From Thermococcus zilligii AN1 (GTDB lineage: Archaea > Methanobacteriota_B > Thermococci > Thermococcales > Thermococcaceae), in NCBI RefSeq assembly GCF_000258515.1, contig NZ_AJLF01000001.1, positions 930,001-994,000 of the forward strand: a stretch of 64,000 nt of DNA, given 5' to 3'. The notes beneath the pieces are model-generated. The model did no database searches, was not told the DNA's origin, and saw only the letters and a program-made list of their open reading frames with translations. Within the stretch, counting starts at the first letter, position 1, and every line of letters begins with the position of its first letter. Below are positions 1 through 64,000 of the stretch, in pieces. Both the position numbers and the translations under genes were made by a program.

Positions 1-39
1 CATCAGCATGGCTGTGAGGAGAGCCGCCCAGAACCTCAC
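1..39 (-). CDS. Start of a membrane protein gene (cut by window edge)
   Basis: Only the first 13 codons lie in the window. A GTG codon at 39-37 overlaps the TGA stop of the upstream ABC-2 permease gene in a GTGA arrangement, the usual sign of translational coupling. The visible residues begin MRFWAALLTAMLM, hydrophobic from the start, so a membrane-spanning segment or signal peptide is likely. From its position it is probably another subunit of the same ABC-2-type exporter, but too little is visible to name a family. Confidence 0.5.
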   Translation of the reverse strand, partial: MRFWAALLTAMLM

Positions 40-815
40 ACCACATCCCTCCTCCTTATGAGGATCCACGAGAGGACAAAGAGCACCAGCGGGACGAGAA
101 TGCCCCAGCCAAGATACTGGGACGTGAAGGGGGTGAAGTTAGAGCTAGGGCTCCGGCGGAGAGCATACATGAAGAGCTGTGGGGGTATGTCCGGATTTTC
201 GAGGATTTTTGGAGCGTAGATAAGGGCGAAGCCCGCCATGAAGGCGAGGAACGCGTTAGGGGAGGCCAGGGAAACCAGGGTGGCGACCGATGTCATGTAG
301 AGTACAAGAAAGACGACGATGATTAGCATGTTACCCAGGAATGAGGAGGTTATTTCTGGCAGGTAGCCTGCTATGCTGGCGTGAGTGGTCAGGGCAACGT
401 AGGCGAAGGGGATGAGTATCATGGCGAACCCATAGACGAGGAAGGAGAGAAGTTTGGCACCAAAGATCTCGTCGTTGGAGTAGGGGAGAGAATAAACGGA
501 TTTAGCTATTCCGCTGTCCCTGTCGTAGCGGAAGGTGAGTGCACCAAGGAGCAGGATGAGAAAGCTCATCAGCGTCCAGACGTCATCGAGACTCAGACTG
601 CGATAAATGACCATTCCAACCCCATCAGACCTCGAGGTTCCAAAGAGAGAGAGCAAGAGCTCGGTATGTACACCCGATCCACCGCCCGATATACTCATAA
701 TCCACATCATGGACTGCTTCATCGACATCCCGATCAGGAACACTCCTACGAACAGCAGGATGGCCTTTATCAGGTCGTTCATCTCCCACTTGAAGAGGGT
801 GTAGAGCCTACCCAC
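36..815 (-). CDS. ABC-2-type transporter permease
   Basis: Polytopic membrane protein of 259 residues with about six hydrophobic segments (roughly residues 15-32, 78-92, 125-145, 160-185, 188-205 and 235-253). The soluble stretch DRDSGIAKSVYSLPYSNDEIF after the second segment is the cytoplasmic loop typical of ABC-2 permeases of the NatB/GldF type. The start is a GTG preceded by GGAGGTGA four bases upstream. The next gene overlaps its stop. The ATP-binding subunit is not in the window and would be expected beyond position 1. Substrate unknown. The gene 40 bp upstream, for a secreted protein, may belong to the same transcription unit. Confidence 0.8.
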   Translation of the reverse strand: MGRLYTLFKWEMNDLIKAILLFVGVFLIGMSMKQSMMWIMSISGGGSGVHTELLLSLFGTSRSDGVGMVIYRSLSLDDVWTLMSFLILLLGALTFRYDRDSGIAKSVYSLPYSNDEIFGAKLLSFLVYGFAMILIPFAYVALTTHASIAGYLPEITSSFLGNMLIIVVFLVLYMTSVATLVSLASPNAFLAFMAGFALIYAPKILENPDIPPQLFMYALRRSPSSNFTPFTSQYLGWGILVPLVLFVLSWILIRRRDVV

Positions 816-854
816 ATCATCACCTCCTTTTAGTCGGATGGGAAAGCAGGAGCA

Positions 855-1973
855 TCAACTGGAACATTTTCCGCGGTTTCTCATGCCTCCAGCATTCAAA
901 ACGATGACAAGACCAACAAGTATGAGGGAACCGTAGAAAACGTACTCCGCCGGAGTTTTTGGTTTTGAAAACGGCACCGTTTCAGCACCCCTGAACTCGG
1001 CGTTGGTATCGTAGAGCTGTAGAACCGGGAAGTACTGGTAGCTCTTTTTCACTGTATTATCGTAGAGACCCTTTTGATCGCTGAAGTGGGCAAAAATAAC
1101 GCCCATGGGCCTTAAGTCTGCTGGAAACAGCCAAAAGTCGCCGGCGATGGTTATCCCCGTGGAGGGGTCGTAAACGAAGCCGCCCCCCCGAAATGGGTTA
1201 GGGGCTACAAATGGGCAGTACTCCTTCTCTGTGTCATTCACGATGCAGACCTTTATGGGGGTGGGGTGCTTTGAGTAGAGGTCCACGTAGCCCAGCGGGG
1301 GACCAAAAGTCCCGTAGTGAGTCTTCATCTGCTCGTCCTTTCCCGAAATCCCTTCAAAGTACTGCGGTGGAAAGATGGGACTCAGGTTTAGGTATGGCGT
1401 ATCGTTGGACAAGTTCTCAGTCGGGTCATACCACAGGAAAGTGTGTCCGTACACTTTCCCATCGTCCCCGATTACCATCCCGTCGCTCTTCCTAATCCAG
1501 TACCGTCCGCTTATCGTTAAGTTCCGCAGAATGACTTTGTAGTAGTCGTAGTCTTCGAAACCTTCAACTCCAGAGTGGCCCCGTGAAAACCGGATTACCC
1601 ATGAACTGTCCCAGAAAACCGGAAGGTCAAGGCCTTTCTTGATCATGGCAGTGCACGTGACGTTATAGGTGATAACTCGAGAGGCCATTCTTAGGTGGGT
1701 TCCGTTGTCGGCCAGCACCTTGAACTCAACAAAAGACGTGTTCTTGGCGTGTATCTGGTACGTGACTCCATTGTACTCGTAGAAGAGCATCATCGTGTAG
1801 ATAGGATCCAGATAGGTTCCAATGGATTTCTCGTACTCCAGGTAGGGTTCATACCTTACTGCCGCATAGCGGACGTACACTCCGGGTTTGACCCAGTACG
1901 GTGCCGCAACGACGTGGACACTCTGGTACAGGAGAAACATCAGCAGGATCAGCACAGCCGTGTATTTCTTCAT
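855..1973 (-). CDS. Unknown secreted, C-terminally membrane-anchored protein
   Basis: The protein has 372 residues. Residues 1-24 form a signal peptide (charged MKKY start, hydrophobic LILLMFLLY core, cleavage likely after VVAA). A long beta-rich extracellular region carries several N-glycosylation sequons (NTS, NGT, NVT, NLT, NLS, NDT). One hydrophobic helix near the end (about 345-363) precedes a basic RNRGK tail, giving an Nout/Cin anchor. I do not recognise a family. It lies 40 bp upstream of the ABC-2 permease on the same strand, so it may be the extracellular part of that transporter. The ATG is preceded by AGGGGGTGA. Confidence 0.75.
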   Translation of the reverse strand: MKKYTAVLILLMFLLYQSVHVVAAPYWVKPGVYVRYAAVRYEPYLEYEKSIGTYLDPIYTMMLFYEYNGVTYQIHAKNTSFVEFKVLADNGTHLRMASRVITYNVTCTAMIKKGLDLPVFWDSSWVIRFSRGHSGVEGFEDYDYYKVILRNLTISGRYWIRKSDGMVIGDDGKVYGHTFLWYDPTENLSNDTPYLNLSPIFPPQYFEGISGKDEQMKTHYGTFGPPLGYVDLYSKHPTPIKVCIVNDTEKEYCPFVAPNPFRGGGFVYDPSTGITIAGDFWLFPADLRPMGVIFAHFSDQKGLYDNTVKKSYQYFPVLQLYDTNAEFRGAETVPFSKPKTPAEYVFYGSLILVGLVIVLNAGGMRNRGKCSS

Positions 1974-2233
1974 TGTTTAGTTCACCCCCTAATAAAAGAA
2001 GTCGTTCACCCCCTGCCCGGGTGGATTAATACCTCCACTCGGGCAAGTTGGAATTTGAAACTTGCCATATTTAAGTCTTACTTCGGATTAGCCAATAAAG
2101 GTTTGAAAAAAAAAATCGGAAAGCTGGCCGGTGGATAAAATATCCTTCACCGGGAATGGCTACTCTGCAAAATAGTGCCGCGGCTACGTTGGTATAACCG
2201 GGTTATACGTCAAAAAGGATAGAAGAAACTCAG
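1974..2233. other. Intergenic region with duplicated SD-like repeat, TATA box and palindrome
   Basis: No convincing gene lies in these 260 bases. Read towards the secreted-protein gene, there is a TATA-like CTTAAATATG near 2068, then the 11-mer AGGGGGTGAAC twice (2004-2014 and 1980-1990). The copy nearest the gene acts as its ribosome-binding site. Further upstream is a near-perfect palindrome at 2193-2207, listed separately. Confidence 0.5.
2193..2207. promoter_or_regulatory. Palindrome TATAACC-G-GGTTATA
   Basis: Perfect 7-bp arms flank a single G. It lies about 27 bp past the end of mptA and 220 bp upstream of the secreted-protein gene. It could be an operator or a hairpin at the mptA 3' end. 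There is no T-run, so a terminator is less likely. Confidence 0.35.
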
Positions 2234-3040
2234 CTAGTTCCAGGTCTCTGCGATAACGTCGTGCTTGTGGATGCTCTCGTTGCTGATGACCTTCACGTGG
2301 ATTTTCCCTCTAAAGCGCTCCTTGGCCCTGGAGAATATCTCCCTTGCAACGTCCTCGACGAACTTCGGGTTTTCAAACATCCTCTGGACTACTGCGTTCT
2401 CGTCTGGGGTCTTGAGGAGCGTGTAGGTGGGACTGCTGAAGGAGCTCTCAACGGTGTCCACCATGTCCTCCAGGGTTATGTCCTCATCAAGCGGCGCCCT
2501 GATCTCGAGCTCCCCAACGGCCCTCTGGATGTGGGTCTTTCCGTTGTTGTTGGACATGGCGTGTGGACAGACCGTGTTCCCAATAACCCTAACCCGGAGC
2601 ACTTTCTCAAAGGCACCGTCTTCGTTCTTTATAACGCCCACCTCAACATCGTAGGGCTCATAGGTGGTTCTTCCGCTGGCGGGGGTCTCGCGCGGGATTA
2701 TGAGGTGGGTCCTTATCCAGACCTCAGCGCGCCTGTGGGGGTGCTTGTCCTCAAGGCGCCCAAGTATGCATCTCCCCAGCTCCTCGAGGGAAGTGTGTGC
2801 TTCCTTAACCTCTTCCTCCACCGCCTCGCTTATGGCCTCCGTAATGCTCTCCACGAGCCTGCTCATGTGGATACCCTTCTTTTCTGCTGGAAGGTCTATC
2901 GTGACCTCGAAGAGCGGGAGGAAGGTGTAAATTTTCCCTTTCCAGTTTATCTTCGCAACGCTCCTGAGGTTCGTTATCCCCACCCTCCTAAGGGGCTCCC
3001 TTATGGTTGGCCTCTCTTCCTGGGTCTCGAATATGGGCAT
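2234..3040 (-). CDS. mptA: GTP cyclohydrolase MptA (GTP cyclohydrolase IV, FolE2-like)
   Basis: This family catalyses the first step of archaeal pterin (tetrahydromethanopterin-type) synthesis, converting GTP to a dihydroneopterin cyclic phosphate with Fe(II). The 268-residue product matches the family over its length. Seen are the Cys-Pro-His motif [17 protein letters not shown], expected to hold metal ligands, and HRRAEVWIR in the T-fold core. An in-frame ATG nine codons upstream (3067) was rejected. The TATA box TTTTTAAAA at 3081-3089 predicts transcription from about 3060, inside that extension, and AGGTGA sits five bases before the ATG at 3040. The gene appears to be transcribed alone. 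Confidence 0.92.
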
Positions 3041-3101
3041 TAGCATCACCTTCTTTTTTAGGGGCATCTAAGCGGAGTGCTTTTTAAAATGTATGCCGTG
3101 G

Positions 3102-4493
3102 TCATCTGGCCCTACACAGGGACAGCAAATGTTCCCTCAGGTTCCTGGCAACACCTTCCCTGAGAACGACTCCATTCCTGGTGATGAAGACCTCCCTTCC
3201 CACCCTGGACAGCTCGTATCCGAAAAGGCCGAAGGGAGTCCCATCAAAGAAACTGAAGATGCTTTCCTCCGGCCCAAACATGTCGGGAATCCAGTAATTA
3301 TAAACTCCCTCAAGGCGGGGGTACACAACGGCGGCACTGCCACCTGCAAGACGGGAATACGAGTATATTTGGTAAAGTTCCTCGCTTTTTCTCACCAGTT
3401 TTCTCTTCCACTGCCCCATCATTTTCACGAGCAGACTGCGGTACTTAACCTCGATTACGCACCTTCCATAATCCGTCTCAACCAGTATATCTGGGAGAGG
3501 TGGACCAAAGGTAAAGACGGCGCCCAGTTTTGACTCCACTTTTTGAGCGCCCTCAACGATGTGGGGGAGCCTGTAGTCCTGGTACACCGCGGCTTCCCCC
3601 TGCAGAACCCTTCTTATTGTGTGATAGACAAGGGTTTCGAAGAGGTATGACATGTCCATAAAAATCCCGCGCTGGACAGGGTTCTCCCGTTTTTTCCTGC
3701 CGAAACCTTCGAGAACTATCATCGCAAGGGTATAAACTGGCCTGAACCTTTCATTGAGGGAATTAAAAGACACCCTGCCCGGGTCATCATCCTTAAGCCT
3801 GCCAACTCCCCTAAAGTATTCGAGAAGGGTACTGGCTTCCCTTCTAACTCCTTCCCAGCTCGAGTTCTCAGCCACCGTCTCAAGTGCGGCTTTCAGCACC
3901 CTGTTTAAGGGGTTATCAGTCCCCAGAACCGTGTGCCTAATCGGAATATCCAGGCTTTCAGGTGTCGTTCTTATCAACCGTGAAAGGAGAACCCTCCCCC
4001 GGAGGGTCCTGGAGTTCTCTTCCACCTCGCTGTATTCCTGGTACATCCCATGGAATATTTTCTGCCCAAGTTGGGAGGTGTAGAGATAAAAGAACATCTC
4101 GTGGATCAGCTCGTCCTCTTCCCTGTGTGCAGAGACTGCGCGCTCTATATCGTGCTGGCTCATGCCCAGGTTGCCGCTCAGGTTCAGAAGGCTGAGAAAG
4201 AACTTCATGGAACGTCTGTGGTCCGGGTCGTTTCTGTACGGCTTTGGAAGAACCTGTATCATGAACGGCTCGTCTCCGAGATAGTACGCGAAACCCACGC
4301 TGCCATGTGCCTGGATGTAATAGTCACCCCTGCTGACGTCGTATCTCAGGCTCAGGACATCGCCCTCGCGGCCATAAATGCTGTTTATGAATCCAAAAAA
4401 CCTCTGGAGCTCGGAGGGGGATACTTTTATCCCCTCCGCGTGAAGACCCCGAAGATACTTTCTCTGGAACTCGTAGATGGTCACGGTTCTCAT
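3102..4493 (-). CDS. mcrC: McrC-type nuclease subunit of an McrBC restriction system
   Basis: The protein has 463 residues and matches the McrC (5-methylcytosine restriction component) family. An N-terminal all-beta/helical adaptor region (1-260) contains the YEFQ and LPKPYRND motifs common in McrC. The C-terminal half is a PD-(D/E)xK nuclease with a PDILVE segment (Asp335) followed by VIEVKY (Glu348, Lys350). In known systems McrC binds the McrB hexamer, stimulates its GTPase and cuts DNA. The start ATG overlaps the mcrB stop by four bases (ATGA), so the two are translated together. The catalytic residues look intact. Confidence 0.9.
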   Translation of the reverse strand: MRTVTIYEFQRKYLRGLHAEGIKVSPSELQRFFGFINSIYGREGDVLSLRYDVSRGDYYIQAHGSVGFAYYLGDEPFMIQVLPKPYRNDPDHRRSMKFFLSLLNLSGNLGMSQHDIERAVSAHREEDELIHEMFFYLYTSQLGQKIFHGMYQEYSEVEENSRTLRGRVLLSRLIRTTPESLDIPIRHTVLGTDNPLNRVLKAALETVAENSSWEGVRREASTLLEYFRGVGRLKDDDPGRVSFNSLNERFRPVYTLAMIVLEGFGRKKRENPVQRGIFMDMSYLFETLVYHTIRRVLQGEAAVYQDYRLPHIVEGAQKVESKLGAVFTFGPPLPDILVETDYGRCVIEVKYRSLLVKMMGQWKRKLVRKSEELYQIYSYSRLAGGSAAVVYPRLEGVYNYWIPDMFGPEESIFSFFDGTPFGLFGYELSRVGREVFITRNGVVLREGVARNLREHLLSLCRAR

Positions 4494-6634
4494 TCGGACC
4501 CCACCAGCCTGCGAAGGGCGTCCATGAACTCATCAAGGCTCATCCAGATTATCCTGCCCCTCTCGTCTATGAACTCAAAGCCCGGATAAAGGGATCTAAG
4601 ATGCTCCCAGTTCCCGTAGAAGTACTCCTGAAAGAGGGGCAACACCTTGTGGTAGAAGACCATGTAGAGTGCCTGCCTTGGATCGTCTGCGGAGGGGATA
4701 TCGAGAAAGTAACCGTGCCCGATGGTATAGTCTTTGCCCTTCTCCTGCTCGATGATTGAGTTTATCCTCGTCAGGAGGTGTTCCAAGTTTATGCCATCCA
4801 CGTTCACATCTCTGAGCTTCTCCGGATCCGGAGAAAGTTCCACGAACGCGAATCTTCTCCTGAGTGCAATATCGAGCAGGGCTATGCTCCTGTCGGCCGA
4901 GTTCATGGTGGCAATGATGTATAGGTTTGGGGGCAGTGCGAAAAGCTCCCCCGAGTAGGGGAGGGTCACTATGGCCTCCGTAGGGGCACCCAGCCTCTTA
5001 TCCGGGTCAAGGAGGGTTATCAGCTCCCCCAGGATTCTGCTTATGTTACCCCGGTTGATCTCGTCGATTACCATGTAGAAATCCCTCCTGGGAACAATAG
5101 GAGCCCCCTCCCCTGCCCGTCTGTTTTTCAGGAATTCCTGGACGGCCGTCTTCATGTCCTTGTACCCCACGTTCTCCCCGCGTTTTCGGAATTCATCCGG
5201 CAGAGAATCGTATATTGCTCTCACGGCGAGGCGCTTAAACACGCCATCGGAGACAGTATATGTGACTCTTCCTTCCTTTTCAATGGGTCTGAAACCCTCC
5301 ACGAAATCCTCATAGCTGTACGACTGGTGGAACGTGACAAACTCCGCGTTCTTGGCAGTTTTTAGTGTCAGATGCGTCTTACCTGTGCCGGGTGGCCCGT
5401 ATATGATGACCTGTTTGAATCTCCTGAGCAGGGGAACCAGGATCGTCTCCCCAGGATTCTCATCCAGACCCGCCTTCTGATGTCTCTCACCATGTGCTTC
5501 GGAAGCCGTGTTCTCTAGCTTTAAATCATTGCTCTGCCCCTTTGGCGCCTCAAGGCGATACAGGTAGTCAACTTCTCTGCGGAGGAAGTAATAAAAGGCC
5601 CCGCCTGAGCTTTTACCCCCGCTTCTTCCGAAGTAAAGAGTTTCACCATCTTTGGAAATCCCCGCGAACTTAGGGTCAACGATACCGGGCACGTACCTCC
5701 CCAGAACCGCATCTCCCCGGAAATCTTCCGCCCCTATCTCTTTGGATGAGTTGAGGATGTCAAAGGATATGAACCCCGCCCTCAGGTTTCCCCCGTAGAC
5801 ACCGGTTATGACAAAAAGTCCCCTGGAAGTGAACGAAAGGAACACCAGCTCCCCGGGCAACAGCGCCGTTTTTATCCCCGAAGGAGTCACAATTTGAATC
5901 TCCTTATCACCTTTACTACCGAGGACAGCCATAACAGAACCGTCTTTCAGCCATATGTCACCTACCTGCCGCCCTCCCTTGGGCACTATGCTGGACCTCG
6001 AGATGACCTCAATGCCATCCCAGAATTCCAGCGGGGAATAGTAGGGGAACATGGGGAGGGAAATCCTTGCCAACTCCAAGCGCGCCCTTTGATTCGTTCG
6101 GAATGTGTAAAGCATGTAAAGTGAGTCGTCAGTATCCTTAACGGAATGGATATAGGCAAACCCGTCCTGCGGCGTTGGAATCTTAATAACCTCAACATCC
6201 CCGGGTGCAAAGTACTCAACCTTGTAATCGCAGAACACTACAAGCCTTTCGTGGGGAGTGAAGCTTGCGTAAAGGGGTAGCTTGGTAAAAGTTACTGACA
6301 ACACCCCAGATTCCGGATCTGTCAGCTGAACCGGGTATATTCTGACCTCCCCCGCTCCGCATTTCGTAAAGACGGCAAGCCTTTCCTCCCCGGGGAGCAT
6401 TACCACCTCACCGGTGCAGGGCACAGGGATTCCCTTTTCCCACCCTCCGACCGGCTGCCCCTCTGTCCCAAAAACGTGGATGAACCTTGAGTCGTCATCC
6501 AGCCTCACCAGAACCGCAATATACTTTCCATTGGGGAACAGCTTCATGTCTTCAACGACGAACCCAAAATCGCCATACTCCGTGTCCAGGAACCGGTTTA
6601 TCAAATACATTGGGGTTTTCAACGGCCTGAGCAT
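4490..6634 (-). CDS. mcrB: McrB-type AAA+ GTPase with an N-terminal beta-propeller-like region
   Basis: Motor subunit of the restriction system (714 residues). The C-terminal 330 residues are a clear McrB AAA+ domain: Walker A GPPGTGKT (413-420), Walker B MVIDEINRG (from 521), the McrB signature MNSADRS (577-583) and the arginine-rich RRRF that follows. Residues 1-365 are not any modified-base reader I recognise (DUF3578, EVE/YTH, SRA). They contain about seven short beta-rich repeats of the form hydrophobic-LFPNGKYIAVLV, MLPGEERLAVFT, SFTPHERLVVFC, WLKDGSVMAVLG, SFTSRGLFVITG, ISKDGETLYFG, like propeller blades. A polar linker (about 366-396) joins the halves. An in-frame TTG at 6646 falls at the predicted transcript start; the ATG at 6634 has GGTGG five bases upstream. 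Confidence 0.88.
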   Translation of the reverse strand: MLRPLKTPMYLINRFLDTEYGDFGFVVEDMKLFPNGKYIAVLVRLDDDSRFIHVFGTEGQPVGGWEKGIPVPCTGEVVMLPGEERLAVFTKCGAGEVRIYPVQLTDPESGVLSVTFTKLPLYASFTPHERLVVFCDYKVEYFAPGDVEVIKIPTPQDGFAYIHSVKDTDDSLYMLYTFRTNQRARLELARISLPMFPYYSPLEFWDGIEVISRSSIVPKGGRQVGDIWLKDGSVMAVLGSKGDKEIQIVTPSGIKTALLPGELVFLSFTSRGLFVITGVYGGNLRAGFISFDILNSSKEIGAEDFRGDAVLGRYVPGIVDPKFAGISKDGETLYFGRSGGKSSGGAFYYFLRREVDYLYRLEAPKGQSNDLKLENTASEAHGERHQKAGLDENPGETILVPLLRRFKQVIIYGPPGTGKTHLTLKTAKNAEFVTFHQSYSYEDFVEGFRPIEKEGRVTYTVSDGVFKRLAVRAIYDSLPDEFRKRGENVGYKDMKTAVQEFLKNRRAGEGAPIVPRRDFYMVIDEINRGNISRILGELITLLDPDKRLGAPTEAIVTLPYSGELFALPPNLYIIATMNSADRSIALLDIALRRRFAFVELSPDPEKLRDVNVDGINLEHLLTRINSIIEQEKGKDYTIGHGYFLDIPSADDPRQALYMVFYHKVLPLFQEYFYGNWEHLRSLYPGFEFIDERGRIIWMSLDEFMDALRRLVGSE

Positions 6635-6667
6635 TACAACCACCAATAGAAATAGAGAACAGCCCTA

Positions 6668-6677
6668 CTTAAATACC
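6668..6677 (-). promoter_or_regulatory. TATA box of the mcrBC operon
   Basis: GGTATTTAAG on the minus strand lies about 25 bp upstream of a predicted start near 6647 and 38 bp upstream of the mcrB ATG. It is the only TATA-like element in the gap and fits a short leader carrying the ribosome-binding site. Confidence 0.6.
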
Positions 6678-6696
6678 TTACCTTTTTCTCCCGAAA

Positions 6697-6930
6697 GCCT
6701 CGCTCTTCAAGGCAGGTTCAGTAACCAACGGCCCCTACATCGGCGAAATTGGAGCCTGACAAGGCACCAAAGAGGTCACTCATGTCAAAAAGACATCAGC
6801 GTGGACGTGGATTGTGGCCAATGATGGGGAAGTAGAAGCCACAGTATACCTCCTAACCTCAGGTATGAGAGGCCATAGCCCAGCAGTCCAGAGGCAAGAA
6901 ACTGTTGACAGACGTTACTCCAAAGCCTGA
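6697..6930 (+). pseudogene. Degenerate fragment resembling a DDE transposase
   Basis: Read on the plus strand, one frame of 77 codons runs through this stretch, interrupted by a stop at 6757. The reading NGPYIGEIGA-stop-...TKEVTHVKKTSAWTWIVANDGEVEATVYLL resembles the core of IS6-type transposases, where a GE-hGADET motif is followed by an alternating hydrophobic strand. It has no start and no terminal repeats that I can see, and it runs into the 3' end of the neighbouring gene. Family assignment is tentative. If correct, it marks an old insertion between the McrBC genes and the topoisomerase operon. Confidence 0.35.
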
Positions 6931-7415
6931 TCCTCGCGGACACGACCGGGGCTATTCCGAGAAGGAAGGAGAAGAAGATCAGGCTCCCCGAAAGGGTGCC
7001 TCCGCTTCAGGTATTCCTCTGCCCCGGAGGCCTTCTCAAGAAGGTGGTAGACTGTCCTCAGCGGGATCCCTAAGGAGCGGCTTATCTCTCTGGGTTCCTT
7101 GCCCGAGGAGAACATTTCAAGGACGGTTTTGACAGTCTCTCCACTGTACTTCCTCGGCCTCCCCCGGGGATGGCCCTCCGGAACGAGCTCCACGCCGAGC
7201 TGGGAAAGGGCGCTTATTATCCTTCTGGAGACCTTTGGATAGAGACTTGGCGGACAGCTGATTCTCCTAACGCCAGGGGCCCTCTCGAGGATGTGAACAA
7301 CTATCTCCTTCGTCGGGCGGAGGTTTATGTAGACCTCGGTAACGTTCTCGTTAAGGCTTTTATCGAGCTTCCTGAGGAGTTCACCATTGTTTTTGGCCTT
7401 GACCTCCACCCTCAT
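6915..7415 (-). CDS. DUF1699-like domain fused to a helix-turn-helix domain
   Basis: This 166-residue protein has two parts. Residues 1-80 match the archaeal DUF1699 pattern: NVTEVYINLRPTKEIVVHILERAPGVRRISCPPS, then a leucine-rich stretch ending in GVELVPEG. Residues 85-135 are a resolvase-type helix-turn-helix, GRPRKYSGETVKTVLEMF...PREISRSLGIPLRTVYHLLE. The last 30 residues (PFGEPDLLLLPSRNSPGRV...) look low in complexity and overlap the transposase-like fragment, so the C-terminus may be altered. The ATG at 7415 with GGGGTGA upstream was preferred to one 25 codons earlier lying inside the preceding gene. It is the last gene of the topoisomerase VI operon. Probably DNA-binding; role unknown. 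Confidence 0.8.
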   Translation of the reverse strand: MRVEVKAKNNGELLRKLDKSLNENVTEVYINLRPTKEIVVHILERAPGVRRISCPPSLYPKVSRRIISALSQLGVELVPEGHPRGRPRKYSGETVKTVLEMFSSGKEPREISRSLGIPLRTVYHLLEKASGAEEYLKRRHPFGEPDLLLLPSRNSPGRVREDQALE

Positions 7416-7419
7416 CCTC

Positions 7420-8667
7420 TCACCCCTGGAGAAGGGAGAGGAACTTCTTGGCCTTGTCGCTCCTCGGCATGAACTTCTCGAATTTGTCAACGTTAGAGAA
7501 GAGGGCCGTGTGGAGGCCGGAAAGCACGAACTTCTTTATATCCTCGGTCAGGTCCTCCACGTTTATTCCGAGCAGTTCGCTTACCTTCCCTTCATCCCAC
7601 GGGGTGATGCCGTAGAGGATAATCCCTCCCAGGGTATAGTTCGGAATCGAACTTATGTCCGTTCTTTTTCCCGAGAGCATCTTCTCGATCTCGCACTTCT
7701 TTATGAGAAGCATGCTCCCATAACCCGTCTTGAAGTCAGGTTCGCGTTTGAACGGCAAATCAAGCAGGGAGTAGTGGCAGTCAACGCACTGTTTGATACC
7801 GGGATAAAGGCCAAGGGTCTCCCTCTCGGCGGGGGACGTGAGGAAATAGTACCGGAATATGTCGAGGGCGAGCTTTTCCGGGCCGTCCTTGGGATCCAGG
7901 AGAGAGTACGCAAGGGAAAGGCTGTCCACGGTGTAGTGGTTGTTGATCAGGACTCCCTTAGTCTTAATAAAGCTCAGAACCCGCCATCTAAACCTGCGCC
8001 CGTACCTCTTCCTGAGTTCTTCCTCTATGTCAGCGTCCGCCGGAAGGTCGATCTTGTCCCTCTTCAGCCTATTGTCGCTCCAGTACTCAACCTCTATCCT
8101 CAATCCCCTGGTCCTGACGGTCCCTTTTTCCCTCAGCTTCCCCTTTATGAACTTAAAGGTCTCCCTGATCTCAACGCCTTCCCTGGAAAGCAGCCTCAGG
8201 ACGTCACCGGAATAGGGAAGATAGGGGAGAACTTCAATCCTGCCCAATTTAACCGGCTTTTCTTTGGCCTTTATTTTGCCAAGCTCGTCTTTCTTAATGG
8301 AATCGACTTTTATCGGAGATTTTCCGAGATAGAACTCGTAGTTGGCCGAGATGTGTGCTAAGGCCATCCTGTGTGCCGTTATAGCGGTGTGGAGCCTCTC
8401 AAGGGCCAGGGCCCTGTTTCTTTTTTTTCGGTAGAGCCACTGTATGTGCGGGTCACGACTTTTCTTGTCCATACTGTGGAGGGCCGGAATTAACTCACCG
8501 ACCCTCCTTTCCAGTTCCTCTTCCATCTCGTCCAGAAGGGAGAGGTTTTTCTTCAGAGTATAGGCCAGCTTAACAACGTCGAAATCCTCAAATAACCCGG
8601 CCATATCTATTCCTATATCATCGAGCATCTTGTTGACCTGAGACACCAGCTCCTCGGTCGTTGTCAT
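7420..8667 (-). CDS. Conserved archaeal protein, probably DUF530 family
   Basis: Soluble, highly charged 415-residue protein. The N-terminal 130 residues are helical and likely coiled-coil ([35 protein letters not shown]). A central basic alpha/beta region follows, then a C-terminal region with an isolated CVDCHYS motif. I place it in the archaeal DUF530 family from overall character and genomic position; that is not certain. Its ATG overlaps the top6A stop by four bases and the DUF1699-HTH gene starts four bases after its stop, so it is translated as part of the topoisomerase VI unit. A role linked to DNA topology or repair is inferred only from that coupling. Confidence 0.7.
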
Positions 8668-9821
8668 GGCAGCAGATCACCGTTGTTGATCTTTTCCGGG
8701 AGGTACTCCTTGGCGACGAACTCAAGGGACTTATTTGCCAAAGCCTGCTGCTCAATCCTAACTCCCCAGTCCAGGGCGAGCTTGAGCTGCCTCTGCCACT
8801 CCTCGTTCTGGAACCAGGGATAGTTCATCTCCTCTATTATCCTCTTGTAGTCACCCGTCGGGCCGCCCTTCTTGCTGGGCGGGATACCCTTCAGCTTCTC
8901 GGTGACGTTCTCCAGGCCGTAGCGCTTTATGTCGTCCATGGTCATGCCGACGAACTTGGCCTCGGGCGTTGCCAGCTTCTCGCTGAGGTAGGCCAGGTTA
9001 ATCGAACCCAGCTTTATTGTGGAGTAGATGTACCAGCCGTAGGGGTCACCGTCGGTGAAGACTATTATCGGTAAGCCCTCCTCGTAGTGGAGCCTGTGGA
9101 TAAGCCTTCTGACACCGCGGGAAGCCTGTCCCTGCGTCGCTATTATCAGGGCGTTCTCCTTCTTGGAGTACTTTTCCTCAATGAGGCGATCTGCCATAGC
9201 CGCTGTCTCAACGACCAGAGCGTAGTCAACGTTTATCTCAGAGAACTGAATGTGCTCAACCGTTCCTGGAACGGCCCAGCCGCCGCTTCCGAGCTTGCTC
9301 GCGTTGAACTCGTCCTCGCCATCGCGGATGACTATGTCCCCGTAGATGTAGCCGCGCCTGTCCGCCGTGAGGTTCATCTCCTCCCTCAGCACTCCAAACA
9401 TTCTCTCGAGGTCCTCAATGATTGGGTCGCTCTCGCTCTGATCCTCGAAGGTGTTTTCATGGGTTCCGGGAATTGTGTGTTTGTTGGCGTAATAAGCTTC
9501 ACGAAGGCTGGCGTGCTTGTCCTCGCTCACGAGTCTTTTCACGTAGGCCATTATGATCAGGGTCTGCATGAACTTTCTGGCGTGGGCAACGTTGAGGAAG
9601 TAGCGCCTTGAGAGTTTGTCGCCCAGCTTGATGAGCCTGGATTCCTCGTCGAAGTAGACGTTGTTCAGCCCGCGCATCGGGATATCAAAGTAGGGGTTCT
9701 TTCCCCGCTTTATATCCTCAAGCACTCTCCTCGCGTGCTCGTCAAGCATTCTAAGGACTTTCTTCGGATCGTATGAGAACTTCTCCTTCGGCTTCTCGCG
9801 GTGAATTTTAGCTTGAGGCAT
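8664..9821 (-). CDS. top6A: DNA topoisomerase VI subunit A
   Basis: This is the DNA-cutting subunit of the type IIB topoisomerase, a Spo11 homologue, which relaxes supercoils and unlinks DNA in archaea. In the 385 residues a winged-helix region carries the tyrosine motif [11 protein letters not shown], equivalent to the RDxYY active site. The Toprim domain follows, with [14 protein letters not shown] (acidic and metal region) and the DGDPYG motif. The ATG at 9821 has GGAGG three bases upstream; an in-frame ATG 34 codons earlier would lie inside top6B and adds Arg/Ser-rich sequence unlike the family. It overlaps top6B by 14 bp. Confidence 0.95.
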
Positions 9822-11517
9822 TCTCCTCCACCTCCTCAACCGGGACCTCTTCAGACTCCAGGGCAGCGAAGCGGCTCTCAATGAAGTTGATGAAGTACTC
9901 CCTAATTTTCTCCTCAGGTTCACCCGTGAGTATGTTCAGCGCCCTCGCTATCTCCGGGACGTACTTCTCGAAGGTCTTCCTCCTCCTGACCTGGGCCAAT
10001 CTCCGGTGCTTGCCGCTTAGATAGTTCTGAAGCCTCCTGGCGGCGTCCATTATGGCAAGGCGAACCTCGTTGTAGATGTCCTCGTCGCTGGCTATGCTCT
10101 GCTTTCCGGTTCCGGTGTAGGGGACGTGAACGCTGAGGACGTTTACCATCAGAACCAATGGCGTATTCTCGAGGTCGTCCACCCTATAGCGCTTCCAGTC
10201 TATCGAGTGCGCCGCCTGGGTTGTTACACATATGCCGGCATCAAAGAGGAGCGGGACGCGGTTGGCGTAGCGGTAGAGGTCAAAGCCTGCTGGAATTTCC
10301 CCACCGTAGGCTATGCCCACCTCCACCTGGAAGGGGATACCACCGGAGTAGACCCTGGGCGGCCTCGTTACAGCTGTGACGAACTCAGGCCTGAGGATTT
10401 CTTTCAGGCCCTTCTCGATGTTCTCCTCGCCTATAGGCCTCAGACCGTGCGTTGGGGGAGCGAGGAACTTCATGTATTTAAAGGCCTGGACTATCTCCTC
10501 AGCTTCGTGCCAGGTGAGCTTCTCAGGCGGTTTCTCCATGAGCTTCGCGACCTCTTTAACGACCTTGGTGTAGCCGTCGAAGGCCCTCAGAACGGCTTTG
10601 ACGTCCCCTTCCATGAGCCTCTGGTAGTACTGCTCCTGGAGGTTCTTGTCCTCGACGGTCTTTATGAGCCTGAGGGCTGCTATGTACTCGATCAGCTCAT
10701 CGACCTTCTGGTCGCTTATCCTCGAGAACTCACCGATGAGGAACCTTCTGACGGTGTTTTTCTTGGTCTTCATTGCCAGCCTGTAAACGTCGTCCGTCAT
10801 TACACCCTTTGGGTGTGGCTTCATCTCAACCGGCGGCTCCGGGATGTAGTCGCTCGACCTGGGGAAGACGATGAGCTTTCCGTCCGGCTCTATAAGCTCG
10901 ATGTGAGCATGGGGGTTGGCTATCGCAGTTAGCTTTAGATACCAGTAAACGCCCTGCTTCGAGCGGACATATTTGACGTTCTTCACTTCCAGCTCTATCC
11001 TCGTCCCGCGCCAGCCCTTGGGGTTTGGGTGCTTCTCCTTCTTGATTATTTTACCCTCGTTCCTGTCCACGTCTATGTTGACCCAGGCTTCGATGATTTC
11101 ATCCCCACCCGTGGAGGTGATCACGCGCGTTGCTTTTCCGCTCGTCGTCTGGGCGAACATCACGGCGCCGCTTATACCGATACCCTGCTGGCCCCTGCTC
11201 TGGATGTTCCTGTGGGCCTTGGTTCCGGCGAGCATCTTTCCAAAGACGTGGGCTATGTACTCCTCGGGGATCCCCGGGCCGTTGTCCTCAACAACGACCT
11301 TGTAGTGCTCCTCTCCAAGTTCCTCAATTTCCACCCTGACGTAGGGTGGTATTCCGGCCTCCTCGCAGGCGTCTAATGAGTTAGTCACCGCCTCGTGAAC
11401 CAGCGTTGTGAGGGAACGAACCTTGCCGGTATAGCCCAGCATTGCCGCGTTTCGTCTGAAGAACTCGCTAACGCTTTGAATCTTGAACTCCTTAAAAAGC
11501 TGATTCGCCTCGACCAT
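9808..11517 (-). CDS. top6B: DNA topoisomerase VI subunit B
   Basis: This is the ATPase subunit that clamps DNA and drives strand passage with Top6A. The 569 residues show a full GHKL Bergerat fold in the first 150: N box [16 protein letters not shown]1 box VEDNGPGIP, and G2 box [20 protein letters not shown]. An H2TH region and the transducer domain follow. The acidic tail [14 protein letters not shown] is usual for hyperthermophiles. The second of two nearby ATGs was chosen because GGAGG lies seven bases before it and the product then begins MVEANQLF, as in close relatives. Translation is coupled to the KH gene upstream and Top6A downstream. Confidence 0.95.
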
Positions 11518-11519
11518 TT

Positions 11520-12230
11520 TCATTCCTCCTCTTCATCGTCTTTGAGCTCTACGGGAGGCTCTCTCCCTTCAATCGTTTCGTAATAAGCCGTGCTCTCGAG
11601 TTCGAGGTCTTTCTTTCTCCTCTCGAGGTACCTGTAGACCACACCGTGGGGAGAACCCCTGACAAGCTTTTCCACGGCGGTTTTGGCGACTTCAATCTGG
11701 ATCGGGTTCCCGATTATTGCGACGGTTTTGCCATAGACGCTTATGTCCGCACCGCTCATCTCCTCTATTATCTCCCTTGTCCTGCCTTTTCTGCCTATTA
11801 TCCTGCCCCTGATCCTCGGAAGTGCGTTTTTCTCGTTGCCGATGATGACATCGGTGAGGTCAATGACCTCCAGGGTTTCGCCCTCGTTGAAAAGCCTGAA
11901 CGCCCTCTCAGGGGAAAAGCCCCTCCCTATGGCTAAAACCACGTCCCGGGCCTTCCAGACTGCAAGGGGGTCGTCGGTTTTTTCTGTTGCCGTTATGAAG
12001 ACTTCCCCGGTCTCGCTGTCAACGTCTATCCTGGTTTTCGTTCTTCTCTCGATCTCCGCTTTGGTCTGCCCTTTCTTCCCGATGAGAACGGCTACCCTCT
12101 CCTTCGGGATTTTAACGAACTCCTCCTGCTCGCCTAAGGAGGTAAACGTGATCTCATCCTCTTCCCCCTCAACCCCCCCGTCCTCGTCAACCCTCTCGTA
12201 CTTCTTCAGGAGTCTCTCAAACTCGTCCAT
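11520..12230 (-). CDS. KH-domain protein of the Dim2/Pno1 (Krr1-like) family
   Basis: This archaeal relative of the small-subunit assembly factor Pno1/Dim2 binds pre-16S rRNA near its 3' end and partners with Rio1 and aIF1A in known systems. The 236-residue product has two KH domains: the first with the GKKGQTK loop (about residues 50-110) and the second with the GRKGRTRE loop (about 140-200). An acidic N-terminus and an acidic DDEEEE tail flank them. The start at 12230, with GGGTGAG just upstream, gives a five-base gap to rio1. Its place between rio1 and top6B is typical of Thermococcales. Confidence 0.9.
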   Translation of the reverse strand: MDEFERLLKKYERVDEDGGVEGEEDEITFTSLGEQEEFVKIPKERVAVLIGKKGQTKAEIERRTKTRIDVDSETGEVFITATEKTDDPLAVWKARDVVLAIGRGFSPERAFRLFNEGETLEVIDLTDVIIGNEKNALPRIRGRIIGRKGRTREIIEEMSGADISVYGKTVAIIGNPIQIEVAKTAVEKLVRGSPHGVVYRYLERRKKDLELESTAYYETIEGREPPVELKDDEEEE

Positions 12231-12234
12231 CCTC

Positions 12235-13011
12235 TCACCCCTCAACGAGCTCGCGGAACTTTTCTTCCGGATCCTCCACCTCAACTCCCTTTTTTCTGAA
12301 GTAGTTGGAGACGTTGGCCAGATCCCTCCTCAACAGTTCGAGGCTCACGCGGTTTCTTTTTACTGTCGCCTGGGACCAGTCTATCACCACGGGCCCCTCA
12401 TGGATAAGGATGTTGTACTCGCTTAAATCACCGTGAACCATGTCTCCCCTCTTCCAGAGCCTCTCGATTACTCCCATCGCGAAATCGTAGAGCTCCTCGA
12501 AGTCGGTCTTCTCGAGGTCTTTCTCAACGTCCTTGAGCCTTGGGGCGGGCAGCTCACCGCCTATGAACTCCATGATGAGCACGTTGTTGCGAAAAGCACG
12601 GGGTTCGGGAACTCGAACCGCGTACTTTATCGCCCTCTGGAGGTTTTTAAACTCCCTCCTCGCCCAGACGAAGACGAGCTTCCTCATGTCCTTTGGCAGG
12701 TAGCCTATCCTGGGGTCGGCCGCAAGGTATTCCCATATCCTCCTGAACTCGGTGGTGTAGGTTCTGTAGATCTTCACGGCTATCCTTTCCCCCCGGTCAT
12801 CGACGCCCGCAAAGACGTTGGCCTCTTTGCCCGTACTTATGACGCCGTAGAGTTCCTTTATCTTCCCCCTCCTGTGGAAATAAGCTAAGGTCTCCTTGGT
12901 GGTCCTGTCAAAGACCTCGTTGGCTATCTTGTAGAGCTCGCTGTCCTTTTCCCTCCTCTCCCTCAGGCCCAGTATTTCCTCGATCTCCCGCTCCAGTGCA
13001 TCCTCGCGCAT
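12235..13011 (-). CDS. rio1: Rio1-type serine kinase/ATPase
   Basis: Atypical protein kinase acting in late 40S/30S maturation. The 258-residue product has an N-terminal winged helix (about 10-50), then the kinase fold with the RIO1 glycine-poor loop STGKEANVF, catalytic loop VHGDLSEYNIL and metal-binding loop VIDWSQA. It lies 22 bp after aIF1A and just before the Pno1-like gene, so three proteins of the same assembly step are made together. Confidence 0.95.
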   Translation of the reverse strand: MREDALEREIEEILGLRERREKDSELYKIANEVFDRTTKETLAYFHRRGKIKELYGVISTGKEANVFAGVDDRGERIAVKIYRTYTTEFRRIWEYLAADPRIGYLPKDMRKLVFVWARREFKNLQRAIKYAVRVPEPRAFRNNVLIMEFIGGELPAPRLKDVEKDLEKTDFEELYDFAMGVIERLWKRGDMVHGDLSEYNILIHEGPVVIDWSQATVKRNRVSLELLRRDLANVSNYFRKKGVEVEDPEEKFRELVEG

Positions 13012-13032
13012 CCCGCATCACTTTATACGGAC

Positions 13033-13386
13033 TCATAACAAGAGCTCGCCGCCGCTGAGGAAGTCCTGGCTTATCTTGCCCTTTCTGAGGAGCCAGTCGA
13101 CCTGGGTTTTGGTGTAGCGGTAGACTATGTCCCCCCTCTCGTCGCTCTGAACCGACCACGGCTGGACTATGACCACATCGCCGACGTGCATCCACATCTT
13201 TTTCTTTAGCTTGCCCGGAATCCTGCATCTCCTCACCTTGCCGTCCTCACAGCGGACGTCCATCCAGCCTGCTCCGAGGGCCTGCTCGATCACGCCGAAA
13301 AGCTGTCCTTCCCTCCTATCGGGGAGCGGGACGCGGATTATTTCCTCTCCCTCTGCCTGGTTTTTATTCCTGTTGTTGGGTGCCAT
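13033..13386 (-). CDS. eif1A: Translation initiation factor aIF1A
   Basis: Binds the A site of the small ribosomal subunit during initiation. The product is 117 residues with an OB fold ([41 protein letters not shown]) and the usual basic N-terminal extension NNRNKNQ. The ATG at 13386 has GGAGGTGG seven bases upstream. It is the first gene of the long minus-strand operon; a TATA box TTTATAAAGG at about 13417-13425 lies some 35 bp upstream. Confidence 0.95.
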
Positions 13387-13524
13387 GATAACCACCTCCA
13401 CCCCATCCATTCAATCCTTTATAAATCTGCGCATGCAAAAATTCTTCACTTGCTGTACATATCCGTGCCTTTAAATTTTTTGCGCAGGAAACCGTTAAAT
13501 ACTTTCCCGAGGAGAGTGTTCACC

Positions 13525-14186
13525 ATGACAGTGTACCTCTTTGATTTCGATGGAACCCTCGTGGACAGCAATCGGGCAGTTGAGAAGGCCCTTCAGCTTG
13601 CCATCGAGAGGACAATGCCTGCGGTTATCGAGAGCAATCTCTATGATGATTACTACCAGGCGCTCTTCCTCTTCATAACGGGAAACCTTACCTACCACCA
13701 CCTCGGCGTTATCCATGAACTGGTGGCCCAGGGCACAATTCACGAATACTACCGGCTTATGCCGGAACTCATACGGGATCTGCCCAATGCGAGAAGAACA
13801 GTTAGAACGCTGAAGAGGAGGGGAAGAACGGTCATAAGCTTTTCAGGGGAGCACACCTACCCCGGTGGGAAGGTCATCTTTCTCAAAAAGACGAACTGGT
13901 ACGACGAGTTCGACTCAATAATAACTTTTAGGAGCACGGGAGATATGCTCCAGAAGTTTGAGGAAATAAGGAAGCGGTACCCGGATGAACCAATAGTTTG
14001 GGTTGACGACAGCCCAAGCAGGTTCACGTACATAACCGACGAAAACACCCTCCTCGTTCAGAAAGCGTCCCCTTACAAGCATGACGTAGCCATACTCTTC
14101 GAAAGGGACAATTTCGTTAAGATAAAGAACCTAAGGGAGCTGCTTGAGATAGATGAAGAGTTGGAGGAGTTCCTGGGGGGATTCCC

Positions 14187-14190
<4 letters not shown>
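13525..14190 (+). CDS. HAD-superfamily hydrolase
   Basis: Haloacid-dehalogenase-type phosphatase of 221 residues. Motif I is at the very N-terminus (LFDFDGTLVDSN: nucleophile Asp and general acid Asp). Motif II appears as VISFSG after a helical cap, and motif III as the acidic IVWVDDSPSRF. The substrate cannot be told. TATA-like boxes lie at 13470-13476 and 13494-13502, the second close enough for a nearly leaderless transcript. Its stop overlaps the GTG of the next gene, so it forms an operon with the dehydrogenase and nep1. Confidence 0.82.
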
Positions 14191-15918
<1,728 letters not shown>

Positions 15919-16217
15919 CTTGAAAGGTTCTCTCTGGGAGATACAGCGACGGTCTTAGGACATTCATAGACGCGTACGACTTAGGTGAAGCCAGCTCTTT
16001 ACCACGCGAGACGGGGAGATGTTGAGGGAGCGATGGAACTGGCCGGGAGAATGGGCGATATACTTATAAGGAGAAAGTCATCAGTATGATTGGGAAGACC
16101 CTATCAAAAGAAAATCCTGTGGGCTGACTCCAATAACAAGACGTTCTACTGGGGGCCCTTTAATAAGCCGGGAGTAAAGCTGTGTTTTAATCAGAAATAA
16201 TGCCCGGAGGGGCAAGC
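15919..16217. other. Gene-free stretch with possible decayed coding fragments
   Basis: No intact gene is visible in these 299 bases. A 34-codon open frame at 15985-16089 (beginning VKPALYHARRGD, with a helical MELAGRMGDILIRR segment) and neighbouring frames broken by stops look like remnants of a helical protein. There is no ribosome-binding site before it. Two TATA-like elements near 16158 and 16183 could serve the next gene. Confidence 0.4.
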
Positions 16218-17345
16218 ATGATAGTGGACAGTATGGTTGAGCACGTGAGACGGGGGAGGGTCGACGTAGCCCTGAGATACCTGCGGGAGGAAGAAGACCC
16301 AATCATAAGGGCAGAGCTTCTATCGGAGATGCTAAAATTCGCCGAGAGGGTCGAGGATCATCTCGCCATAAAACAAGAGCTGATTGAAACCGCAAATTCT
16401 GCAGACGACAGGAAAGAGAGGGCCCTACTTCTGTCCATAGTAGGCGAGGCCCTAATTTCGGCAGGCGAAGAAACGGAAGGGGTAAAGTTCCTAAAAGAGG
16501 CCACCAAAACAGCCCAAAGAGTGCCAATCCCCCTGTGGCGGGCCGAGGCTCTAACCGGAGTGGGGATTAATCTGACAAAGGCCGGCTTTTATGAGGACGC
16601 ATACGACATGTTCGTTAAGGCCTTTGAGGCGCTTATCACTGCAAAAGAGAACGGAACCAGGGAAGCAATACCCCTCGCCTCAAAGATAGCTGAATCCATC
16701 GTGAAATCCGTTGAGTTCGTCAGCGATGGTCACTGGGCGATTCTTTTCTTCAGACTTGCGGCTGAGATATACGATTTCATCGGCTTAAGGTTCCCTGCGG
16801 CATCGATCAGGGCAAAGGAAAAGATAGTCGAGCGTGCAATTGACGGGGATATCGCCTGCCTCAGAAGACTCCTTGCCGAGGACAGGGTCGATGATGCGAT
16901 ACTTCTAACGAGATATCTCCCTCTGGAATACCGGCCCCTTGGCCTTCTCGAGGTGGCCTTCTGGTTATACTCTACGGATCATCCAGAACTCGCCAAACCC
17001 CTCTTTGATGAGGCCCACGAGATACTCCGCAGGATAAAGAGCGAGAAAGGCACCATAAATGAGCTGGAGATATCCAGCGTAGCAATCGACTTTGCAAAGC
17101 TAGGAAAACCCGAGCTGGCCTCTAAACTGGCTGATCTCTTGGATAGGGAAGACCTTCTCTCGGAGGTTCTCAGCAGGGTAGCCGTGGCCCATTACCGGGC
17201 AGGGGACGAGTTCCTGGCCAGAGCTATAGCCCGCACTATACCTGACGAAAGCATTAAGAGGAAGACCCTCCAGCAGATTGGCGGTGAAGCTCATGTGGGA
17301 TACGAGCAAGGACTACCGGTTGTTAGTGGCAGAGAAAAGCGTTGA
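16218..17345 (+). CDS. Helical-repeat (TPR-like) protein of unknown function
   Basis: The 375-residue product is almost wholly alpha-helical, with repeating helix pairs of about 35 residues ([83 protein letters not shown]). This suggests a TPR or HEAT-like solenoid for protein binding. No signal peptide or membrane segment is seen. The ATG at 16218 follows GGAGGGG. Its last 53 bases overlap the next gene in another frame, so the C-terminal tail may be variable, and expression of the two is probably coupled. Confidence 0.78.
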
Positions 17346-18018
17346 ACTGTTCCTAAAGACGGTAGAAAGGGCGAAGTTTAAGGGCAAGTGGGACAAAAAG
17401 AGGGCCATCCAGCTCGCCAGGGAGATGATACCCGAGATACAGACGATGAAGTACACCTACGTTGATCCGGTGGAGCTCGTTGACACACCGCAGATGAAGG
17501 CCCTAAAGGAGAAGGCCGAGGGCATAATCGAGGCCCTGGGTGGGGAGGACTGGCACCATAAATTCCTGAGCCTCGCAGACAAAAGCGAGCGCGAGAAGGT
17601 CGAGGAGACGATAGCTAAAATAAAGTTCTTCCTCAACACTATTCTCAACCTGGACAAACGCCTCGCCCTCGGCAAGATAAACGACCCGGTCATAGCGGTC
17701 GACATAAAAGTCGGCGAGGTCATGAGCGTCGCCAAACATCCAAACGCGGACCGCCTGCTCGTCACAAACGTAAACATTGGCGATAGGGCCATAACAGTTG
17801 TCACCAATGACCTGACGGTTAAGGAAGGCAACAGGGTTGCCGTGGCCCTGCTACCCCCGGTAAACTTCAGGGGTATCACCAGCGAGGGCATGTTCCTCGG
17901 TGCCGGGGAAGGGGTTTTAAAGGACGTTAAGGGGGAAATCGGCGGACTCCCAAAGGGGGTTCCGCTTGAGGCCTTTGTCGAGACGAGAAATTCTGTGGAG
18001 GCGTTTTTGAAAGGCTAA
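17293..18018 (+). CDS. tRNA-binding (EMAP/Arc1p-type) domain protein
   Basis: The 241-residue product has a helical N-terminal region (1-125) and a C-terminal OB-fold tRNA-binding domain starting at [22 protein letters not shown]. The HPNADRL and [14 protein letters not shown] motifs are typical of the domain found in MetRS-beta, Arc1p and CsaA proteins. It probably presents tRNA to a synthetase or a protein partner. The start is ATG at 17293 with GGTGA five bases upstream, inside the end of the repeat-protein gene. Confidence 0.85.
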
Positions 18019-18111
18019 GGGAGAATCCCACGCTGAGTACATCGAAAGCCCCTTTTCATTCCTTTCCGATAGCCTTAAATCAACTTTCTTCCAGTCCTTT
18101 TGGTTGATAGC

Positions 18112-18441
18112 ATGGATGTCCTTAAGGAGTGGGACGTTAAGGTCAAGCTCGTGAAGACCAAGCGGGGAGCGATCCTTCACATGATAGAGCTCGAACCGGG
18201 GCACTTCTACATTGAGCAGAACCCGCTGAAGGATTCCAAGTACGGGGTTGCCTACAGGAAAATAAAGGAGAACTTCCCGGAGTTCTACATGTTCTGGGAA
18301 ATAAAGAACAACCGCTACACAGGCAAGCTTTTAGCTGGGGCGTTCCTCGAAAAGAAGGAGATAGACGACTTCATCACCCAGCTCGCCAAGAGTGAGGAGT
18401 ACAAGAAGTTCGAGGAAATACTTGAGGAGATTGAGGGGTGA
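18112..18441 (+). CDS. Small conserved hypothetical protein
   Basis: Soluble 109-residue alpha/beta protein, positively and negatively charged throughout, with the central motif HFYIEQNPLKDSKYGVAYRKI and a Lys/Glu-rich helical C-terminus. I do not recognise the family. The TATA box CTTAAATC at 18074-18081 predicts a start near 18103, which rules out the in-frame TTG at 18100 and supports the ATG at 18112, preceded by GGTTGAT. A T-run terminator follows the stop, so it is probably monocistronic. Confidence 0.72.
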   Translation: MDVLKEWDVKVKLVKTKRGAILHMIELEPGHFYIEQNPLKDSKYGVAYRKIKENFPEFYMFWEIKNNRYTGKLLAGAFLEKKEIDDFITQLAKSEEYKKFEEILEEIEG

Positions 18442-18445
18442 GCTC

Positions 18446-18458
18446 GGCCCTTTTTTCT
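18446..18458 (+). terminator. T-rich terminator
   Basis: GGCCCTTTTTTCT lies four bases after the stop of the small hypothetical gene. Oligo-T runs of this kind end archaeal transcripts. Confidence 0.55.
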
Positions 18459-18598
18459 CATCATTCTTCCGTCAGATACCCTAGAGGTCGTCATCGCTCG
18501 TTTTATCCTCTCCAGAGGGGTTAAAAGAGTAGCGGCTCGGATAGTATACCCATCATCATGGTTCAGCTACCGTGAGGCTCCTCATAGCCATGAGTGTG

Positions 18599-19756
18599 CT
18601 ACTCCAAAGTTGAGAGGACTTCATTATAAACCCCCTCTATCTCCGAGGCAACCACTTTCCATGAGTACCTCCTTTCCACCGCCCTTCTTCCGGCCCTTCC
18701 AAGTCCCTCCGCCAGTTTTTCATCACCCAGAATGGCCTGAACTGCCTCTTTAAGGGCTACCTCATCACCGGGCGGAACCAAAAGACCGCTTCCGCTTTCC
18801 TTTACAACCTCCGGAATCCCGCCAACGTTTGAAGCTACGACTGGAATCCCGGAGGCCATGGCTTCGAGGATTACTATACCAAAGGCCTCCGCAGTTGTGG
18901 AGGGAAGCACAAAGACGTCCGCCATCCCAAACAGCTTGGGGAGAGTATCTCCAGACACGTAGCCTGTGAAGATAACCCTGTCCTCGATTCCAAGGAATCT
19001 GGCCTGCGCCTTCAGGAAGGGCAGCATCTCGCCCGAGCCAACCATTAGGAGGGTTATATCATCAACCTCCTCAGCAAGGTTCTGGAAGGCGTTTAGGAGG
19101 ACGTGAGGCCCCTTCCTGAAGGACATCCTGCTGACGTACAAAACAACGCGCCCCTCAATCCCGAGCTCCTCCTTCACGCGCTCCTTTTCCTTTTGACTGA
19201 GGGGCCTGAAGACCTCGTCGTCAACCCCGTTGGGGATTACCCTGACGGGGACGTCGGTAAAGTGCTCTATAAAGGCCCTGGCGGCGTTGCTGACCGCTAT
19301 TATCTCGTGGGGAAAGCTCAGGTAATGGTTGAACAGTGGAAAGGTCAGGCCCAGGGCCCTCCAGAGGGGCGATTCGTGGGAGAAAGAAATGCTGTGGGTC
19401 GTCAACAAAGTGGCCTTTCCGAGGTTCCGCCCGGCCTTCACGGCTTTCAGCGACAGAGGCGTGAAGGCGTGGTGCGCATGAACCACTTCAAAGTCCCTCA
19501 GGAACTCCCCAAGCTCAAGGTTGGACCTCAGGCTGTAAGTTATGTTTATGTCGAGGATGGGGCTAATGGTTCCCGGAATCTTAACGAGTTCGATTCCCAG
19601 TTCCTCAAGCTCTTCCTCCTTTCCTGTCTTGAGGTCGTTCGTCGCTATGGCAACCTCGTGGCCCCTCTTCCGGAGGTGAAGGGCGAGGTAGTGCATGTGA
19701 CTGGCCACTCCGCCGACCTTTGGATAGTACCAGTCGCTGACGAGGGCTATCCTCAT
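18599..19756 (-). CDS. GT4-family glycosyltransferase (PIG-A-like)
   Basis: GT-B fold enzyme of 385 residues that would transfer a sugar from a nucleotide donor to a lipid-linked acceptor. The N-terminal half begins LVSDWYYPKVGGVASHMHYLA, with a glycine-rich acceptor loop and VHAHHAFTPLS. The C-terminal half has IPNGVDDEVF, GRVVLYVSRMSFRKGPHVLL and the EAFGIVILEAMASGIPVVAS motif that binds the donor phosphates. It resembles phosphatidylinositol-sugar transferases, but the acceptor is not evident. Its ATG overlaps the stop of the UbiA-type gene by four bases, so the two act or are at least made together. Confidence 0.88.
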   Translation of the reverse strand: MRIALVSDWYYPKVGGVASHMHYLALHLRKRGHEVAIATNDLKTGKEEELEELGIELVKIPGTISPILDINITYSLRSNLELGEFLRDFEVVHAHHAFTPLSLKAVKAGRNLGKATLLTTHSISFSHESPLWRALGLTFPLFNHYLSFPHEIIAVSNAARAFIEHFTDVPVRVIPNGVDDEVFRPLSQKEKERVKEELGIEGRVVLYVSRMSFRKGPHVLLNAFQNLAEEVDDITLLMVGSGEMLPFLKAQARFLGIEDRVIFTGYVSGDTLPKLFGMADVFVLPSTTAEAFGIVILEAMASGIPVVASNVGGIPEVVKESGSGLLVPPGDEVALKEAVQAILGDEKLAEGLGRAGRRAVERRYSWKVVASEIEGVYNEVLSTLE

Positions 19757-20559
19757 GAACCTCCCCCCGCGAGGAGGAGCACTGCGCTCATTGCCGCATC
19801 GAAGGCACGGTAGGCAGTTTTTGAATCAATGTCCAAACCCCTCTTAGCTACCACCAGGGATGAGAGGACGGCCATTGGCGGGGTGAGGGTGTAGAGGACG
19901 ATCCCAATGGCGAGGAGCGAAAAGATGTCCACGAGAACCTCGCTCTTTCCCTTACCGATTACCACGGGCGTTGTCCTGAGTCCTGCCTTTAGGTCGCTCT
20001 CGTAATCCCCAAGGTGGTTCCTCAGCTCAAGGGCGAACGAGTAGAAGGTTACGGCAACCGTAATCCATACCTCAGCCCGCGAAAGGCTCCCATCGACCAG
20101 CGCACCGTACAGGAATGGTAATCCGCCGAAGAAAAGTCCGTGGGAGAGGACATCGACCACTGGCCTTGCCTTCAGCCTCGGTGGAGCGGAGTAGAGGGTC
20201 GCAAGGGCTGTCATGAGGGCGTAAACCGCAAAGGCCTCTCGATTCAGGGTAAAGGCGAGAGCCATTCCAGCCGTTGCGAGGAGGCCTGACAGCACAAGCC
20301 CTTCCTTCAGCGTCAGCTCCCCGGACGCCACCGGGTTCTTACGGGCCTTAACCGGGTTCAGCGAATCCGTGTCAACGTCAAAGCAGTTGTTTATCGAGAA
20401 CGCGTACCACACGAAAAAGACGCCGGCTATAAAGGCGGTTATCAATTTTTCCGGCCCTGCTTCCGGGAGGTTCATAAACAGGGCCAGTCCTATCAGAGCA
20501 ACGTACGCCCTTCCCTCGAAGGGCCGGAGGTTCTTGATCACCGCTGAAACCGATGCCAT
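19753..20559 (-). CDS. UbiA-family prenyltransferase
   Basis: Membrane enzyme of 268 residues with about eight hydrophobic helices. It carries both aspartate-rich motifs of the family: NNCFDVDTDSLNPVKARKNP (NxxxDxxxD, about residues 65-84) and DYESDLKAGLRTTP (about 190-203). These bind the prenyl diphosphate through Mg2+. The acceptor is unknown; archaeal members include the DGGGP synthase of ether-lipid synthesis. The coupled GT4 gene suggests a prenylated glycolipid. The ATG at 20559 has GGTGGTGA six bases upstream. Confidence 0.88.
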   Translation of the reverse strand: MASVSAVIKNLRPFEGRAYVALIGLALFMNLPEAGPEKLITAFIAGVFFVWYAFSINNCFDVDTDSLNPVKARKNPVASGELTLKEGLVLSGLLATAGMALAFTLNREAFAVYALMTALATLYSAPPRLKARPVVDVLSHGLFFGGLPFLYGALVDGSLSRAEVWITVAVTFYSFALELRNHLGDYESDLKAGLRTTPVVIGKGKSEVLVDIFSLLAIGIVLYTLTPPMAVLSSLVVAKRGLDIDSKTAYRAFDAAMSAVLLLAGGGS

Positions 20560-20590
20560 GGCCTTCACCACCTTCCCCCTTGAGGAAAAC

Positions 20591-20600
20591 GTTATAAACC
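20591..20600. promoter_or_regulatory. TATA box readable in both directions
   Basis: GTTATAAACC reads as GGTTTATAAC on the other strand. It lies about 60 bp upstream of the TrmB-like ATG and 32 bp upstream of the UbiA-type ATG, so one element could serve the divergent pair. Confidence 0.55.
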
Positions 20601-20602
20601 TT

Positions 20603-20618
20603 TTCACCAGTTCGTGAA
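20603..20618. promoter_or_regulatory. Inverted repeat TTCAC-N6-GTGAA, candidate operator
   Basis: Five-base arms lie just beside the shared TATA box, on the side of the TrmB-like gene. The position fits autoregulation or control of the UbiA/GT4 pair by the adjacent regulator. Confidence 0.4.
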
Positions 20619-20651
20619 CAGGTATGAAAGAAAAATTTCAGAGGGGGAGGT

Positions 20652-20975
20652 ATGGAAGACATCCTCCGGATCCTCGCGAGGGGCCTGAAATTCTTTGAAC
20701 TCGGAGAAACGGAAATCAGGATTTACTCCCTTCTTCAGCGGGAGTCGCTGACGCCGAGACAGATTGCGAAAGCCCTCGGCCTGTCGGAGAGAATCGTCAG
20801 GGAGAAGCTGAAGCACCTCCTTGAACTGGGCCTGATCGAGAGAACGCTCGTAAACAGGGGCTGGCTGGGCTACGTTTACTACGCCAAGGCCCCCCAGGAG
20901 GCTCTCAAGGGGCTTTTAAGCCGCATTGAGTCCACGCTAAAGGCGGTGGAGAAGGAGACAAATCTTGAAGGATAA
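20652..20975 (+). CDS. TrmB-like winged-helix transcription regulator
   Basis: Short DNA-binding protein of 107 residues. Residues 15-75 form a TrmB/MarR-type winged helix (GETEIRIYSLLQRESLTPRQIAKALGLSERIVREKLKHLLELGLIE). A short wing and a C-terminal dimerising helix follow. It lacks the sugar-binding domain of full TrmB proteins. The ATG follows GGGGGAGG. It is divergent from the UbiA/GT4 genes across a shared promoter with an inverted repeat, so it may control them. Confidence 0.82.
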   Translation: MEDILRILARGLKFFELGETEIRIYSLLQRESLTPRQIAKALGLSERIVREKLKHLLELGLIERTLVNRGWLGYVYYAKAPQEALKGLLSRIESTLKAVEKETNLEG

Positions 20976-21075
20976 AGTCAAAGAGAATCTCAGAAACATC
21001 TCCGGTTTGGCGGGTCCTGGCTCCGATCGATCCTTCCAGCCCTAAGGGCGAGGCTTTCAGGAAAAATTATAAAAA

Positions 21076-21489
21076 TCACCTCTGAAGTTCTTGGGCTTTT
21101 TTGGCGAGCTCCTGAAGCTGGAGCTCAAGCTTCTGAAGGGCCTCCTGGGTTCTCGCTATGGCCCCATCGTAATCCCGGATTCTTCCCTCCAGGTAGGAGA
21201 CCGCATCATTTATCTCCTTCTCCACAGCATAACCTGCCCCGACGCTGACTATGGCGTGTTTCTTATCAACTACGACCCCTTTAAGAAACGATCCGGCCCC
21301 GATTGGAACAAGAATCTCGGGTTTTTCCTCTTCCACATTTTCAAGCTTCTCCAGGGTCTCCCTGACGGCCAGGAACTCGTTTCTTCCTAAGGTCAAAAGT
21401 TCCAGGTTCTGGGCCAGCAACTGTGCCTGGGCCTGGAGAAGCTGATACTCGTAAGCCAGACGCTCAAGCTTCTCGTTTCTCTCCGCCAT
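21076..21489 (-). CDS. pfdA: Prefoldin subunit alpha
   Basis: Subunit of the hexameric prefoldin chaperone, which passes unfolded protein to the thermosome. In the 137 residues an N-terminal coiled coil ([25 protein letters not shown]), a central beta hairpin pair ([33 protein letters not shown]) and a C-terminal coiled coil are visible, the layout of an alpha subunit. The ATG at 21489 has GGAGGTGA six bases upstream; an in-frame start 16 codons earlier overlaps the preceding gene and was rejected. Confidence 0.95.
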
Positions 21490-21533
21490 TATCATCACCT
21501 CCCTCTCCTTCCCCCCACCCTTTAAAGGGTTTT

Positions 21534-22106
21534 TCACTCCTTTCTTTTAAAAATGTCAACCCTCGTGATTATGCCCACGACCTTTCCGTTTTTATCCTGG
21601 ACAAGCACTGCCGGATGTTCTTCCAGAAGGTATTTGACAACTTCCAGATCCTCCTCCTCGTTCACTATTGGGAAAGGTTCGTCCATAACCTCGACGACTT
21701 TCCTGTCGTATATATTTTCGTACTCCAGACTGCGCCTCACCAGGGCCCTCTCCGTCACCGAGCCCACGACCTTATTGCCGCTTATTACCGGTATCTGGGA
21801 AATGTTGTGGGCATTCATGAGTTTTATGACGTCTTCGACTTTCTCATAGGGCTTGACCGAGATGACGGGTGAAGACATAACATCTCTTGCCTTGGGCAGG
21901 GCCTTTTTACACTCCAGGAGAGCCTGGAGAATCCTGTTAAAGGTCGAGAGCCTAGGGTCAACTTTACCGCTCTCGAGTTTGGCTATATAAGCCTGCGTAA
22001 CCCCGGACTTTTTGGCCAGCTCCTCCTGTGTTATTCCCAGTTCCTTGCGTATCTTCCTTATGAAGGTAGGGTCGATCGGACGAGGTATGGAAACCGTAAT
22101 GACCAC
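21534..22106 (-). CDS. HTH-CBS transcription regulator
   Basis: The 190-residue product has an XRE-type helix-turn-helix (residues 13-66: [40 protein letters not shown]), then two CBS domains (about 72-125 and 130-188) with the motifs [18 protein letters not shown] and [13 protein letters not shown] pairs usually bind adenine nucleotides or SAM, so the protein may sense a metabolite. The start is GTG. The TATA box at 22130-22139 places the transcript start within a few bases of it, so the mRNA is probably leaderless. Confidence 0.88.
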
Positions 22107-22139
22107 CGGTTATACCATGATCACCGGGGTTAATAAACC
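22106..22139 (-). promoter_or_regulatory. TATA box and CCGGT-N12-ACCGG inverted repeat at the HTH-CBS start
   Basis: The TATA element TTTATTAA lies at 22130-22139. The inverted repeat (arms 22106-22110 and 22123-22127) sits between it and the start codon, so a bound protein would block initiation. Autoregulation is a reasonable inference. Confidence 0.45.
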
Positions 22140-22162
22140 TTATCGGCCGGCCTGGCCTGGGG

Positions 22163-23089
22163 TCATTTCAGCTGCGATGAATACCACTCCACCGTCTTCT
22201 TGAGCCCCTCCTCCAGTGACCACCCGGGTTCGAAGCCGAGCTTCCTTATCTCGCTTATGTCCGCGAGGCTGTACCTTATGTCACCAGGTCTCGGCTTGTC
22301 GAAGAGTATCGAAGCTTTAGAGCCTGTTATTTCGATGACCTTCATAGCCAGCTCAAGGATACTCGTCTCCTTGCCCGTTGCCACGTTGAAGACCCCGCCG
22401 TTCGCCTTCCTGCTCTCCGCAACGAGGAGGTTAGCCTTGACGACGTCCTTAACGTAGATAAAATCACGCGTCTGCTTTCCATCGCCAAAGATGACGAGGG
22501 GCTCGTTCTTCAAAGCTCGGTTTATGAAGATGCTTATAACTCCGGCGTACTGGTTAAACCCCTGCCTTGGCCCGAAGACGTTGAAGTAGCGGAGAGCAAC
22601 CACGGGTAAACCGTAGAGCTCGTGGAAGACCCTGAGGTATTCCTCAGCGGTTGCCTTCGTGACGCCGTAGGGCGAGAGGGGCCTCGGCCTCTCCGTTTCT
22701 TTAAGGGGGAGGTTTGGATTGTCCCCGTAGACGGCGGCAGAGGATGCAAAGATAAGCTTCCCGTGGCCCTCGAGAAGGGCCCTGAGGATGTTGAGAGTTC
22801 CCACAACGTTTACCTCCTCCGTGAAAACCGGGTCCCTAACGCTCTCGACGACGCTTACCTGTGCGGCCTCGTGAAAGACGTAATCCGCGTTGCTTATGGG
22901 CTCGGCAATGCTTTGATAGTCCCTGACGTCAGCCTTTATCAGCTTCGCCCCTGGTGGGACGTTCTCCTCCTTCCCGGTGTGGAGGTTGTCGATCACTATG
23001 ACCTCGTTGTCCCTGACGAGCTCTTCAGCTATGTGGGAGCCTATAAAGCCTGCCCCCCCGGTTACAACTATTAGCTTGTTCCTCAGCAT
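22163..23089 (-). CDS. galE: NAD-dependent sugar epimerase (UDP-glucose 4-epimerase-like)
   Basis: Extended short-chain dehydrogenase of 308 residues. It has the NAD-binding loop VVTGGAGFIGSHIAEEL near the N-terminus, catalytic SSAAVYGD and the YGVTK tyrosine-lysine pair, and the C-terminal substrate motif GKQTRDFIYVKDVV. Most likely it interconverts UDP-glucose and UDP-galactose, or the N-acetyl forms, for glycan synthesis. It is alone on the minus strand between the HTH-CBS gene and a small hypothetical. Confidence 0.88.
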   Translation of the reverse strand: MLRNKLIVVTGGAGFIGSHIAEELVRDNEVIVIDNLHTGKEENVPPGAKLIKADVRDYQSIAEPISNADYVFHEAAQVSVVESVRDPVFTEEVNVVGTLNILRALLEGHGKLIFASSAAVYGDNPNLPLKETERPRPLSPYGVTKATAEEYLRVFHELYGLPVVALRYFNVFGPRQGFNQYAGVISIFINRALKNEPLVIFGDGKQTRDFIYVKDVVKANLLVAESRKANGGVFNVATGKETSILELAMKVIEITGSKASILFDKPRPGDIRYSLADISEIRKLGFEPGWSLEEGLKKTVEWYSSQLK

Positions 23090-23111
23090 GAAACCACTGG
23101 ATTACATCGGC

Positions 23112-23375
23112 TTAAAAATACTTCCTCTTCTTGACCATGTCCAGTACCAGGGCTTTGTCAGCCTTCCCCTCGGCGTTTTGGAGGATGTAAACGACGTCAG
23201 CTATTATGAGAGCGGCCTTCTCCATGATGTCCTTGCTCTTGTTCCAGGGCATGGCGTACCTGAACTCAAGTATATCTGCCAGATCATCCAGGGACAGCTC
23301 GAGCACAACCTCCCCCTTTGGTCTGGCCCTAAAGACTACGCTCTTTCCAGACAGTACGGGCTCAACTTCCGGCAT
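23112..23375 (-). CDS. Small hypothetical protein
   Basis: Soluble 87-residue protein with a beta-rich N-terminus (SGKSVVFRARPKGEVVLELSLDD) and two helices (KDIMEKAALIIADVVYILQNA and a basic KKRKYF tail). I do not recognise a family. It lies 22 bp upstream of the galE-like gene and divergent from purA. It has the codon use of its neighbours and a GGGGGAA ribosome-binding site. Confidence 0.65.
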   Translation of the reverse strand: MPEVEPVLSGKSVVFRARPKGEVVLELSLDDLADILEFRYAMPWNKSKDIMEKAALIIADVVYILQNAEGKADKALVLDMVKKRKYF

Positions 23376-23514
23376 GGCGTTCCCCCGACTATTTGGAGGT
23401 CAAAGGTTTTATCCTTTTCGCGATCGGAGCAAGTATGCGCCGCCTGTAAACAACATAATGTCAACTTCGAAACCGTTATAAACCTCTTCTTGACTTAAAC
23501 ATGGGTAAGGAGCC

Positions 23515-24534
23515 ATGCCGAGCTACATCGTTGTTGGCGGCCAATGGGGTGACGAGGGAAAGGGTTCCATTATAGCTTACCTCGCCCTGAGGGATGAGCC
23601 CGACATTATAGCGCGCGGCGGCGTGGGGACAAACGCGGGCCACAGCGTTTTTATAAACGGCAAGAAGTACGCGGTAAGACAGCTTCCGACGGGTTTCATG
23701 CAGACGAAGGCGAGGCTTTTAGTTGGCGCAGGCGTTCTGGTTGATCCCGGAGTGTTTTTCCACGAGCTCGAAGCGCTCAGGGACTTCAAAGTTGCCGAGA
23801 GGGCCGGCGTTGACGCCCGCTGTGCGATAATCGAGGAGAAGCATAAAGAACTCGACAGGACGAGCGACTACCTCCACGATAAGATAGGAACAACGGGAAG
23901 CGGCTGCGGGCCAGCGAACGCGGACAGGGTCATGAGGAGGGCAAAGCTCGCTAAGGACATCCCGGAACTCGGGCCTTACCTCACAGACGTTGCCGCGGAA
24001 GTCAACGACGCCCTGGATGAGGGCAAGCTCGTTCTCGTTGAGGGGACCCAGGGCTTCGGGCTGAGCCTTTACTACGGCACCTACCCCTACGTGACATCAA
24101 AGGACACAACGGCCTCAGCGGTCGCGAGCGACGTGGGAATCGGGCCGACGAGGGTGGACGATGTCATCGTCGTCTTCAAGAGCTTCCCGACGAGGGTAGG
24201 GGCGGGTCCATTCCCGACGGAGATGAGCCAGGAAGAGGCGGATAGGCTCGGCCTGGTCGAGTATGGAACCGTTACAGGGAGGAGGCGCCGCGTGGGCTGG
24301 TTCGACTTCGAGTTTGCCCGCTATTCCGCCAGAATCAACGGCGCTACTATGCTCGCTTTGACAATGCTCGACAAGTACGATAGGGATGCCTTTGGCGTCA
24401 CTGACTACGATAAGCTCCCGGAGAAAGCAAGGGAGTTCGTGGAGGAGATAGAGGAGCGCGTTGGCGTTCCAGTTGCGCTGATAAAGACCGGGCCGGAGCT
24501 GGAGCACGTAATAGACAGGAGGGAAAACATCTAA
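23515..24534 (+). CDS. purA: Adenylosuccinate synthetase
   Basis: Converts IMP, aspartate and GTP to adenylosuccinate in AMP synthesis. The 339 residues are the short archaeal form (bacterial enzymes are about 430). Seen are the P-loop-like [11 protein letters not shown] with catalytic Asp, [11 protein letters not shown] with the catalytic His, [15 protein letters not shown] and [21 protein letters not shown]. The TATA box GTTATAAACC at 23475-23484 gives a leader of about ten bases; GGTAAGGAG precedes the ATG. Its stop overlaps that of the convergent lipase gene. Confidence 0.95.
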
Positions 24535-25310
24535 ACTCCGGAGTGCTCCAGCAGCCACCCAACTATTTCCCTGTGTAAGGCCTCCCCCCACTCGGGGTCT
24601 TCGAATATCTCGTGGTAAGCCCCCGGGAACTCCTTCAGCCCTTTGTCTTTTACCTTAAGCTTCCCGAAGAGTTCCCTCGAGCCTTCCGGAGGGGTTATCA
24701 CATCGCCCGTCCCAACGAGGAGAAGAACCGGGACTTTTATCCTCTCTGCCTCTTTCTGGGCCTTCCCCATGTTCTCGAAGATGCTCCTCCCGAGCTTCGT
24801 TGAGATCCTGTCGTGGACAAGCGGGTCTTCCACGTAGGCCTTAACGGCCTCCGGATTCCTTGACAGGAGTTCCGGCTTTATGCCGTTGGAGAGAGTTAAG
24901 CCCGGAGCGACTCTGCCGAGAAACTTCGCCAGGCCCACAAGGAAGCCCGGCGTTTCGGGGCTTTTTGCCAGAGCCGGTGAAGAAGCTATCACTCCCCTTA
25001 TTTTTTCTGGCCTCGTCTCGGCATATCTTATAACCGTCAAACCACCGAGGCTGTGGCCGAAGAGGAAGGGCTTTTCACCCAATTCTTCAATTATGGAATC
25101 AATTATTTCCATAGCCTCTTCAACGCTCGTGTGCCCCCTTTTGCCAGGGCTTTTACCATGCCCCGGCCAGTCAAAGGTGTAAACTGCAAAGCCGGCTTCG
25201 TTCAGCATCCCTATCAGCTTTCCATACCTTCCGCTGTGCTCGCCAAGGCCATGGACGAGCACGACCCAACCCTTCTCGGGTGTTCCGAACCTGGCTTTGT
25301 AAACCTCCAT
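24531..25310 (-). CDS. Alpha/beta hydrolase (monoacylglycerol lipase-like)
   Basis: Serine hydrolase of 259 residues. The oxyanion [11 protein letters not shown] motif, nucleophile elbow FGHSLGG (Ser about 90), acid GTGDVITPP and base YHEIFED complete a catalytic triad in the arrangement of the monoacylglycerol lipase / lysophospholipase group. There is no signal peptide, so it acts in the cytoplasm. The ATG at 25310 lies six bases after GGAGGG; two in-frame start codons directly before it are too close to that site. Confidence 0.88.
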
Positions 25311-25348
25311 CATCAACCCTCCAGTGGGGGTCGTTTAAGGGAAAGCCT

Positions 25349-25447
25349 TCATCCATTTCTCCAAGCTTGAAGTCCCCAGTCCGGCTTCTTTCTCCTTGTT
25401 TGGTACCCTCCGAGTTTTTTCAGGAGTTCCTCGGTGTCAGGTATCAT
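25349..25447 (-). CDS. Possible small protein (32 residues)
   Basis: A short open frame in the 165-base gap between the ArsA operon and the lipase gene reads MIPDTEELLKKLGGYQ, then TRRKKPDWGLQAWRNG and stop. The composition (charged helix, Trp, no low complexity) is protein-like, but the ribosome-binding site is weak (GGTTATC). It would be the last gene of the ArsA operon. It could equally be chance. Confidence 0.35.
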   Translation of the reverse strand: MIPDTEELLKKLGGYQTRRKKPDWGLQAWRNG

Positions 25448-25475
25448 CTGATAACCGTTCGTTCTTCCGTCTCCA

Positions 25476-26132
25476 CTATGACTCGGAGAACGGGCTCTCC
25501 TTTATTTCCCCGTTTACAAACTCCACAATCTTCCTGATGTCCTCTTCAATGGTCTCGGGCTCCGGCTTCATCTGGACGTAGAAGACGTTCGTCTTTGGGG
25601 TCAATGCTACGTGCTTGATGTTAGCCGGCTTGGCCATGCTCTCGACGAGTGATTTGAGCTTTTCTACGTCACGTCTCTTCTCAAAAAGCGCCTCGTACTT
25701 CTTTCCGGCTATTTCCACTTCTTCCCTCTGGAGGAGATGTTCGTTCTCTATGTCAGGCTTGAGCCTGTAGTAGCCCTTCTGAATTAGATGGGCCTCCCTC
25801 TTTATCTGGGGAAAGGGCCTTACGACGATGTAGAGCTTGTCGTGCCTGCTGGTGAGCAGTGCTATCGGGAAGTAAAGGAGACTGTGCCGCGGGAGGAGCG
25901 TGAGGGTATATTCAAGCTTTCGCAGGTTATCACGGTTTACCCTGTACTCCGCTCTGAATCCAATGTAACCGCCGAGCCAGGTGTATGTCTCGTCCTCCGG
26001 CTTTATCACGTCCTTTACTGACCTTATGTAGTGCTGCATCAGTAGGAGGTTAAGCTTCCTGCCCCTGAAGTACTGAAGCGTCGTGATTCCGGCCAGGAAG
26101 ATTATAATTACCATCAGCAGTTGATTGTCCAT
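25476..26132 (-). CDS. Membrane-anchored protein of unknown function
   Basis: The 218-residue product has a single N-terminal membrane helix (LLMVIIIFLAGITTLQYF), then a basic stretch and a long cytoplasmic alpha/beta region of about 190 residues rich in Arg, Lys and Glu. It contains LPRHSLLYFPIALLTSRHDKLYIVVRPFPQIKREAHLI. I do not recognise the family. It begins one base before the DUF59 gene ends and so is the fourth gene of the ArsA operon. The ATG at 26132 was preferred to one nine bases earlier that directly abuts the GGGGG site. Confidence 0.7.
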   Translation of the reverse strand: MDNQLLMVIIIFLAGITTLQYFRGRKLNLLLMQHYIRSVKDVIKPEDETYTWLGGYIGFRAEYRVNRDNLRKLEYTLTLLPRHSLLYFPIALLTSRHDKLYIVVRPFPQIKREAHLIQKGYYRLKPDIENEHLLQREEVEIAGKKYEALFEKRRDVEKLKSLVESMAKPANIKHVALTPKTNVFYVQMKPEPETIEEDIRKIVEFVNGEIKESPFSES

Positions 26133-26133
26133 C

Positions 26134-26421
26134 TCACTCATCCCCCGGGTAGTACCTCTGAAAGCTCCTCGCGTCAAGTATTTCAACCTTTCCCAAATCC
26201 AAGAGAACTGCGACCACGTCCCTCACTATTTTGGCCCGAACGGGCCAGGTGAGTGCATTCATAAAAGGCCCCTGGGCCCCCCTGGAAAGGTCGAGGTAGA
26301 GCTTTACTTCCCCCTCTTCCTCGACGATAGAGACAACCATGCCAAGATCCACTATGCTCTCCTCAGTTATGGGATCCTTTATGTTCTTCAGCCGTTTAAT
26401 GACCTCTTCCTCAATCCCCAA
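26134..26421 (-). CDS. DUF59/MIP18-family protein (SufT-like)
   Basis: The 95-residue product has the MIP18 fold sequence: [40 protein letters not shown]. In other organisms the family helps iron-sulfur cluster assembly or transfer. The usual conserved cysteine of the scaffold group is absent: no Cys is present at all. It overlaps the ArsA gene by 11 bp, so it probably works with that ATPase. Confidence 0.82.
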
Positions 26422-27403
26422 CTATCATTCCCCCGAGCCTCCTAAGCCACTCCATACCCCGGGGCTCCTCCGCGAACATGGGAATTTTGAGTACTTCCAT
26501 CCCCCTGAACTCCTCCTCGATCTGCTCCATTACCTTCTTCTGGGTATCGAGCTTTACCTTCAGCTCTGGGATTTCTCCGGAAACGTTGATAACTTTGTTC
26601 ACAACGATGAGCCTGAATGGAACCCTGAATTTCTTCAGTGCGTCCCTTGCCCTGATGGTCTCGTACAGGGGCAGTGCCTCCGGGTTCATCACCGCAACGA
26701 CGCTCGTCTTATCTGGGTCAGTTATAACGTCATCCACGAATTGAACCTCTGAGCGGTATTTTTTGAGCTCTTTCATCACTTCATCCCTGCTCTCCTCCGT
26801 TGGCAGCTCAGCCTCCTCCTCACCTATCTTGAACTTTAACGGCCCCTGAATGTTGGCTATGGCGGCACGCTTCTCCAGTATCTTCCTCCTGATGTCTATG
26901 AGCTTGTCCGCCCAGATGAGAGATATTCTGGGGAGCGCCAGAACGCGGAGGGTAAGGCCAGTGGGCGGGGTGTCAAAGACTATCACGTCCCACTCATCCC
27001 CCTTCATGAGAATGTCCTTTATGGCTTCGAGCGTGGCGTACTCCTCTATCCCCGGTGAGTAGCTCAGAACCTGGAAGTACTTCTCGAGGTTTATGACGGT
27101 CAGATAGCGGTAGGCGTGCCTTAGGTTTTTTTCCAGGTGTTCGAGGTATCCCTTTATGAGCTTCTCCATGTCAAGCTCGCTCGCGTAGAGGTTCTCGGCA
27201 AGCTTCTTTGGCCTGTCACCCAGCTTAATCATGAAGACGTCGCCGAGGTTGTGGGCCGGATCGAGTGAGACGATGAGCGTTTTGTAACCCTTTTCAGCCA
27301 GTGCAGCGGCTATGGAGGCGGAGGTCGTGGTCTTTCCTACCCCGCCTTTCCCTATCACAAAGAGGACGCGGTAGCCCATCCTGGGCAGAAGGTATTCCCT
27401 CAT
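26411..27403 (-). CDS. ArsA/Get3-type ATPase
   Basis: Single-domain ATPase of 330 residues of the anion-transporting ArsA family, which includes the tail-anchored-protein targeting factor Get3. It has the deviant Walker [12 protein letters not shown], switch [12 protein letters not shown] and switch [16 protein letters not shown]; the A-loop region [19 protein letters not shown] matches ArsA/Get3. No CxxC zinc pair is seen, which sets it apart from eukaryotic Get3. The ATG at 27403 is chosen for GGTGGT upstream. It is second in a four-gene operon. Confidence 0.88.
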
Positions 27404-27413
27404 GTCCACCACC

Positions 27414-27695
27414 TTACGTTATTTCAAAGAGCCCCGCGAGCTCTCCGAGAATGTCGTCCATATTTTCGGCCCTCCTCTGCATTACGTACAGCTCCCTCGC
27501 CATGTGGGGAAGCAACCTCATGGTTAGGGTTGTCGGCGGGCTCGGAAGTCCGACGAAGGATCCCATCAGAAGGAGTGCGAAGACGTTCTCAAGCTCCCTC
27601 AGCTCGAATTCTAAGTACCCGGTTGACTGCTCCCGAAAAGACTGTTCAACGCCCTTCAGGAAGTCCTGGAGGTTCTCTAAGATTCTCCTGGGCAT
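27414..27695 (-). CDS. Small protein preceding the ArsA-type ATPase
   Basis: The 93-residue, largely helical protein has an N-terminal amphipathic part ([21 protein letters not shown]), a hydrophobic middle ([29 protein letters not shown]) and an acidic C-terminal helix. Family not recognised. It is the first gene of the ArsA/DUF59 operon, ten bases before the ATPase start, which suggests a stable partnership. Confidence 0.7.
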
Positions 27696-27723
27696 TCTAT
27701 ACCCCCCAGAAATTTCAGCGATT

Positions 27724-27740
27724 TAAAAAAGAGAAAATTA
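27724..27740 (-). terminator. T-rich terminator of cstA
   Basis: On the minus strand the sequence TTTTCTCTTTTTT follows the cstA stop directly. It is the clearest T-run at a gene end in the window. Confidence 0.6.
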
Positions 27741-27743
27741 AAA

Positions 27744-29498
27744 TCAGGCCGCGCTTGCGGCGTACTCCTTCTCGGGCCTCTTCCACGCGACCCAGAAGTC
27801 CCAAATGAGGAGGAGGTTCAGGAGCAGGCTTACCACCAGGGCGCCCTTGACCGCTATCAGGTACCTTCCGACCATCGGGACGTAGATGATGTACCATACC
27901 ATTGCGGCGGTCACTGTAATCCAGAGGAAGAGCGCCGGTATGAGGATGACCCAGCTCCATGAGCCTGCCCTCTGCACCTTGGCGGCCCAAAGAGCTCCTG
28001 TCATGAGGGCTATGCTGGCAAGCATCTGGTTCATGGCGCTGAAGGCAGGCCAGATGACCTTGTAGCTGGCTCCCCACGCGAGGTAGGTTCCGAGACCGGC
28101 GATTATTAGGGAGGCGACCCACTTGTTGGTTATAAACTTCATAGCCCCCTTGCTCGTGTCGGCGACCATTCCGAAGAGCTCCTCCCAGGCAAACCTTCCG
28201 AGCCTCGTTGCGGTGTCGAGGGAGGTCAGGGTGAAGGCCGAGACCCAGAGGGTCGCGAAAGTCTTTCCGAAGGTCTCACTTACGCCGTAAAACTCGCTAA
28301 CAGCCTTGGCGTAGCTTCCAATGAAGGTTCCAAGGCCGCCTTTCTCAATGTAATGGAGCCCCCACTGGTCTGGCTGGAGACCGGTGAGCTGGACGCCGTA
28401 GATAGCTATGGAGGTTATGACTACGGTTGAAAGGAAGCCCTCTGTGAACATCCCACCGTAGCCGACGAGGAGGCCGTGGATCTCATTGTCAAGCTGTTTT
28501 GAACTTGTTCCAGAGCCGACAAGTGAGTGGAAGCCGCTCAGGGAACCGCATGCTATTATGAGTGGTATCGTAGGCCAGAACGGCGAGGCTACAGCTTTTG
28601 ATCCCTCGTTGGTTACCCCGGTGATGACGTTGGCGCTCCAGGTGGTGTACGCTGGAGCCGTAAAGTTCTTGGCGAGGAACAGGAGGGCGATGCCTCCGAA
28701 AATAAGGCCGAACCAGAGGATGTAAGCGTTCAGGTAGTCCCTGGGCTGGAGGAGTATCCAGACCGGAAGGGAGGCCGCTATGATGATATAAACCATGAGG
28801 ATTATGTTCCAGTAGTGGTACGCGGTGGTGTAGGCAGCGGAATTTAGCTTGGTCTGTCCTTCAACAAAGACCAGGGGGTACTTGAGGCCAAGCCAAACTG
28901 ATATCACCAGAAGGATGAGGCCCACGAGGGTTGCAAGTTTGAACTCCATCTTCATCTTGTAGAGCAGCCAGCCGAATATAACGGCCACCCCAAGGAAGAG
29001 CAGCGTTGCAGTTGCCGCTTCTGGAGTGGTTGTCAGCAGCTGTGCCGTGACCGCAACGAAAGCGGCCACAACCAGAAGGAGGGTAAACCAGATGTAGACC
29101 TCAAAGGATACACCGGTCCTCTTGCTCATGAGTTTCCCCGCGATCCACTGCACGGATTTGCCATCGTAGCGGACAGATGACATCAGTGATAGATAGTCGT
29201 GGACGGCACCGATGAAGACGTTTCCAAACCAGACCCATATGAGTCCTGGCAACCAACCCCATGCCATTGCAATTGCGGGGCCGGTTATCGGGCCCGCGCC
29301 TGCTATCGATGCAAAGTGATGCCCATAAAGGACCAGCGGGTGTGCTGGAACGTAGTCAACTCCGTCATAGAGCCTGTGCGCCGGCGTTGGTCTGTTGGGG
29401 TCGGCTCTGACGACCTTGTTCTGGAGGCTCTTGCCATAGGCAAAGTACATGCTCAAATATATTGCAGCCGCTATCAAGATAACCACAGCCGAGTTCAT
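27744..29498 (-). CDS. cstA: CstA-family transporter (carbon starvation protein)
   Basis: Polytopic membrane protein of 584 residues with about 16-18 helices. CstA proteins take up pyruvate or peptides when carbon is short. Family motifs are seen near the N-terminus: HPLVLYGHHFASIAGAGPITGPAIAMAWGWLP and FIGAVHDYLSLMSSVRYDG. Later come GSGTSSKQLDNE and SLDTATRLGRFAWEEL. The long in-frame extension upstream was rejected: TATA CATTTAAATA at 29542-29552 places the transcript start near 29522 and the ATG at 29498 follows GGGGG. It appears monocistronic. Confidence 0.92.
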   Translation of the reverse strand: MNSAVVILIAAAIYLSMYFAYGKSLQNKVVRADPNRPTPAHRLYDGVDYVPAHPLVLYGHHFASIAGAGPITGPAIAMAWGWLPGLIWVWFGNVFIGAVHDYLSLMSSVRYDGKSVQWIAGKLMSKRTGVSFEVYIWFTLLLVVAAFVAVTAQLLTTTPEAATATLLFLGVAVIFGWLLYKMKMEFKLATLVGLILLVISVWLGLKYPLVFVEGQTKLNSAAYTTAYHYWNIILMVYIIIAASLPVWILLQPRDYLNAYILWFGLIFGGIALLFLAKNFTAPAYTTWSANVITGVTNEGSKAVASPFWPTIPLIIACGSLSGFHSLVGSGTSSKQLDNEIHGLLVGYGGMFTEGFLSTVVITSIAIYGVQLTGLQPDQWGLHYIEKGGLGTFIGSYAKAVSEFYGVSETFGKTFATLWVSAFTLTSLDTATRLGRFAWEELFGMVADTSKGAMKFITNKWVASLIIAGLGTYLAWGASYKVIWPAFSAMNQMLASIALMTGALWAAKVQRAGSWSWVILIPALFLWITVTAAMVWYIIYVPMVGRYLIAVKGALVVSLLLNLLLIWDFWVAWKRPEKEYAASAA

Positions 29499-29687
29499 TT
29501 TTGTACCCCCGGCTAATTTCTGCACATTAAGCCACACTTTAGTATTTAAATGCCTTTTGGTGTCAGACTGAAACGTCCAGGCTTTCAACTTTGCGCTGAC
29601 AAAACAGCCCAAAGGGGAGAACAGTTGTAAATTCGTCCCAAGAGTGAATATAGGGGCAGAGAATCGGAAATTTGAGAAGGAAATAGC

Positions 29688-30134
29688 TCATTCCTCGGCC
29701 CTTAGCTTCAGTGAGGTGTGCTCTTCCTTAAGGCGCTCGAGCTTCTCCATGAGCTCTTCGGAGAGGGCCTTGAGCTGGACTGCAACGTCCTCCAGTTCCT
29801 TGATCCCCTCTTCCAGCTGCTTCTCCCGCTCTTCAACCTCCTCCATGGCCCTGGCAAGCTTTTCTTCCTCGCTCTTCCTGTAAACCTCAACGTGAAGGTT
29901 TTCGTAGTCCCACGCTATTCTCCCGTCTTCGATTTTGAAAGGCACAGTAATCCTGACAACGTCGCTCCTCTCAATCCCGAGCTCCTGGAGCTTCTCGAAT
30001 ATTCTCTGGTTGAGCTCTCCGGCGGCCCTAACCACTTCCTTGGGCTCGACCTTTCCTCGCGTCAGTGCAAAGAGAACCCTCCTAACTTTGTGGGCATATC
30101 CCGAGGCCCGAACGTAGCCGGTGCTCAACTTCAT
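29688..30134 (-). CDS. DUF2258-family archaeal protein
   Basis: The 148-residue product has an N-terminal domain (1-85) opening with STGYVRASGYAHKVRRVLFALTR, then VVRITVPFKI, and a C-terminal coiled coil of about 60 residues (EEVEEREKQLEEGIKELEDVAVQLKALSEELMEKLERL). This matches the archaeal DUF2258 family, small proteins suggested to bind nucleic acid. It is divergent from adenylate kinase. The ATG at 30134 follows GGTGATGCCC. Confidence 0.8.
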   Translation of the reverse strand: MKLSTGYVRASGYAHKVRRVLFALTRGKVEPKEVVRAAGELNQRIFEKLQELGIERSDVVRITVPFKIEDGRIAWDYENLHVEVYRKSEEEKLARAMEEVEEREKQLEEGIKELEDVAVQLKALSEELMEKLERLKEEHTSLKLRAEE

Positions 30135-30191
30135 GGGCATCACCAAAAGTTTATTCTACCTAAGCACATAAATCCTTATTGGTGGTCACCG

Positions 30192-30866
30192 GTGAACATA
30201 TTGATGTTTGGGCCGCCAGGTTCCGGAAAGAGCACCCACTCGAGGAGGATCGTCGAGGACTATGGCCTGGCCTACGTATCTTCCGGGGACATTATAAGGT
30301 ACGAGATAGAGCAAAAAAGCCCCCTGGGGCTTGAGATGGCCGCTTACCTCAGCAGGGGCGACCTGATACCCGATACGATAGTGAACACCCTGATAATCTC
30401 GAAACTCAGAAGACAGAGGGAAAACTTCATCCTCGACGGCTACCCAAGAACGCCCGAGCAGGTGATAGCGCTTGAAAACTACCTCTACGACCACGGGATA
30501 AGGCTCGACCTGGCCCTTGAGGTCTTCACCGACGAGGAAACCAGCGTGGAGAGGATCTCCGGGAGGAGGATATGCCCAAACTGCGGCGCCGTTTACCACG
30601 TGAAGTACAACCCACCCAGGGTGCCGGAGGTCTGCGACCTCTGCGGATCAAAGCTCATCCAGAGACCTGACGATAGGGAGGAGGTAGTGAGAAAGAGGTA
30701 CCAGATCTACGCAAAAAACATGGAGCCGATAATAAAGTTCTACCGCGGAAAGGGCATTTACGTTCGCGTCGATGGGGGAGGGCCAATAGAGGAAGTCTGG
30801 AAGAGGATAAAGCCCCTGCTCGACTACATTCGGGCCAGAGAGGAGAAGAGAAGGGAGCACGAGTGA
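30192..30866 (+). CDS. adk: Adenylate kinase
   Basis: Interconverts ATP + AMP and 2 ADP. The 224-residue product has the P-loop FGPPGSGKSTHS, AMP-site ILDGYPRTPEQ and a LID domain with a zinc site (CPNCGAVYH ... CDLCGS), as in the bacterial-like adenylate kinases of Thermococcales. The start is GTG at 30192, giving the usual MNILMFGPPG opening; GGTGGT lies five bases before. An upstream in-frame stretch of 157 codons is antisense to the DUF2258 gene and not part of the protein. Confidence 0.93.
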   Translation: MNILMFGPPGSGKSTHSRRIVEDYGLAYVSSGDIIRYEIEQKSPLGLEMAAYLSRGDLIPDTIVNTLIISKLRRQRENFILDGYPRTPEQVIALENYLYDHGIRLDLALEVFTDEETSVERISGRRICPNCGAVYHVKYNPPRVPEVCDLCGSKLIQRPDDREEVVRKRYQIYAKNMEPIIKFYRGKGIYVRVDGGGPIEEVWKRIKPLLDYIRAREEKRREHE

Positions 30867-30891
30867 CTGCCCTGGCAAAGATGGGGAGGGG

Positions 30892-33882
30892 CTAGCTCAC
30901 CCCCTCCCACAGGACGTACTCCTTCTCTGTTATGAACACCGGCTCGAGCCTCGTACTGTAGACCACGAAGTTGTCGCCGTACTTCTCCTTGAGCTTCTCT
31001 ATGTACGCCGAGAAGACGTCTCCCGGGACACTGACGTGGGCTTTTATCACGTTGTCCCCCGCCTTAACGCTCATTCCGCTCTTGACGGGTATGTAGGTTA
31101 TGATCTCCTGGTAGGGGTCGAGGTAGAAGTTGTCCTTGTAGATGTCCTTGCCGTTGGGGGTTAGGTAGTAGACGATGCTGGCCCTCAGGGCGAGGGTCAC
31201 GTTGCTGTAGTCCTCTTTGAATGCCGCTGTAAGCTCCATGTCCCCGCTCTCTCCAGGAGCCACCGGGAAGCTCGGGCTGACCTCCTTACCGTTCACCTTC
31301 ACCGGCCCGTTCAAAACGCCAACGGGCCCGTCCTGTATGAGCACCAGCCTGTAATTGGTGGCGTTGGGGACGTCGATGTTGACCGTTATCGGGGTCTCGT
31401 TGAGGTGGTTGATGTAGAGGTTCCTGGCGAGGATTTCCCTGCTCACCAGGGTCCCGTTGTTGTAGGCCTCGAATATCAGTGTCCCGTCCTTGACGTCCCT
31501 TCCGAAGGCAGATATATAGATCCTGAAGGTGTGGTTGCCGAGCAGCGGGACGGTGGTGTTCCCTTCGGGGATTTCGAGCCTGCCCTTACCCATGAAGGAC
31601 GTGTATATTGGAACCCAGGTACCATTTGAGGCCGTTCCGTTGACCAGCACGTCCATCCTGTAAACTCCAAAGGGGGTGAAGTCGTACGTGTTGACGTCTC
31701 CGGTGGATTTGACGAGCTTGAAGTTGGCCCAGAGCTTGAGGGAGTCCGTTATGTTCCTCGGGTCAACGTAGTTGAAGGCGAGCTGGACGAAGTTGCTGAA
31801 GGCTATCCTGTCGTATGCCATTATCCCCCATCCTCCAGGGTAGACGTAGAGGACGTAGGGAACGTTGGGCTGCTTGTTCTGGTAGACGGAACCCGTGGAC
31901 AGGTCAACTATTATTTCGGGCACGTACTGGAGGATCCCTCCATTGTAAAAAACCGCGACGTAGTAGGTCTTGCTCCGGTTGTCGAATCCTATCGTTGAGC
32001 CGTACTGGGCTCCAACAGGCATGAACATTGGGTTGTTCTTGTACTCCCCGTAGGTTATGGCACCGCCGAGGTAGCTTATGGCGTTGAACTTGAATATATC
32101 GCTCTGCCATACGATGAGATAATTCAGGCCCCAGGCCTCGAAGTCTACCTCACCATCGTTTCCACTGTGCGAGAAGAACTTCGCGAGGATATACCTCCTG
32201 TCGTATGCGTGGCCACCGTCCGTTGATGCCCTCCTCTGTGAGAGAAGGCTCGACTCGATCCAGTAGCCATAATCCCACCAGCTGGTGGCGCTGTCGAGCG
32301 GGTTAGTGTTGTTCCTCATCCAGAGAAGTGTGTCCTGCCAGCTCTGGGGAACATGCTCGCCCGCGGCCATACCGTCTGCAATCCTGCCCATGTCTTTCGC
32401 ACCCATCACCGGGAGAGGCAGGAGGAGAAGCGCCAAAACAACCGCGTACATTGCTTTAGTTCCGAGGGTGTCTTCCATTTTTTCAACGAGGATTATGACC
32501 TCCCCGAGGAGGAGACCGGCCAGCAGCATAACCGCGCCCGACGCCTGGAAGCTGAACCTGACGGCGCTCCAGAGGAAGTAGGTGGCCGCCGCGTAGTAAG
32601 TGGCCAGGAAGACCTCCTTATAGCCGGTTATGTCGCCCCTGTGGAGCTTCCAGCCCATCCTAGAGAGGAGGATGAGGAAGCCCACCAGCGAGAATATGTA
32701 GAGCATGCCGTCCTGACCGGCTCCGTTGACGTAGTGGATGCTGAAGACGTCCTTCACGTAGCCCCAGTTGGTGCCGGCGAGCTCCGCAACGGTCTGGTAG
32801 AGCGGGTTCGACTGGTATGCGCCTGCAAGGAACTTCCAGAGGTTCCTCCCGAAGTAGGCGTACGCCGCTATGAACCCGAGGAGGCCGATTCCTAAGACTG
32901 TTCCAAACCTGTGCTTCTTATCCGAGTAGTCAAGGCCAGCCTTTTCTCCGAAGAGCATCACCGCGGTCAGTGCCACTATGGCAAGGTAAACTTCAAGGGC
33001 GAAGATTACGAAAGGTCTGTAGCCGATGAGGGGAATGCCCGTCATAAGCAGGGCCCCCAGGAGGACTATGAGCATCAGCGGGTAGAACTCGTAGGCGAAC
33101 TTCCTGAGCTCCCCGATCCTTCCGAAGGTGAAGAGGATTACCGGGTGGAGCCCCATGAAGGCTATGAGCACACCGAGACCGAACTGGCTTCCATCCCAGC
33201 TCATCATGAAGAGCCAGCTGAAGACTATGAAGAGCACTCCCCAGAGGAGTTTCTTCCATGCCTTCCGGAGATCCTTCCAGTCAGCCCCCTCGTCGAGGTA
33301 GTAAGCCATCGCCAGGACTGCGAAGACGAAGAACATGAGGAACGGCGCCTCACCCCTGGCGTTGCCCGAGTAGGTCTTGGAGTAGCTGGAGTAGGAGAAA
33401 GCAAGGAACACCGCCGCCCAGAAGCCTGCCCAGTCCGAGTGGAGCTTCCTGCCCAGGAGGTATATCCCTATTATGGTTATGGCGCCCACCAGCGGAGTCC
33501 ACATCTTGAAGAAGTCGAGCTCTGAGTAGCCGAGATGGCTGAATACGAGGTTGTAAACCTTGGCCGGGATGACGTAGAGACCGAGCGAGCCGCCGAGCTT
33601 TATTCCGGTCGGTGGATCTGCATAGGCGAAGTAGCTCGGTATGCCGTGCTTCACGGCCTCCTTGAAGATCTCAAAGTGGTAGAAGGTGTCCGGATCAACA
33701 AAATACTTCAGTTTCGCTGTTTTCATTCTTATGAGGTAGCCGTAGTAGGCAATTATGAGCACGGCTACGGCAATCCCGTAGGTTTTCAGCTTTGGATAAA
33801 CCCCCGCGAGCTTCTTAAGGGATTCGGGCTCCGGGGGTTTTTTGGTTTGTTTATTCTTCTTTTTATCAACGTTCTTCACCAT
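30892..33882 (-). CDS. aglB: Oligosaccharyltransferase AglB (STT3 family)
   Basis: Transfers the lipid-linked glycan to Asn in N-x-S/T sequons outside the membrane. In the 996 residues there are about 13 membrane helices up to residue 490, with the catalytic DPD motif (Asp63, Asp65) in the first external loop. The WWDYGYW sequon-binding motif is at 535-541. A large beta-rich extracellular C-terminal part follows. This is the long Thermococcales AglB type. The ATG at 33882 follows GGAGGT by seven bases. The gene starts 14 bp after glmS, which supplies the precursor of UDP-GlcNAc. Confidence 0.95.
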   Translation of the reverse strand: MVKNVDKKKNKQTKKPPEPESLKKLAGVYPKLKTYGIAVAVLIIAYYGYLIRMKTAKLKYFVDPDTFYHFEIFKEAVKHGIPSYFAYADPPTGIKLGGSLGLYVIPAKVYNLVFSHLGYSELDFFKMWTPLVGAITIIGIYLLGRKLHSDWAGFWAAVFLAFSYSSYSKTYSGNARGEAPFLMFFVFAVLAMAYYLDEGADWKDLRKAWKKLLWGVLFIVFSWLFMMSWDGSQFGLGVLIAFMGLHPVILFTFGRIGELRKFAYEFYPLMLIVLLGALLMTGIPLIGYRPFVIFALEVYLAIVALTAVMLFGEKAGLDYSDKKHRFGTVLGIGLLGFIAAYAYFGRNLWKFLAGAYQSNPLYQTVAELAGTNWGYVKDVFSIHYVNGAGQDGMLYIFSLVGFLILLSRMGWKLHRGDITGYKEVFLATYYAAATYFLWSAVRFSFQASGAVMLLAGLLLGEVIILVEKMEDTLGTKAMYAVVLALLLLPLPVMGAKDMGRIADGMAAGEHVPQSWQDTLLWMRNNTNPLDSATSWWDYGYWIESSLLSQRRASTDGGHAYDRRYILAKFFSHSGNDGEVDFEAWGLNYLIVWQSDIFKFNAISYLGGAITYGEYKNNPMFMPVGAQYGSTIGFDNRSKTYYVAVFYNGGILQYVPEIIVDLSTGSVYQNKQPNVPYVLYVYPGGWGIMAYDRIAFSNFVQLAFNYVDPRNITDSLKLWANFKLVKSTGDVNTYDFTPFGVYRMDVLVNGTASNGTWVPIYTSFMGKGRLEIPEGNTTVPLLGNHTFRIYISAFGRDVKDGTLIFEAYNNGTLVSREILARNLYINHLNETPITVNIDVPNATNYRLVLIQDGPVGVLNGPVKVNGKEVSPSFPVAPGESGDMELTAAFKEDYSNVTLALRASIVYYLTPNGKDIYKDNFYLDPYQEIITYIPVKSGMSVKAGDNVIKAHVSVPGDVFSAYIEKLKEKYGDNFVVYSTRLEPVFITEKEYVLWEGVS

Positions 33883-33896
33883 GTCTGCGACCTCCC

Positions 33897-35705
33897 TCAT
33901 TCAACCGTAACGGATTTTGCCAGGTTCCTGGGCTTATCGGGGTCGTTGCCCCTCAAAACGGCTAAATGATAGGCCATAAGCTGGAGCGGAACGACATAAA
34001 CTATAGGAGTCAAAAGTTCGTCCAGCTCGGGCATCTCTATCCAGACGTCGCTTACCCTGCCGACCTCTTCCCTGTCGGAGAGGGCTATTATCAGCGCCCC
34101 TCTTGCTTTCGCCTCCTCTATGTTGCTTATCATCTTGTCGAAGGTTTTCCCTGAAGGGGCTATCGCGACCACAGGGACCCCCCTCTCCAGGAGGGCCAGC
34201 GGGCCATGCTTGAGCTCGCCTGCGGAAAGCCCCTCGGCGTGGATGTAGCTTATCTCCTTGAGCTTGAGGGCGCCCTCCAGGGCAGTGGGGAAGCTTATTC
34301 CCCTGCCGATGTAGAAGAAGTCCCTCCTGTCCCTCAGGCTTTCGGCAAGCTCCTTTAACGCTTCCCCGTGGGAGAGGGCCTTTTCAATTAGCACCGGAAT
34401 GGAGTCAAGCTGTTTCTCCAGGCTCCTGAGGTATTCCTCATCGGCGCTTCCGAGCGCTCTGGCGGTCTCTATGGCGAGCATCGTGAGAACTGTGAGCTGG
34501 GTCGTGTAGGTTTTGGTTGCGGCAACACCTATCTCGGGCCCCGCATGGGTGTAGAGGGTTAAATCCGCTATCCTCGTGGCCATGCTCCCAACAACGTTGA
34601 CGATGGCGAGAACCCTGGCGCCTTTCCTCTTTGCGAGCTTCATTGCCGCGAGCGTGTCGGCGGTTTCCCCGCTCTGTGTTATGGCTATCACGAGGGTGTT
34701 CTCATCAACCAGGTCCTCGAATTCATACCTGAACTCGCTTGCCTCCTCAACGAGGGGAACTTTCTTTGCGAGCCTCTGGAAGAGGTATTTGCCAACGAGG
34801 GCAGCATGATAGGAAGTCCCCATGGCCACGAAGATAACCTTTTCGTACTTCGCTATCTCTTCCGCAACCGACTTTATCACTTCCCTGTTGCCGTGTATGG
34901 CGTCCCTGACAGCGTTAGGTTGCTCGTGGATCTCCTTGAGCATGAAATGCGGAAAGCCGGACTTTTCGGCCATTTCCAGCGTCCACGTTATTTTATGAAC
35001 CGGTTTCTCGACGATTTCGCCTGTGTTAATCCGCTTCACGACGTAGGAGTCCTTGGTTATAACGGCGTACTCCCCGTCATCCAGAAAGACCGCCTCCTTC
35101 GTGTACTCCAGGAAAGCCGGAACGTCGCTGGCGGCGAACATCTCGCCTTCTCCTATTCCGAGGACGAGGGGGCTTTCGTTTCTGACAACGTAGAGCCTGT
35201 CGGGTTCATCGGCGTAGACTATGGCGAGTGCAAAAGAGCCCTTGAGCCTCTTTAAGGCCCTCCTGAGGGCTTCCTCAAAGTTTTCCGAATTTTTGAGTTC
35301 TTCCTCTATGAGGTGGGCGATCACTTCGGTATCGGTGTCGCTCTCGAACCTGTGGCCCCTCTTCAGGAGCTCCCCCTTAAGCTCGGCAAAATTCTCGATT
35401 ATTCCGTTGTGCACGAGGACTATCCTTCCGGTGCAGTCCTTATGGGGGTGAGCGTTGATATCGTTGGGAACTCCGTGCGTTGCCCATCTTGTGTGGCCTA
35501 TCCCCCTGTTGCCCTCCATAGCAAGGAAGCCGAGCCTCTCTGCAAGGTTATCTATCCTCCCGGCGCCTTTCCTTATTTCCACCGTTTCCCCATCGGCGGT
35601 TACGATGCCGGCGGAATCATAGCCCCTGTACTCAAGCTTCTTCAGCCCCCTTACTATGACTTCAGCCGCATTTCTGTCGCCGATGTACCCTATTATTCCA
35701 CACAT
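33897..35705 (-). CDS. glmS: Glutamine-fructose-6-phosphate aminotransferase (isomerizing)
   Basis: Makes glucosamine-6-phosphate, entry to UDP-GlcNAc. In the 602 residues the N-terminal glutaminase begins with the catalytic Cys directly after Met (CGIIGYIG), with GHTRWATHG and HNGIIEN. Two SIS domains (about 275-420 and 450-590) follow, with [21 protein letters not shown] and the terminal [13 protein letters not shown] tail that closes the active site. The start at 35705 puts Cys at position 2 as the mechanism requires. The TATA box CTTTTAACGG is at 35752-35761. It is the first gene of an operon with aglB. Confidence 0.96.
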
Positions 35706-35793
35706 GGGTGCACCGCTCCTTTCCTTACTTTCTGAGTACATAAGGGTATGCCGTTAAAAGAGTTTCTGAGGAAAGCCACAGGAAGAGAAAGAA

Positions 35794-36900
<1,107 letters not shown>

Positions 36901-36938
36901 CTACCGCAGGAGATTGGAGCAACCTGAGGGGTGTTCAA

Positions 36939-37649
36939 ATGGCCGGGGAACTGCTCAGACTAAACGTAATCAGGTGTACATTCCTAAAGAGGCTCAACCG
37001 CTTCGTCGCTCTGGTGGAAATTAAAGGAGAAACCAGGAGGGCCCTGGTTACGAACACCGGAAGGCTGGTGGAGTTCATGGTCCCGGGAAGGAAGGCCTTC
37101 TGCGTCCCCAAAACCGGCGGAAAGACGGACTTCATTTTGGTGGCCTTCGAAGACTTGAACGGAAGAGGAGCGATAGTAGACACGAGAACTCAGGCAAGGG
37201 CCTTTGAGAGGGCGGTTGAGCTGGGTCTAATCCCATGGCTAAAGGACTGCTCTATAAAGAGGAAAGAGGTAACCATGGGGGAATCCCGCCTCGATTACCT
37301 GTTCGAGTGCCCGAAGGGAGAAGTCTACGCCGAGATGAAGAGCGCCGTGTTGAGGGGAGGCGTAAGAGGGGAATACGCAATGTACCCAGACTGCCCGTCA
37401 GTGAGGGGGCAGAGGCACATAAAAGAACTCATCGAGCTCAAAAGAACAGGAAAAGAGGCGATGATATTCTTCGTCGGTGCCATGCCGGGTGTAGAAAAGT
37501 TCAGGCCCAACGAGAGAGGTGACCCGGAGATAGCGAGGCTTTTGAAGGAGGCCAGAAAAGCTGGCGTTCAAATCCACGCAATGAGCATCTCGCTGCTCCC
37601 TGGTGGAGAAGTGATCCTCGAGGAACCCGAACTGAAAGTGGAAGTTTAA
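36939..37649 (+). CDS. sfsA: SfsA-family DNA/RNA nuclease
   Basis: The 236-residue product has an N-terminal OB-like domain (LNVIRCTFLKRLNRFVALVEI, VTNTGRLVEFMVPGRKAF) and a C-terminal nuclease-type domain (SRLDYLFECPKGEVYAEMKSAV, GREYAMYPDCPSVRGQRHIKEL-like segment, IFFVGAMPGVEKFRPN). SfsA was named for sugar-fermentation stimulation in bacteria. The fold and the D...ExK-like residues indicate a nucleic-acid nuclease. The ATG at 36939 follows GAGGGGTG. Its stop overlaps the convergent rpoP stop. Confidence 0.88.
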   Translation: MAGELLRLNVIRCTFLKRLNRFVALVEIKGETRRALVTNTGRLVEFMVPGRKAFCVPKTGGKTDFILVAFEDLNGRGAIVDTRTQARAFERAVELGLIPWLKDCSIKRKEVTMGESRLDYLFECPKGEVYAEMKSAVLRGGVRGEYAMYPDCPSVRGQRHIKELIELKRTGKEAMIFFVGAMPGVEKFRPNERGDPEIARLLKEARKAGVQIHAMSISLLPGGEVILEEPELKVEV

Positions 37650-37795
37650 ATGGCTTTAACCCTGCGTGAGACCTTCGGTCTCGGCTTGTAGAGTATCTTG
37701 CTACCACAGTACGGGCAGCGGACTTCCCTGGTGTTCTCGAGGTCGAGCTCAACTTCCCTTCCGCACTTGGCACAGCGATAAACGGCCATAACCAT
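37646..37795 (-). CDS. rpoP: DNA-directed RNA polymerase subunit P (Rpo12)
   Basis: Small zinc-binding subunit of archaeal RNA polymerase, equivalent to eukaryotic Rpb12. The 49-residue product has the zinc ribbon YRCAKCGREV ... RCPYCGSKILYKPRPK. The start MVMAVYRC agrees with relatives; GAGGTGAG lies four bases upstream. It follows the L37Ae gene by 26 bp, a pairing usual in Thermococcales. Confidence 0.93.
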   Translation of the reverse strand: MVMAVYRCAKCGREVELDLENTREVRCPYCGSKILYKPRPKVSRRVKAI

Positions 37796-37821
37796 CCGGC
37801 TCACCTCAAAAGTGAAGGAAG

Positions 37822-38082
37822 TCAAACCTCGGGAACCTCAACGCGCTTTGCGACCTTTCCAGCCGGAGTGGTCGGCAGGTAGGCACCGCCGGCGAAAGTT
37901 GCCCCGCACTTCTGGCACTGCCAGATTCCTGTGCTTATCCTCCTTACGGCCTTCCTTCCGCAGACGGGACAGACGTGCTTCTGCCTCATCTTGGCCTCAA
38001 CGGCAGCCACTCTTCTCCTTATCTTGAGACCGTACCTGGGACCGAACCTTCCAGCGGAACCAACTTTTGTGGTTCTTCCCAT
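37822..38082 (-). CDS. rpl37ae: Large-subunit ribosomal protein L37Ae
   Basis: Zinc-finger protein of the 50S subunit (86 residues). The start [18 protein letters not shown] and zinc motif [23 protein letters not shown] are those of L37Ae (L43). The ATG at 38082 was preferred to an upstream in-frame start because GGGGTGA lies six bases before. The TATA box GTTTATAAAA at about 38138-38150 leaves a leader near 38 bases. Confidence 0.95.
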
Positions 38083-38215
38083 GAGCATCACCCCTAATTA
38101 TCAACCTGTTTTCACGACTGGTGTGTGTTCCCGGGGACGTTTTATAAACCTTTGCATAAGGGAAACCCCAGTCGGGTTTATAAGGCTCCTTTCCCAGATC
38201 GGACCGGTGGTGAGG

Positions 38216-38419
38216 ATGATCAGGGTAAAAGTACTCGGAAGGGGAATAGAGAGGGAGATAGAATGGAAAAAGGGCATGCTCGTCAAGGACGTACTCAGAG
38301 AGGTTGGCTTCAACACGGAGAACGCAATAGCCAGGGTGAACGGAAGGGTGGCCCTTGAGGACGAGGCCGTTGAAGACGGGGCCAGCGTTGAGGTAATACC
38401 CGTAGTTTCGGGCGGGTAG
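38216..38419 (+). CDS. MoaD/ThiS-like ubiquitin-fold protein
   Basis: The 67-residue beta-grasp protein ends in Gly-Gly (PVVSGG), the activated C-terminus used for sulfur transfer or for conjugation as a SAMP modifier. The pattern VKVLGRGIEREIEWKKGMLVKDVLREVGFNTENAIARVNGR is typical. The ATG at 38216 directly follows GGTGGTGAGG. TATA GGTTTATAAG is at 38174-38185. Whether it serves tRNA thiolation, molybdopterin/tungstopterin or protein tagging cannot be told; no E1 enzyme is in the window. Confidence 0.85.
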   Translation: MIRVKVLGRGIEREIEWKKGMLVKDVLREVGFNTENAIARVNGRVALEDEAVEDGASVEVIPVVSGG

Positions 38420-38506
38420 TTGTTTCGCCTATTGACGAAGGTCACATTGGCAGTCAGCGAAAGCCTTTTAAACTTTTGGATCCTTAATGTTTTTCAGGTG
38501 GACTGC

Positions 38507-38719
38507 ATGAACGGGATAGACCTGCTCAGAAGGAAACTAAACGTCGTTAAAAAGCAGAAGGAGCTGCTAATTCTCGAGGAGGCAAAGCTTGTGAGGATGG
38601 CACGTCAGAGGGAGGACGTGGCCAGGAAGCTCGAAAGGGTCAGGAAAGAAAAGTTCAGAGTTCTCGCCGAGGAGGCCAAACTGATCCGCGTCATAAAGCA
38701 GAATGTCAACCCCGCCTGA
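38507..38719 (+). CDS. Small coiled-coil protein
   Basis: Almost entirely helical and strongly basic protein of 70 residues (LLRRKLNVVKKQKELLILEEAKLVRMARQREDVARKLERVRKEKF). It has an internal near-repeat: LLILEEAKLVRMA and RVLAEEAKLIRVI. Family not recognised. CAGGTGG precedes the ATG, and TATA CTTTTAAAC lies near 38463. Monocistronic. Confidence 0.65.
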   Translation: MNGIDLLRRKLNVVKKQKELLILEEAKLVRMARQREDVARKLERVRKEKFRVLAEEAKLIRVIKQNVNPA

Positions 38720-38826
38720 TTCTTTTTTGATGTACTTCCATTCGCGGGAATTCAACTCCCCCATTCAACAAGCTTAAAAAGGCCTTTCTCCTATGTGCCT
38801 GAGGAGTAAAAGGAGAGGTGATTCTC

Positions 38827-39654
38827 ATGCCAAGGAAGATCAAGGAATACCCGGAAGAGGGGGAATTCGTCGTCGCCACCGTCAAGACCATTCACCCTTA
38901 CGGCGCGTTCCTCACCCTTGACGAGTATCCAGGTAAGGAGGGCTTCATGCACATAAGCGAGGTTGCTCCCACCTGGGTCAGGAACATAAGGGACTACCTC
39001 AAAGAGGGGCAGAAGATAGTTGCAAAGGTCATACGCGTTGACCCCGAGAAGGGACACATAGATCTGAGCCTAAAGCGCGTCAACCAGCAACAGAGAAAGG
39101 CCAAGATCCAGGAGTACAAGAGGGCCCAAAAGGCCGAGAACCTGCTCAAGATGGCGGCAGAGAAGATAGGAAAGGACTTTGAGAGCACATGGAGAGAAGT
39201 CTGGGTTCCGCTTGAGGAGAAGTACGGGGAAGTCTACGCGGCCTTTGAAAACGCCGCCCAGAACGGGATAGAGGTTCTGAAAGGCCTCGTCTCCGATGAA
39301 TGGCTCGAGGCCCTCAAGCCCATAATCGAGGCCTACGTTGAGATACCAAAGGTTACCATAGATGCCGAGTTCGAGATAACCGTTCCGAAGCCAAACGGCG
39401 TTGAAATCATCAAGGAAGCCCTCATAAGGGCGCGCGACAGGGCCAACGAGGAAAAAGACATCGAAGTCAAGTTCACCTACCAGGGGGCGCCGCGCTACAG
39501 GATTGACGTCACTGCCCCCGACTACTACAAGGCCGAGGAGGTCCTCCAGGACATAGCCGAGGAGATACTGAGGGTAATCAAAGAAGCGGGCGGAGAGGCA
39601 ACCCTCATAAGGAAGGAGAAGAGGATAAAGAAAGTCAAGAAGAGGGGTAGCTGA
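38827..39654 (+). CDS. eif2A: Translation initiation factor aIF2 subunit alpha
   Basis: Part of the aIF2 heterotrimer that delivers initiator tRNA. The 275-residue product has an N-terminal S1 OB-fold (EFVVATVKTIHPYGAFLTLDEYPGKEGFMHISEV), a middle helical domain and a C-terminal alpha/beta domain that binds the gamma subunit (VKFTYQGAPRYRIDVTAPDYYKAEEVL). AGGTGA lies six bases before the ATG at 38827. Its stop overlaps the nop10 start (TGATG), and the PAC2 gene follows. Confidence 0.95.
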   Translation: MPRKIKEYPEEGEFVVATVKTIHPYGAFLTLDEYPGKEGFMHISEVAPTWVRNIRDYLKEGQKIVAKVIRVDPEKGHIDLSLKRVNQQQRKAKIQEYKRAQKAENLLKMAAEKIGKDFESTWREVWVPLEEKYGEVYAAFENAAQNGIEVLKGLVSDEWLEALKPIIEAYVEIPKVTIDAEFEITVPKPNGVEIIKEALIRARDRANEEKDIEVKFTYQGAPRYRIDVTAPDYYKAEEVLQDIAEEILRVIKEAGGEATLIRKEKRIKKVKKRGS

Positions 39655-39824
39655 TGCACTCCAGGATAAAAAAGTGCCCCAAGTGCGGGCGCTATACCCT
39701 TAAGGAAACCTGCCCCGTCTGCGGGGAAAAGACAAGGGTAGCCCACCCGCCGCGCTTTTCGCCGGAAGATCCCTACGGGGAGTACCGGCGCAGGCTGAAG
39801 CGCGAGCAAATGGGCATGAGGTGA
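39654..39824 (+). CDS. nop10: H/ACA RNP protein Nop10
   Basis: Small component of the H/ACA pseudouridine-guide complex with Cbf5, Gar1 and L7Ae. The 56-residue product has the N-terminal zinc ribbon KKCPKCGRYTLKETCPVCG and a C-terminal helix with PPRFSPEDPYGEYRRRLK that packs on Cbf5. The first base of its ATG is the last base of the aIF2-alpha stop, so translation is coupled. Confidence 0.95.
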   Translation: MHSRIKKCPKCGRYTLKETCPVCGEKTRVAHPPRFSPEDPYGEYRRRLKREQMGMR

Positions 39825-39830
39825 AGTGAA

Positions 39831-40631
39831 ATGAAGGAGACCATGATTTACCTCCTTGAAAGGCCCAACCTCAGGGACCCGGTTTTCGTCGAGGGGCTCC
39901 CGGGGATAGGGCTGGTTGGAAAGCTGGCGGCAGACCATCTCATCCAGGAGCTGAACGCGGTCAAGTTTGCAGAGCTCTACTCGCCCCATTTCATGCACCA
40001 GGTTCTCATCAAGAAGAACTCGGTCGTCGAGCTCATGAAGAACGAGTTCTACTACTGGAAGAACCCGAATGAAAAGGGCAGAGATTTGATAATAATCACC
40101 GGCGACCAGCAGGTTCCCCCGACCGACAGCCCTGGCCACTACGAGGTCGTTGGCAAAATGCTCGACTTTGTTCAGGAGTTCGGTGTGAGGGAGATAATCA
40201 CCATGGGCGGCTACCAGGTCCCGGAGCTCCAGGGGGAGCCAAAGGTTCTCGCGGCTGTGACACACGAGGGGCTCATAGAGCACTACAAGGCAAAGCTTGA
40301 AGGCTGTCAGGTTGAGGTCATCTGGAGGGAGGACGAGGGCGGAGCCATAGTGGGGGCGGCTGGCCTGCTCCTGGGAATGGGCAAGCTCCGCTCAATGTAC
40401 GGCATAAGCCTCCTCGGCGAGAGCCTGGGCTACATCGTTGATCCAAAGGCGGCCAAGGTCGTTCTCTCGGCAGTCACAAAGATATTGGGAATAGAGATAA
40501 ACATGTCCGCCCTCGACGAGAGGGCAAAGGAAACCGAGGAGATACTCAGGAAAGTCCAGGAGATGCAGAGGGCGATGCTTGAGCAGAGCATGCCCCCGCA
40601 GCAGGAAGAGGAGGACAGGGGTTACCTCTGA
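39831..40631 (+). CDS. PAC2-family proteasome assembly chaperone
   Basis: The 266-residue product has a PAC2 fold: FVEGLPGIGLVGKLAADHLI, IIITGDQQVP, ITMGGYQVPEL and VGAAGLLLGMGKLRSMYGISLLGE. The C-terminal tail (MQRAMLEQ... DRGYL) ends in a hydrophobic-Tyr-x motif like the HbYX tail that docks on proteasome alpha rings. This resembles the PbaA/PbaB chaperones of Pyrococcus. It is the third gene of the aIF2-alpha/nop10 operon; a T-rich stretch (TCTTTTTCTT, 40641-40650) follows as terminator. Confidence 0.88.
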   Translation: MKETMIYLLERPNLRDPVFVEGLPGIGLVGKLAADHLIQELNAVKFAELYSPHFMHQVLIKKNSVVELMKNEFYYWKNPNEKGRDLIIITGDQQVPPTDSPGHYEVVGKMLDFVQEFGVREIITMGGYQVPELQGEPKVLAAVTHEGLIEHYKAKLEGCQVEVIWREDEGGAIVGAAGLLLGMGKLRSMYGISLLGESLGYIVDPKAAKVVLSAVTKILGIEINMSALDERAKETEEILRKVQEMQRAMLEQSMPPQQEEEDRGYL

Positions 40632-40763
40632 ACCTGCTCTTCTTTTTCTTACATGGCTCTGGCAGGGCCGTTTCAAACCTTTGGTTGGTAATACGCGGTT
40701 TCAAAAACGCTTTTATTGCGTGCTACTCTTCTTTTGATTGATGGCACAAAGGGGGTGTCCGAG

Positions 40764-41378
40764 TTGCACATACCCGATGGCCTTCTGAGCGTGCCAATGA
40801 TAGCGGTTACATACCTGATAACGGCCTTAGCGGTCGGTTATTCTGCGAAAAAGCTCAGGGACTTCCCTGAGGAAAAAATCCCGCTCCTCGGCCTCTTCGC
40901 CGCCGGAATCTTCGCGGCCCAGATGGTAAACTTCCCGATAATAGGGGGCGTCAGCGGGCATCTCCTCGGGGCGACGCTCGTTGCAATAATCCTCGGGCCC
41001 TACGCGGCGGTAATGGTAATGACCGCGGTTCTGCTGATTCAGACGCTCCTCTTCGGGGACGGGGGAGTAACGGCAATAGGGGCCAACATCTTAAACATGG
41101 GAGTGATAGGGGCATTCGCAGGGTACGCCCTTTACACAAAGCTCAAGAACATCAACGAAACCATAGCGATTGGCCTCTCAGCGTGGCTCTCAGTCGTCCT
41201 CGGGGCGGCTTTAGCCGGCGTTGAGATAGGCCTCAGCCACAGCCTCCCGTTCCTCAGGGTGCTCGCCCTGATGGCCGGCTATCACTCAATAATCGGAATA
41301 GGCGAGGCGGTACTCACCGTCCTGATAGTTCACGCCGTGAGGGCGAAGCTTCCATCAACTGAGGGGGTGCCGGCATGA
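40764..41378 (+). CDS. cbiM: CbiM/NikM-type substrate-binding component of a Ni/Co ECF transporter
   Basis: Membrane S component of 204 residues. The start is set by function: a TTG at 40764 gives Met-His-Ile-Pro-Asp-Gly, and in CbiM/NikM the N-terminal Met1-His2 segment coordinates the metal ion. GGGGGTG lies six bases upstream. Other metal-site features are visible: MVNFPIIGGVSGHLLG and GANILNMGVIGAFAGY. About six helices. It is first in a four-gene operon with PDGLE, CbiQ and CbiO. TATA TTTTATTG lies at 40711-40718. Confidence 0.9.
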   Translation: MHIPDGLLSVPMIAVTYLITALAVGYSAKKLRDFPEEKIPLLGLFAAGIFAAQMVNFPIIGGVSGHLLGATLVAIILGPYAAVMVMTAVLLIQTLLFGDGGVTAIGANILNMGVIGAFAGYALYTKLKNINETIAIGLSAWLSVVLGAALAGVEIGLSHSLPFLRVLALMAGYHSIIGIGEAVLTVLIVHAVRAKLPSTEGVPA

Positions 41379-41623
41379 GGGCGGTTTTTAAAGGGTTGAT
41401 AATCATAGCGGTTATCCTGGCCATAGTGTTGCCCTTTGCATCGAGCAATCCCGACGGGCTGGAGGCGACGATGGAAAAGGTTGGCCTTGAGGAGAAACCC
41501 GTCTATCAAGCGCCTCTCGACTACGGCGAAACCTGGGGCCAGAGCTTCACCATGGGCCTGCTCGGGATCATCCTGGCCTTTGGGGCTGGCTACGGCCTGG
41601 CAAAGCTCGCCAGGGGTGCCTGA
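41375..41623 (+). CDS. PDGLE-domain protein (CbiN/NikN-like small subunit)
   Basis: The 82-residue protein has two membrane helices (LIIIAVILAIVLPFA and MGLLGIILAFGAGYGLAKLA). Between them lies the signature SNPDGLEATMEKVG that names the family. It takes the place of CbiN/NikN in many nickel/cobalt ECF systems. It overlaps cbiM by four bases (ATGA). Confidence 0.88.
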   Translation: MRAVFKGLIIIAVILAIVLPFASSNPDGLEATMEKVGLEEKPVYQAPLDYGETWGQSFTMGLLGIILAFGAGYGLAKLARGA

Positions 41624-41624
41624 G

Positions 41625-42284
41625 GTGTACCTGCCTTTCGTTTTCCTCTATGCGGTTGGCGTGGTGACGAGAGAGAGCCTCACTGAATTAGCCTACTTCG
41701 CCCTCCTTTTCCTGGCGGTTACGCTCATAATTAGGCCGGAGAGGAGCGTTTTCAAAAAGCTCGGCTTCCTCCTGGGCTTTGAGGGCCTTCTGTTCGTTAT
41801 GGCCCTGTTTAACCCGGGAAGACCTCTCCTGGAGACGCCCCTTGGCTGGATAACCCACGAAGGGGTGTACTCTTTCTTCATGCTCCTCGGCAAAGCTTTC
41901 CTCTCCGCAGGAACGGCCGTGGTCGTGATAAACTCAGCTGGCTTCCCCAGGATACTCGCCGAGATGGAAGCACTGAAGTTTCCTAAGGTGCTCACCCTGA
42001 CGCTGGCCTTCACCTACCGTTACCTCGACCTCTTCACGGAGGAAGCCGTCAGAATGAAGCGCGCCCTGGATTCAAGGGCCTTTGGAGTGGGAAGGAAGGA
42101 GTACTACGGCAAGCTCGGCTCCCTCATGGGGGAGGTTCTCGTCAGGGCTTACCTCCGGAACGGGAGGATATACAAAGCCATGCTCTCCAGGGGCTTCGGG
42201 GAGTTTCCCAGGTTAGAGGAGCCGGGGCCAAACGTCCAGACGGCTATGCTGGCCCTGCTCGCACTGGGGGGTCTGCTGGTGTGA
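41625..42284 (+). CDS. cbiQ: CbiQ-type transmembrane T component of the ECF transporter
   Basis: The 219-residue product has about five helices and the cytoplasmic coupling motifs of CbiQ: AVRMKRALDSRAFGVGR and MLSRGFGEFPRL, which contact the ATPase. The start is GTG at 41625, one base after the PDGLE stop, with GGGGTG six bases upstream. Confidence 0.9.
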   Translation: MYLPFVFLYAVGVVTRESLTELAYFALLFLAVTLIIRPERSVFKKLGFLLGFEGLLFVMALFNPGRPLLETPLGWITHEGVYSFFMLLGKAFLSAGTAVVVINSAGFPRILAEMEALKFPKVLTLTLAFTYRYLDLFTEEAVRMKRALDSRAFGVGRKEYYGKLGSLMGEVLVRAYLRNGRIYKAMLSRGFGEFPRLEEPGPNVQTAMLALLALGGLLV

Positions 42285-43087
42285 TAGAGCTGAAAGACGT
42301 TCACTTCTCCTACTCCGGCAGGGAAGTGCTGAGGGGAATCAGCCTCACCATAGGGAGGGGAGAAATCTTTGGACTCCTCGGGCCGAACGGGGCAGGGAAA
42401 AGCACCCTGATCCTCCACCTCAACGGCATACTGAAGCCGAAGAAGGGGAAAGTCCTCGTGGACGGCCTCGACCCGGCGAAAAACCCGGGGGAAGTCCGGA
42501 GAAAGGTCGGGATAGTTTTCCAGGATCCCAACGACCAGCTCTTCTCGCCGACTGTGTTTGAGGACGTCGCCTTTGGCCCCTACAACCTCGGCCTCCGCGG
42601 GGAGGAACTGAGGAGGAGGGTAATAAAAGCGCTGGAGCTGGTGGGGATGGGCGAGTACGCCAGCAGGGACACGAAGGAGCTGAGCTTCGGCGAAAAGAAG
42701 AGGATAGCGATAGCAACGGTCTTAGCCATGGAGCCCGAGATCATAGCCTTTGACGAGCCCTTTGCGAACCTGGACTTCAGGGGCAAAAAGCTGATGAGGG
42801 AGCTCATCCTCGGGCTGAAGGGCCAGGGAAAGACAGTTATCCTCGCCTCCCACGAGGCCGAATACCTCTCGCTCTGCGACAGGATAGCCCTGATGGACTG
42901 GGGGAGGATAGTAACAGTAGGGACTCCCAAAGAGATACTCGGGAACCCCGACCTTCTGAGGGAGCACAACCTCGACGTCCCACCGCTGGCAGAGCTCTTC
43001 CTGAGCCTGGGTCTCCCGGTTCCGGGGAGCGTCGAGGAGGGAAAGAAACTGCTGGAAGAGTGGAAAGCGGGAAGAATCAGACTTTGA
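42281..43087 (+). CDS. cbiO: CbiO-type ATPase of the Ni/Co ECF transporter
   Basis: The 268-residue product has Walker A GPNGAGKST, a Q loop at VFQDPNDQLFSPTVFEDVAFGP (the DQ/FSPTVxxDVAFGP stretch is typical of ECF ATPases), signature LSFGEKKR, Walker B IIAFDEPF and switch His in ASHEAEY. The GTG start overlaps the cbiQ stop. Its 3' end overlaps the convergent phosphomannomutase gene by 11 bp. Confidence 0.93.
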   Translation: MIELKDVHFSYSGREVLRGISLTIGRGEIFGLLGPNGAGKSTLILHLNGILKPKKGKVLVDGLDPAKNPGEVRRKVGIVFQDPNDQLFSPTVFEDVAFGPYNLGLRGEELRRRVIKALELVGMGEYASRDTKELSFGEKKRIAIATVLAMEPEIIAFDEPFANLDFRGKKLMRELILGLKGQGKTVILASHEAEYLSLCDRIALMDWGRIVTVGTPKEILGNPDLLREHNLDVPPLAELFLSLGLPVPGSVEEGKKLLEEWKAGRIRL

Positions 43088-44447
43088 GGGCCTCCTCCAG
43101 CAACTCAAGCCCCAGCTCCAGGTATTCCTTCGCCTTCTCCTCGCTTTTGGCCTCGCTGAAAACCCTGATTATCGGCTCCGTCCCGCTCGCCCTCACGAGG
43201 ACCCAGCCGTCGTTGAAGATTACCTTGGTACCATCGGTCGTGTCCGTCCTGTAGCCCCTCTCCTCAGCCAGCCTTGCAACCTTTGCCACAATCTCCTTCC
43301 TGTCCCCCTCGACGTGCCTCTTCGTCTTGAACTGGTAGTATTTTGGAAGCCCGTCAATAAGCTCGCTGAACCTCTTGCCAGATTTGGCGAATATCTCGAC
43401 TATCTTTGCCGTGGTCATCGCACCGTCCCTTCCCAGGACGAAGTCGGGGAAGATAACGCCGCCGTTCTCCTCGCCGCCTATGGTCCCGTTGTGCTCGAGC
43501 AGGGCCCTCGCGACTATCAGGTCACCAACTTCCGTCCTCATCACCTTTGCGTTGTTCCTCTCCGCTATTTCATCGAGCAGGTTGGAGGTTGCCACAGTAG
43601 TGATGAGGAGCCCGCCGCCCTTCTCCCTCAGCACCGCATCCGCAACGAGGGCGAAGGTCTTATCGCCCTGTATAAAGCGGCCGTTCTCGTCTATGAAGAC
43701 CGCCCTATCCGCGTCCCCATCCTGGGCAACGCCAAAGTCTGCACCAAGGGCCCTGACTATCTCCTTGAACTCACTCAGGTTCTCCTCGTTCGGTTCGGGG
43801 TTTCTCGCCGGGAAGTGGCCGTCAGGGTGAGCGTTTACGCTGACCACCTTACAGCCGAGCTCCCGGAGGAGGTAGGGAAGCGTGAGCGAGCCGGCGCCGT
43901 TGGAGGTATCGACAACGACGAAAGGTTTTCTCTTCCTTATCGCTTCCACATCAACCCTGCTCTTTATGGCCTCGATGTAGGGCTTTATGATGTCCTCCCC
44001 GCGGACCTGGCCTATTTCGTCCCACCTGGCCCTATCGAAGTCCCCTTTGAAGAATATTTCCTCTACAACAGCCTCCCTTTCCTTCTTCAGCCCCATACCG
44101 TTCGGCTCGAGGAGCTTTATGCCGTTGTATTCTGGTGGATTGTGGCTCGCGGTTATGACCGCCCCACCGTCGGCTTTGAAGTGGGCCGTCGCCCACTGTA
44201 TCGCGGGCGTTGGGGCTATGCCAACGTCGATGACGTCACAGCCTGTGCCCAGCAGGCCGCTGATTATAGCGTCCTTCAGCATCTCGCCGCTTACCCTGGT
44301 GTCTCCCCCGACAACTACCAGGGGCCTCTTCCTGCCTTCCCTTTTGAGCATCGTCCCGAAGGCCATTCCCATCTTGAGGGCAAATTCGGGCGTTATCTCC
44401 TCGTTCGCTATTCCGCGGACTCCAAAGGTTCCGAAGAGCCTTCCCAT
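43077..44447 (-). CDS. manB: Phosphomannomutase / phosphoglucomutase-family enzyme
   Basis: Alpha-D-phosphohexomutase of 456 residues. It has the N-terminal FGTFGVRGIAN, catalytic phosphoserine loop ITASHNPPEYNGIK (Ser about 94), metal loop QDGDADRAVF, sugar loop GGEENGGVIF and phosphate loop RASGTEPIIRVF. The neighbouring ManC argues for mannose-1-phosphate production. GlmM or phosphoglucomutase activity is possible, as family members are often promiscuous. The ATG at 44447 has AGGTGA five bases before. Confidence 0.88.
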   Translation of the reverse strand: MGRLFGTFGVRGIANEEITPEFALKMGMAFGTMLKREGRKRPLVVVGGDTRVSGEMLKDAIISGLLGTGCDVIDVGIAPTPAIQWATAHFKADGGAVITASHNPPEYNGIKLLEPNGMGLKKEREAVVEEIFFKGDFDRARWDEIGQVRGEDIIKPYIEAIKSRVDVEAIRKRKPFVVVDTSNGAGSLTLPYLLRELGCKVVSVNAHPDGHFPARNPEPNEENLSEFKEIVRALGADFGVAQDGDADRAVFIDENGRFIQGDKTFALVADAVLREKGGGLLITTVATSNLLDEIAERNNAKVMRTEVGDLIVARALLEHNGTIGGEENGGVIFPDFVLGRDGAMTTAKIVEIFAKSGKRFSELIDGLPKYYQFKTKRHVEGDRKEIVAKVARLAEERGYRTDTTDGTKVIFNDGWVLVRASGTEPIIRVFSEAKSEEKAKEYLELGLELLEEALKV

Positions 44448-44457
44448 TTCCATCACC

Positions 44458-44880
44458 TCACAGCATAGCACTCGCGAACTTCAGTATGGTCATGACAAAT
44501 ATGTAGAGGCCGTAGACGAATGCCCCTGCCTGGAGAAGGGCCACCAGGACTTTCAGAGGCTTTAGCTTTCCAGAAAGCAGCGGAACCGGCAGGCCAATAA
44601 GGATCGCCGTGAAGAGGAGGATGACGGAGTTCTTTATCGCCGGGTAGTCAATCGGGAGGTTGACCTGGGGGTAGGTTATTGTGACCTCCTGACCCTCGAC
44701 GGTGAGGGTTATGTCCATGTTATGGAGGCCGAGGACGATGACGTAAGATATCACAAGGATGAAGAGGAGCGTTGGGAGCAAACTGAGGGAGAGGGAAGCT
44801 ATCGAGGAGCTGAAACGCTCCCATCCGTCTCCGCAGTTCTTAGCCCTCCCCCTCCCGGCATCGTCGGGTTCGCCGCCCAC
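44458..44880 (-). CDS. Small membrane protein between manB and manC
   Basis: The 140-residue product has three hydrophobic helices (SLLPTLLFILVISYVIVLGL, SVILLFTAILIGLPVPLLSG, LLQAGAFVYGLYIFVMTILKF) and a short polar loop between the first two. The polar N-terminus contains two cysteine-free basic stretches. Family not recognised. The GTG at 44880 follows GGGAGG. It starts one base after manC ends and runs up to manB, so the three form one unit. Confidence 0.68.
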   Translation of the reverse strand: MGGEPDDAGRGRAKNCGDGWERFSSSIASLSLSLLPTLLFILVISYVIVLGLHNMDITLTVEGQEVTITYPQVNLPIDYPAIKNSVILLFTAILIGLPVPLLSGKLKPLKVLVALLQAGAFVYGLYIFVMTILKFASAML

Positions 44881-44881
44881 T

Positions 44882-46276
44882 TTACTCCCTCCCAAAATCG
44901 TCCTCGAAGCGGACTATGTCGTCTTCGCCGAGGTATTCACCTATCTGGGTCTCTATAACCTCGAGGACGATCTTTCCCGGGTTTTCAAGCCTGTGGACAG
45001 TACCTGCGGGAATGAAGGTGCTCTCCCCCGGCCTCAGGAGGATTTCCCTGTCGCCAATACGAACCTTCGCCGTCCCCTTAACAACGACCCAGTGCTCGCT
45101 CCTGTGGTGGTGCATCTGGAGCGACAGCTTCTTGCCCGGAAGAACCGTCAGGCGCTTTATCTTGTAGCGGTCGTTCTCCTCGAGGACAGTATAGCTCCCC
45201 CATGGCCTGTAGGCCGTTTTGTGGACGATTGCCCTCTCGTCGTTCCTCTCCTTCAGGCGCCTGTAGACCTCCTTTACCTTCTGCCCCTCACCGCGGTGGG
45301 CTATTAAGAGGGCATCGTCCGTATCGATGATTATCAAATCCTCCACGCCGACCGTTGCCGTCAGCCTCTCGGCCATTATGAGGTTGTTCTTAGAGTTTAC
45401 CCCGATGTGGTAGGTTCTCTTGCCCTTCATCACAACGGCGTTCCCGTCCTCGTCTTTCTCCAGAGCCTCGTATATCGCGTCGAAGCTTCCCAGGTCGTTC
45501 CAGTAGACGTTGAGCGGAACTACCGCCGCTTTGTCGGTCTTCTCCATAACGCCATAGTCCACGCTTATCTCCGGGACCAGCTCGTAGGCCCTCTCTATGC
45601 CCTCCTCCCCGAAGGCCTTTGCAACCCCGGGCGCGTGCCTTTTCGCCTCCTCCAGGAAAACCTCAGTGCTGAACGCGAACATCCCGCTGTTCCAGTAGTA
45701 ACCGCTCTCGACGTATTTTTTAGCCGTTTCGAGGTCTGGCTTCTCCTTGAACTCGGCAACGCGGTAGCCGAGAACCGTGTCACCTTCCTTGATGGCCTCC
45801 CCGGGCCTGATGTAACCGTAGCCCGTGTGGGGCCTGGTTGGTTTTATGCCGAAGGTCACAAGATAATCCCTGGCGAGCTTCTCTGCCCTCGCAAAGGCTG
45901 TCTCGTAGGCCTCGTTAACCTCGATGAGGTGGTCGCTCGGCAATACGGCAACGACGGAGTCACCGAAGGTTTCTTCTATCCTCTTGACCCCCCAGTATAT
46001 GGCAGGGAGGGTGTTTTTGCCAACGGGCTCAAGGAGGATGTTTTCAGCCGGGAGTTCAACGCCGAGCTCCTCGAGATCATCGAGAACCCTGAATTTATAC
46101 TCCTCGTTGGTTACGACGAATATCTCCGCCGGCCTTGAGAACTTAAGAGCCCTCTCGACGGTCTTCTGGAAGAGGCTTTCCCCATCGAGGAAGCGGACGA
46201 ACTGCTTGGGCATCAGCTCCCTGCTGAGCGGCCACAGGCGGGTCCCTTTCCCCCCGGCCAGGATAAGCGTCTTCAC
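44882..46276 (-). CDS. manC: Mannose-1-phosphate guanylyltransferase / mannose-6-phosphate isomerase
   Basis: Bifunctional enzyme of 464 residues supplying GDP-mannose. The N-terminal nucleotidyltransferase has LILAGGKGTRLWPLSRELMPKQF, VLPSDHLIE and the FKEKPD motif. The C-terminal cupin (about 345-460) has QMHHHRSEHWVVVKGTAKV and ESTFIPAGTVHRLENPG, the isomerase metal site. The GTG at 46276 is preferred to one three codons earlier because AGAGGTG lies at better spacing. Confidence 0.94.
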   Translation of the reverse strand: MKTLILAGGKGTRLWPLSRELMPKQFVRFLDGESLFQKTVERALKFSRPAEIFVVTNEEYKFRVLDDLEELGVELPAENILLEPVGKNTLPAIYWGVKRIEETFGDSVVAVLPSDHLIEVNEAYETAFARAEKLARDYLVTFGIKPTRPHTGYGYIRPGEAIKEGDTVLGYRVAEFKEKPDLETAKKYVESGYYWNSGMFAFSTEVFLEEAKRHAPGVAKAFGEEGIERAYELVPEISVDYGVMEKTDKAAVVPLNVYWNDLGSFDAIYEALEKDEDGNAVVMKGKRTYHIGVNSKNNLIMAERLTATVGVEDLIIIDTDDALLIAHRGEGQKVKEVYRRLKERNDERAIVHKTAYRPWGSYTVLEENDRYKIKRLTVLPGKKLSLQMHHHRSEHWVVVKGTAKVRIGDREILLRPGESTFIPAGTVHRLENPGKIVLEVIETQIGEYLGEDDIVRFEDDFGRE

Positions 46277-46333
46277 GGCAACCACCTCTGGAACTTTCGG
46301 GGGTATACCTATTTAACTTTAGCGAAAGAAAAA

Positions 46334-48897
<2,564 letters not shown>

Positions 48898-48902
48898 AAC
48901 CA

Positions 48903-49202
48903 TCACCACACCAGCTTTGCCATCTGGGCGTGGGGTATCCCTTCAATCCTCAGAACCCTTTCCGGGTCAACGTAACCGAGTTCTATTGCCTTGGAAACAC
49001 ACCTCTCACCCGTCAGGTTGGCTATGGTGGCCTCCCCGAGGAGGGACTCCAGGGCGTCTTCATCCATCAGCTCGCCTTTGTAGAACCTCTCCCTGACCTC
49101 AAGCTTGAGCTTACCCTCCCTGAACGTCTTCCCCAGCAGTTCTTCATCACATGCCGCCAGGAGAACCTCGCCCTGGACCCGGTAGATTTTAACGTATATC
49201 AT
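48903..49202 (-). CDS. DUF424-family archaeal protein
   Basis: The 99-residue product has the family pattern: short N-terminal strand MIYVKIYRVQGEVLLAACDEELLGKTFREG, EERFYKG-like middle and ANLTGERCVSKAIELGYVDPERVLRIEGIPHAQM at the end. Function unknown; coupled to NMD3, it may act in ribosome biogenesis. The TATA box is the perfect palindrome GGGTTTATAAACCC at 49231-49244, about 36 bp upstream. Confidence 0.85.
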   Translation of the reverse strand: MIYVKIYRVQGEVLLAACDEELLGKTFREGKLKLEVRERFYKGELMDEDALESLLGEATIANLTGERCVSKAIELGYVDPERVLRIEGIPHAQMAKLVW

Positions 49203-49257
49203 GACCCTTCCCAGACACCCTAAAGGCGAAGGGTTTATAAACCCTGCCGGACGAAAA

Positions 49258-49288
49258 GTTTAAAGCAATTTTTCTAACATCATGTTAG
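49258..49288 (+). promoter_or_regulatory. phr promoter with CTAACAT-C-ATGTTAG operator
   Basis: The TATA box GTTTAAAG lies at 49258-49265. A perfect palindrome of 15 bases (49274-49288, extended by T-runs and A-runs) covers the predicted transcript start. In Pyrococcus, Phr represses its own gene by binding over the start site; this is the likely site here. Confidence 0.6.
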
Positions 49289-49307
49289 AGAAAAGGGGGT
49301 GGTGAGA

Positions 49308-49898
49308 ATGGAATCGGACATGGGGAAGCTCCTCGATATCCTCGGGAACGAAACCAGGAGGAGGATACTCCTCATGCTCACGAGGAGGCCTTACTTCGTA
49401 AGCGAACTGAGCCAGGAGCTTGGGATAGGACAGAAGGCTGTGCTCGAACACCTTCGAATACTGAAGAGCGCAGGGTTAATCGAGGAAAGGGTCGAAAAAA
49501 TCCCCCGCGGGAGGCCAAGAAAGTACTACACGATAAAGAGGGGCTTTAGACTGGAGGTGCTCCTGACCCCGTACACCTTCGGCACTGAAATTTATGAACC
49601 CACGAAACCCGGAACCAGGGAAGTTTACTCAATGACCAAAGCCCTGATCAAGGCCCATAAACCGGTAGAGGAGAAGATAGAGGAGCTTGTGGATTTTCTG
49701 GGCGAAATAGAAGTAAGGCTGAACGAACTGCTCGAGGCCAGGAGAGAACTTGAAGAGGTCAGGCTTCTTGTTGAGACGTACATAGAGAACCTCCTGAGAA
49801 GGGTCGCACAGGAGGACGAGAAACTCGTCGAAGAAATAATACACGAGGTCGAACCCAAGCTGCCAAAGAGGATACTGGAAAGAATCAACGACTTTTAG
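49308..49898 (+). CDS. phr: Heat-shock transcription repressor Phr (ArsR-type)
   Basis: DNA-binding repressor of hsp20 and AAA+ ATPase genes in Pyrococcus. The 196-residue product has the conserved winged helix LLDILGNETRRRILLMLTRRPYFVSELSQELGIGQKAVLEHLRILKSAGLIE and wing KIPRGRPRKYYTIKRG. A C-terminal coiled coil (about 105-196) serves dimerisation. It matches Phr along its length. The ATG at 49308 follows GGTGGTGA. Confidence 0.92.
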   Translation: MESDMGKLLDILGNETRRRILLMLTRRPYFVSELSQELGIGQKAVLEHLRILKSAGLIEERVEKIPRGRPRKYYTIKRGFRLEVLLTPYTFGTEIYEPTKPGTREVYSMTKALIKAHKPVEEKIEELVDFLGEIEVRLNELLEARRELEEVRLLVETYIENLLRRVAQEDEKLVEEIIHEVEPKLPKRILERINDF

Positions 49899-49924
49899 GA
49901 AGCGGGAAGAAAAGAAGGCTTAGG

Positions 49925-50128
49925 TCAGAGTATCTTGCCTTCCTCCTTCATCCTCACGAGCCTGGTTATATAGCCCGCCATCCTGTTCCTGATGGTTTTG
50001 CTCTGAACCGTGGTGAGCTCCTGAACCATCTTCTTGTTGTGCTCAAAGTCCCTTGTGAACTTATCCGGATAGCGGTCAAACAGCTCGCGGGCAACCCTCT
50101 TGATGAAAGCCTGCTTGATGTTCCCCAT
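49925..50128 (-). CDS. rps17e: Small-subunit ribosomal protein S17e
   Basis: The 67-residue product begins [24 protein letters not shown] and continues with a helical, basic body ending [20 protein letters not shown], as in archaeal S17e. The ATG at 50128 has GGAGGGAT upstream; an in-frame start 16 codons earlier gives an N-terminus unlike the family. TATA GTTTTAAAA near 50178-50188. Single gene. Confidence 0.95.
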
Positions 50129-50195
50129 TTCGATCCCTCCGTTATCTTGACCGAAACCATAGCCAGATTCAGGCACTCATTTTAAAACTTTTCCC

Positions 50196-51434
50196 TCAGG
50201 GGAGAAGCTCCTCCAGTCTCTTTCCAAGCCTCACAAAGTAACCTCTCTCATAGACCACCTCCCCGTTAACGAGGACCGCCTCCACGTCGCTTCCCCTGGC
50301 TGAATGGACAATATGGGAGTAGGGATTCCCCGGAGGTGTGAACCACGGCTTTCTACCGTTTATCAGCAGAAGATCCGCGAGGTAGCCCGGCCTGATCAGG
50401 CCGGCGGCAATGCCCAGAGCCCTGGCCCCGTTAACCGTCGCCAGCCCCAAAACTTCCCTGGCGGAGATAGAACGGGGCTTTCTTGACATCAGGTTTGAGA
50501 ACAGGGCCGTGCACCTTATTTCCGCAAACATGTCGATGGAGCCGACGGGGTTGGGAGAATCGGTTCCAAGGGCCACGTTAAGGCCGAGCCCCACCAGCCG
50601 TGGGAGATTTACCGTTTTTGCTTCCAGTTCAACGTTGCTGGAGGGACAGTGGACAAGGGTAGAACCGGAGGAAGAAAGCGCTTTCATTTCGTTCTCTGAC
50701 AGGTAGACGCCGTGGACACCAATGAGGCGCTCGTTGAGAGCGCCCGCCCTGTGCAGGAACTCAACTGGCTTCAGGTTGTACCTTCTGCGTAGCTCCCTCA
50801 CCTCCCCTCTGCTCTGGGCCAGGTGTATGTGAACTCTGCTATCCCTCTCCTCGGAAACTCCCGAGATCTCGGACATCAGTTCCAGGCTTACCGTGTTGGT
50901 TGCATGGGGCGCAAGGGTTGGGACAACAAGATAGCTCCTTCCGTGCCACCTCCTGAAAAACCTGAATCCCTCCTCTGGAGCGGCGTGTGGAAAATCCACG
51001 AGATCCATTATCGTGTGCCCCACAAAAGCCCTGATACCTATCTTTTCGGCCGTTTGGGCTATTTCTTCAGCAAAAAAGTAGTGGTCATTTATTGTGGTTG
51101 AGCCGTTTGCAAGGGCTTCCGCCATTCCAAGGAGGGCCCAGTTCCGTATTTCCTCTCTGGTCCACTCGCTTTCCATCGGCCAGATTATCTTTTCAAGCCA
51201 TTCCTGAGTCGGCATGCTTTCACCGAGGCCTCTAAACTTGGCCATCGCCACATGGGTGTGGGCGTTGATCAACCCGGGCATCACAAAGAACCCTTTCCCA
51301 CCGTAGACCCTCTCAACATCCTCACCAACCCTCCCCGCGGGCACAACTCCGGCTATTTTGTTGCCCTCCACCAAAACGGCGTGATCCGGCAGTACCTTTT
51401 CGGCATCGACTATGGTTCCAACCAGGGCCAGCAC
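50196..51434 (-). CDS. Amidohydrolase (MTA/SAH deaminase-like)
   Basis: TIM-barrel metal-dependent deaminase of 412 residues. It has the metal ligands LINAHTHVAM, later IHLAQS, HGVYLSENE and the catalytic Asp in LGTDSPNPVGSIDMF, with GLIRPGYLADLLLIN in the C-terminal strand domain. This pattern is shared by 5-methylthioadenosine/S-adenosylhomocysteine deaminases and related chlorohydrolases. Exact substrate unproven. GTG start preceded by GGTGATGGGG. Confidence 0.88.
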   Translation of the reverse strand: MLALVGTIVDAEKVLPDHAVLVEGNKIAGVVPAGRVGEDVERVYGGKGFFVMPGLINAHTHVAMAKFRGLGESMPTQEWLEKIIWPMESEWTREEIRNWALLGMAEALANGSTTINDHYFFAEEIAQTAEKIGIRAFVGHTIMDLVDFPHAAPEEGFRFFRRWHGRSYLVVPTLAPHATNTVSLELMSEISGVSEERDSRVHIHLAQSRGEVRELRRRYNLKPVEFLHRAGALNERLIGVHGVYLSENEMKALSSSGSTLVHCPSSNVELEAKTVNLPRLVGLGLNVALGTDSPNPVGSIDMFAEIRCTALFSNLMSRKPRSISAREVLGLATVNGARALGIAAGLIRPGYLADLLLINGRKPWFTPPGNPYSHIVHSARGSDVEAVLVNGEVVYERGYFVRLGKRLEELLP

Positions 51435-51507
51435 TCCCCATCACCCTAAGTTGTATTGACAACCCCCTGATTAAACCTTTTGTCGTTTTGTCGTCCAAAG
51501 GCCCAAA

Positions 51508-51600
51508 GGATTTAAATCCCTTGATCACAGAGAGAACACCATGCCCCCGGTAGTTGAGATAAACTGCAGAACCACGGTACTTTTGCTCTGGCTTAATTGA
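51508..51600 (+). other. Possible tiny leaderless ORF with its TATA box, upstream of asnS
   Basis: A palindromic TATA box GGATTTAAATCC (51508-51519) lies 27 bases before ATG at 51541, the spacing of a leaderless archaeal transcript. The frame encodes 19 residues (MPPVVEINCRTTVLLLWLN) and ends at 51600. It may be a leader peptide, a decayed gene or chance. Two Asn codons occur in it, and the next gene is asparaginyl-tRNA synthetase. Confidence 0.3.
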
Positions 51601-51679
51601 CGTTCTCCCAGATACTCCTGTCTGAACCGGATTAGTTAGCGTTATAAACCCGAGTTCAAAGCCTTCGGAGGTGGTAACT

Positions 51680-52972
51680 GTGATTGATAAGGTTTACTGC
51701 GCCGGTGTTAAGCCCGAGATGGAGGGCAAGAGGGTTAAACTGGCTGGCTGGGTCTACAGGAAAAGGGAAGTTGGAAAGAAGGTTTTCATAGTCCTCCGCG
51801 ACTCAAGCGGGATAATCCAGACGGTATTTGATGGGGAGCTCGGTGGAGAAGCCTACGCCCTGGCCAAAAACGTCGGAATCGAGTCCAGCGTCATCATCGA
51901 GGGGACGGTTAAGGCAGATCCGCGCGCCCCCAACGGTGTGGAGGTCCAGGCGGACAGGATAGAGGTAATCCAGAACGTGGATGCCTTCCCAATAACGAAG
52001 GATGCAAGCGAGGAGTTCCTGCTCGACGTCAGGCACCTCCACCTCCGCTCTCCAAAGGTAGCGGCCATAATGAAGGTTAAAGGCACGATGATGCAAGCAG
52101 CTAGGGAATGGCTCCTTCAGGACGGCTGGTACGAGGTCTTTCCGCCGATACTGGTCACGGGGGCAGTTGAAGGCGGTGCGACCCTCTTCAAGCTCAATTA
52201 CTTCGACAGGACAGCTTACCTCAGCCAGTCGGCCCAGCTCTACCTTGAGGCGGCGATTTTTGGCCTCGAAAAGGTCTGGAGCCTCACGCCGAGCTTCAGG
52301 GCCGAGAAGAGCAGGACGAGGAGGCACCTAACCGAGTTCTGGCACCTCGAGCTTGAGGCCGCCTGGATGGACCTCTGGGACATAATGAAGGTGGAGGAGG
52401 AGCTGGTAAGCTACATGGTGCAGAGAACCCTGGAGCTCAGGAAGAACGAGATAGAACTCCACAGGAAGGATTTAACCACCCTCAAGAACACGGTTCCCCC
52501 GTTCCCGAGGATAAGCTACGACGAAGCCATCGACATACTCCAGAGCAAGGGCGTCAACATTCAATGGGGCGATGACATGGGGGCGGATGAGGAGAGGATC
52601 CTGACGGAGGAGTTCGAGAGCCCGTTCTTTGTCTACGGCTATCCAAAGCACATCAAGGCCTTCTACATGAAGGAAGACCCGAGCGACCCGAGGAAGGTTC
52701 TCGCCGCTGACATGCTCGCCCCAGAAGGCTACGGCGAGGTTATTGGCGGCTCCCAGCGTGAGGACGATTACAACAAGCTGGTGCAGAGAATCCTTGATGA
52801 GGGCATGAAGCCTGAGGACTACCAGTGGTACCTCGACCTGAGGAAGTACGGTGGCGTTCCCCACAGCGGCTTCGGCCTCGGCCTGGAGAGGCTCGTGACC
52901 TGGGTTCTCAAGCTCGACCACGTGAGGTGGGCGACCCTCTTCCCGAGGACGCCGAGCAGGCTGTATCCATGA
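51680..52972 (+). CDS. asnS: Asparaginyl-tRNA synthetase
   Basis: Class IIb synthetase of 430 residues charging tRNA-Asn. An N-terminal OB-fold (KRVKLAGWVYRKREVGKKVFIVLRDSSGIIQ) binds the anticodon. The catalytic core has motif 1 near the LHLRSPKVAAIMKVK helix, motif 2 SFRAEKSRTRRHLTEFWHLE and motif 3 GFGLGLERLV. Against AspRS, the GATLFKLNYFDRTAYLSQSAQLYLE and YDEAIDILQSKG segments follow the AsnRS pattern of Pyrococcus. TATA GTTATAAACC at 51641-51650; the GTG at 51680 follows GGAGGTGG. Confidence 0.93.
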   Translation: MIDKVYCAGVKPEMEGKRVKLAGWVYRKREVGKKVFIVLRDSSGIIQTVFDGELGGEAYALAKNVGIESSVIIEGTVKADPRAPNGVEVQADRIEVIQNVDAFPITKDASEEFLLDVRHLHLRSPKVAAIMKVKGTMMQAAREWLLQDGWYEVFPPILVTGAVEGGATLFKLNYFDRTAYLSQSAQLYLEAAIFGLEKVWSLTPSFRAEKSRTRRHLTEFWHLELEAAWMDLWDIMKVEEELVSYMVQRTLELRKNEIELHRKDLTTLKNTVPPFPRISYDEAIDILQSKGVNIQWGDDMGADEERILTEEFESPFFVYGYPKHIKAFYMKEDPSDPRKVLAADMLAPEGYGEVIGGSQREDDYNKLVQRILDEGMKPEDYQWYLDLRKYGGVPHSGFGLGLERLVTWVLKLDHVRWATLFPRTPSRLYP

Positions 52973-53213
52973 GCCCTCTGCTTGCAAAGCACTCGCAGGG
53001 TTTTCTCTTTTTTTACCCCTGTCTTCCCTCAGTTTTAACCAACGCCGGAAGATACTCGGGGAGTGGCTTTCTGCCGTCCGCTAAGGAGGCCTGAACGACA
53101 GTGAAGATCCCCTAAAGGTTAGGCGTTCTCTGGTGAGGCATAATTAGCGGGGGTTTCTATGAAAAGGGCTTTTAAAATGATTTTCCGCCAGCGCTTTGTG
53201 AAAAGGGCTGTTG
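52973..53213. other. Gene-free stretch between asnS and tRNA-Val
   Basis: A T-rich terminator (TTTTCTCTTTTTTT, 53001-53014) ends asnS. No gene is seen in the rest. The 10-mer GAAAAGGGCT occurs twice (53161-53170 and 53200-53209); on the minus strand the nearer copy gives CCCTTTTC directly after the tRNA and may end its transcript. Confidence 0.45.
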
Positions 53214-53291
53214 TGGTGGGCCCGCGGGGGTTCGAACCCCGGACCTCCGCCGTGTGAGGGCGGCGTCATAACCAGTCTAGACCACGGGCCC
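53214..53291 (-). tRNA. tRNA-Val (anticodon CAC), CCA encoded
   Basis: The 78-base cloverleaf has acceptor stem GGGCCCG pairing with CGGGCCC, D arm GGTCTAGACTGGTTATGACG, anticodon stem CCGCC/GGCGG closing the loop CTCACAC (anticodon CAC, Val), and T arm GTCCGGGGTTCGAACCCCCG-type with TTCGAA. The 3' CCA is in the DNA. No intron. The TATA box TTTATAACGG at 53318-53327 lies about 30 bases upstream. Confidence 0.96.
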
Positions 53292-53389
53292 ATCCCGTCC
53301 AATGGAACGGGGACGCCGTTATAAATTTTTCGTCATCCCACCGCGGAAACTTTTTAACCCTCCCATCCTTCACCCCCAAGGTGAGGGGC

Positions 53390-53881
53390 TTGAAAACCCT
53401 GTGGGCACCATGGAGGATAGAGTACATACGCTCACCGAAGCATAAAGGCTGTATATTCTGCGACTTCCCGAAGGAGAACGAGGACAGGGAAAGGCTCATC
53501 CTCTACCGCGGAGAGCACAGTTTTGTCATAATGAACAACTACCCCTACAACCCGGGCCACGTCATGATTGCCCCCTACCGGCACGTCGGGAAGTGGGAGG
53601 ACCTCACAGATGAGGAACTCCTCGAAATAATGAAGCTCTCCCAGCTCATGATAAAGGCCATAAAGAAGGCGATGAACCCGGACGGCTTTAACCTCGGGGT
53701 TAACCTCGGCCGCGTTGCCGGGGCTGGGATAGATGACCACGTTCACCTCCACATTGTCCCGCGCTGGAACGGGGACACGAACTTCATGCCGGTAATAGCG
53801 GACACAAAGGTAATTCCCGAGTCCCTGAAAGAAGCCTACGACGAGCTGAAAAAGGCGATAGAAGAAGTTCTAAAGGGATAG
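53390..53881 (+). CDS. HIT-family nucleotide hydrolase
   Basis: The 163-residue product has an N-terminal zinc-type CIFCDFPKENED, a PYNPGHVMIAPYRHVGKW strand and the histidine triad HVHLHIVPRW. Such proteins cleave dinucleoside polyphosphates or nucleoside phosphoramidates. The start is TTG at 53390, giving MKTLWAPWRIEYI as in relatives; GGTGA lies five bases before. TATA CTTTTTAACC near 53350. Confidence 0.9.
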   Translation: MKTLWAPWRIEYIRSPKHKGCIFCDFPKENEDRERLILYRGEHSFVIMNNYPYNPGHVMIAPYRHVGKWEDLTDEELLEIMKLSQLMIKAIKKAMNPDGFNLGVNLGRVAGAGIDDHVHLHIVPRWNGDTNFMPVIADTKVIPESLKEAYDELKKAIEEVLKG

Positions 53882-53947
53882 CAAGGGCCTCGGGGGGTGG
53901 CCTTCAGCACTTCTCAGTGCCGGGCCAACCCCACAGACCTCTCCCCT

Positions 53948-55144
53948 TTAGCTGAGCCTCTTTCTCATGAACTCCTCGAACCTGTTCATCGCCTCCTCAA
54001 GTATCTCCACCGGTGGTAAGAAGACTATCCTGAAGTGCCATTCCCCGGCCCTTCCAAACCCTGAGCCGTGAACGAAGAGAACGTGCGCCTGGTGGAGAAC
54101 GTCGAGGACAAACTCCTTGTCGCTCTTCCACTTCGAGCGCTCCTCTATCCTCGGGAAGATGTAGAAGGCTCCCTGGGGCTTCTGGGTGCTTATCCCCGGA
54201 ATCTCCGTGAGGCGCTTGTAGATGTAGTCCCTCCTCTCGCGGAGCTTTTTCATGTATTCTTCAAGGTAATCCATCGGGCCGGTTAGGCCTGCTATGGCAG
54301 CCAACTGGGCCGGCGTGCTCGGGCATATTCTTATACGCGTGAGCCTGTCTATGGCTTCCCTGACTTCAGCGAGCTTGTCCTCAGGGTCAACGTAGTAGAA
54401 GTAGCCCAAACGCCAGCCAGTTGCGAAGTAGACCTTGGAGAGGCCGTTCATGACTATTACCGGAACGTCCTTGGTGAGGGAGCCGGGGGAAACGTGCTTT
54501 CCTTCGTAGGTCATGAGGTCGTATATCTCGTCGCTTATAACGGGCAAATCGTACTCCCCCGCAAGGTCGAGGATTTCCCTGAGGGTCTTCTTCTCGTAGA
54601 GAGCACCGGTCGGGTTGTTGGGGTTTATCACGGCTATAGCCTTCGTCCTCTCGTTTATGCGCTTCCTCATGTCCTCTATGTCCGGCTGCCAGCCGTTCTC
54701 CTCTATCGTCTCGTACTCGTTGGGGATTCCTCCGTAGAACTTGACGAGGCCCGTGTAGGGCGGATAACCCGGACTCGGGACAAGTATGTTGTCGCCCGGG
54801 TCAAGGAGGCCGCCGAATATGAGCTGGAGCGCCTCGGTAACGGCCGCGGTAACGCGGACGTCGTCGGGGGTTATGTCAACGCCGTTCTTTCTCTTCTCGC
54901 GCTGGACGACGGCTTCCCTCATCTCCAGGAGGCCCTCGCTTGGCCCGTAGTAGTTGTGGCCCTCCCTTAGGGCGCGGCAGTAGGCTTCGATCATGTGCTC
55001 CGGCGGCTGGAAGTCGTACTTGCCAGGATCCCCTATGTTGAGGCTGATGACCTTTATCCCCTTCTTTTCAAGCTCCCTGGCCGGGAGAACAACGTCCCTT
55101 ATCGCGTACTCAACACCCATGCCCCTTTCAGATGGACGAATCAT
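53948..55144 (-). CDS. Alanine aminotransferase
   Basis: PLP-dependent class I transaminase of 398 residues, making alanine from pyruvate and glutamate (a hydrogen-sink route in Thermococcales). It has SLNIGDPGKYDFQPPEHM, GHNYYGPSEGL, INPNNPTGALY and the Schiff-base lysine in NGLSKVYFATGWRLGY. The C-terminal HFRIVFLPPVE carries the carboxylate-binding Arg. The sequence follows the characterised Pyrococcus AlaAT closely. The ATG at 55144 follows GGTGGTG. Confidence 0.93.
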   Translation of the reverse strand: MIRPSERGMGVEYAIRDVVLPARELEKKGIKVISLNIGDPGKYDFQPPEHMIEAYCRALREGHNYYGPSEGLLEMREAVVQREKRKNGVDITPDDVRVTAAVTEALQLIFGGLLDPGDNILVPSPGYPPYTGLVKFYGGIPNEYETIEENGWQPDIEDMRKRINERTKAIAVINPNNPTGALYEKKTLREILDLAGEYDLPVISDEIYDLMTYEGKHVSPGSLTKDVPVIVMNGLSKVYFATGWRLGYFYYVDPEDKLAEVREAIDRLTRIRICPSTPAQLAAIAGLTGPMDYLEEYMKKLRERRDYIYKRLTEIPGISTQKPQGAFYIFPRIEERSKWKSDKEFVLDVLHQAHVLFVHGSGFGRAGEWHFRIVFLPPVEILEEAMNRFEEFMRKRLS

Positions 55145-55220
55145 TTCAATCACCACCTTAATGATGAGAGACCCTTCATAAAACTTTTTCGTAGCCCTGA
55201 ATCGACTGAGAGCGCAAACT

Positions 55221-55229
55221 TTTATAATA
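55221..55229 (+). promoter_or_regulatory. TATA box of the split lysO genes
   Basis: TTTATAATA lies about 25 bases before the ATG at 55249, so the transcript is probably leaderless. This agrees with the lack of a ribosome-binding site. Confidence 0.55.
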
Positions 55230-55248
55230 CCTCCGCGAACTGTTCCAC

Positions 55249-55503
55249 ATGAACATCCTGATCCCGCTTCTCATCGGTTTCGCGGTAGGGCGCGCACTGC
55301 TGGCCAGCGAATCCCTTAGAGGGATGAAGCTGGACTCACTCCTCAGCGCGACGGTTCTCCTCTTGGTGTTCCTCATGGGGATCGAGGCCGGGAAGGTGGA
55401 GATCGCCGCAGGCTGGCTTGCCCTCTCATCCATCCTCCTGGCGGCTCTCACTTCCGCCGGCAGTGTTCTCCTTGGCTTCCTCGCCTGGAGGTGGTTGAAG
55501 TGA
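55249..55503 (+). CDS. LysO-family exporter, N-terminal part (separate gene)
   Basis: The 84-residue membrane protein has three hydrophobic helices (LIPLLIGFAVGRALL, LLSATVLLLVFLMGIEAG, ALSSILLAALTSAGSVLLGFLA). It corresponds to the N-terminal repeat of LysO (DUF340) lysine exporters, which are usually one chain of about 300 residues. The following gene supplies the rest and overlaps by four bases. Confidence 0.8.
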   Translation: MNILIPLLIGFAVGRALLASESLRGMKLDSLLSATVLLLVFLMGIEAGKVEIAAGWLALSSILLAALTSAGSVLLGFLAWRWLK

Positions 55504-56084
55504 ACCGCTTCCCGGTAATGGTCATTGCCTCCCTCTCACTCGGTTTCATAGCGGGCAGAACTCTCTCTCCGGGCCTCGGGAACCTCTACGAGTGGGTTCT
55601 CTATGCCCTGATTTTTCTGATAGGCGTTGATCTCGGGAAGGGGCTGGACTTTAACGCCCTCCGGAAGTCGGGGAGCGTAGGCGTGTTTCTGGCCATCACA
55701 ACCGTTCTGGGCTCCATCGCGGGGGCCCTCCTCGCCGGGCTTTTCCTGGGCATCCCCCCAAGGTACGCCTCCGCCATAGGGGCCGGCTGCGGCTGGTACT
55801 CGATAACCGGTCCAATAATAGCCCGGTATTCTGCCATCTACGGCACACTGGGCTTCCTTGCCAACCTCCTCAGGGAAATCCTCACGGTAATCCTGTACCC
55901 GTTCTCGGTTAGGCTCATCCCTCCAGAGGTAGGCCTCACCATGGGCGGAGCAACCACAATGGACACGACGCTTGGAATAATAACCAGGGCCGGTGGAAAG
56001 GAGATAGCTCTAATTGCGTTTGTCCACGGCTTCGTTATAACCATGCTGGTGCCTATCCTGCTCCCCCTGATATTGGGAAGGTAA
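55500..56084 (+). CDS. LysO-family exporter, C-terminal part (separate gene)
   Basis: The 194-residue membrane protein has about six helices and the family motifs GVDLGKGLDFNALRKSG, GAGCGWYSITGPIIA and GGATTMDTTLGIITRAGGKE. Together with the gene before it, this equals a full LysO. The GTG at 55500 sits inside the stop of the N-terminal gene (GTGA), with GGAGGTG upstream, so both halves are made in step and likely form one transporter. Lysine or a related cationic amino acid is the expected substrate. Confidence 0.85.
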   Translation: MNRFPVMVIASLSLGFIAGRTLSPGLGNLYEWVLYALIFLIGVDLGKGLDFNALRKSGSVGVFLAITTVLGSIAGALLAGLFLGIPPRYASAIGAGCGWYSITGPIIARYSAIYGTLGFLANLLREILTVILYPFSVRLIPPEVGLTMGGATTMDTTLGIITRAGGKEIALIAFVHGFVITMLVPILLPLILGR

Positions 56085-56095
56085 AGAGAAAAGGC

Positions 56096-56665
56096 TCACT
56101 TCTTCCAGCGCGGGTTGTCCACTACCTTAACTTCCCCGTTCTCCTCGATAACGATCTTGGAGAAGCCCTTCTCGGCTATGCTCCCGTAGTCGTGGCCGGC
56201 GTCGGCAGGGTAAACCGCCAGGAAGATGAACGGCTCGTTGCCAGTGTTCACAGTCCTGTGGGCCCAGTAGGGCGGGACGTAGACGACGGTTCCAGGGCCC
56301 ATGGGTATCCACTCGGCCTTCCCTTCCGGCGTCTGGAGGAGCATTCCGCCCTTCCCCCTGATGCCGTAGTATATCTCCGCCCTGTCGGCCTTCGCGTGGA
56401 AGTGGCCCTTCGTGAAGAAGAACTCCTTACCGACCTTGCCCGGGTAGAGGACTGTGGTCGCAAAGTTGAGGTCGCCGTCCTTCTCCTCCTGCTCTATGGC
56501 GTAGACCTCATAAACGACCGGGTCTTCCCTGAGGAGCTCGTTGTAGGCCTTCTCGTCGAGGAAATAGCCCTTCAAACTGCTGAGCCTCCTGACGAGCTTT
56601 TGGGCCCCCGGAATGACACCGGTTTCGAGGTCTATGTCGACACCCATCGGCTTCTTGTACTCCAT
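56096..56665 (-). CDS. pgiA: Glucose-6-phosphate isomerase, cupin type
   Basis: Interconverts glucose-6-phosphate and fructose-6-phosphate. The 189-residue cupin has metal ligands in FFFTKGHFHAKADRAEIYYG (His-x-His...Glu) and VYVPPYWAHRTVNTG, matching the Thermococcales enzyme almost throughout. The ATG at 56665 follows GGTGATGCC. TATA GGTTAAATA at about 56697-56705 and a glycolytic-motif site at 56717-56733 form its promoter. Confidence 0.95.
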   Translation of the reverse strand: MEYKKPMGVDIDLETGVIPGAQKLVRRLSSLKGYFLDEKAYNELLREDPVVYEVYAIEQEEKDGDLNFATTVLYPGKVGKEFFFTKGHFHAKADRAEIYYGIRGKGGMLLQTPEGKAEWIPMGPGTVVYVPPYWAHRTVNTGNEPFIFLAVYPADAGHDYGSIAEKGFSKIVIEENGEVKVVDNPRWKK

Positions 56666-56716
56666 CGGCATCACCGGGATAAGATACGCCAGGCCCTATT
56701 TAACCTTTCCCTTCTG

Positions 56717-56733
56717 TATCACCAGCGGTGTTA
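56717..56733. promoter_or_regulatory. Thermococcales glycolytic motif (TGM) upstream of pgiA
   Basis: TATCAC-CAGCG-GTGTTA differs from TATCAC-N5-GTGATA at one base. It lies upstream of the pgiA TATA box, where Tgr/TrmBL1 binding is known to activate gluconeogenic genes. Its last bases are the stop codon of the M50 protease gene. Confidence 0.5.
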
Positions 56734-57294
56734 TACGAGTACACTGAGGGTGTACGCCGTTCCCATGGCCACCGCCCAGTAGCCGGCGTTCCACCTCAGA
56801 ACCTTGTAACCGTCGAGGGGAGGTACCGGCCAGAGGTTGAAGAACGCCAGCCAGAAGTTAACCGAGGCCGTTACTGCTAAGACTGCCTGTATGCCCCCCG
56901 GGGTAGCCTGAATCAGGAGAAGTGACACTATGCCAACCACCATGTTGGTTGCCGGGCCGGCCAGGGCTATCTTTCCGAAGGCCTCCCTGTCCGCGAGCAT
57001 ATAGGGAGCGTAGATCTGGACCGCACCGAGGGCCGCGAATATCCAAGCGCTCCCGGTTAGAACCCGAGTGAGCAGGCCCAAAGCCAGGGCTATGACTATC
57101 CCTGTGTCCCATCTCCTGTAGTACGCCCTGTAGCCGTACCGCCCGGCCACCTGCCTGTGGGCGAGCTCGTGGAAGATGAAAGCCGTCAGGACTGCCAGTG
57201 AGACGTAGGGCATGTTTCTGATCTCGAAGTTTGAGAAAAGGAGCAGGAGCACGAGAAAAGATATTGCGAGGTCTTCGACTTCGCGGGGGTTCAT
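56731..57294 (-). CDS. M50-family site-2-type membrane protease
   Basis: The 187-residue intramembrane zinc protease has the HELAH motif in FIFHELAHRQVAGRYG (about residue 42) and the second metal-ligand motif NLWPVPPLDGYKVLRW near the C-terminus. About five helices; no PDZ or CBS domain. It resembles archaeal S2P homologues that cut membrane-bound substrates. Its ATG overlaps the stop of the KH-like gene. Confidence 0.88.
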   Translation of the reverse strand: MNPREVEDLAISFLVLLLLFSNFEIRNMPYVSLAVLTAFIFHELAHRQVAGRYGYRAYYRRWDTGIVIALALGLLTRVLTGSAWIFAALGAVQIYAPYMLADREAFGKIALAGPATNMVVGIVSLLLIQATPGGIQAVLAVTASVNFWLAFFNLWPVPPLDGYKVLRWNAGYWAVAMGTAYTLSVLV

Positions 57295-57479
57295 CTGGCT
57301 TTCACCTCAATTTTCTTGCCGAGCACAAGTTCGGCCGCTTTCACTGCCGCCCCCCCAGTTCCGACGGCTATTCTAACCTGGTCAGCCGGGACATAGACGA
57401 TTATCTTATCCCCCTCGTATTTAACCTCCAGTATCTCGACGTTGAGCATTCTCTTGAGCTTTTTGAAGGTCTCGTCCAT
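57291..57479 (-). CDS. Small single-KH-domain protein
   Basis: The 62-residue product has the pattern of a minimal KH type domain: beta strand DKIIVYVPADQVRIAVGTGG, GxxG-like loop GTGGAAV and helix KAAELVLGKKIEV. Related to NusA-type KH modules; probably binds RNA. It overlaps the M50 protease gene by four bases (ATGA), an unusual pairing. Confidence 0.72.
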   Translation of the reverse strand: MDETFKKLKRMLNVEILEVKYEGDKIIVYVPADQVRIAVGTGGAAVKAAELVLGKKIEVKAR

Positions 57480-57530
57480 GGCTCTCCCCGGGAGGATATT
57501 GACGGGGGTTATAAAAGCTTCACGGTGAGC

Positions 57531-58196
57531 TCAATCGAATGCCGAATTCAGGAGGCGCTCAATGCCCTCCCTGTGCCCCAGGCCAACAACGGCAACTACC
57601 TTTGGCTTCCTGGTTACGGCGAGGAGATTCCTGACTATCGAGACAAGGTTCCCCGCCATGATTGCGTTTCGCTCCTCCACCAGAACCCTGTAGAGGTAGG
57701 GATACCTCCTTCGAAACTCGAGGGTCATCCACCGGTAATCCTCCACAGGGCTGGCAGGCGTTTCCGCCCCACCAACCAGGGGTAAAAACACCGAAAAGCC
57801 CTCCAGGAGGAGAAGCAACTTTTCCCTCCGTGGGGCGGCAAGGATTTTTGTCAGAATTGTTCTGATGTCTTCATCGATAAGGTAGAGAGGAATCCCCATC
57901 TCCCCGGCTGCCTTCACAGCCGCGATCATTTCACCGCCGGGTTCCATTCCAAACTCCCTTCCGAGGATCTCCTCAAACTTTGTCAGCAGATATCCAACCA
58001 ACCCACCCCGGCCGAGTTTAAGGCTCGTTACGAAGTCCGCCCTCTCTCCGGAGAGAAGGGAGTGGAGGCGAAGGGGATCAAGCTCGACCGCTACGGCAGT
58101 GGGCCTTTCCTTTTTTATCGCAGAAACAACCTCCTCCCTGCTGAGGGGAGAGACGTGCATCGTCCCTATCACCTTCACGTAGCGCAGGTAGTTCAT
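57531..58196 (-). CDS. TraB/PrgY-type protein, short form
   Basis: The 221-residue product has the family motifs KVIGTMHVSPLSREEV near the N-terminus, AVAVELDPLRL, and the C-terminal ERNAIMAG and VVAVVGLGHREGIERLL. TraB/PrgY proteins often carry a C-terminal membrane domain; none is present here. The fold is related to Tiki/GumN hydrolases, with the GxxH and GxGH histidines kept. The ATG at 58196 overlaps the rnz stop. Confidence 0.85.
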   Translation of the reverse strand: MNYLRYVKVIGTMHVSPLSREEVVSAIKKERPTAVAVELDPLRLHSLLSGERADFVTSLKLGRGGLVGYLLTKFEEILGREFGMEPGGEMIAAVKAAGEMGIPLYLIDEDIRTILTKILAAPRREKLLLLLEGFSVFLPLVGGAETPASPVEDYRWMTLEFRRRYPYLYRVLVEERNAIMAGNLVSIVRNLLAVTRKPKVVAVVGLGHREGIERLLNSAFD

Positions 58197-59128
58197 AACT
58201 CTCCCTCCAGGACGTTCCTGAGCTCCCACCGGTTAGATTCAACTGTCAAAAGATCGAAATCTTTTGGGACTATAAAGTCCACGTCGCACAGTTCGGTGGC
58301 TTTGGACAGGTATTCGCCATAGGAATAGCGAAAGGCCCTGTGGAAGAGGGCGAGGAGTTTTACCTTTGCCCTTTTTGCCACATCACAGGCCTCCTCGACT
58401 GTGGAATGATAGCTCTCCCCCCTATCCTCAGGGGTTAGGTAAGTCGCGTCATGAATAAGGAGATCCGCTTTCTCGGAGAAGAGAGCCACCCTTTTACAGG
58501 GTGCCGTATCGCCGGTGTAAACCAGTTTAACGCCCCTTCTCCGGGGCCCAGTCACGTCCTCCAGGCGGATGACCCTGCCGTTCAACTCGATTTGGCCCTC
58601 GCGCTCGAGCTTCCCAAGCAATGGCCCGGGTTCCAGCCCATAAACCTTCAACTTTTCAGGAAGGAACTTCCCGCGCCTGTCCTCCTCCTTGAATACGTAG
58701 CCAAGGGCAGGAATCCCGTGTTTAACTCTGAAACTCCGTATTTCATACCCATCGAACTTCAGCCTGGCCTCTCCGAGTTCGTGGACGTAGATATCAAAGG
58801 CGGGCCCAAAAAAGCCGCTGTTGATAAAGTTCTGGACGAACTCAAAGGTGTGCTCTGGCCCGTAGATGTGGAGGGGCTTTTTTCTGTTCCAGAGGTTCAT
58901 GGTCTGGAGAAGCCCCCCGAGACCGAGGTAGTGGTCACCGTGGAAGTGGGTTATGAATATCTTATCTATCTTCATCGGGCTGAGCTTTGCGACGTTCATC
59001 TGCCGGATTGTCCCCTCCCCGGCGTCAAAGAGCAGAATTTCACCCCCGTACCTCACCGCTATTGAGGGAACGTTCCGCTCCCGGTTCGGCATTATGCCTC
59101 CAGTACCGAGAAAGTAAATCCGTAACAT
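58193..59128 (-). CDS. rnz: Ribonuclease Z (tRNA 3' endonuclease)
   Basis: Beta-lactamase-fold endonuclease cutting the 3' trailer from pre-tRNA. The 311-residue product has the FLGTGGIMPNRERNVPS start, zinc motif THFHGDHYLGLGG, exosite region after it, and metal ligands VYTGDTAPC and LFHRAFRY. TATA CTTAAAAGC at 59150-59158 lies about 25 bases before the ATG at 59128, so the mRNA is probably leaderless. A longer frame upstream was rejected for this reason. Confidence 0.94.
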   Translation of the reverse strand: MLRIYFLGTGGIMPNRERNVPSIAVRYGGEILLFDAGEGTIRQMNVAKLSPMKIDKIFITHFHGDHYLGLGGLLQTMNLWNRKKPLHIYGPEHTFEFVQNFINSGFFGPAFDIYVHELGEARLKFDGYEIRSFRVKHGIPALGYVFKEEDRRGKFLPEKLKVYGLEPGPLLGKLEREGQIELNGRVIRLEDVTGPRRRGVKLVYTGDTAPCKRVALFSEKADLLIHDATYLTPEDRGESYHSTVEEACDVAKRAKVKLLALFHRAFRYSYGEYLSKATELCDVDFIVPKDFDLLTVESNRWELRNVLEGEL

Positions 59129-59213
59129 GTTCAAAGATCTCCCGGCCGTCTTAAAAGCTCTGCCCCCGGAAAGAGTTAAAACCTGCAGGTCGTAGATTCT
59201 ACCGGTGAAACAG

Positions 59214-60179
59214 ATGGAAGAAATCATGAGGGCTATTGAGGGGAGGGAGGTAAAGAAACTCGCCAGCCTTCTCTACTACAAGACGGACGAACTCAGCGAC
59301 GAGCAGCTCGGGGATGTCCTCAAAAAGGCTGAGGAGCTGGCCCTGGAAAAAAAGGACTACGAACTTTACAAGCTGGTTGTCTACTACTACCACGAGTTCC
59401 TTGGGGTGGACAGGATAAGCGAGTTTGAGGGGCTGGCAGAAAGGGAGGGCTCCTTCGAAGCTAAGTTCCACCTTGCTGACCTTTATTTCCTCCTCGGAGA
59501 ACTTGAGAAAAGTCTCGCCCTGTATCAGTCCCTCCTGGAGGAGGAGATAACCAAAGGAAACACCGGGCACGTTGCAGAGATATACTACAGCATGGCACTG
59601 ATCCAGGAGGAGCTTCAGGACTACGAAAAGGCCTACGAGCTTCTTGAACTGGCGGAAAAGAAGTACGAAGAGCTGAAAGACGAGGAAAAGATCCTCCATA
59701 TAAGGGTCTACAAAGCCTACGTGAAGTTCGAAATGGGGGACATCTACGAGGCAAAGGCCATGCTCGGCTCTCTACTTCCGAGGGTGGTTGAGACGGGAAA
59801 CAACGCCCTCCTGGCCGAGATACACCTCACCCTTGAGGAGATATTCGAGGAGAAAGATAACTACGAGGCGGCGCTCCAGGAGTGCCTGTACGCAATGCTG
59901 AGGGCCAGGGGGACGGAGTACTACGATGTCGCCTTCGATGCGCTGTTCGATGTTCTGTGGCAGCTCTTCCTTGAGGACAACTTTGAGACTGTATACAACA
60001 ACATCGACATGTTTAAGAACGCGTTTCCGGAACTGGCGGAGTTCTTTGAGGGCGTCAAGTACCTGGCCCTCTTCAGGGACGGGAAAGTTGAAGAAGAAAA
60101 GCTCCGGGAAATCCTTGAACAGGTCAAGGACAGAAGACTGTTAGACCTCCTGGAGCTCCTCGGTGAGGCGGAGCTCTGA
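59214..60179 (+). CDS. TPR-repeat protein
   Basis: All-helical, acidic protein of 321 residues with several clear tetratricopeptide repeats: AKFHLADLYFLLGELEKSLALYQSLLEEE, AEIYYSMALIQEELQDYEKAYELLELAEKKY, VYKAYVKFEMGDIYEAKAMLGSLL and AEIHLTLEEIFEEKDNYEAALQECL. A protein-binding scaffold; partner unknown. The ATG at 59214 follows GGTGA; TATA GTTAAAACC at 59175-59183. Divergent from rnz. Confidence 0.85.
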   Translation: MEEIMRAIEGREVKKLASLLYYKTDELSDEQLGDVLKKAEELALEKKDYELYKLVVYYYHEFLGVDRISEFEGLAEREGSFEAKFHLADLYFLLGELEKSLALYQSLLEEEITKGNTGHVAEIYYSMALIQEELQDYEKAYELLELAEKKYEELKDEEKILHIRVYKAYVKFEMGDIYEAKAMLGSLLPRVVETGNNALLAEIHLTLEEIFEEKDNYEAALQECLYAMLRARGTEYYDVAFDALFDVLWQLFLEDNFETVYNNIDMFKNAFPELAEFFEGVKYLALFRDGKVEEEKLREILEQVKDRRLLDLLELLGEAEL

Positions 60180-60238
60180 GGTCTCCTCCATTATCTTTTC
60201 CCGTGGAATCGGCCCGTGGCCACCCCAATGTGACCAGC

Positions 60239-60298
60239 CGTTATATAATCATTTTGGTCGGGAATAAGTTTAAAAGTACCCGCTTTTAAACCCAAAAT
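60239..60298 (+). promoter_or_regulatory. Zinc-type ABC promoter with nested inverted repeats
   Basis: The TATA box GTTATATAATC is at 60239-60248. Downstream is a perfect inverted repeat GTTTAAAAG-N6-CTTTTAAAC (60268-60291), flanked by a second pair ATTTTGG (60251-60257) and CCAAAAT (60292-60298). The inner repeat covers the predicted transcript start, as expected of a metal-dependent repressor. Confidence 0.55.
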
Positions 60299-60312
60299 CG
60301 GGGAGAACACGC

Positions 60313-61170
60313 ATGAGCAGCCAACGAAGGGAAAAAGCCGTGGTTACCAGGGATTTAACGGTATACTACGACTCCAAACCTGCCCTCGAAGGAGTTACAT
60401 TTGACCTCAACGCAGGAGAAACTCTCTTACTACTGGGCCCGAACGGTGCAGGGAAAACCACCCTGCTGAAAACGATAGCAGGTTTTCACGACAAATACGA
60501 AGGTGTTCTACTGGTTTTTGGAAGAAAACCGGGGGAAAGCAGGGATCTAATCTCTTACGTCCCCCAGAGCTTCTCTCTCAACGAAAAGGTGCCTCTCTCG
60601 GTGATAGAGGTAGTTGCCATGGGGGCCCTGTACAAATCCGGGATAATCCACAGAAAAATTCCCGAGGAGGTCATCAAAAAATCGGAAAAGGCCCTTTCCT
60701 TCGTTGGGCTGGATGACATAGAGGACAGACCCTTCAAGAATCTGAGCGGCGGGCAGAAGCAGCGGGTTCTTCTGGCAAGGGCACTGATAAGCGATCCAAG
60801 GCTACTCCTCCTGGATGAGCCGCTCTCGGCTCTGGACCCATCAGCCCGGGCCGAGGTTGCGTCAGTTCTGAACAAGATCAAAAAGGAAAAGGGCATCTCC
60901 ATGATAATAACAACCCACGACATAAACCCCCTCCTCGAGATAGGGGACTGGGTAATGCTCATAAACAGGAGAATGATGGCTTTTGGCCGTCCGGATGATG
61001 CACTGAGGGAGGAAATCATTAAGACAGTCTACGGCCCAACGGCCAAGGTAATAAAGGTCGAGGACAGGCTGTACTGCCTTACCGGGGACTTTCATCTTCA
61101 TTTCCCGGGGGGAAGAAGCCATGATTCCGGAGTTCATAGCAAGGGCGGTAATAGCCAGTATCACGGTTAG
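60313..61170 (+). CDS. ABC transporter ATP-binding protein (zinc/manganese type)
   Basis: The 285-residue product has Walker A GPNGAGKTT, Q loop YVPQSF, signature LSGGQKQR, Walker B LLLDEPLSALDP and switch His TTHDIN, with the helical segment VPLSVIEVVAMG typical of ZnuC/MntA-type ATPases. The tail CLTGDFHLHFPGGRSHDSGVHSKGG is rich in His and may be metal-responsive. The gene overlaps the permease by 50 bp. No substrate-binding lipoprotein is next to it. Confidence 0.88.
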   Translation: MSSQRREKAVVTRDLTVYYDSKPALEGVTFDLNAGETLLLLGPNGAGKTTLLKTIAGFHDKYEGVLLVFGRKPGESRDLISYVPQSFSLNEKVPLSVIEVVAMGALYKSGIIHRKIPEEVIKKSEKALSFVGLDDIEDRPFKNLSGGQKQRVLLARALISDPRLLLLDEPLSALDPSARAEVASVLNKIKKEKGISMIITTHDINPLLEIGDWVMLINRRMMAFGRPDDALREEIIKTVYGPTAKVIKVEDRLYCLTGDFHLHFPGGRSHDSGVHSKGGNSQYHG

Positions 61171-61942
61171 CGTTCTGCTGGGGCTCCTAAGCCCGCTGAT
61201 AAACATGAAGGGACTTGCCTTTCTAACCCATGCCCTATTCCATGCCCTCCTGTTGGGGGCAGTTTTGGGGATGGTACTCGGACTTCTACTAAACAACTAC
61301 GCGTTGGTAACTTTTGTGGCGATGCTGGTGACTCTGGCGATAGTTTTGACAATAGCCCACCTGGAGCACACAGGCTTTTCCCCGGATTCCTCGGTCGGGA
61401 TAGTGGCCAGCTTTGTTGCCGGACTGACGGTTCTGGGATTTGGGGTGCTCTACAGGGTCATGGCAACCAGGCCGTATTACCCCCTGACCCAAAACGTCGT
61501 CTCTTACCTGACGGGTGAGCTCTTTCTAATCAGCTCCAGAGACCTTGAGATACTGAGCGCAGGAGGCTTTTTGATAACCCTCCTTATGCTCCTGTTTTAC
61601 CGGGATTTTCTATACCTGAGCTTCGATCCGGAGGGGATAGACGGCCACGGCGGGAATTCCAGGCTGTATTTGGCGATCCTCTATGCCATAGTCGGCATGA
61701 CCGGAGCCCTCATAGTCCAGAGCGTTGGACTGGTCACCCTTCAGGTTGTGGCCGTTCTTCCGGGGGCTATAGCTCTGATGTTAAGTGACAACGTCAGAAA
61801 GATACTCGCCATCAGCCTGCTGGTTACCCTCACGGTTCAGCTCGTTTCGATTGGAACGGCTTACTTTACGGCCATTCCGCCCAGCGGAATAGCCACGATA
61901 CTGCTGGGCCTGATATACGGAGCACTGCTCACGAGGAGATGA
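61121..61942 (+). CDS. ABC transporter permease (zinc/manganese ABC-3 type)
   Basis: The 273-residue product has about eight membrane helices. ABC-3 family features: LSPLINMKGLAFLTHALFHALLLG near the N-terminus, SSVGIVASFVAGLTVLGFG, the cytoplasmic EAA-like LVTLQVVAVLPGAIALML and IPPSGIATILLGLIYG at the end. Paired with the ATPase before it. The ATG follows GGGGGGAAG. The rnhB gene starts two bases after its stop. Confidence 0.88.
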   Translation: MIPEFIARAVIASITVSVLLGLLSPLINMKGLAFLTHALFHALLLGAVLGMVLGLLLNNYALVTFVAMLVTLAIVLTIAHLEHTGFSPDSSVGIVASFVAGLTVLGFGVLYRVMATRPYYPLTQNVVSYLTGELFLISSRDLEILSAGGFLITLLMLLFYRDFLYLSFDPEGIDGHGGNSRLYLAILYAIVGMTGALIVQSVGLVTLQVVAVLPGAIALMLSDNVRKILAISLLVTLTVQLVSIGTAYFTAIPPSGIATILLGLIYGALLTRR

Positions 61943-61944
61943 AA

Positions 61945-62619
61945 ATGGGGAAGAAAATTGCGGGAATAGACGAAGCCGGAAGGGGGCCTGTAATCGGTCC
62001 GATGGTTATTGCGGCAGTTGTTTTTGACGAGGATAGCATACCCAACCTGAAAGCACTTGGGGTTAGAGACTCGAAAAAGCTGACCCCCAGGAGAAGAGAA
62101 AAACTCTTCGATGAAATCCTTGGAATAGCGGACGATTACGTCATCCTCGAGCTCTCCCCGGAGGAGATAGATTCCAGGGAAGGAACGCTCAACGAATTCG
62201 AGGTGAACAACTTCGCAAAGGCCCTCAACTCCCTTAAAGTTAAACCGGACGTTATCTACATAGACGCCGCGGATGTCAGGGAAGAGCGGTTTGGAGAAGA
62301 AATAGGGAAGTTCCTCAACTTTAAGGCCGAGATAATAGCGGAGCACAAGGCCGACGACAAGTTTCCTCCAGTTTCGGCCGCTTCGATACTGGCAAAAGTC
62401 ACCCGCGACAGGGCGATAGAGCGGCTCAGGGAGGAGTACGGCGAGATAGGGAGCGGATACCCCAGTGATCCAAGGACAAGAGAGTTTTTGATGGGCTACT
62501 ACAAAAAGCACGGAGAGTTCCCACCAGTAGTCAGAAGGACATGGGAGACCCTCAAAAAGATCAAGGTGGCTGAACAGCCGAGCATAGAGGAGTTTTTGAA
62601 GGGGAAAAGAAAGAACTAA
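61945..62619 (+). CDS. rnhB: Ribonuclease HII
   Basis: Cuts RNA in RNA-DNA hybrids and at single ribonucleotides. The 224-residue product has the catalytic motif GIDEAGRGPVIGP, then RDSKKLTPRRREKL, IYIDAADV and HKADDKFPPVSAASILAKVTRDR. The C-terminal helix ends GKRKN without a recognisable PCNA-binding box. The second ATG (61945) was chosen since AGGAG lies six bases before; the first abuts it. Confidence 0.95.
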   Translation: MGKKIAGIDEAGRGPVIGPMVIAAVVFDEDSIPNLKALGVRDSKKLTPRRREKLFDEILGIADDYVILELSPEEIDSREGTLNEFEVNNFAKALNSLKVKPDVIYIDAADVREERFGEEIGKFLNFKAEIIAEHKADDKFPPVSAASILAKVTRDRAIERLREEYGEIGSGYPSDPRTREFLMGYYKKHGEFPPVVRRTWETLKKIKVAEQPSIEEFLKGKRKN

Positions 62620-64000
62620 CCGGACTTCCTTGGGAGTCCCCCTTCTCTGGTTCGGATTGAAGTCTTCTTTGGCTTTCTAACGCCTTCTCTGGCCCGGACA
62701 GTCGGTGGGAGCGGGAGGGAAGGCACATGAACCCCTCCAAGGATTTTCTGGCTCTTTCTGAGGTTATTCTCAGCGTATTCAACAAAGCGCTTCACCTTTA
62801 GGACTCTGCCGAGCCAGAGGAGGTAGGTGAGGAGGGACTCCTCGAAGGCCTCCCACTTTACAAGGTCGTAGAGGAACACGCCCATTATAACCGTCGCCTC
62901 GGGAACCAGGGCTGTGGCGTAGAAGCTGAACTGGGTTTTGCCACCCATAGCGTACTGGAGGGCGAAGAGGAGGACAGTGCTCCAGAACACTCCAAAGGGT
63001 ATAAGGGCACCTTCACCACGCCTCCTCCAGACGTAGGGAACCGCAAAGACAGCGACCACGGTGAAGAGCATAAGGGTTGGATTGGTGCTGGCAACTATAT
63101 CGGGATTGAAGTGGAAGTGGAAGGGATTGGCGTTGTAGAACCATTCCCAGAAGGGGGACGTCCATGGGTTTTCACCCTTGTAGCTGAGGTGCCACTTGAA
63201 GCTCCCGAGGAAGTCCCTCAGCCACGGATCAAGGCCCTGAACCTTTATTATTGGGATCTCCGGGATCAGGAAGCCCAGGAGCGGAAGGAAAACTGCCACG
63301 GTGACGAGATACGCTAAATCTCTGACCGCGTCTCTGCTTGAATACAAGAACTCTGCAAGGGCCACAGCAGTGAGAACAAGCAAAACCAGGAAGTAGCTTT
63401 TATCCCAGTAGGCGGCCCGGTACTCGGCGTAGGCAACTATCGTGCCTCCAATGAGCGCAGTTACGATTATTATCCTGGCGAGCTTCTTCCAGTCAACGCT
63501 CAGAGCGAGGTCTCTAACCAGCTTCAGGAAGAAGATCGGATAGCCAAAGGCACCGCTGACCTTGGAAGCTCCGGCAAGTCCGGCGGAGAATCCCGCGCCC
63601 ATGTCCCGTGAATAAACCAGGAGGAACACGAAGAGGGCAACAAAGAAGGCAACGTAGATGTCCAGCATTGCGGTAACTGCGGTGGCCTGCAGGAGCGGAT
63701 CAATGGCCGCGAAGAACAGGGCAATCAGGGAAGCGATGTAACTGCGAGTTATCCTGTAAGCAGTCAGCAGAACGAGGAGCTGGAGAAGACCGTAGAGAAT
63801 TATCCCGGGAATCCTCCATGCTATGGGTCTGTCCCCGCCGAGGATCATGGCCAGCATTATGAAATCCTTTCCGAGGAAGGGATGTTCAGTGTTGAGGTAG
63901 TTCTGTATCCCCTCAGCGTCGGGATACCTGAAGCCGGTGACCACGTAAAAGTTATCCTGCGGTATCTTTTCCTCCAGATAAGCGAGAAAATCATCCAAGT
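62616..64000 (-). CDS. PMT/GT39-type glycosyltransferase (N-terminus beyond window)
   Basis: Polytopic membrane enzyme, at least 460 residues visible. Family features: the NTEHPFLGKDFIMLAMILGG loop (the HP-LGK motif of dolichyl-phosphate-mannose protein mannosyltransferases), about ten membrane helices, then a basic cytoplasmic tail of 60 residues (KPKKTSIRTREGG). The first Met seen is two bases from the window end and has no visible ribosome-binding site. The catalytic acidic pair of PMT proteins normally lies before this point, so the gene is probably cut. It would use a lipid-linked sugar. Its stop overlaps rnhB's. Confidence 0.8.
   Translation of the reverse strand, partial: LDDFLAYLEEKIPQDNFYVVTGFRYPDAEGIQNYLNTEHPFLGKDFIMLAMILGGDRPIAWRIPGIILYGLLQLLVLLTAYRITRSYIASLIALFFAAIDPLLQATAVTAMLDIYVAFFVALFVFLLVYSRDMGAGFSAGLAGASKVSGAFGYPIFFLKLVRDLALSVDWKKLARIIIVTALIGGTIVAYAEYRAAYWDKSYFLVLLVLTAVALAEFLYSSRDAVRDLAYLVTVAVFLPLLGFLIPEIPIIKVQGLDPWLRDFLGSFKWHLSYKGENPWTSPFWEWFYNANPFHFHFNPDIVASTNPTLMLFTVVAVFAVPYVWRRRGEGALIPFGVFWSTVLLFALQYAMGGKTQFSFYATALVPEATVIMGVFLYDLVKWEAFEESLLTYLLWLGRVLKVKRFVEYAENNLRKSQKILGGVHVPSLPLPPTVRAREGVRKPKKTSIRTREGGLPRKSG

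Follow-up and report, generated by a model that had tools for sequence, protein, structure and literature searches.

In the genome of Thermococcus zilligii AN1 (1.76 Mb), we found an McrBC gene pair whose McrB carries, ahead of its GTPase motor, a domain that is well supported by structure prediction as a seven-bladed beta-propeller (residues 1-362). Positions below refer to the window, the whole stretch of 64,000 nucleotides that was analysed. A reader of modified DNA is what defines McrBC systems, and a propeller in that place suggests a motor-nuclease that something else can aim. A restriction role for propeller-McrBC is also well supported. The propeller reading offers an explanation for findings that have been filed as ordinary 5-methylcytosine restriction, namely an effect on unmethylated DNA and a growth cost of deletion, and the trigger is testable now in T. 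kodakarensis, which offers an ortholog with an existing deletion strain (TS902), plasmids and genetics.

An intact McrB motor and McrC nuclease

The two genes overlap by four bases (Table 1). The C-terminal half of McrB proved to be the textbook AAA+ domain that the first-pass annotation had described, with GPPGTGKT, VIDEINRG and MNSADRS all present and with M577, N578, S579, D581, R582 and S583 of the last motif invariant among the 21 McrBs compared. Pfam matched the protein with AAA families alone, all within residues 399-714, and the nearest PDB sequences to the motor were those of T. gammatolerans McrB (6ut3/6ut5, 1e-69). The adjacent McrC carries PF10117 and a PD-(D/E)xK motif and is intact, as had been claimed. 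Motor and nuclease together place the pair among McrBC systems; for the propeller-McrB, GTP-specific hydrolysis stimulated by McrC, and a hexameric state, are implied by the motifs alone. Upstream of the mcrB ATG lie a GGTGG ribosome-binding site (6644-6640) and, further upstream, a TATA-like TTTAAGTA (6673-6666), itself preceded by a purine-rich stretch. The TATA-like box and the GGTGG just before the ATG at 6634 suggest that the pair has its own promoter; an alternative mcrB start is the TTG at 6646.

Table 1. Features of the propeller-mcrBC locus in the window
Feature	Position	Strand	Basis and remarks
mcrC, nuclease partner, 463 aa	3102..4493	minus	PF10117 E 1.6e-50; reading frame intact
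McrC nuclease motif P334-D335 ... E348-x-K350	3444..3494	minus	D335, E348 and K350 invariant in 20/20 sequences
mcrB, 714-aa McrB	6634 (ATG)..4490 (stop)	minus
McrB-type AAA+ GTPase motor, residues 399-714 + stop	4490..5440	minus	AAA_5 E 1.4e-13; PDB sequence match 6ut3/6ut5
McrB signature MNSADRS (MNxxDRS), residues 577-583	4886..4906	minus	Sequence
Walker B region MVIDEINRG, residues 521-529	5048..5074	minus	Sequence; D524 and E525 invariant among 21 McrBs
Walker A GPPGTGKT, residues 413-420	5375..5398	minus	Sequence; invariant 21/21
Disordered linker, residues 363-398	5441..5548	minus	pLDDT <50 at 364-396 in full-length model; length differs between relatives
N-terminal helix (6-23) and predicted seven-bladed beta-propeller, mcrB residues 1-362	5549..6634	minus	AlphaFold2, Foldseek
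Predicted blades, at residues about 25-71, 77-116, 122-153, 159-214, 223-258, 262-313, 319-361
Putative mcrB promoter and ribosome-binding site	6640..6673	minus	Sequence

A predicted seven-bladed propeller at the N-terminus

With an alignment of 21 natural sequences as input, AlphaFold2 modelled the N-terminal domain at a mean pLDDT of 89.8 and a pTM of 0.88. After the helix at residues 6-23 the model was nearly all strands, about 28 in seven four-stranded sheets, with blades starting at residues 25, 77, 122, 159, 223, 262 and 319. This spacing of 37-64 residues bears out the seven beta-rich repeats, 40-60 residues apart, noticed in the first-pass annotation. A full-length model recovered the same strands, with blade 7 less confident. 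Sequence repeats from blade to blade were weak, yet above shuffles: the summed profile similarity was 238, whereas 12 column-shuffled controls gave 168-205, and the top-scoring blade pair reached 22.1 vs at most 17.3, so the seven repeats go beyond chance. A-B hairpins were in register for blade pairs 1-2, 1-5, 3-6 and 3-7.

A Foldseek search of the PDB gave 193 matches at E up to 1e-3 (best 5e-8), and the top matches listed were propeller-containing proteins. The best were the propellers of WD40 proteins, the clathrin terminal domain, NirN d1 and prolyl oligopeptidase; viral matches were propeller-like as well. TM-scores were modest, mostly 0.35-0.48, so the class of fold is evident although no specific propeller family can be assigned and no close relative is known. 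The predicted ring, and with it assignment to the seven-bladed propellers, follows from the strands in seven groups, the pTM and the fold matches. Structure prediction and fold search, the check proposed in the first-pass annotation, thus returned seven four-stranded sheets and propellers.

Sequence searches with residues 1-362 gave no family match in Pfam, NCBIfam, PADLOC, PHROGs or the PDB, nor was there one up to residue 375, and profiles of WD40 and other named propeller families matched at chance level only. A PDB sequence match to 3lhi (E 0.75) and matches to antibodies were set aside as chance, and a known reader domain was ruled out by the family searches. No Pfam modified-base reader (ADAM/DUF3578, EVE/YTH, SRA) was present in any of the 21 members; with the fold search pointing to propellers, the earlier statement that this is not a known modified-base reader was upheld. 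The pair is classed as McrBC by its motor and nuclease and should not be filed as a demonstrated Type IV (modification-dependent) system, since a modified-base reader was looked for and not found.

The invariant charged residues D48, R50, K91, D136 and K241 all fall in one loop class (BC and DA), with loops assigned to faces from strand order, not coordinates, and conservation was higher in the BC and DA loops than in the rest (p 0.017). We found no known DNA-binding signature in the propeller domain.

A cassette at one chromosomal site in Thermococcus

The propeller domain occurred in 21 of 94 Thermococcaceae genomes (19 of the 21 are nearly complete), all of a single genus, and was not found in 40 of the 61 Thermococcus genomes. 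It was absent elsewhere in the phylum, save for a marginal fragment in one genome (G109, E 0.0025, 79 positions), and the virus, phage and plasmid collections searched held no convincing homologs. In the genome-wide scan, the kept matches outside Thermococcus started only at residue 331 and are essentially motor, and other Thermococcaceae McrBs had N-termini unrelated to the propeller. All 20 relatives were McrB fusions with an overlapping mcrC (one mcrC cut by a contig end), which is the recurrence beside mcrC that the first-pass annotation had looked to for support. Two observations concern other McrBC systems. In an McrB of G020 (L199 2281-5043), an EVE domain (PF01878, 24.5 bits, just above cutoff) seems to interrupt the AAA+ domain, with Walker A on one side of it and Walker B on the other. 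In another genus of Thermococcaceae, mcrB genes beside mcrC are themselves broken by a stop or frameshift (L203, L208), a sign that unrelated McrBC systems decay.

The pair always sat at one chromosomal site, topo VI-DUF530-HTH-[mcrBC]-folE2, within the common gene order rio1, KH, top6B, top6A, DUF530, HTH, mcrB, mcrC, folE2, as far as contigs reach. In 19 genomes without the cassette the site was cleanly empty, with a short gap or a gap of ~800 bases and no mcrBC remnant. A gap of similar ~800-base size was seen between mcrC and folE2 in several mcrBC-bearing genomes, and in the one example of an empty-site gap of ~800 bases that was read, a DUF4129 membrane protein gene (L145 1480-2250) lies between the HTH gene and folE2. 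The DUF530 gene (PF04409, E 2e-27; window 7420-8667, minus strand) overlaps top6A by 4 bases and adjoined it throughout the genomes examined, its conservation being ~65-70% vs ~90% for top6A; its product is a possible partner of topo VI. The small HTH gene (window 6915-7490, minus strand) overlaps the DUF530 gene and in every case stood immediately before mcrB or, where the cassette is missing, before the empty site; its product is possibly a regulator, or a mere neighbour.

Presence of the pair changed about ten times on the tree of flanking genes, at least eight of these changes falling on well-supported branches. This tree paired the window with G020, a genome without propeller-mcrBC, and the McrB tree grouped it with G027, G052 and G062. 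Against the nearest relative, G027, dS was 0.22-0.41 for mcrBC vs 0.63-1.72 for neighbouring genes; against T. kodakarensis the order was reversed, mcrBC being 45-67% identical, most neighbours 83-92% and DUF530 65%. From the empty sites, the eight or more changes on the flank tree and a dS lower than that of the neighbours, we read mcrBC as a cassette that Thermococcus species exchange at a fixed position, a pattern typical for defence genes. Purifying selection acts on the propeller-mcrBC reading frames (dN/dS 0.03-0.2), which are intact.

Published data on the T. kodakarensis ortholog

The T. kodakarensis ortholog is TK0795-TK0794 ("McrBC1"), with a propeller domain of 45% identity, the same site and the same partner. 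Read from a GTG start at residue 10, the propeller-McrB of the T. kodakarensis genome (G024) has a calculated mass of 79,677 Da vs the 79.7 kDa listed for TK0795, and its gene precedes top6B (TK0799) by four genes; this match in mass and position identifies TK0795-TK0794 as propeller-McrBC. In the literature searched, published work on this pair made no mention of a propeller and annotated and discussed it as an ordinary 5-methylcytosine system.

Plasmid restriction data come from the text of a single paper, PMC13385129. Deletion of TK0794-TK0795 (strain TS902) gave the highest transformation efficiency together with reduced fitness. The gain was seen for autonomous plasmids and not for integrative ones; recombination may limit integrative transformation and so mask restriction. 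A similar trend was stated for dam-/dcm- plasmid, in a single sentence, and another sentence of the paper contradicts itself by using 'unmodified' twice. Methylated cytosine is the authors' own explanation of the effect. Unmethylated plasmid transformed about two orders of magnitude better. A gain from unmethylated DNA is reported for every strain, even where McrBC is missing (Figure 4 legend), and a lysate of strain TS904, in which both McrBC systems are gone, still degraded methylated plasmid, so methyl-sensing is at least partly done by something else. The plasmid data suggest that unmethylated plasmid is restricted too. With intact motifs, a low dN/dS and plasmid restriction by the ortholog, the system is very probably active, as the first-pass annotation had supposed. 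The deletion strain of the second T. kodakarensis McrBC grew worst; the second McrB (L194 1752-4238), presumably that of TK1009-TK1010, has ~400 residues ahead of its motor without a Pfam match.

TK0795 was also identified in isolated T. kodakarensis chromosomes (PMC7325993). The same preparation contained ribosomal proteins and V-ATPase, which indicates weak specificity of this association.

Proposed mechanism and alternatives

We propose that propeller-McrBC is a GTP-driven nuclease aimed when its propeller docks on a protein of invading replicons or on one of their protein-DNA complexes, a reading in which we place as much belief as doubt. The propeller would replace the modified-base reader of McrB and be tied to the GTPase motor by the flexible linker. 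As in T. gammatolerans, McrB would assemble in a GTP-dependent manner into a hexamer able to bind McrC, and the six propellers would surround this hexamer as aiming devices; in relatives, McrB hexamers bind one McrC and GTP drives DNA cleavage (PMC7680126). The target of one propeller face, rich in invariant charged residues, would be a protein, alone or in complex with DNA, that is typical of foreign DNA replicating autonomously, for example a replication protein or a replication intermediate, and docking there would load this DNA with the translocating nuclease. On this reading the cassette is a defence module that Thermococcus species swap among themselves at a single chromosomal site. The published effect, which appears even with unmethylated DNA and for autonomous plasmids but not integrative ones, favours such docking. 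It is possible, if doubtful, that the propeller recognises an invader protein as such, e.g. the replication protein of a plasmid or virus, and loads the motor-nuclease whether or not the DNA is modified.

Propellers can bind DNA, and the preference for a protein or ligand over DNA expressed in the first-pass annotation remains a supposition. On the other part of its claim, a different trigger, the published plasmid data favour something other than Dam/Dcm methylation (PMC13385129). The main rival to protein docking is direct reading of DNA by the propeller (a lesion, a structure or missing chromatin), with McrBC then cutting or processing it and no invader protein involved, which we consider rather unlikely. 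DDB2 recognises damaged DNA through its WD40 propeller, a DDB1-DDB2-DNA entry was among the Foldseek matches (rank 46, chain C, which may be either protein), and to our knowledge the characterised McrB N-domains bind nucleic acid. The conserved R50, K91 and K241 in one loop class would suit such a role, but the acidic D48 and D136 stand among them, so there is no clear basic patch, and no known DNA-binding signature was found. Co-isolation of TK0795 with chromosomes (PMC7325993) and the restriction reported with unmethylated plasmid (PMC13385129) are consistent with direct reading, but bare DNA alone fails to explain the difference between autonomous and integrative plasmids.

The propeller might instead be an unusual modified-base reader, in which case the pair would be a Type IV enzyme of the ordinary sort, new in the fold of its reader. 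The two-orders-of-magnitude advantage of unmethylated plasmid, credited by the authors to methylation, and general McrBC logic point this way; the same paper (PMC13385129), however, has that gain in all strains, even without McrBC, a TS904 lysate that degrades methylated plasmid without McrBC, and a similar deletion trend with unmethylated plasmid. On balance we find such a reader improbable. We know of no base-flipping propeller. Mainly housekeeping work in chromosome maintenance, linked to the neighbouring topoisomerase VI and with restriction as a side effect, is very improbable: the poorer growth of deletion strains (PMC13385129), the fixed location and the chromosome association of TK0795 (PMC7325993) speak for it, but absence from 40 of 61 Thermococcus genomes, clean empty sites and horizontal transfer are unlike a core function, and, the neighbourhood being the same with or without mcrBC, we set a functional link to topo VI aside.

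Comparison with known systems

The T. gammatolerans McrBC (PDB 6ut3-6ut8; McrB 613 aa; L207) shares with propeller-McrBC the AAA+ GTPase motor (1e-69), the McrC partner and the genus. Its N-terminal domain of about 200 aa is of another kind, YTH/EVE-type, and its genes lie at another locus, the propeller-mcrBC site being empty in its genome (L160; G019, taken to be T. gammatolerans from the 613-aa McrB). E. coli McrBC, which reads through ADAM/DUF3578, and LlaJI-type McrBC, which recognises unmodified sites through B3, follow the same modular plan of N-terminal specificity domain, GTPase motor and separate nuclease subunit, but their readers are small DNA-binding domains, whereas here the domain is a predicted 360-aa propeller. 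Homologs of McrBC specific for 6mA have also been noted (PMC12707154). CoCoNuTs likewise join an McrB-type GTPase to a non-standard specificity region, but they have coiled coils and an NxD motif and are nearly absent from archaea (PMC11090510), in contrast to the NSAD/NSTD motif and propeller found here. With its NSAD motif, residues 1-362 mostly in strands and no long helices ahead of the motor in the models, the McrB of the window falls outside that group. The main text of that census of McrBC systems (PMC11090510) lacked the words propeller, WD40 and Thermococc-, and no earlier report of an McrB with a propeller or WD40 was found among the literature matches listed, within the library searched.

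An E. coli protein that joins an Mrr-family nuclease to a seven-bladed beta-propeller is a demonstrated phage defence (PMC9519451). Unlike propeller-McrBC, it is a single bacterial protein with an Mrr nuclease and has neither GTPase motor nor McrC, yet this precedent makes a defence role for propeller-McrBC natural. T. kodakarensis McrBC1 (TK0795-TK0794; PMC13385129) differs in nothing essential from the Thermococcus zilligii pair.
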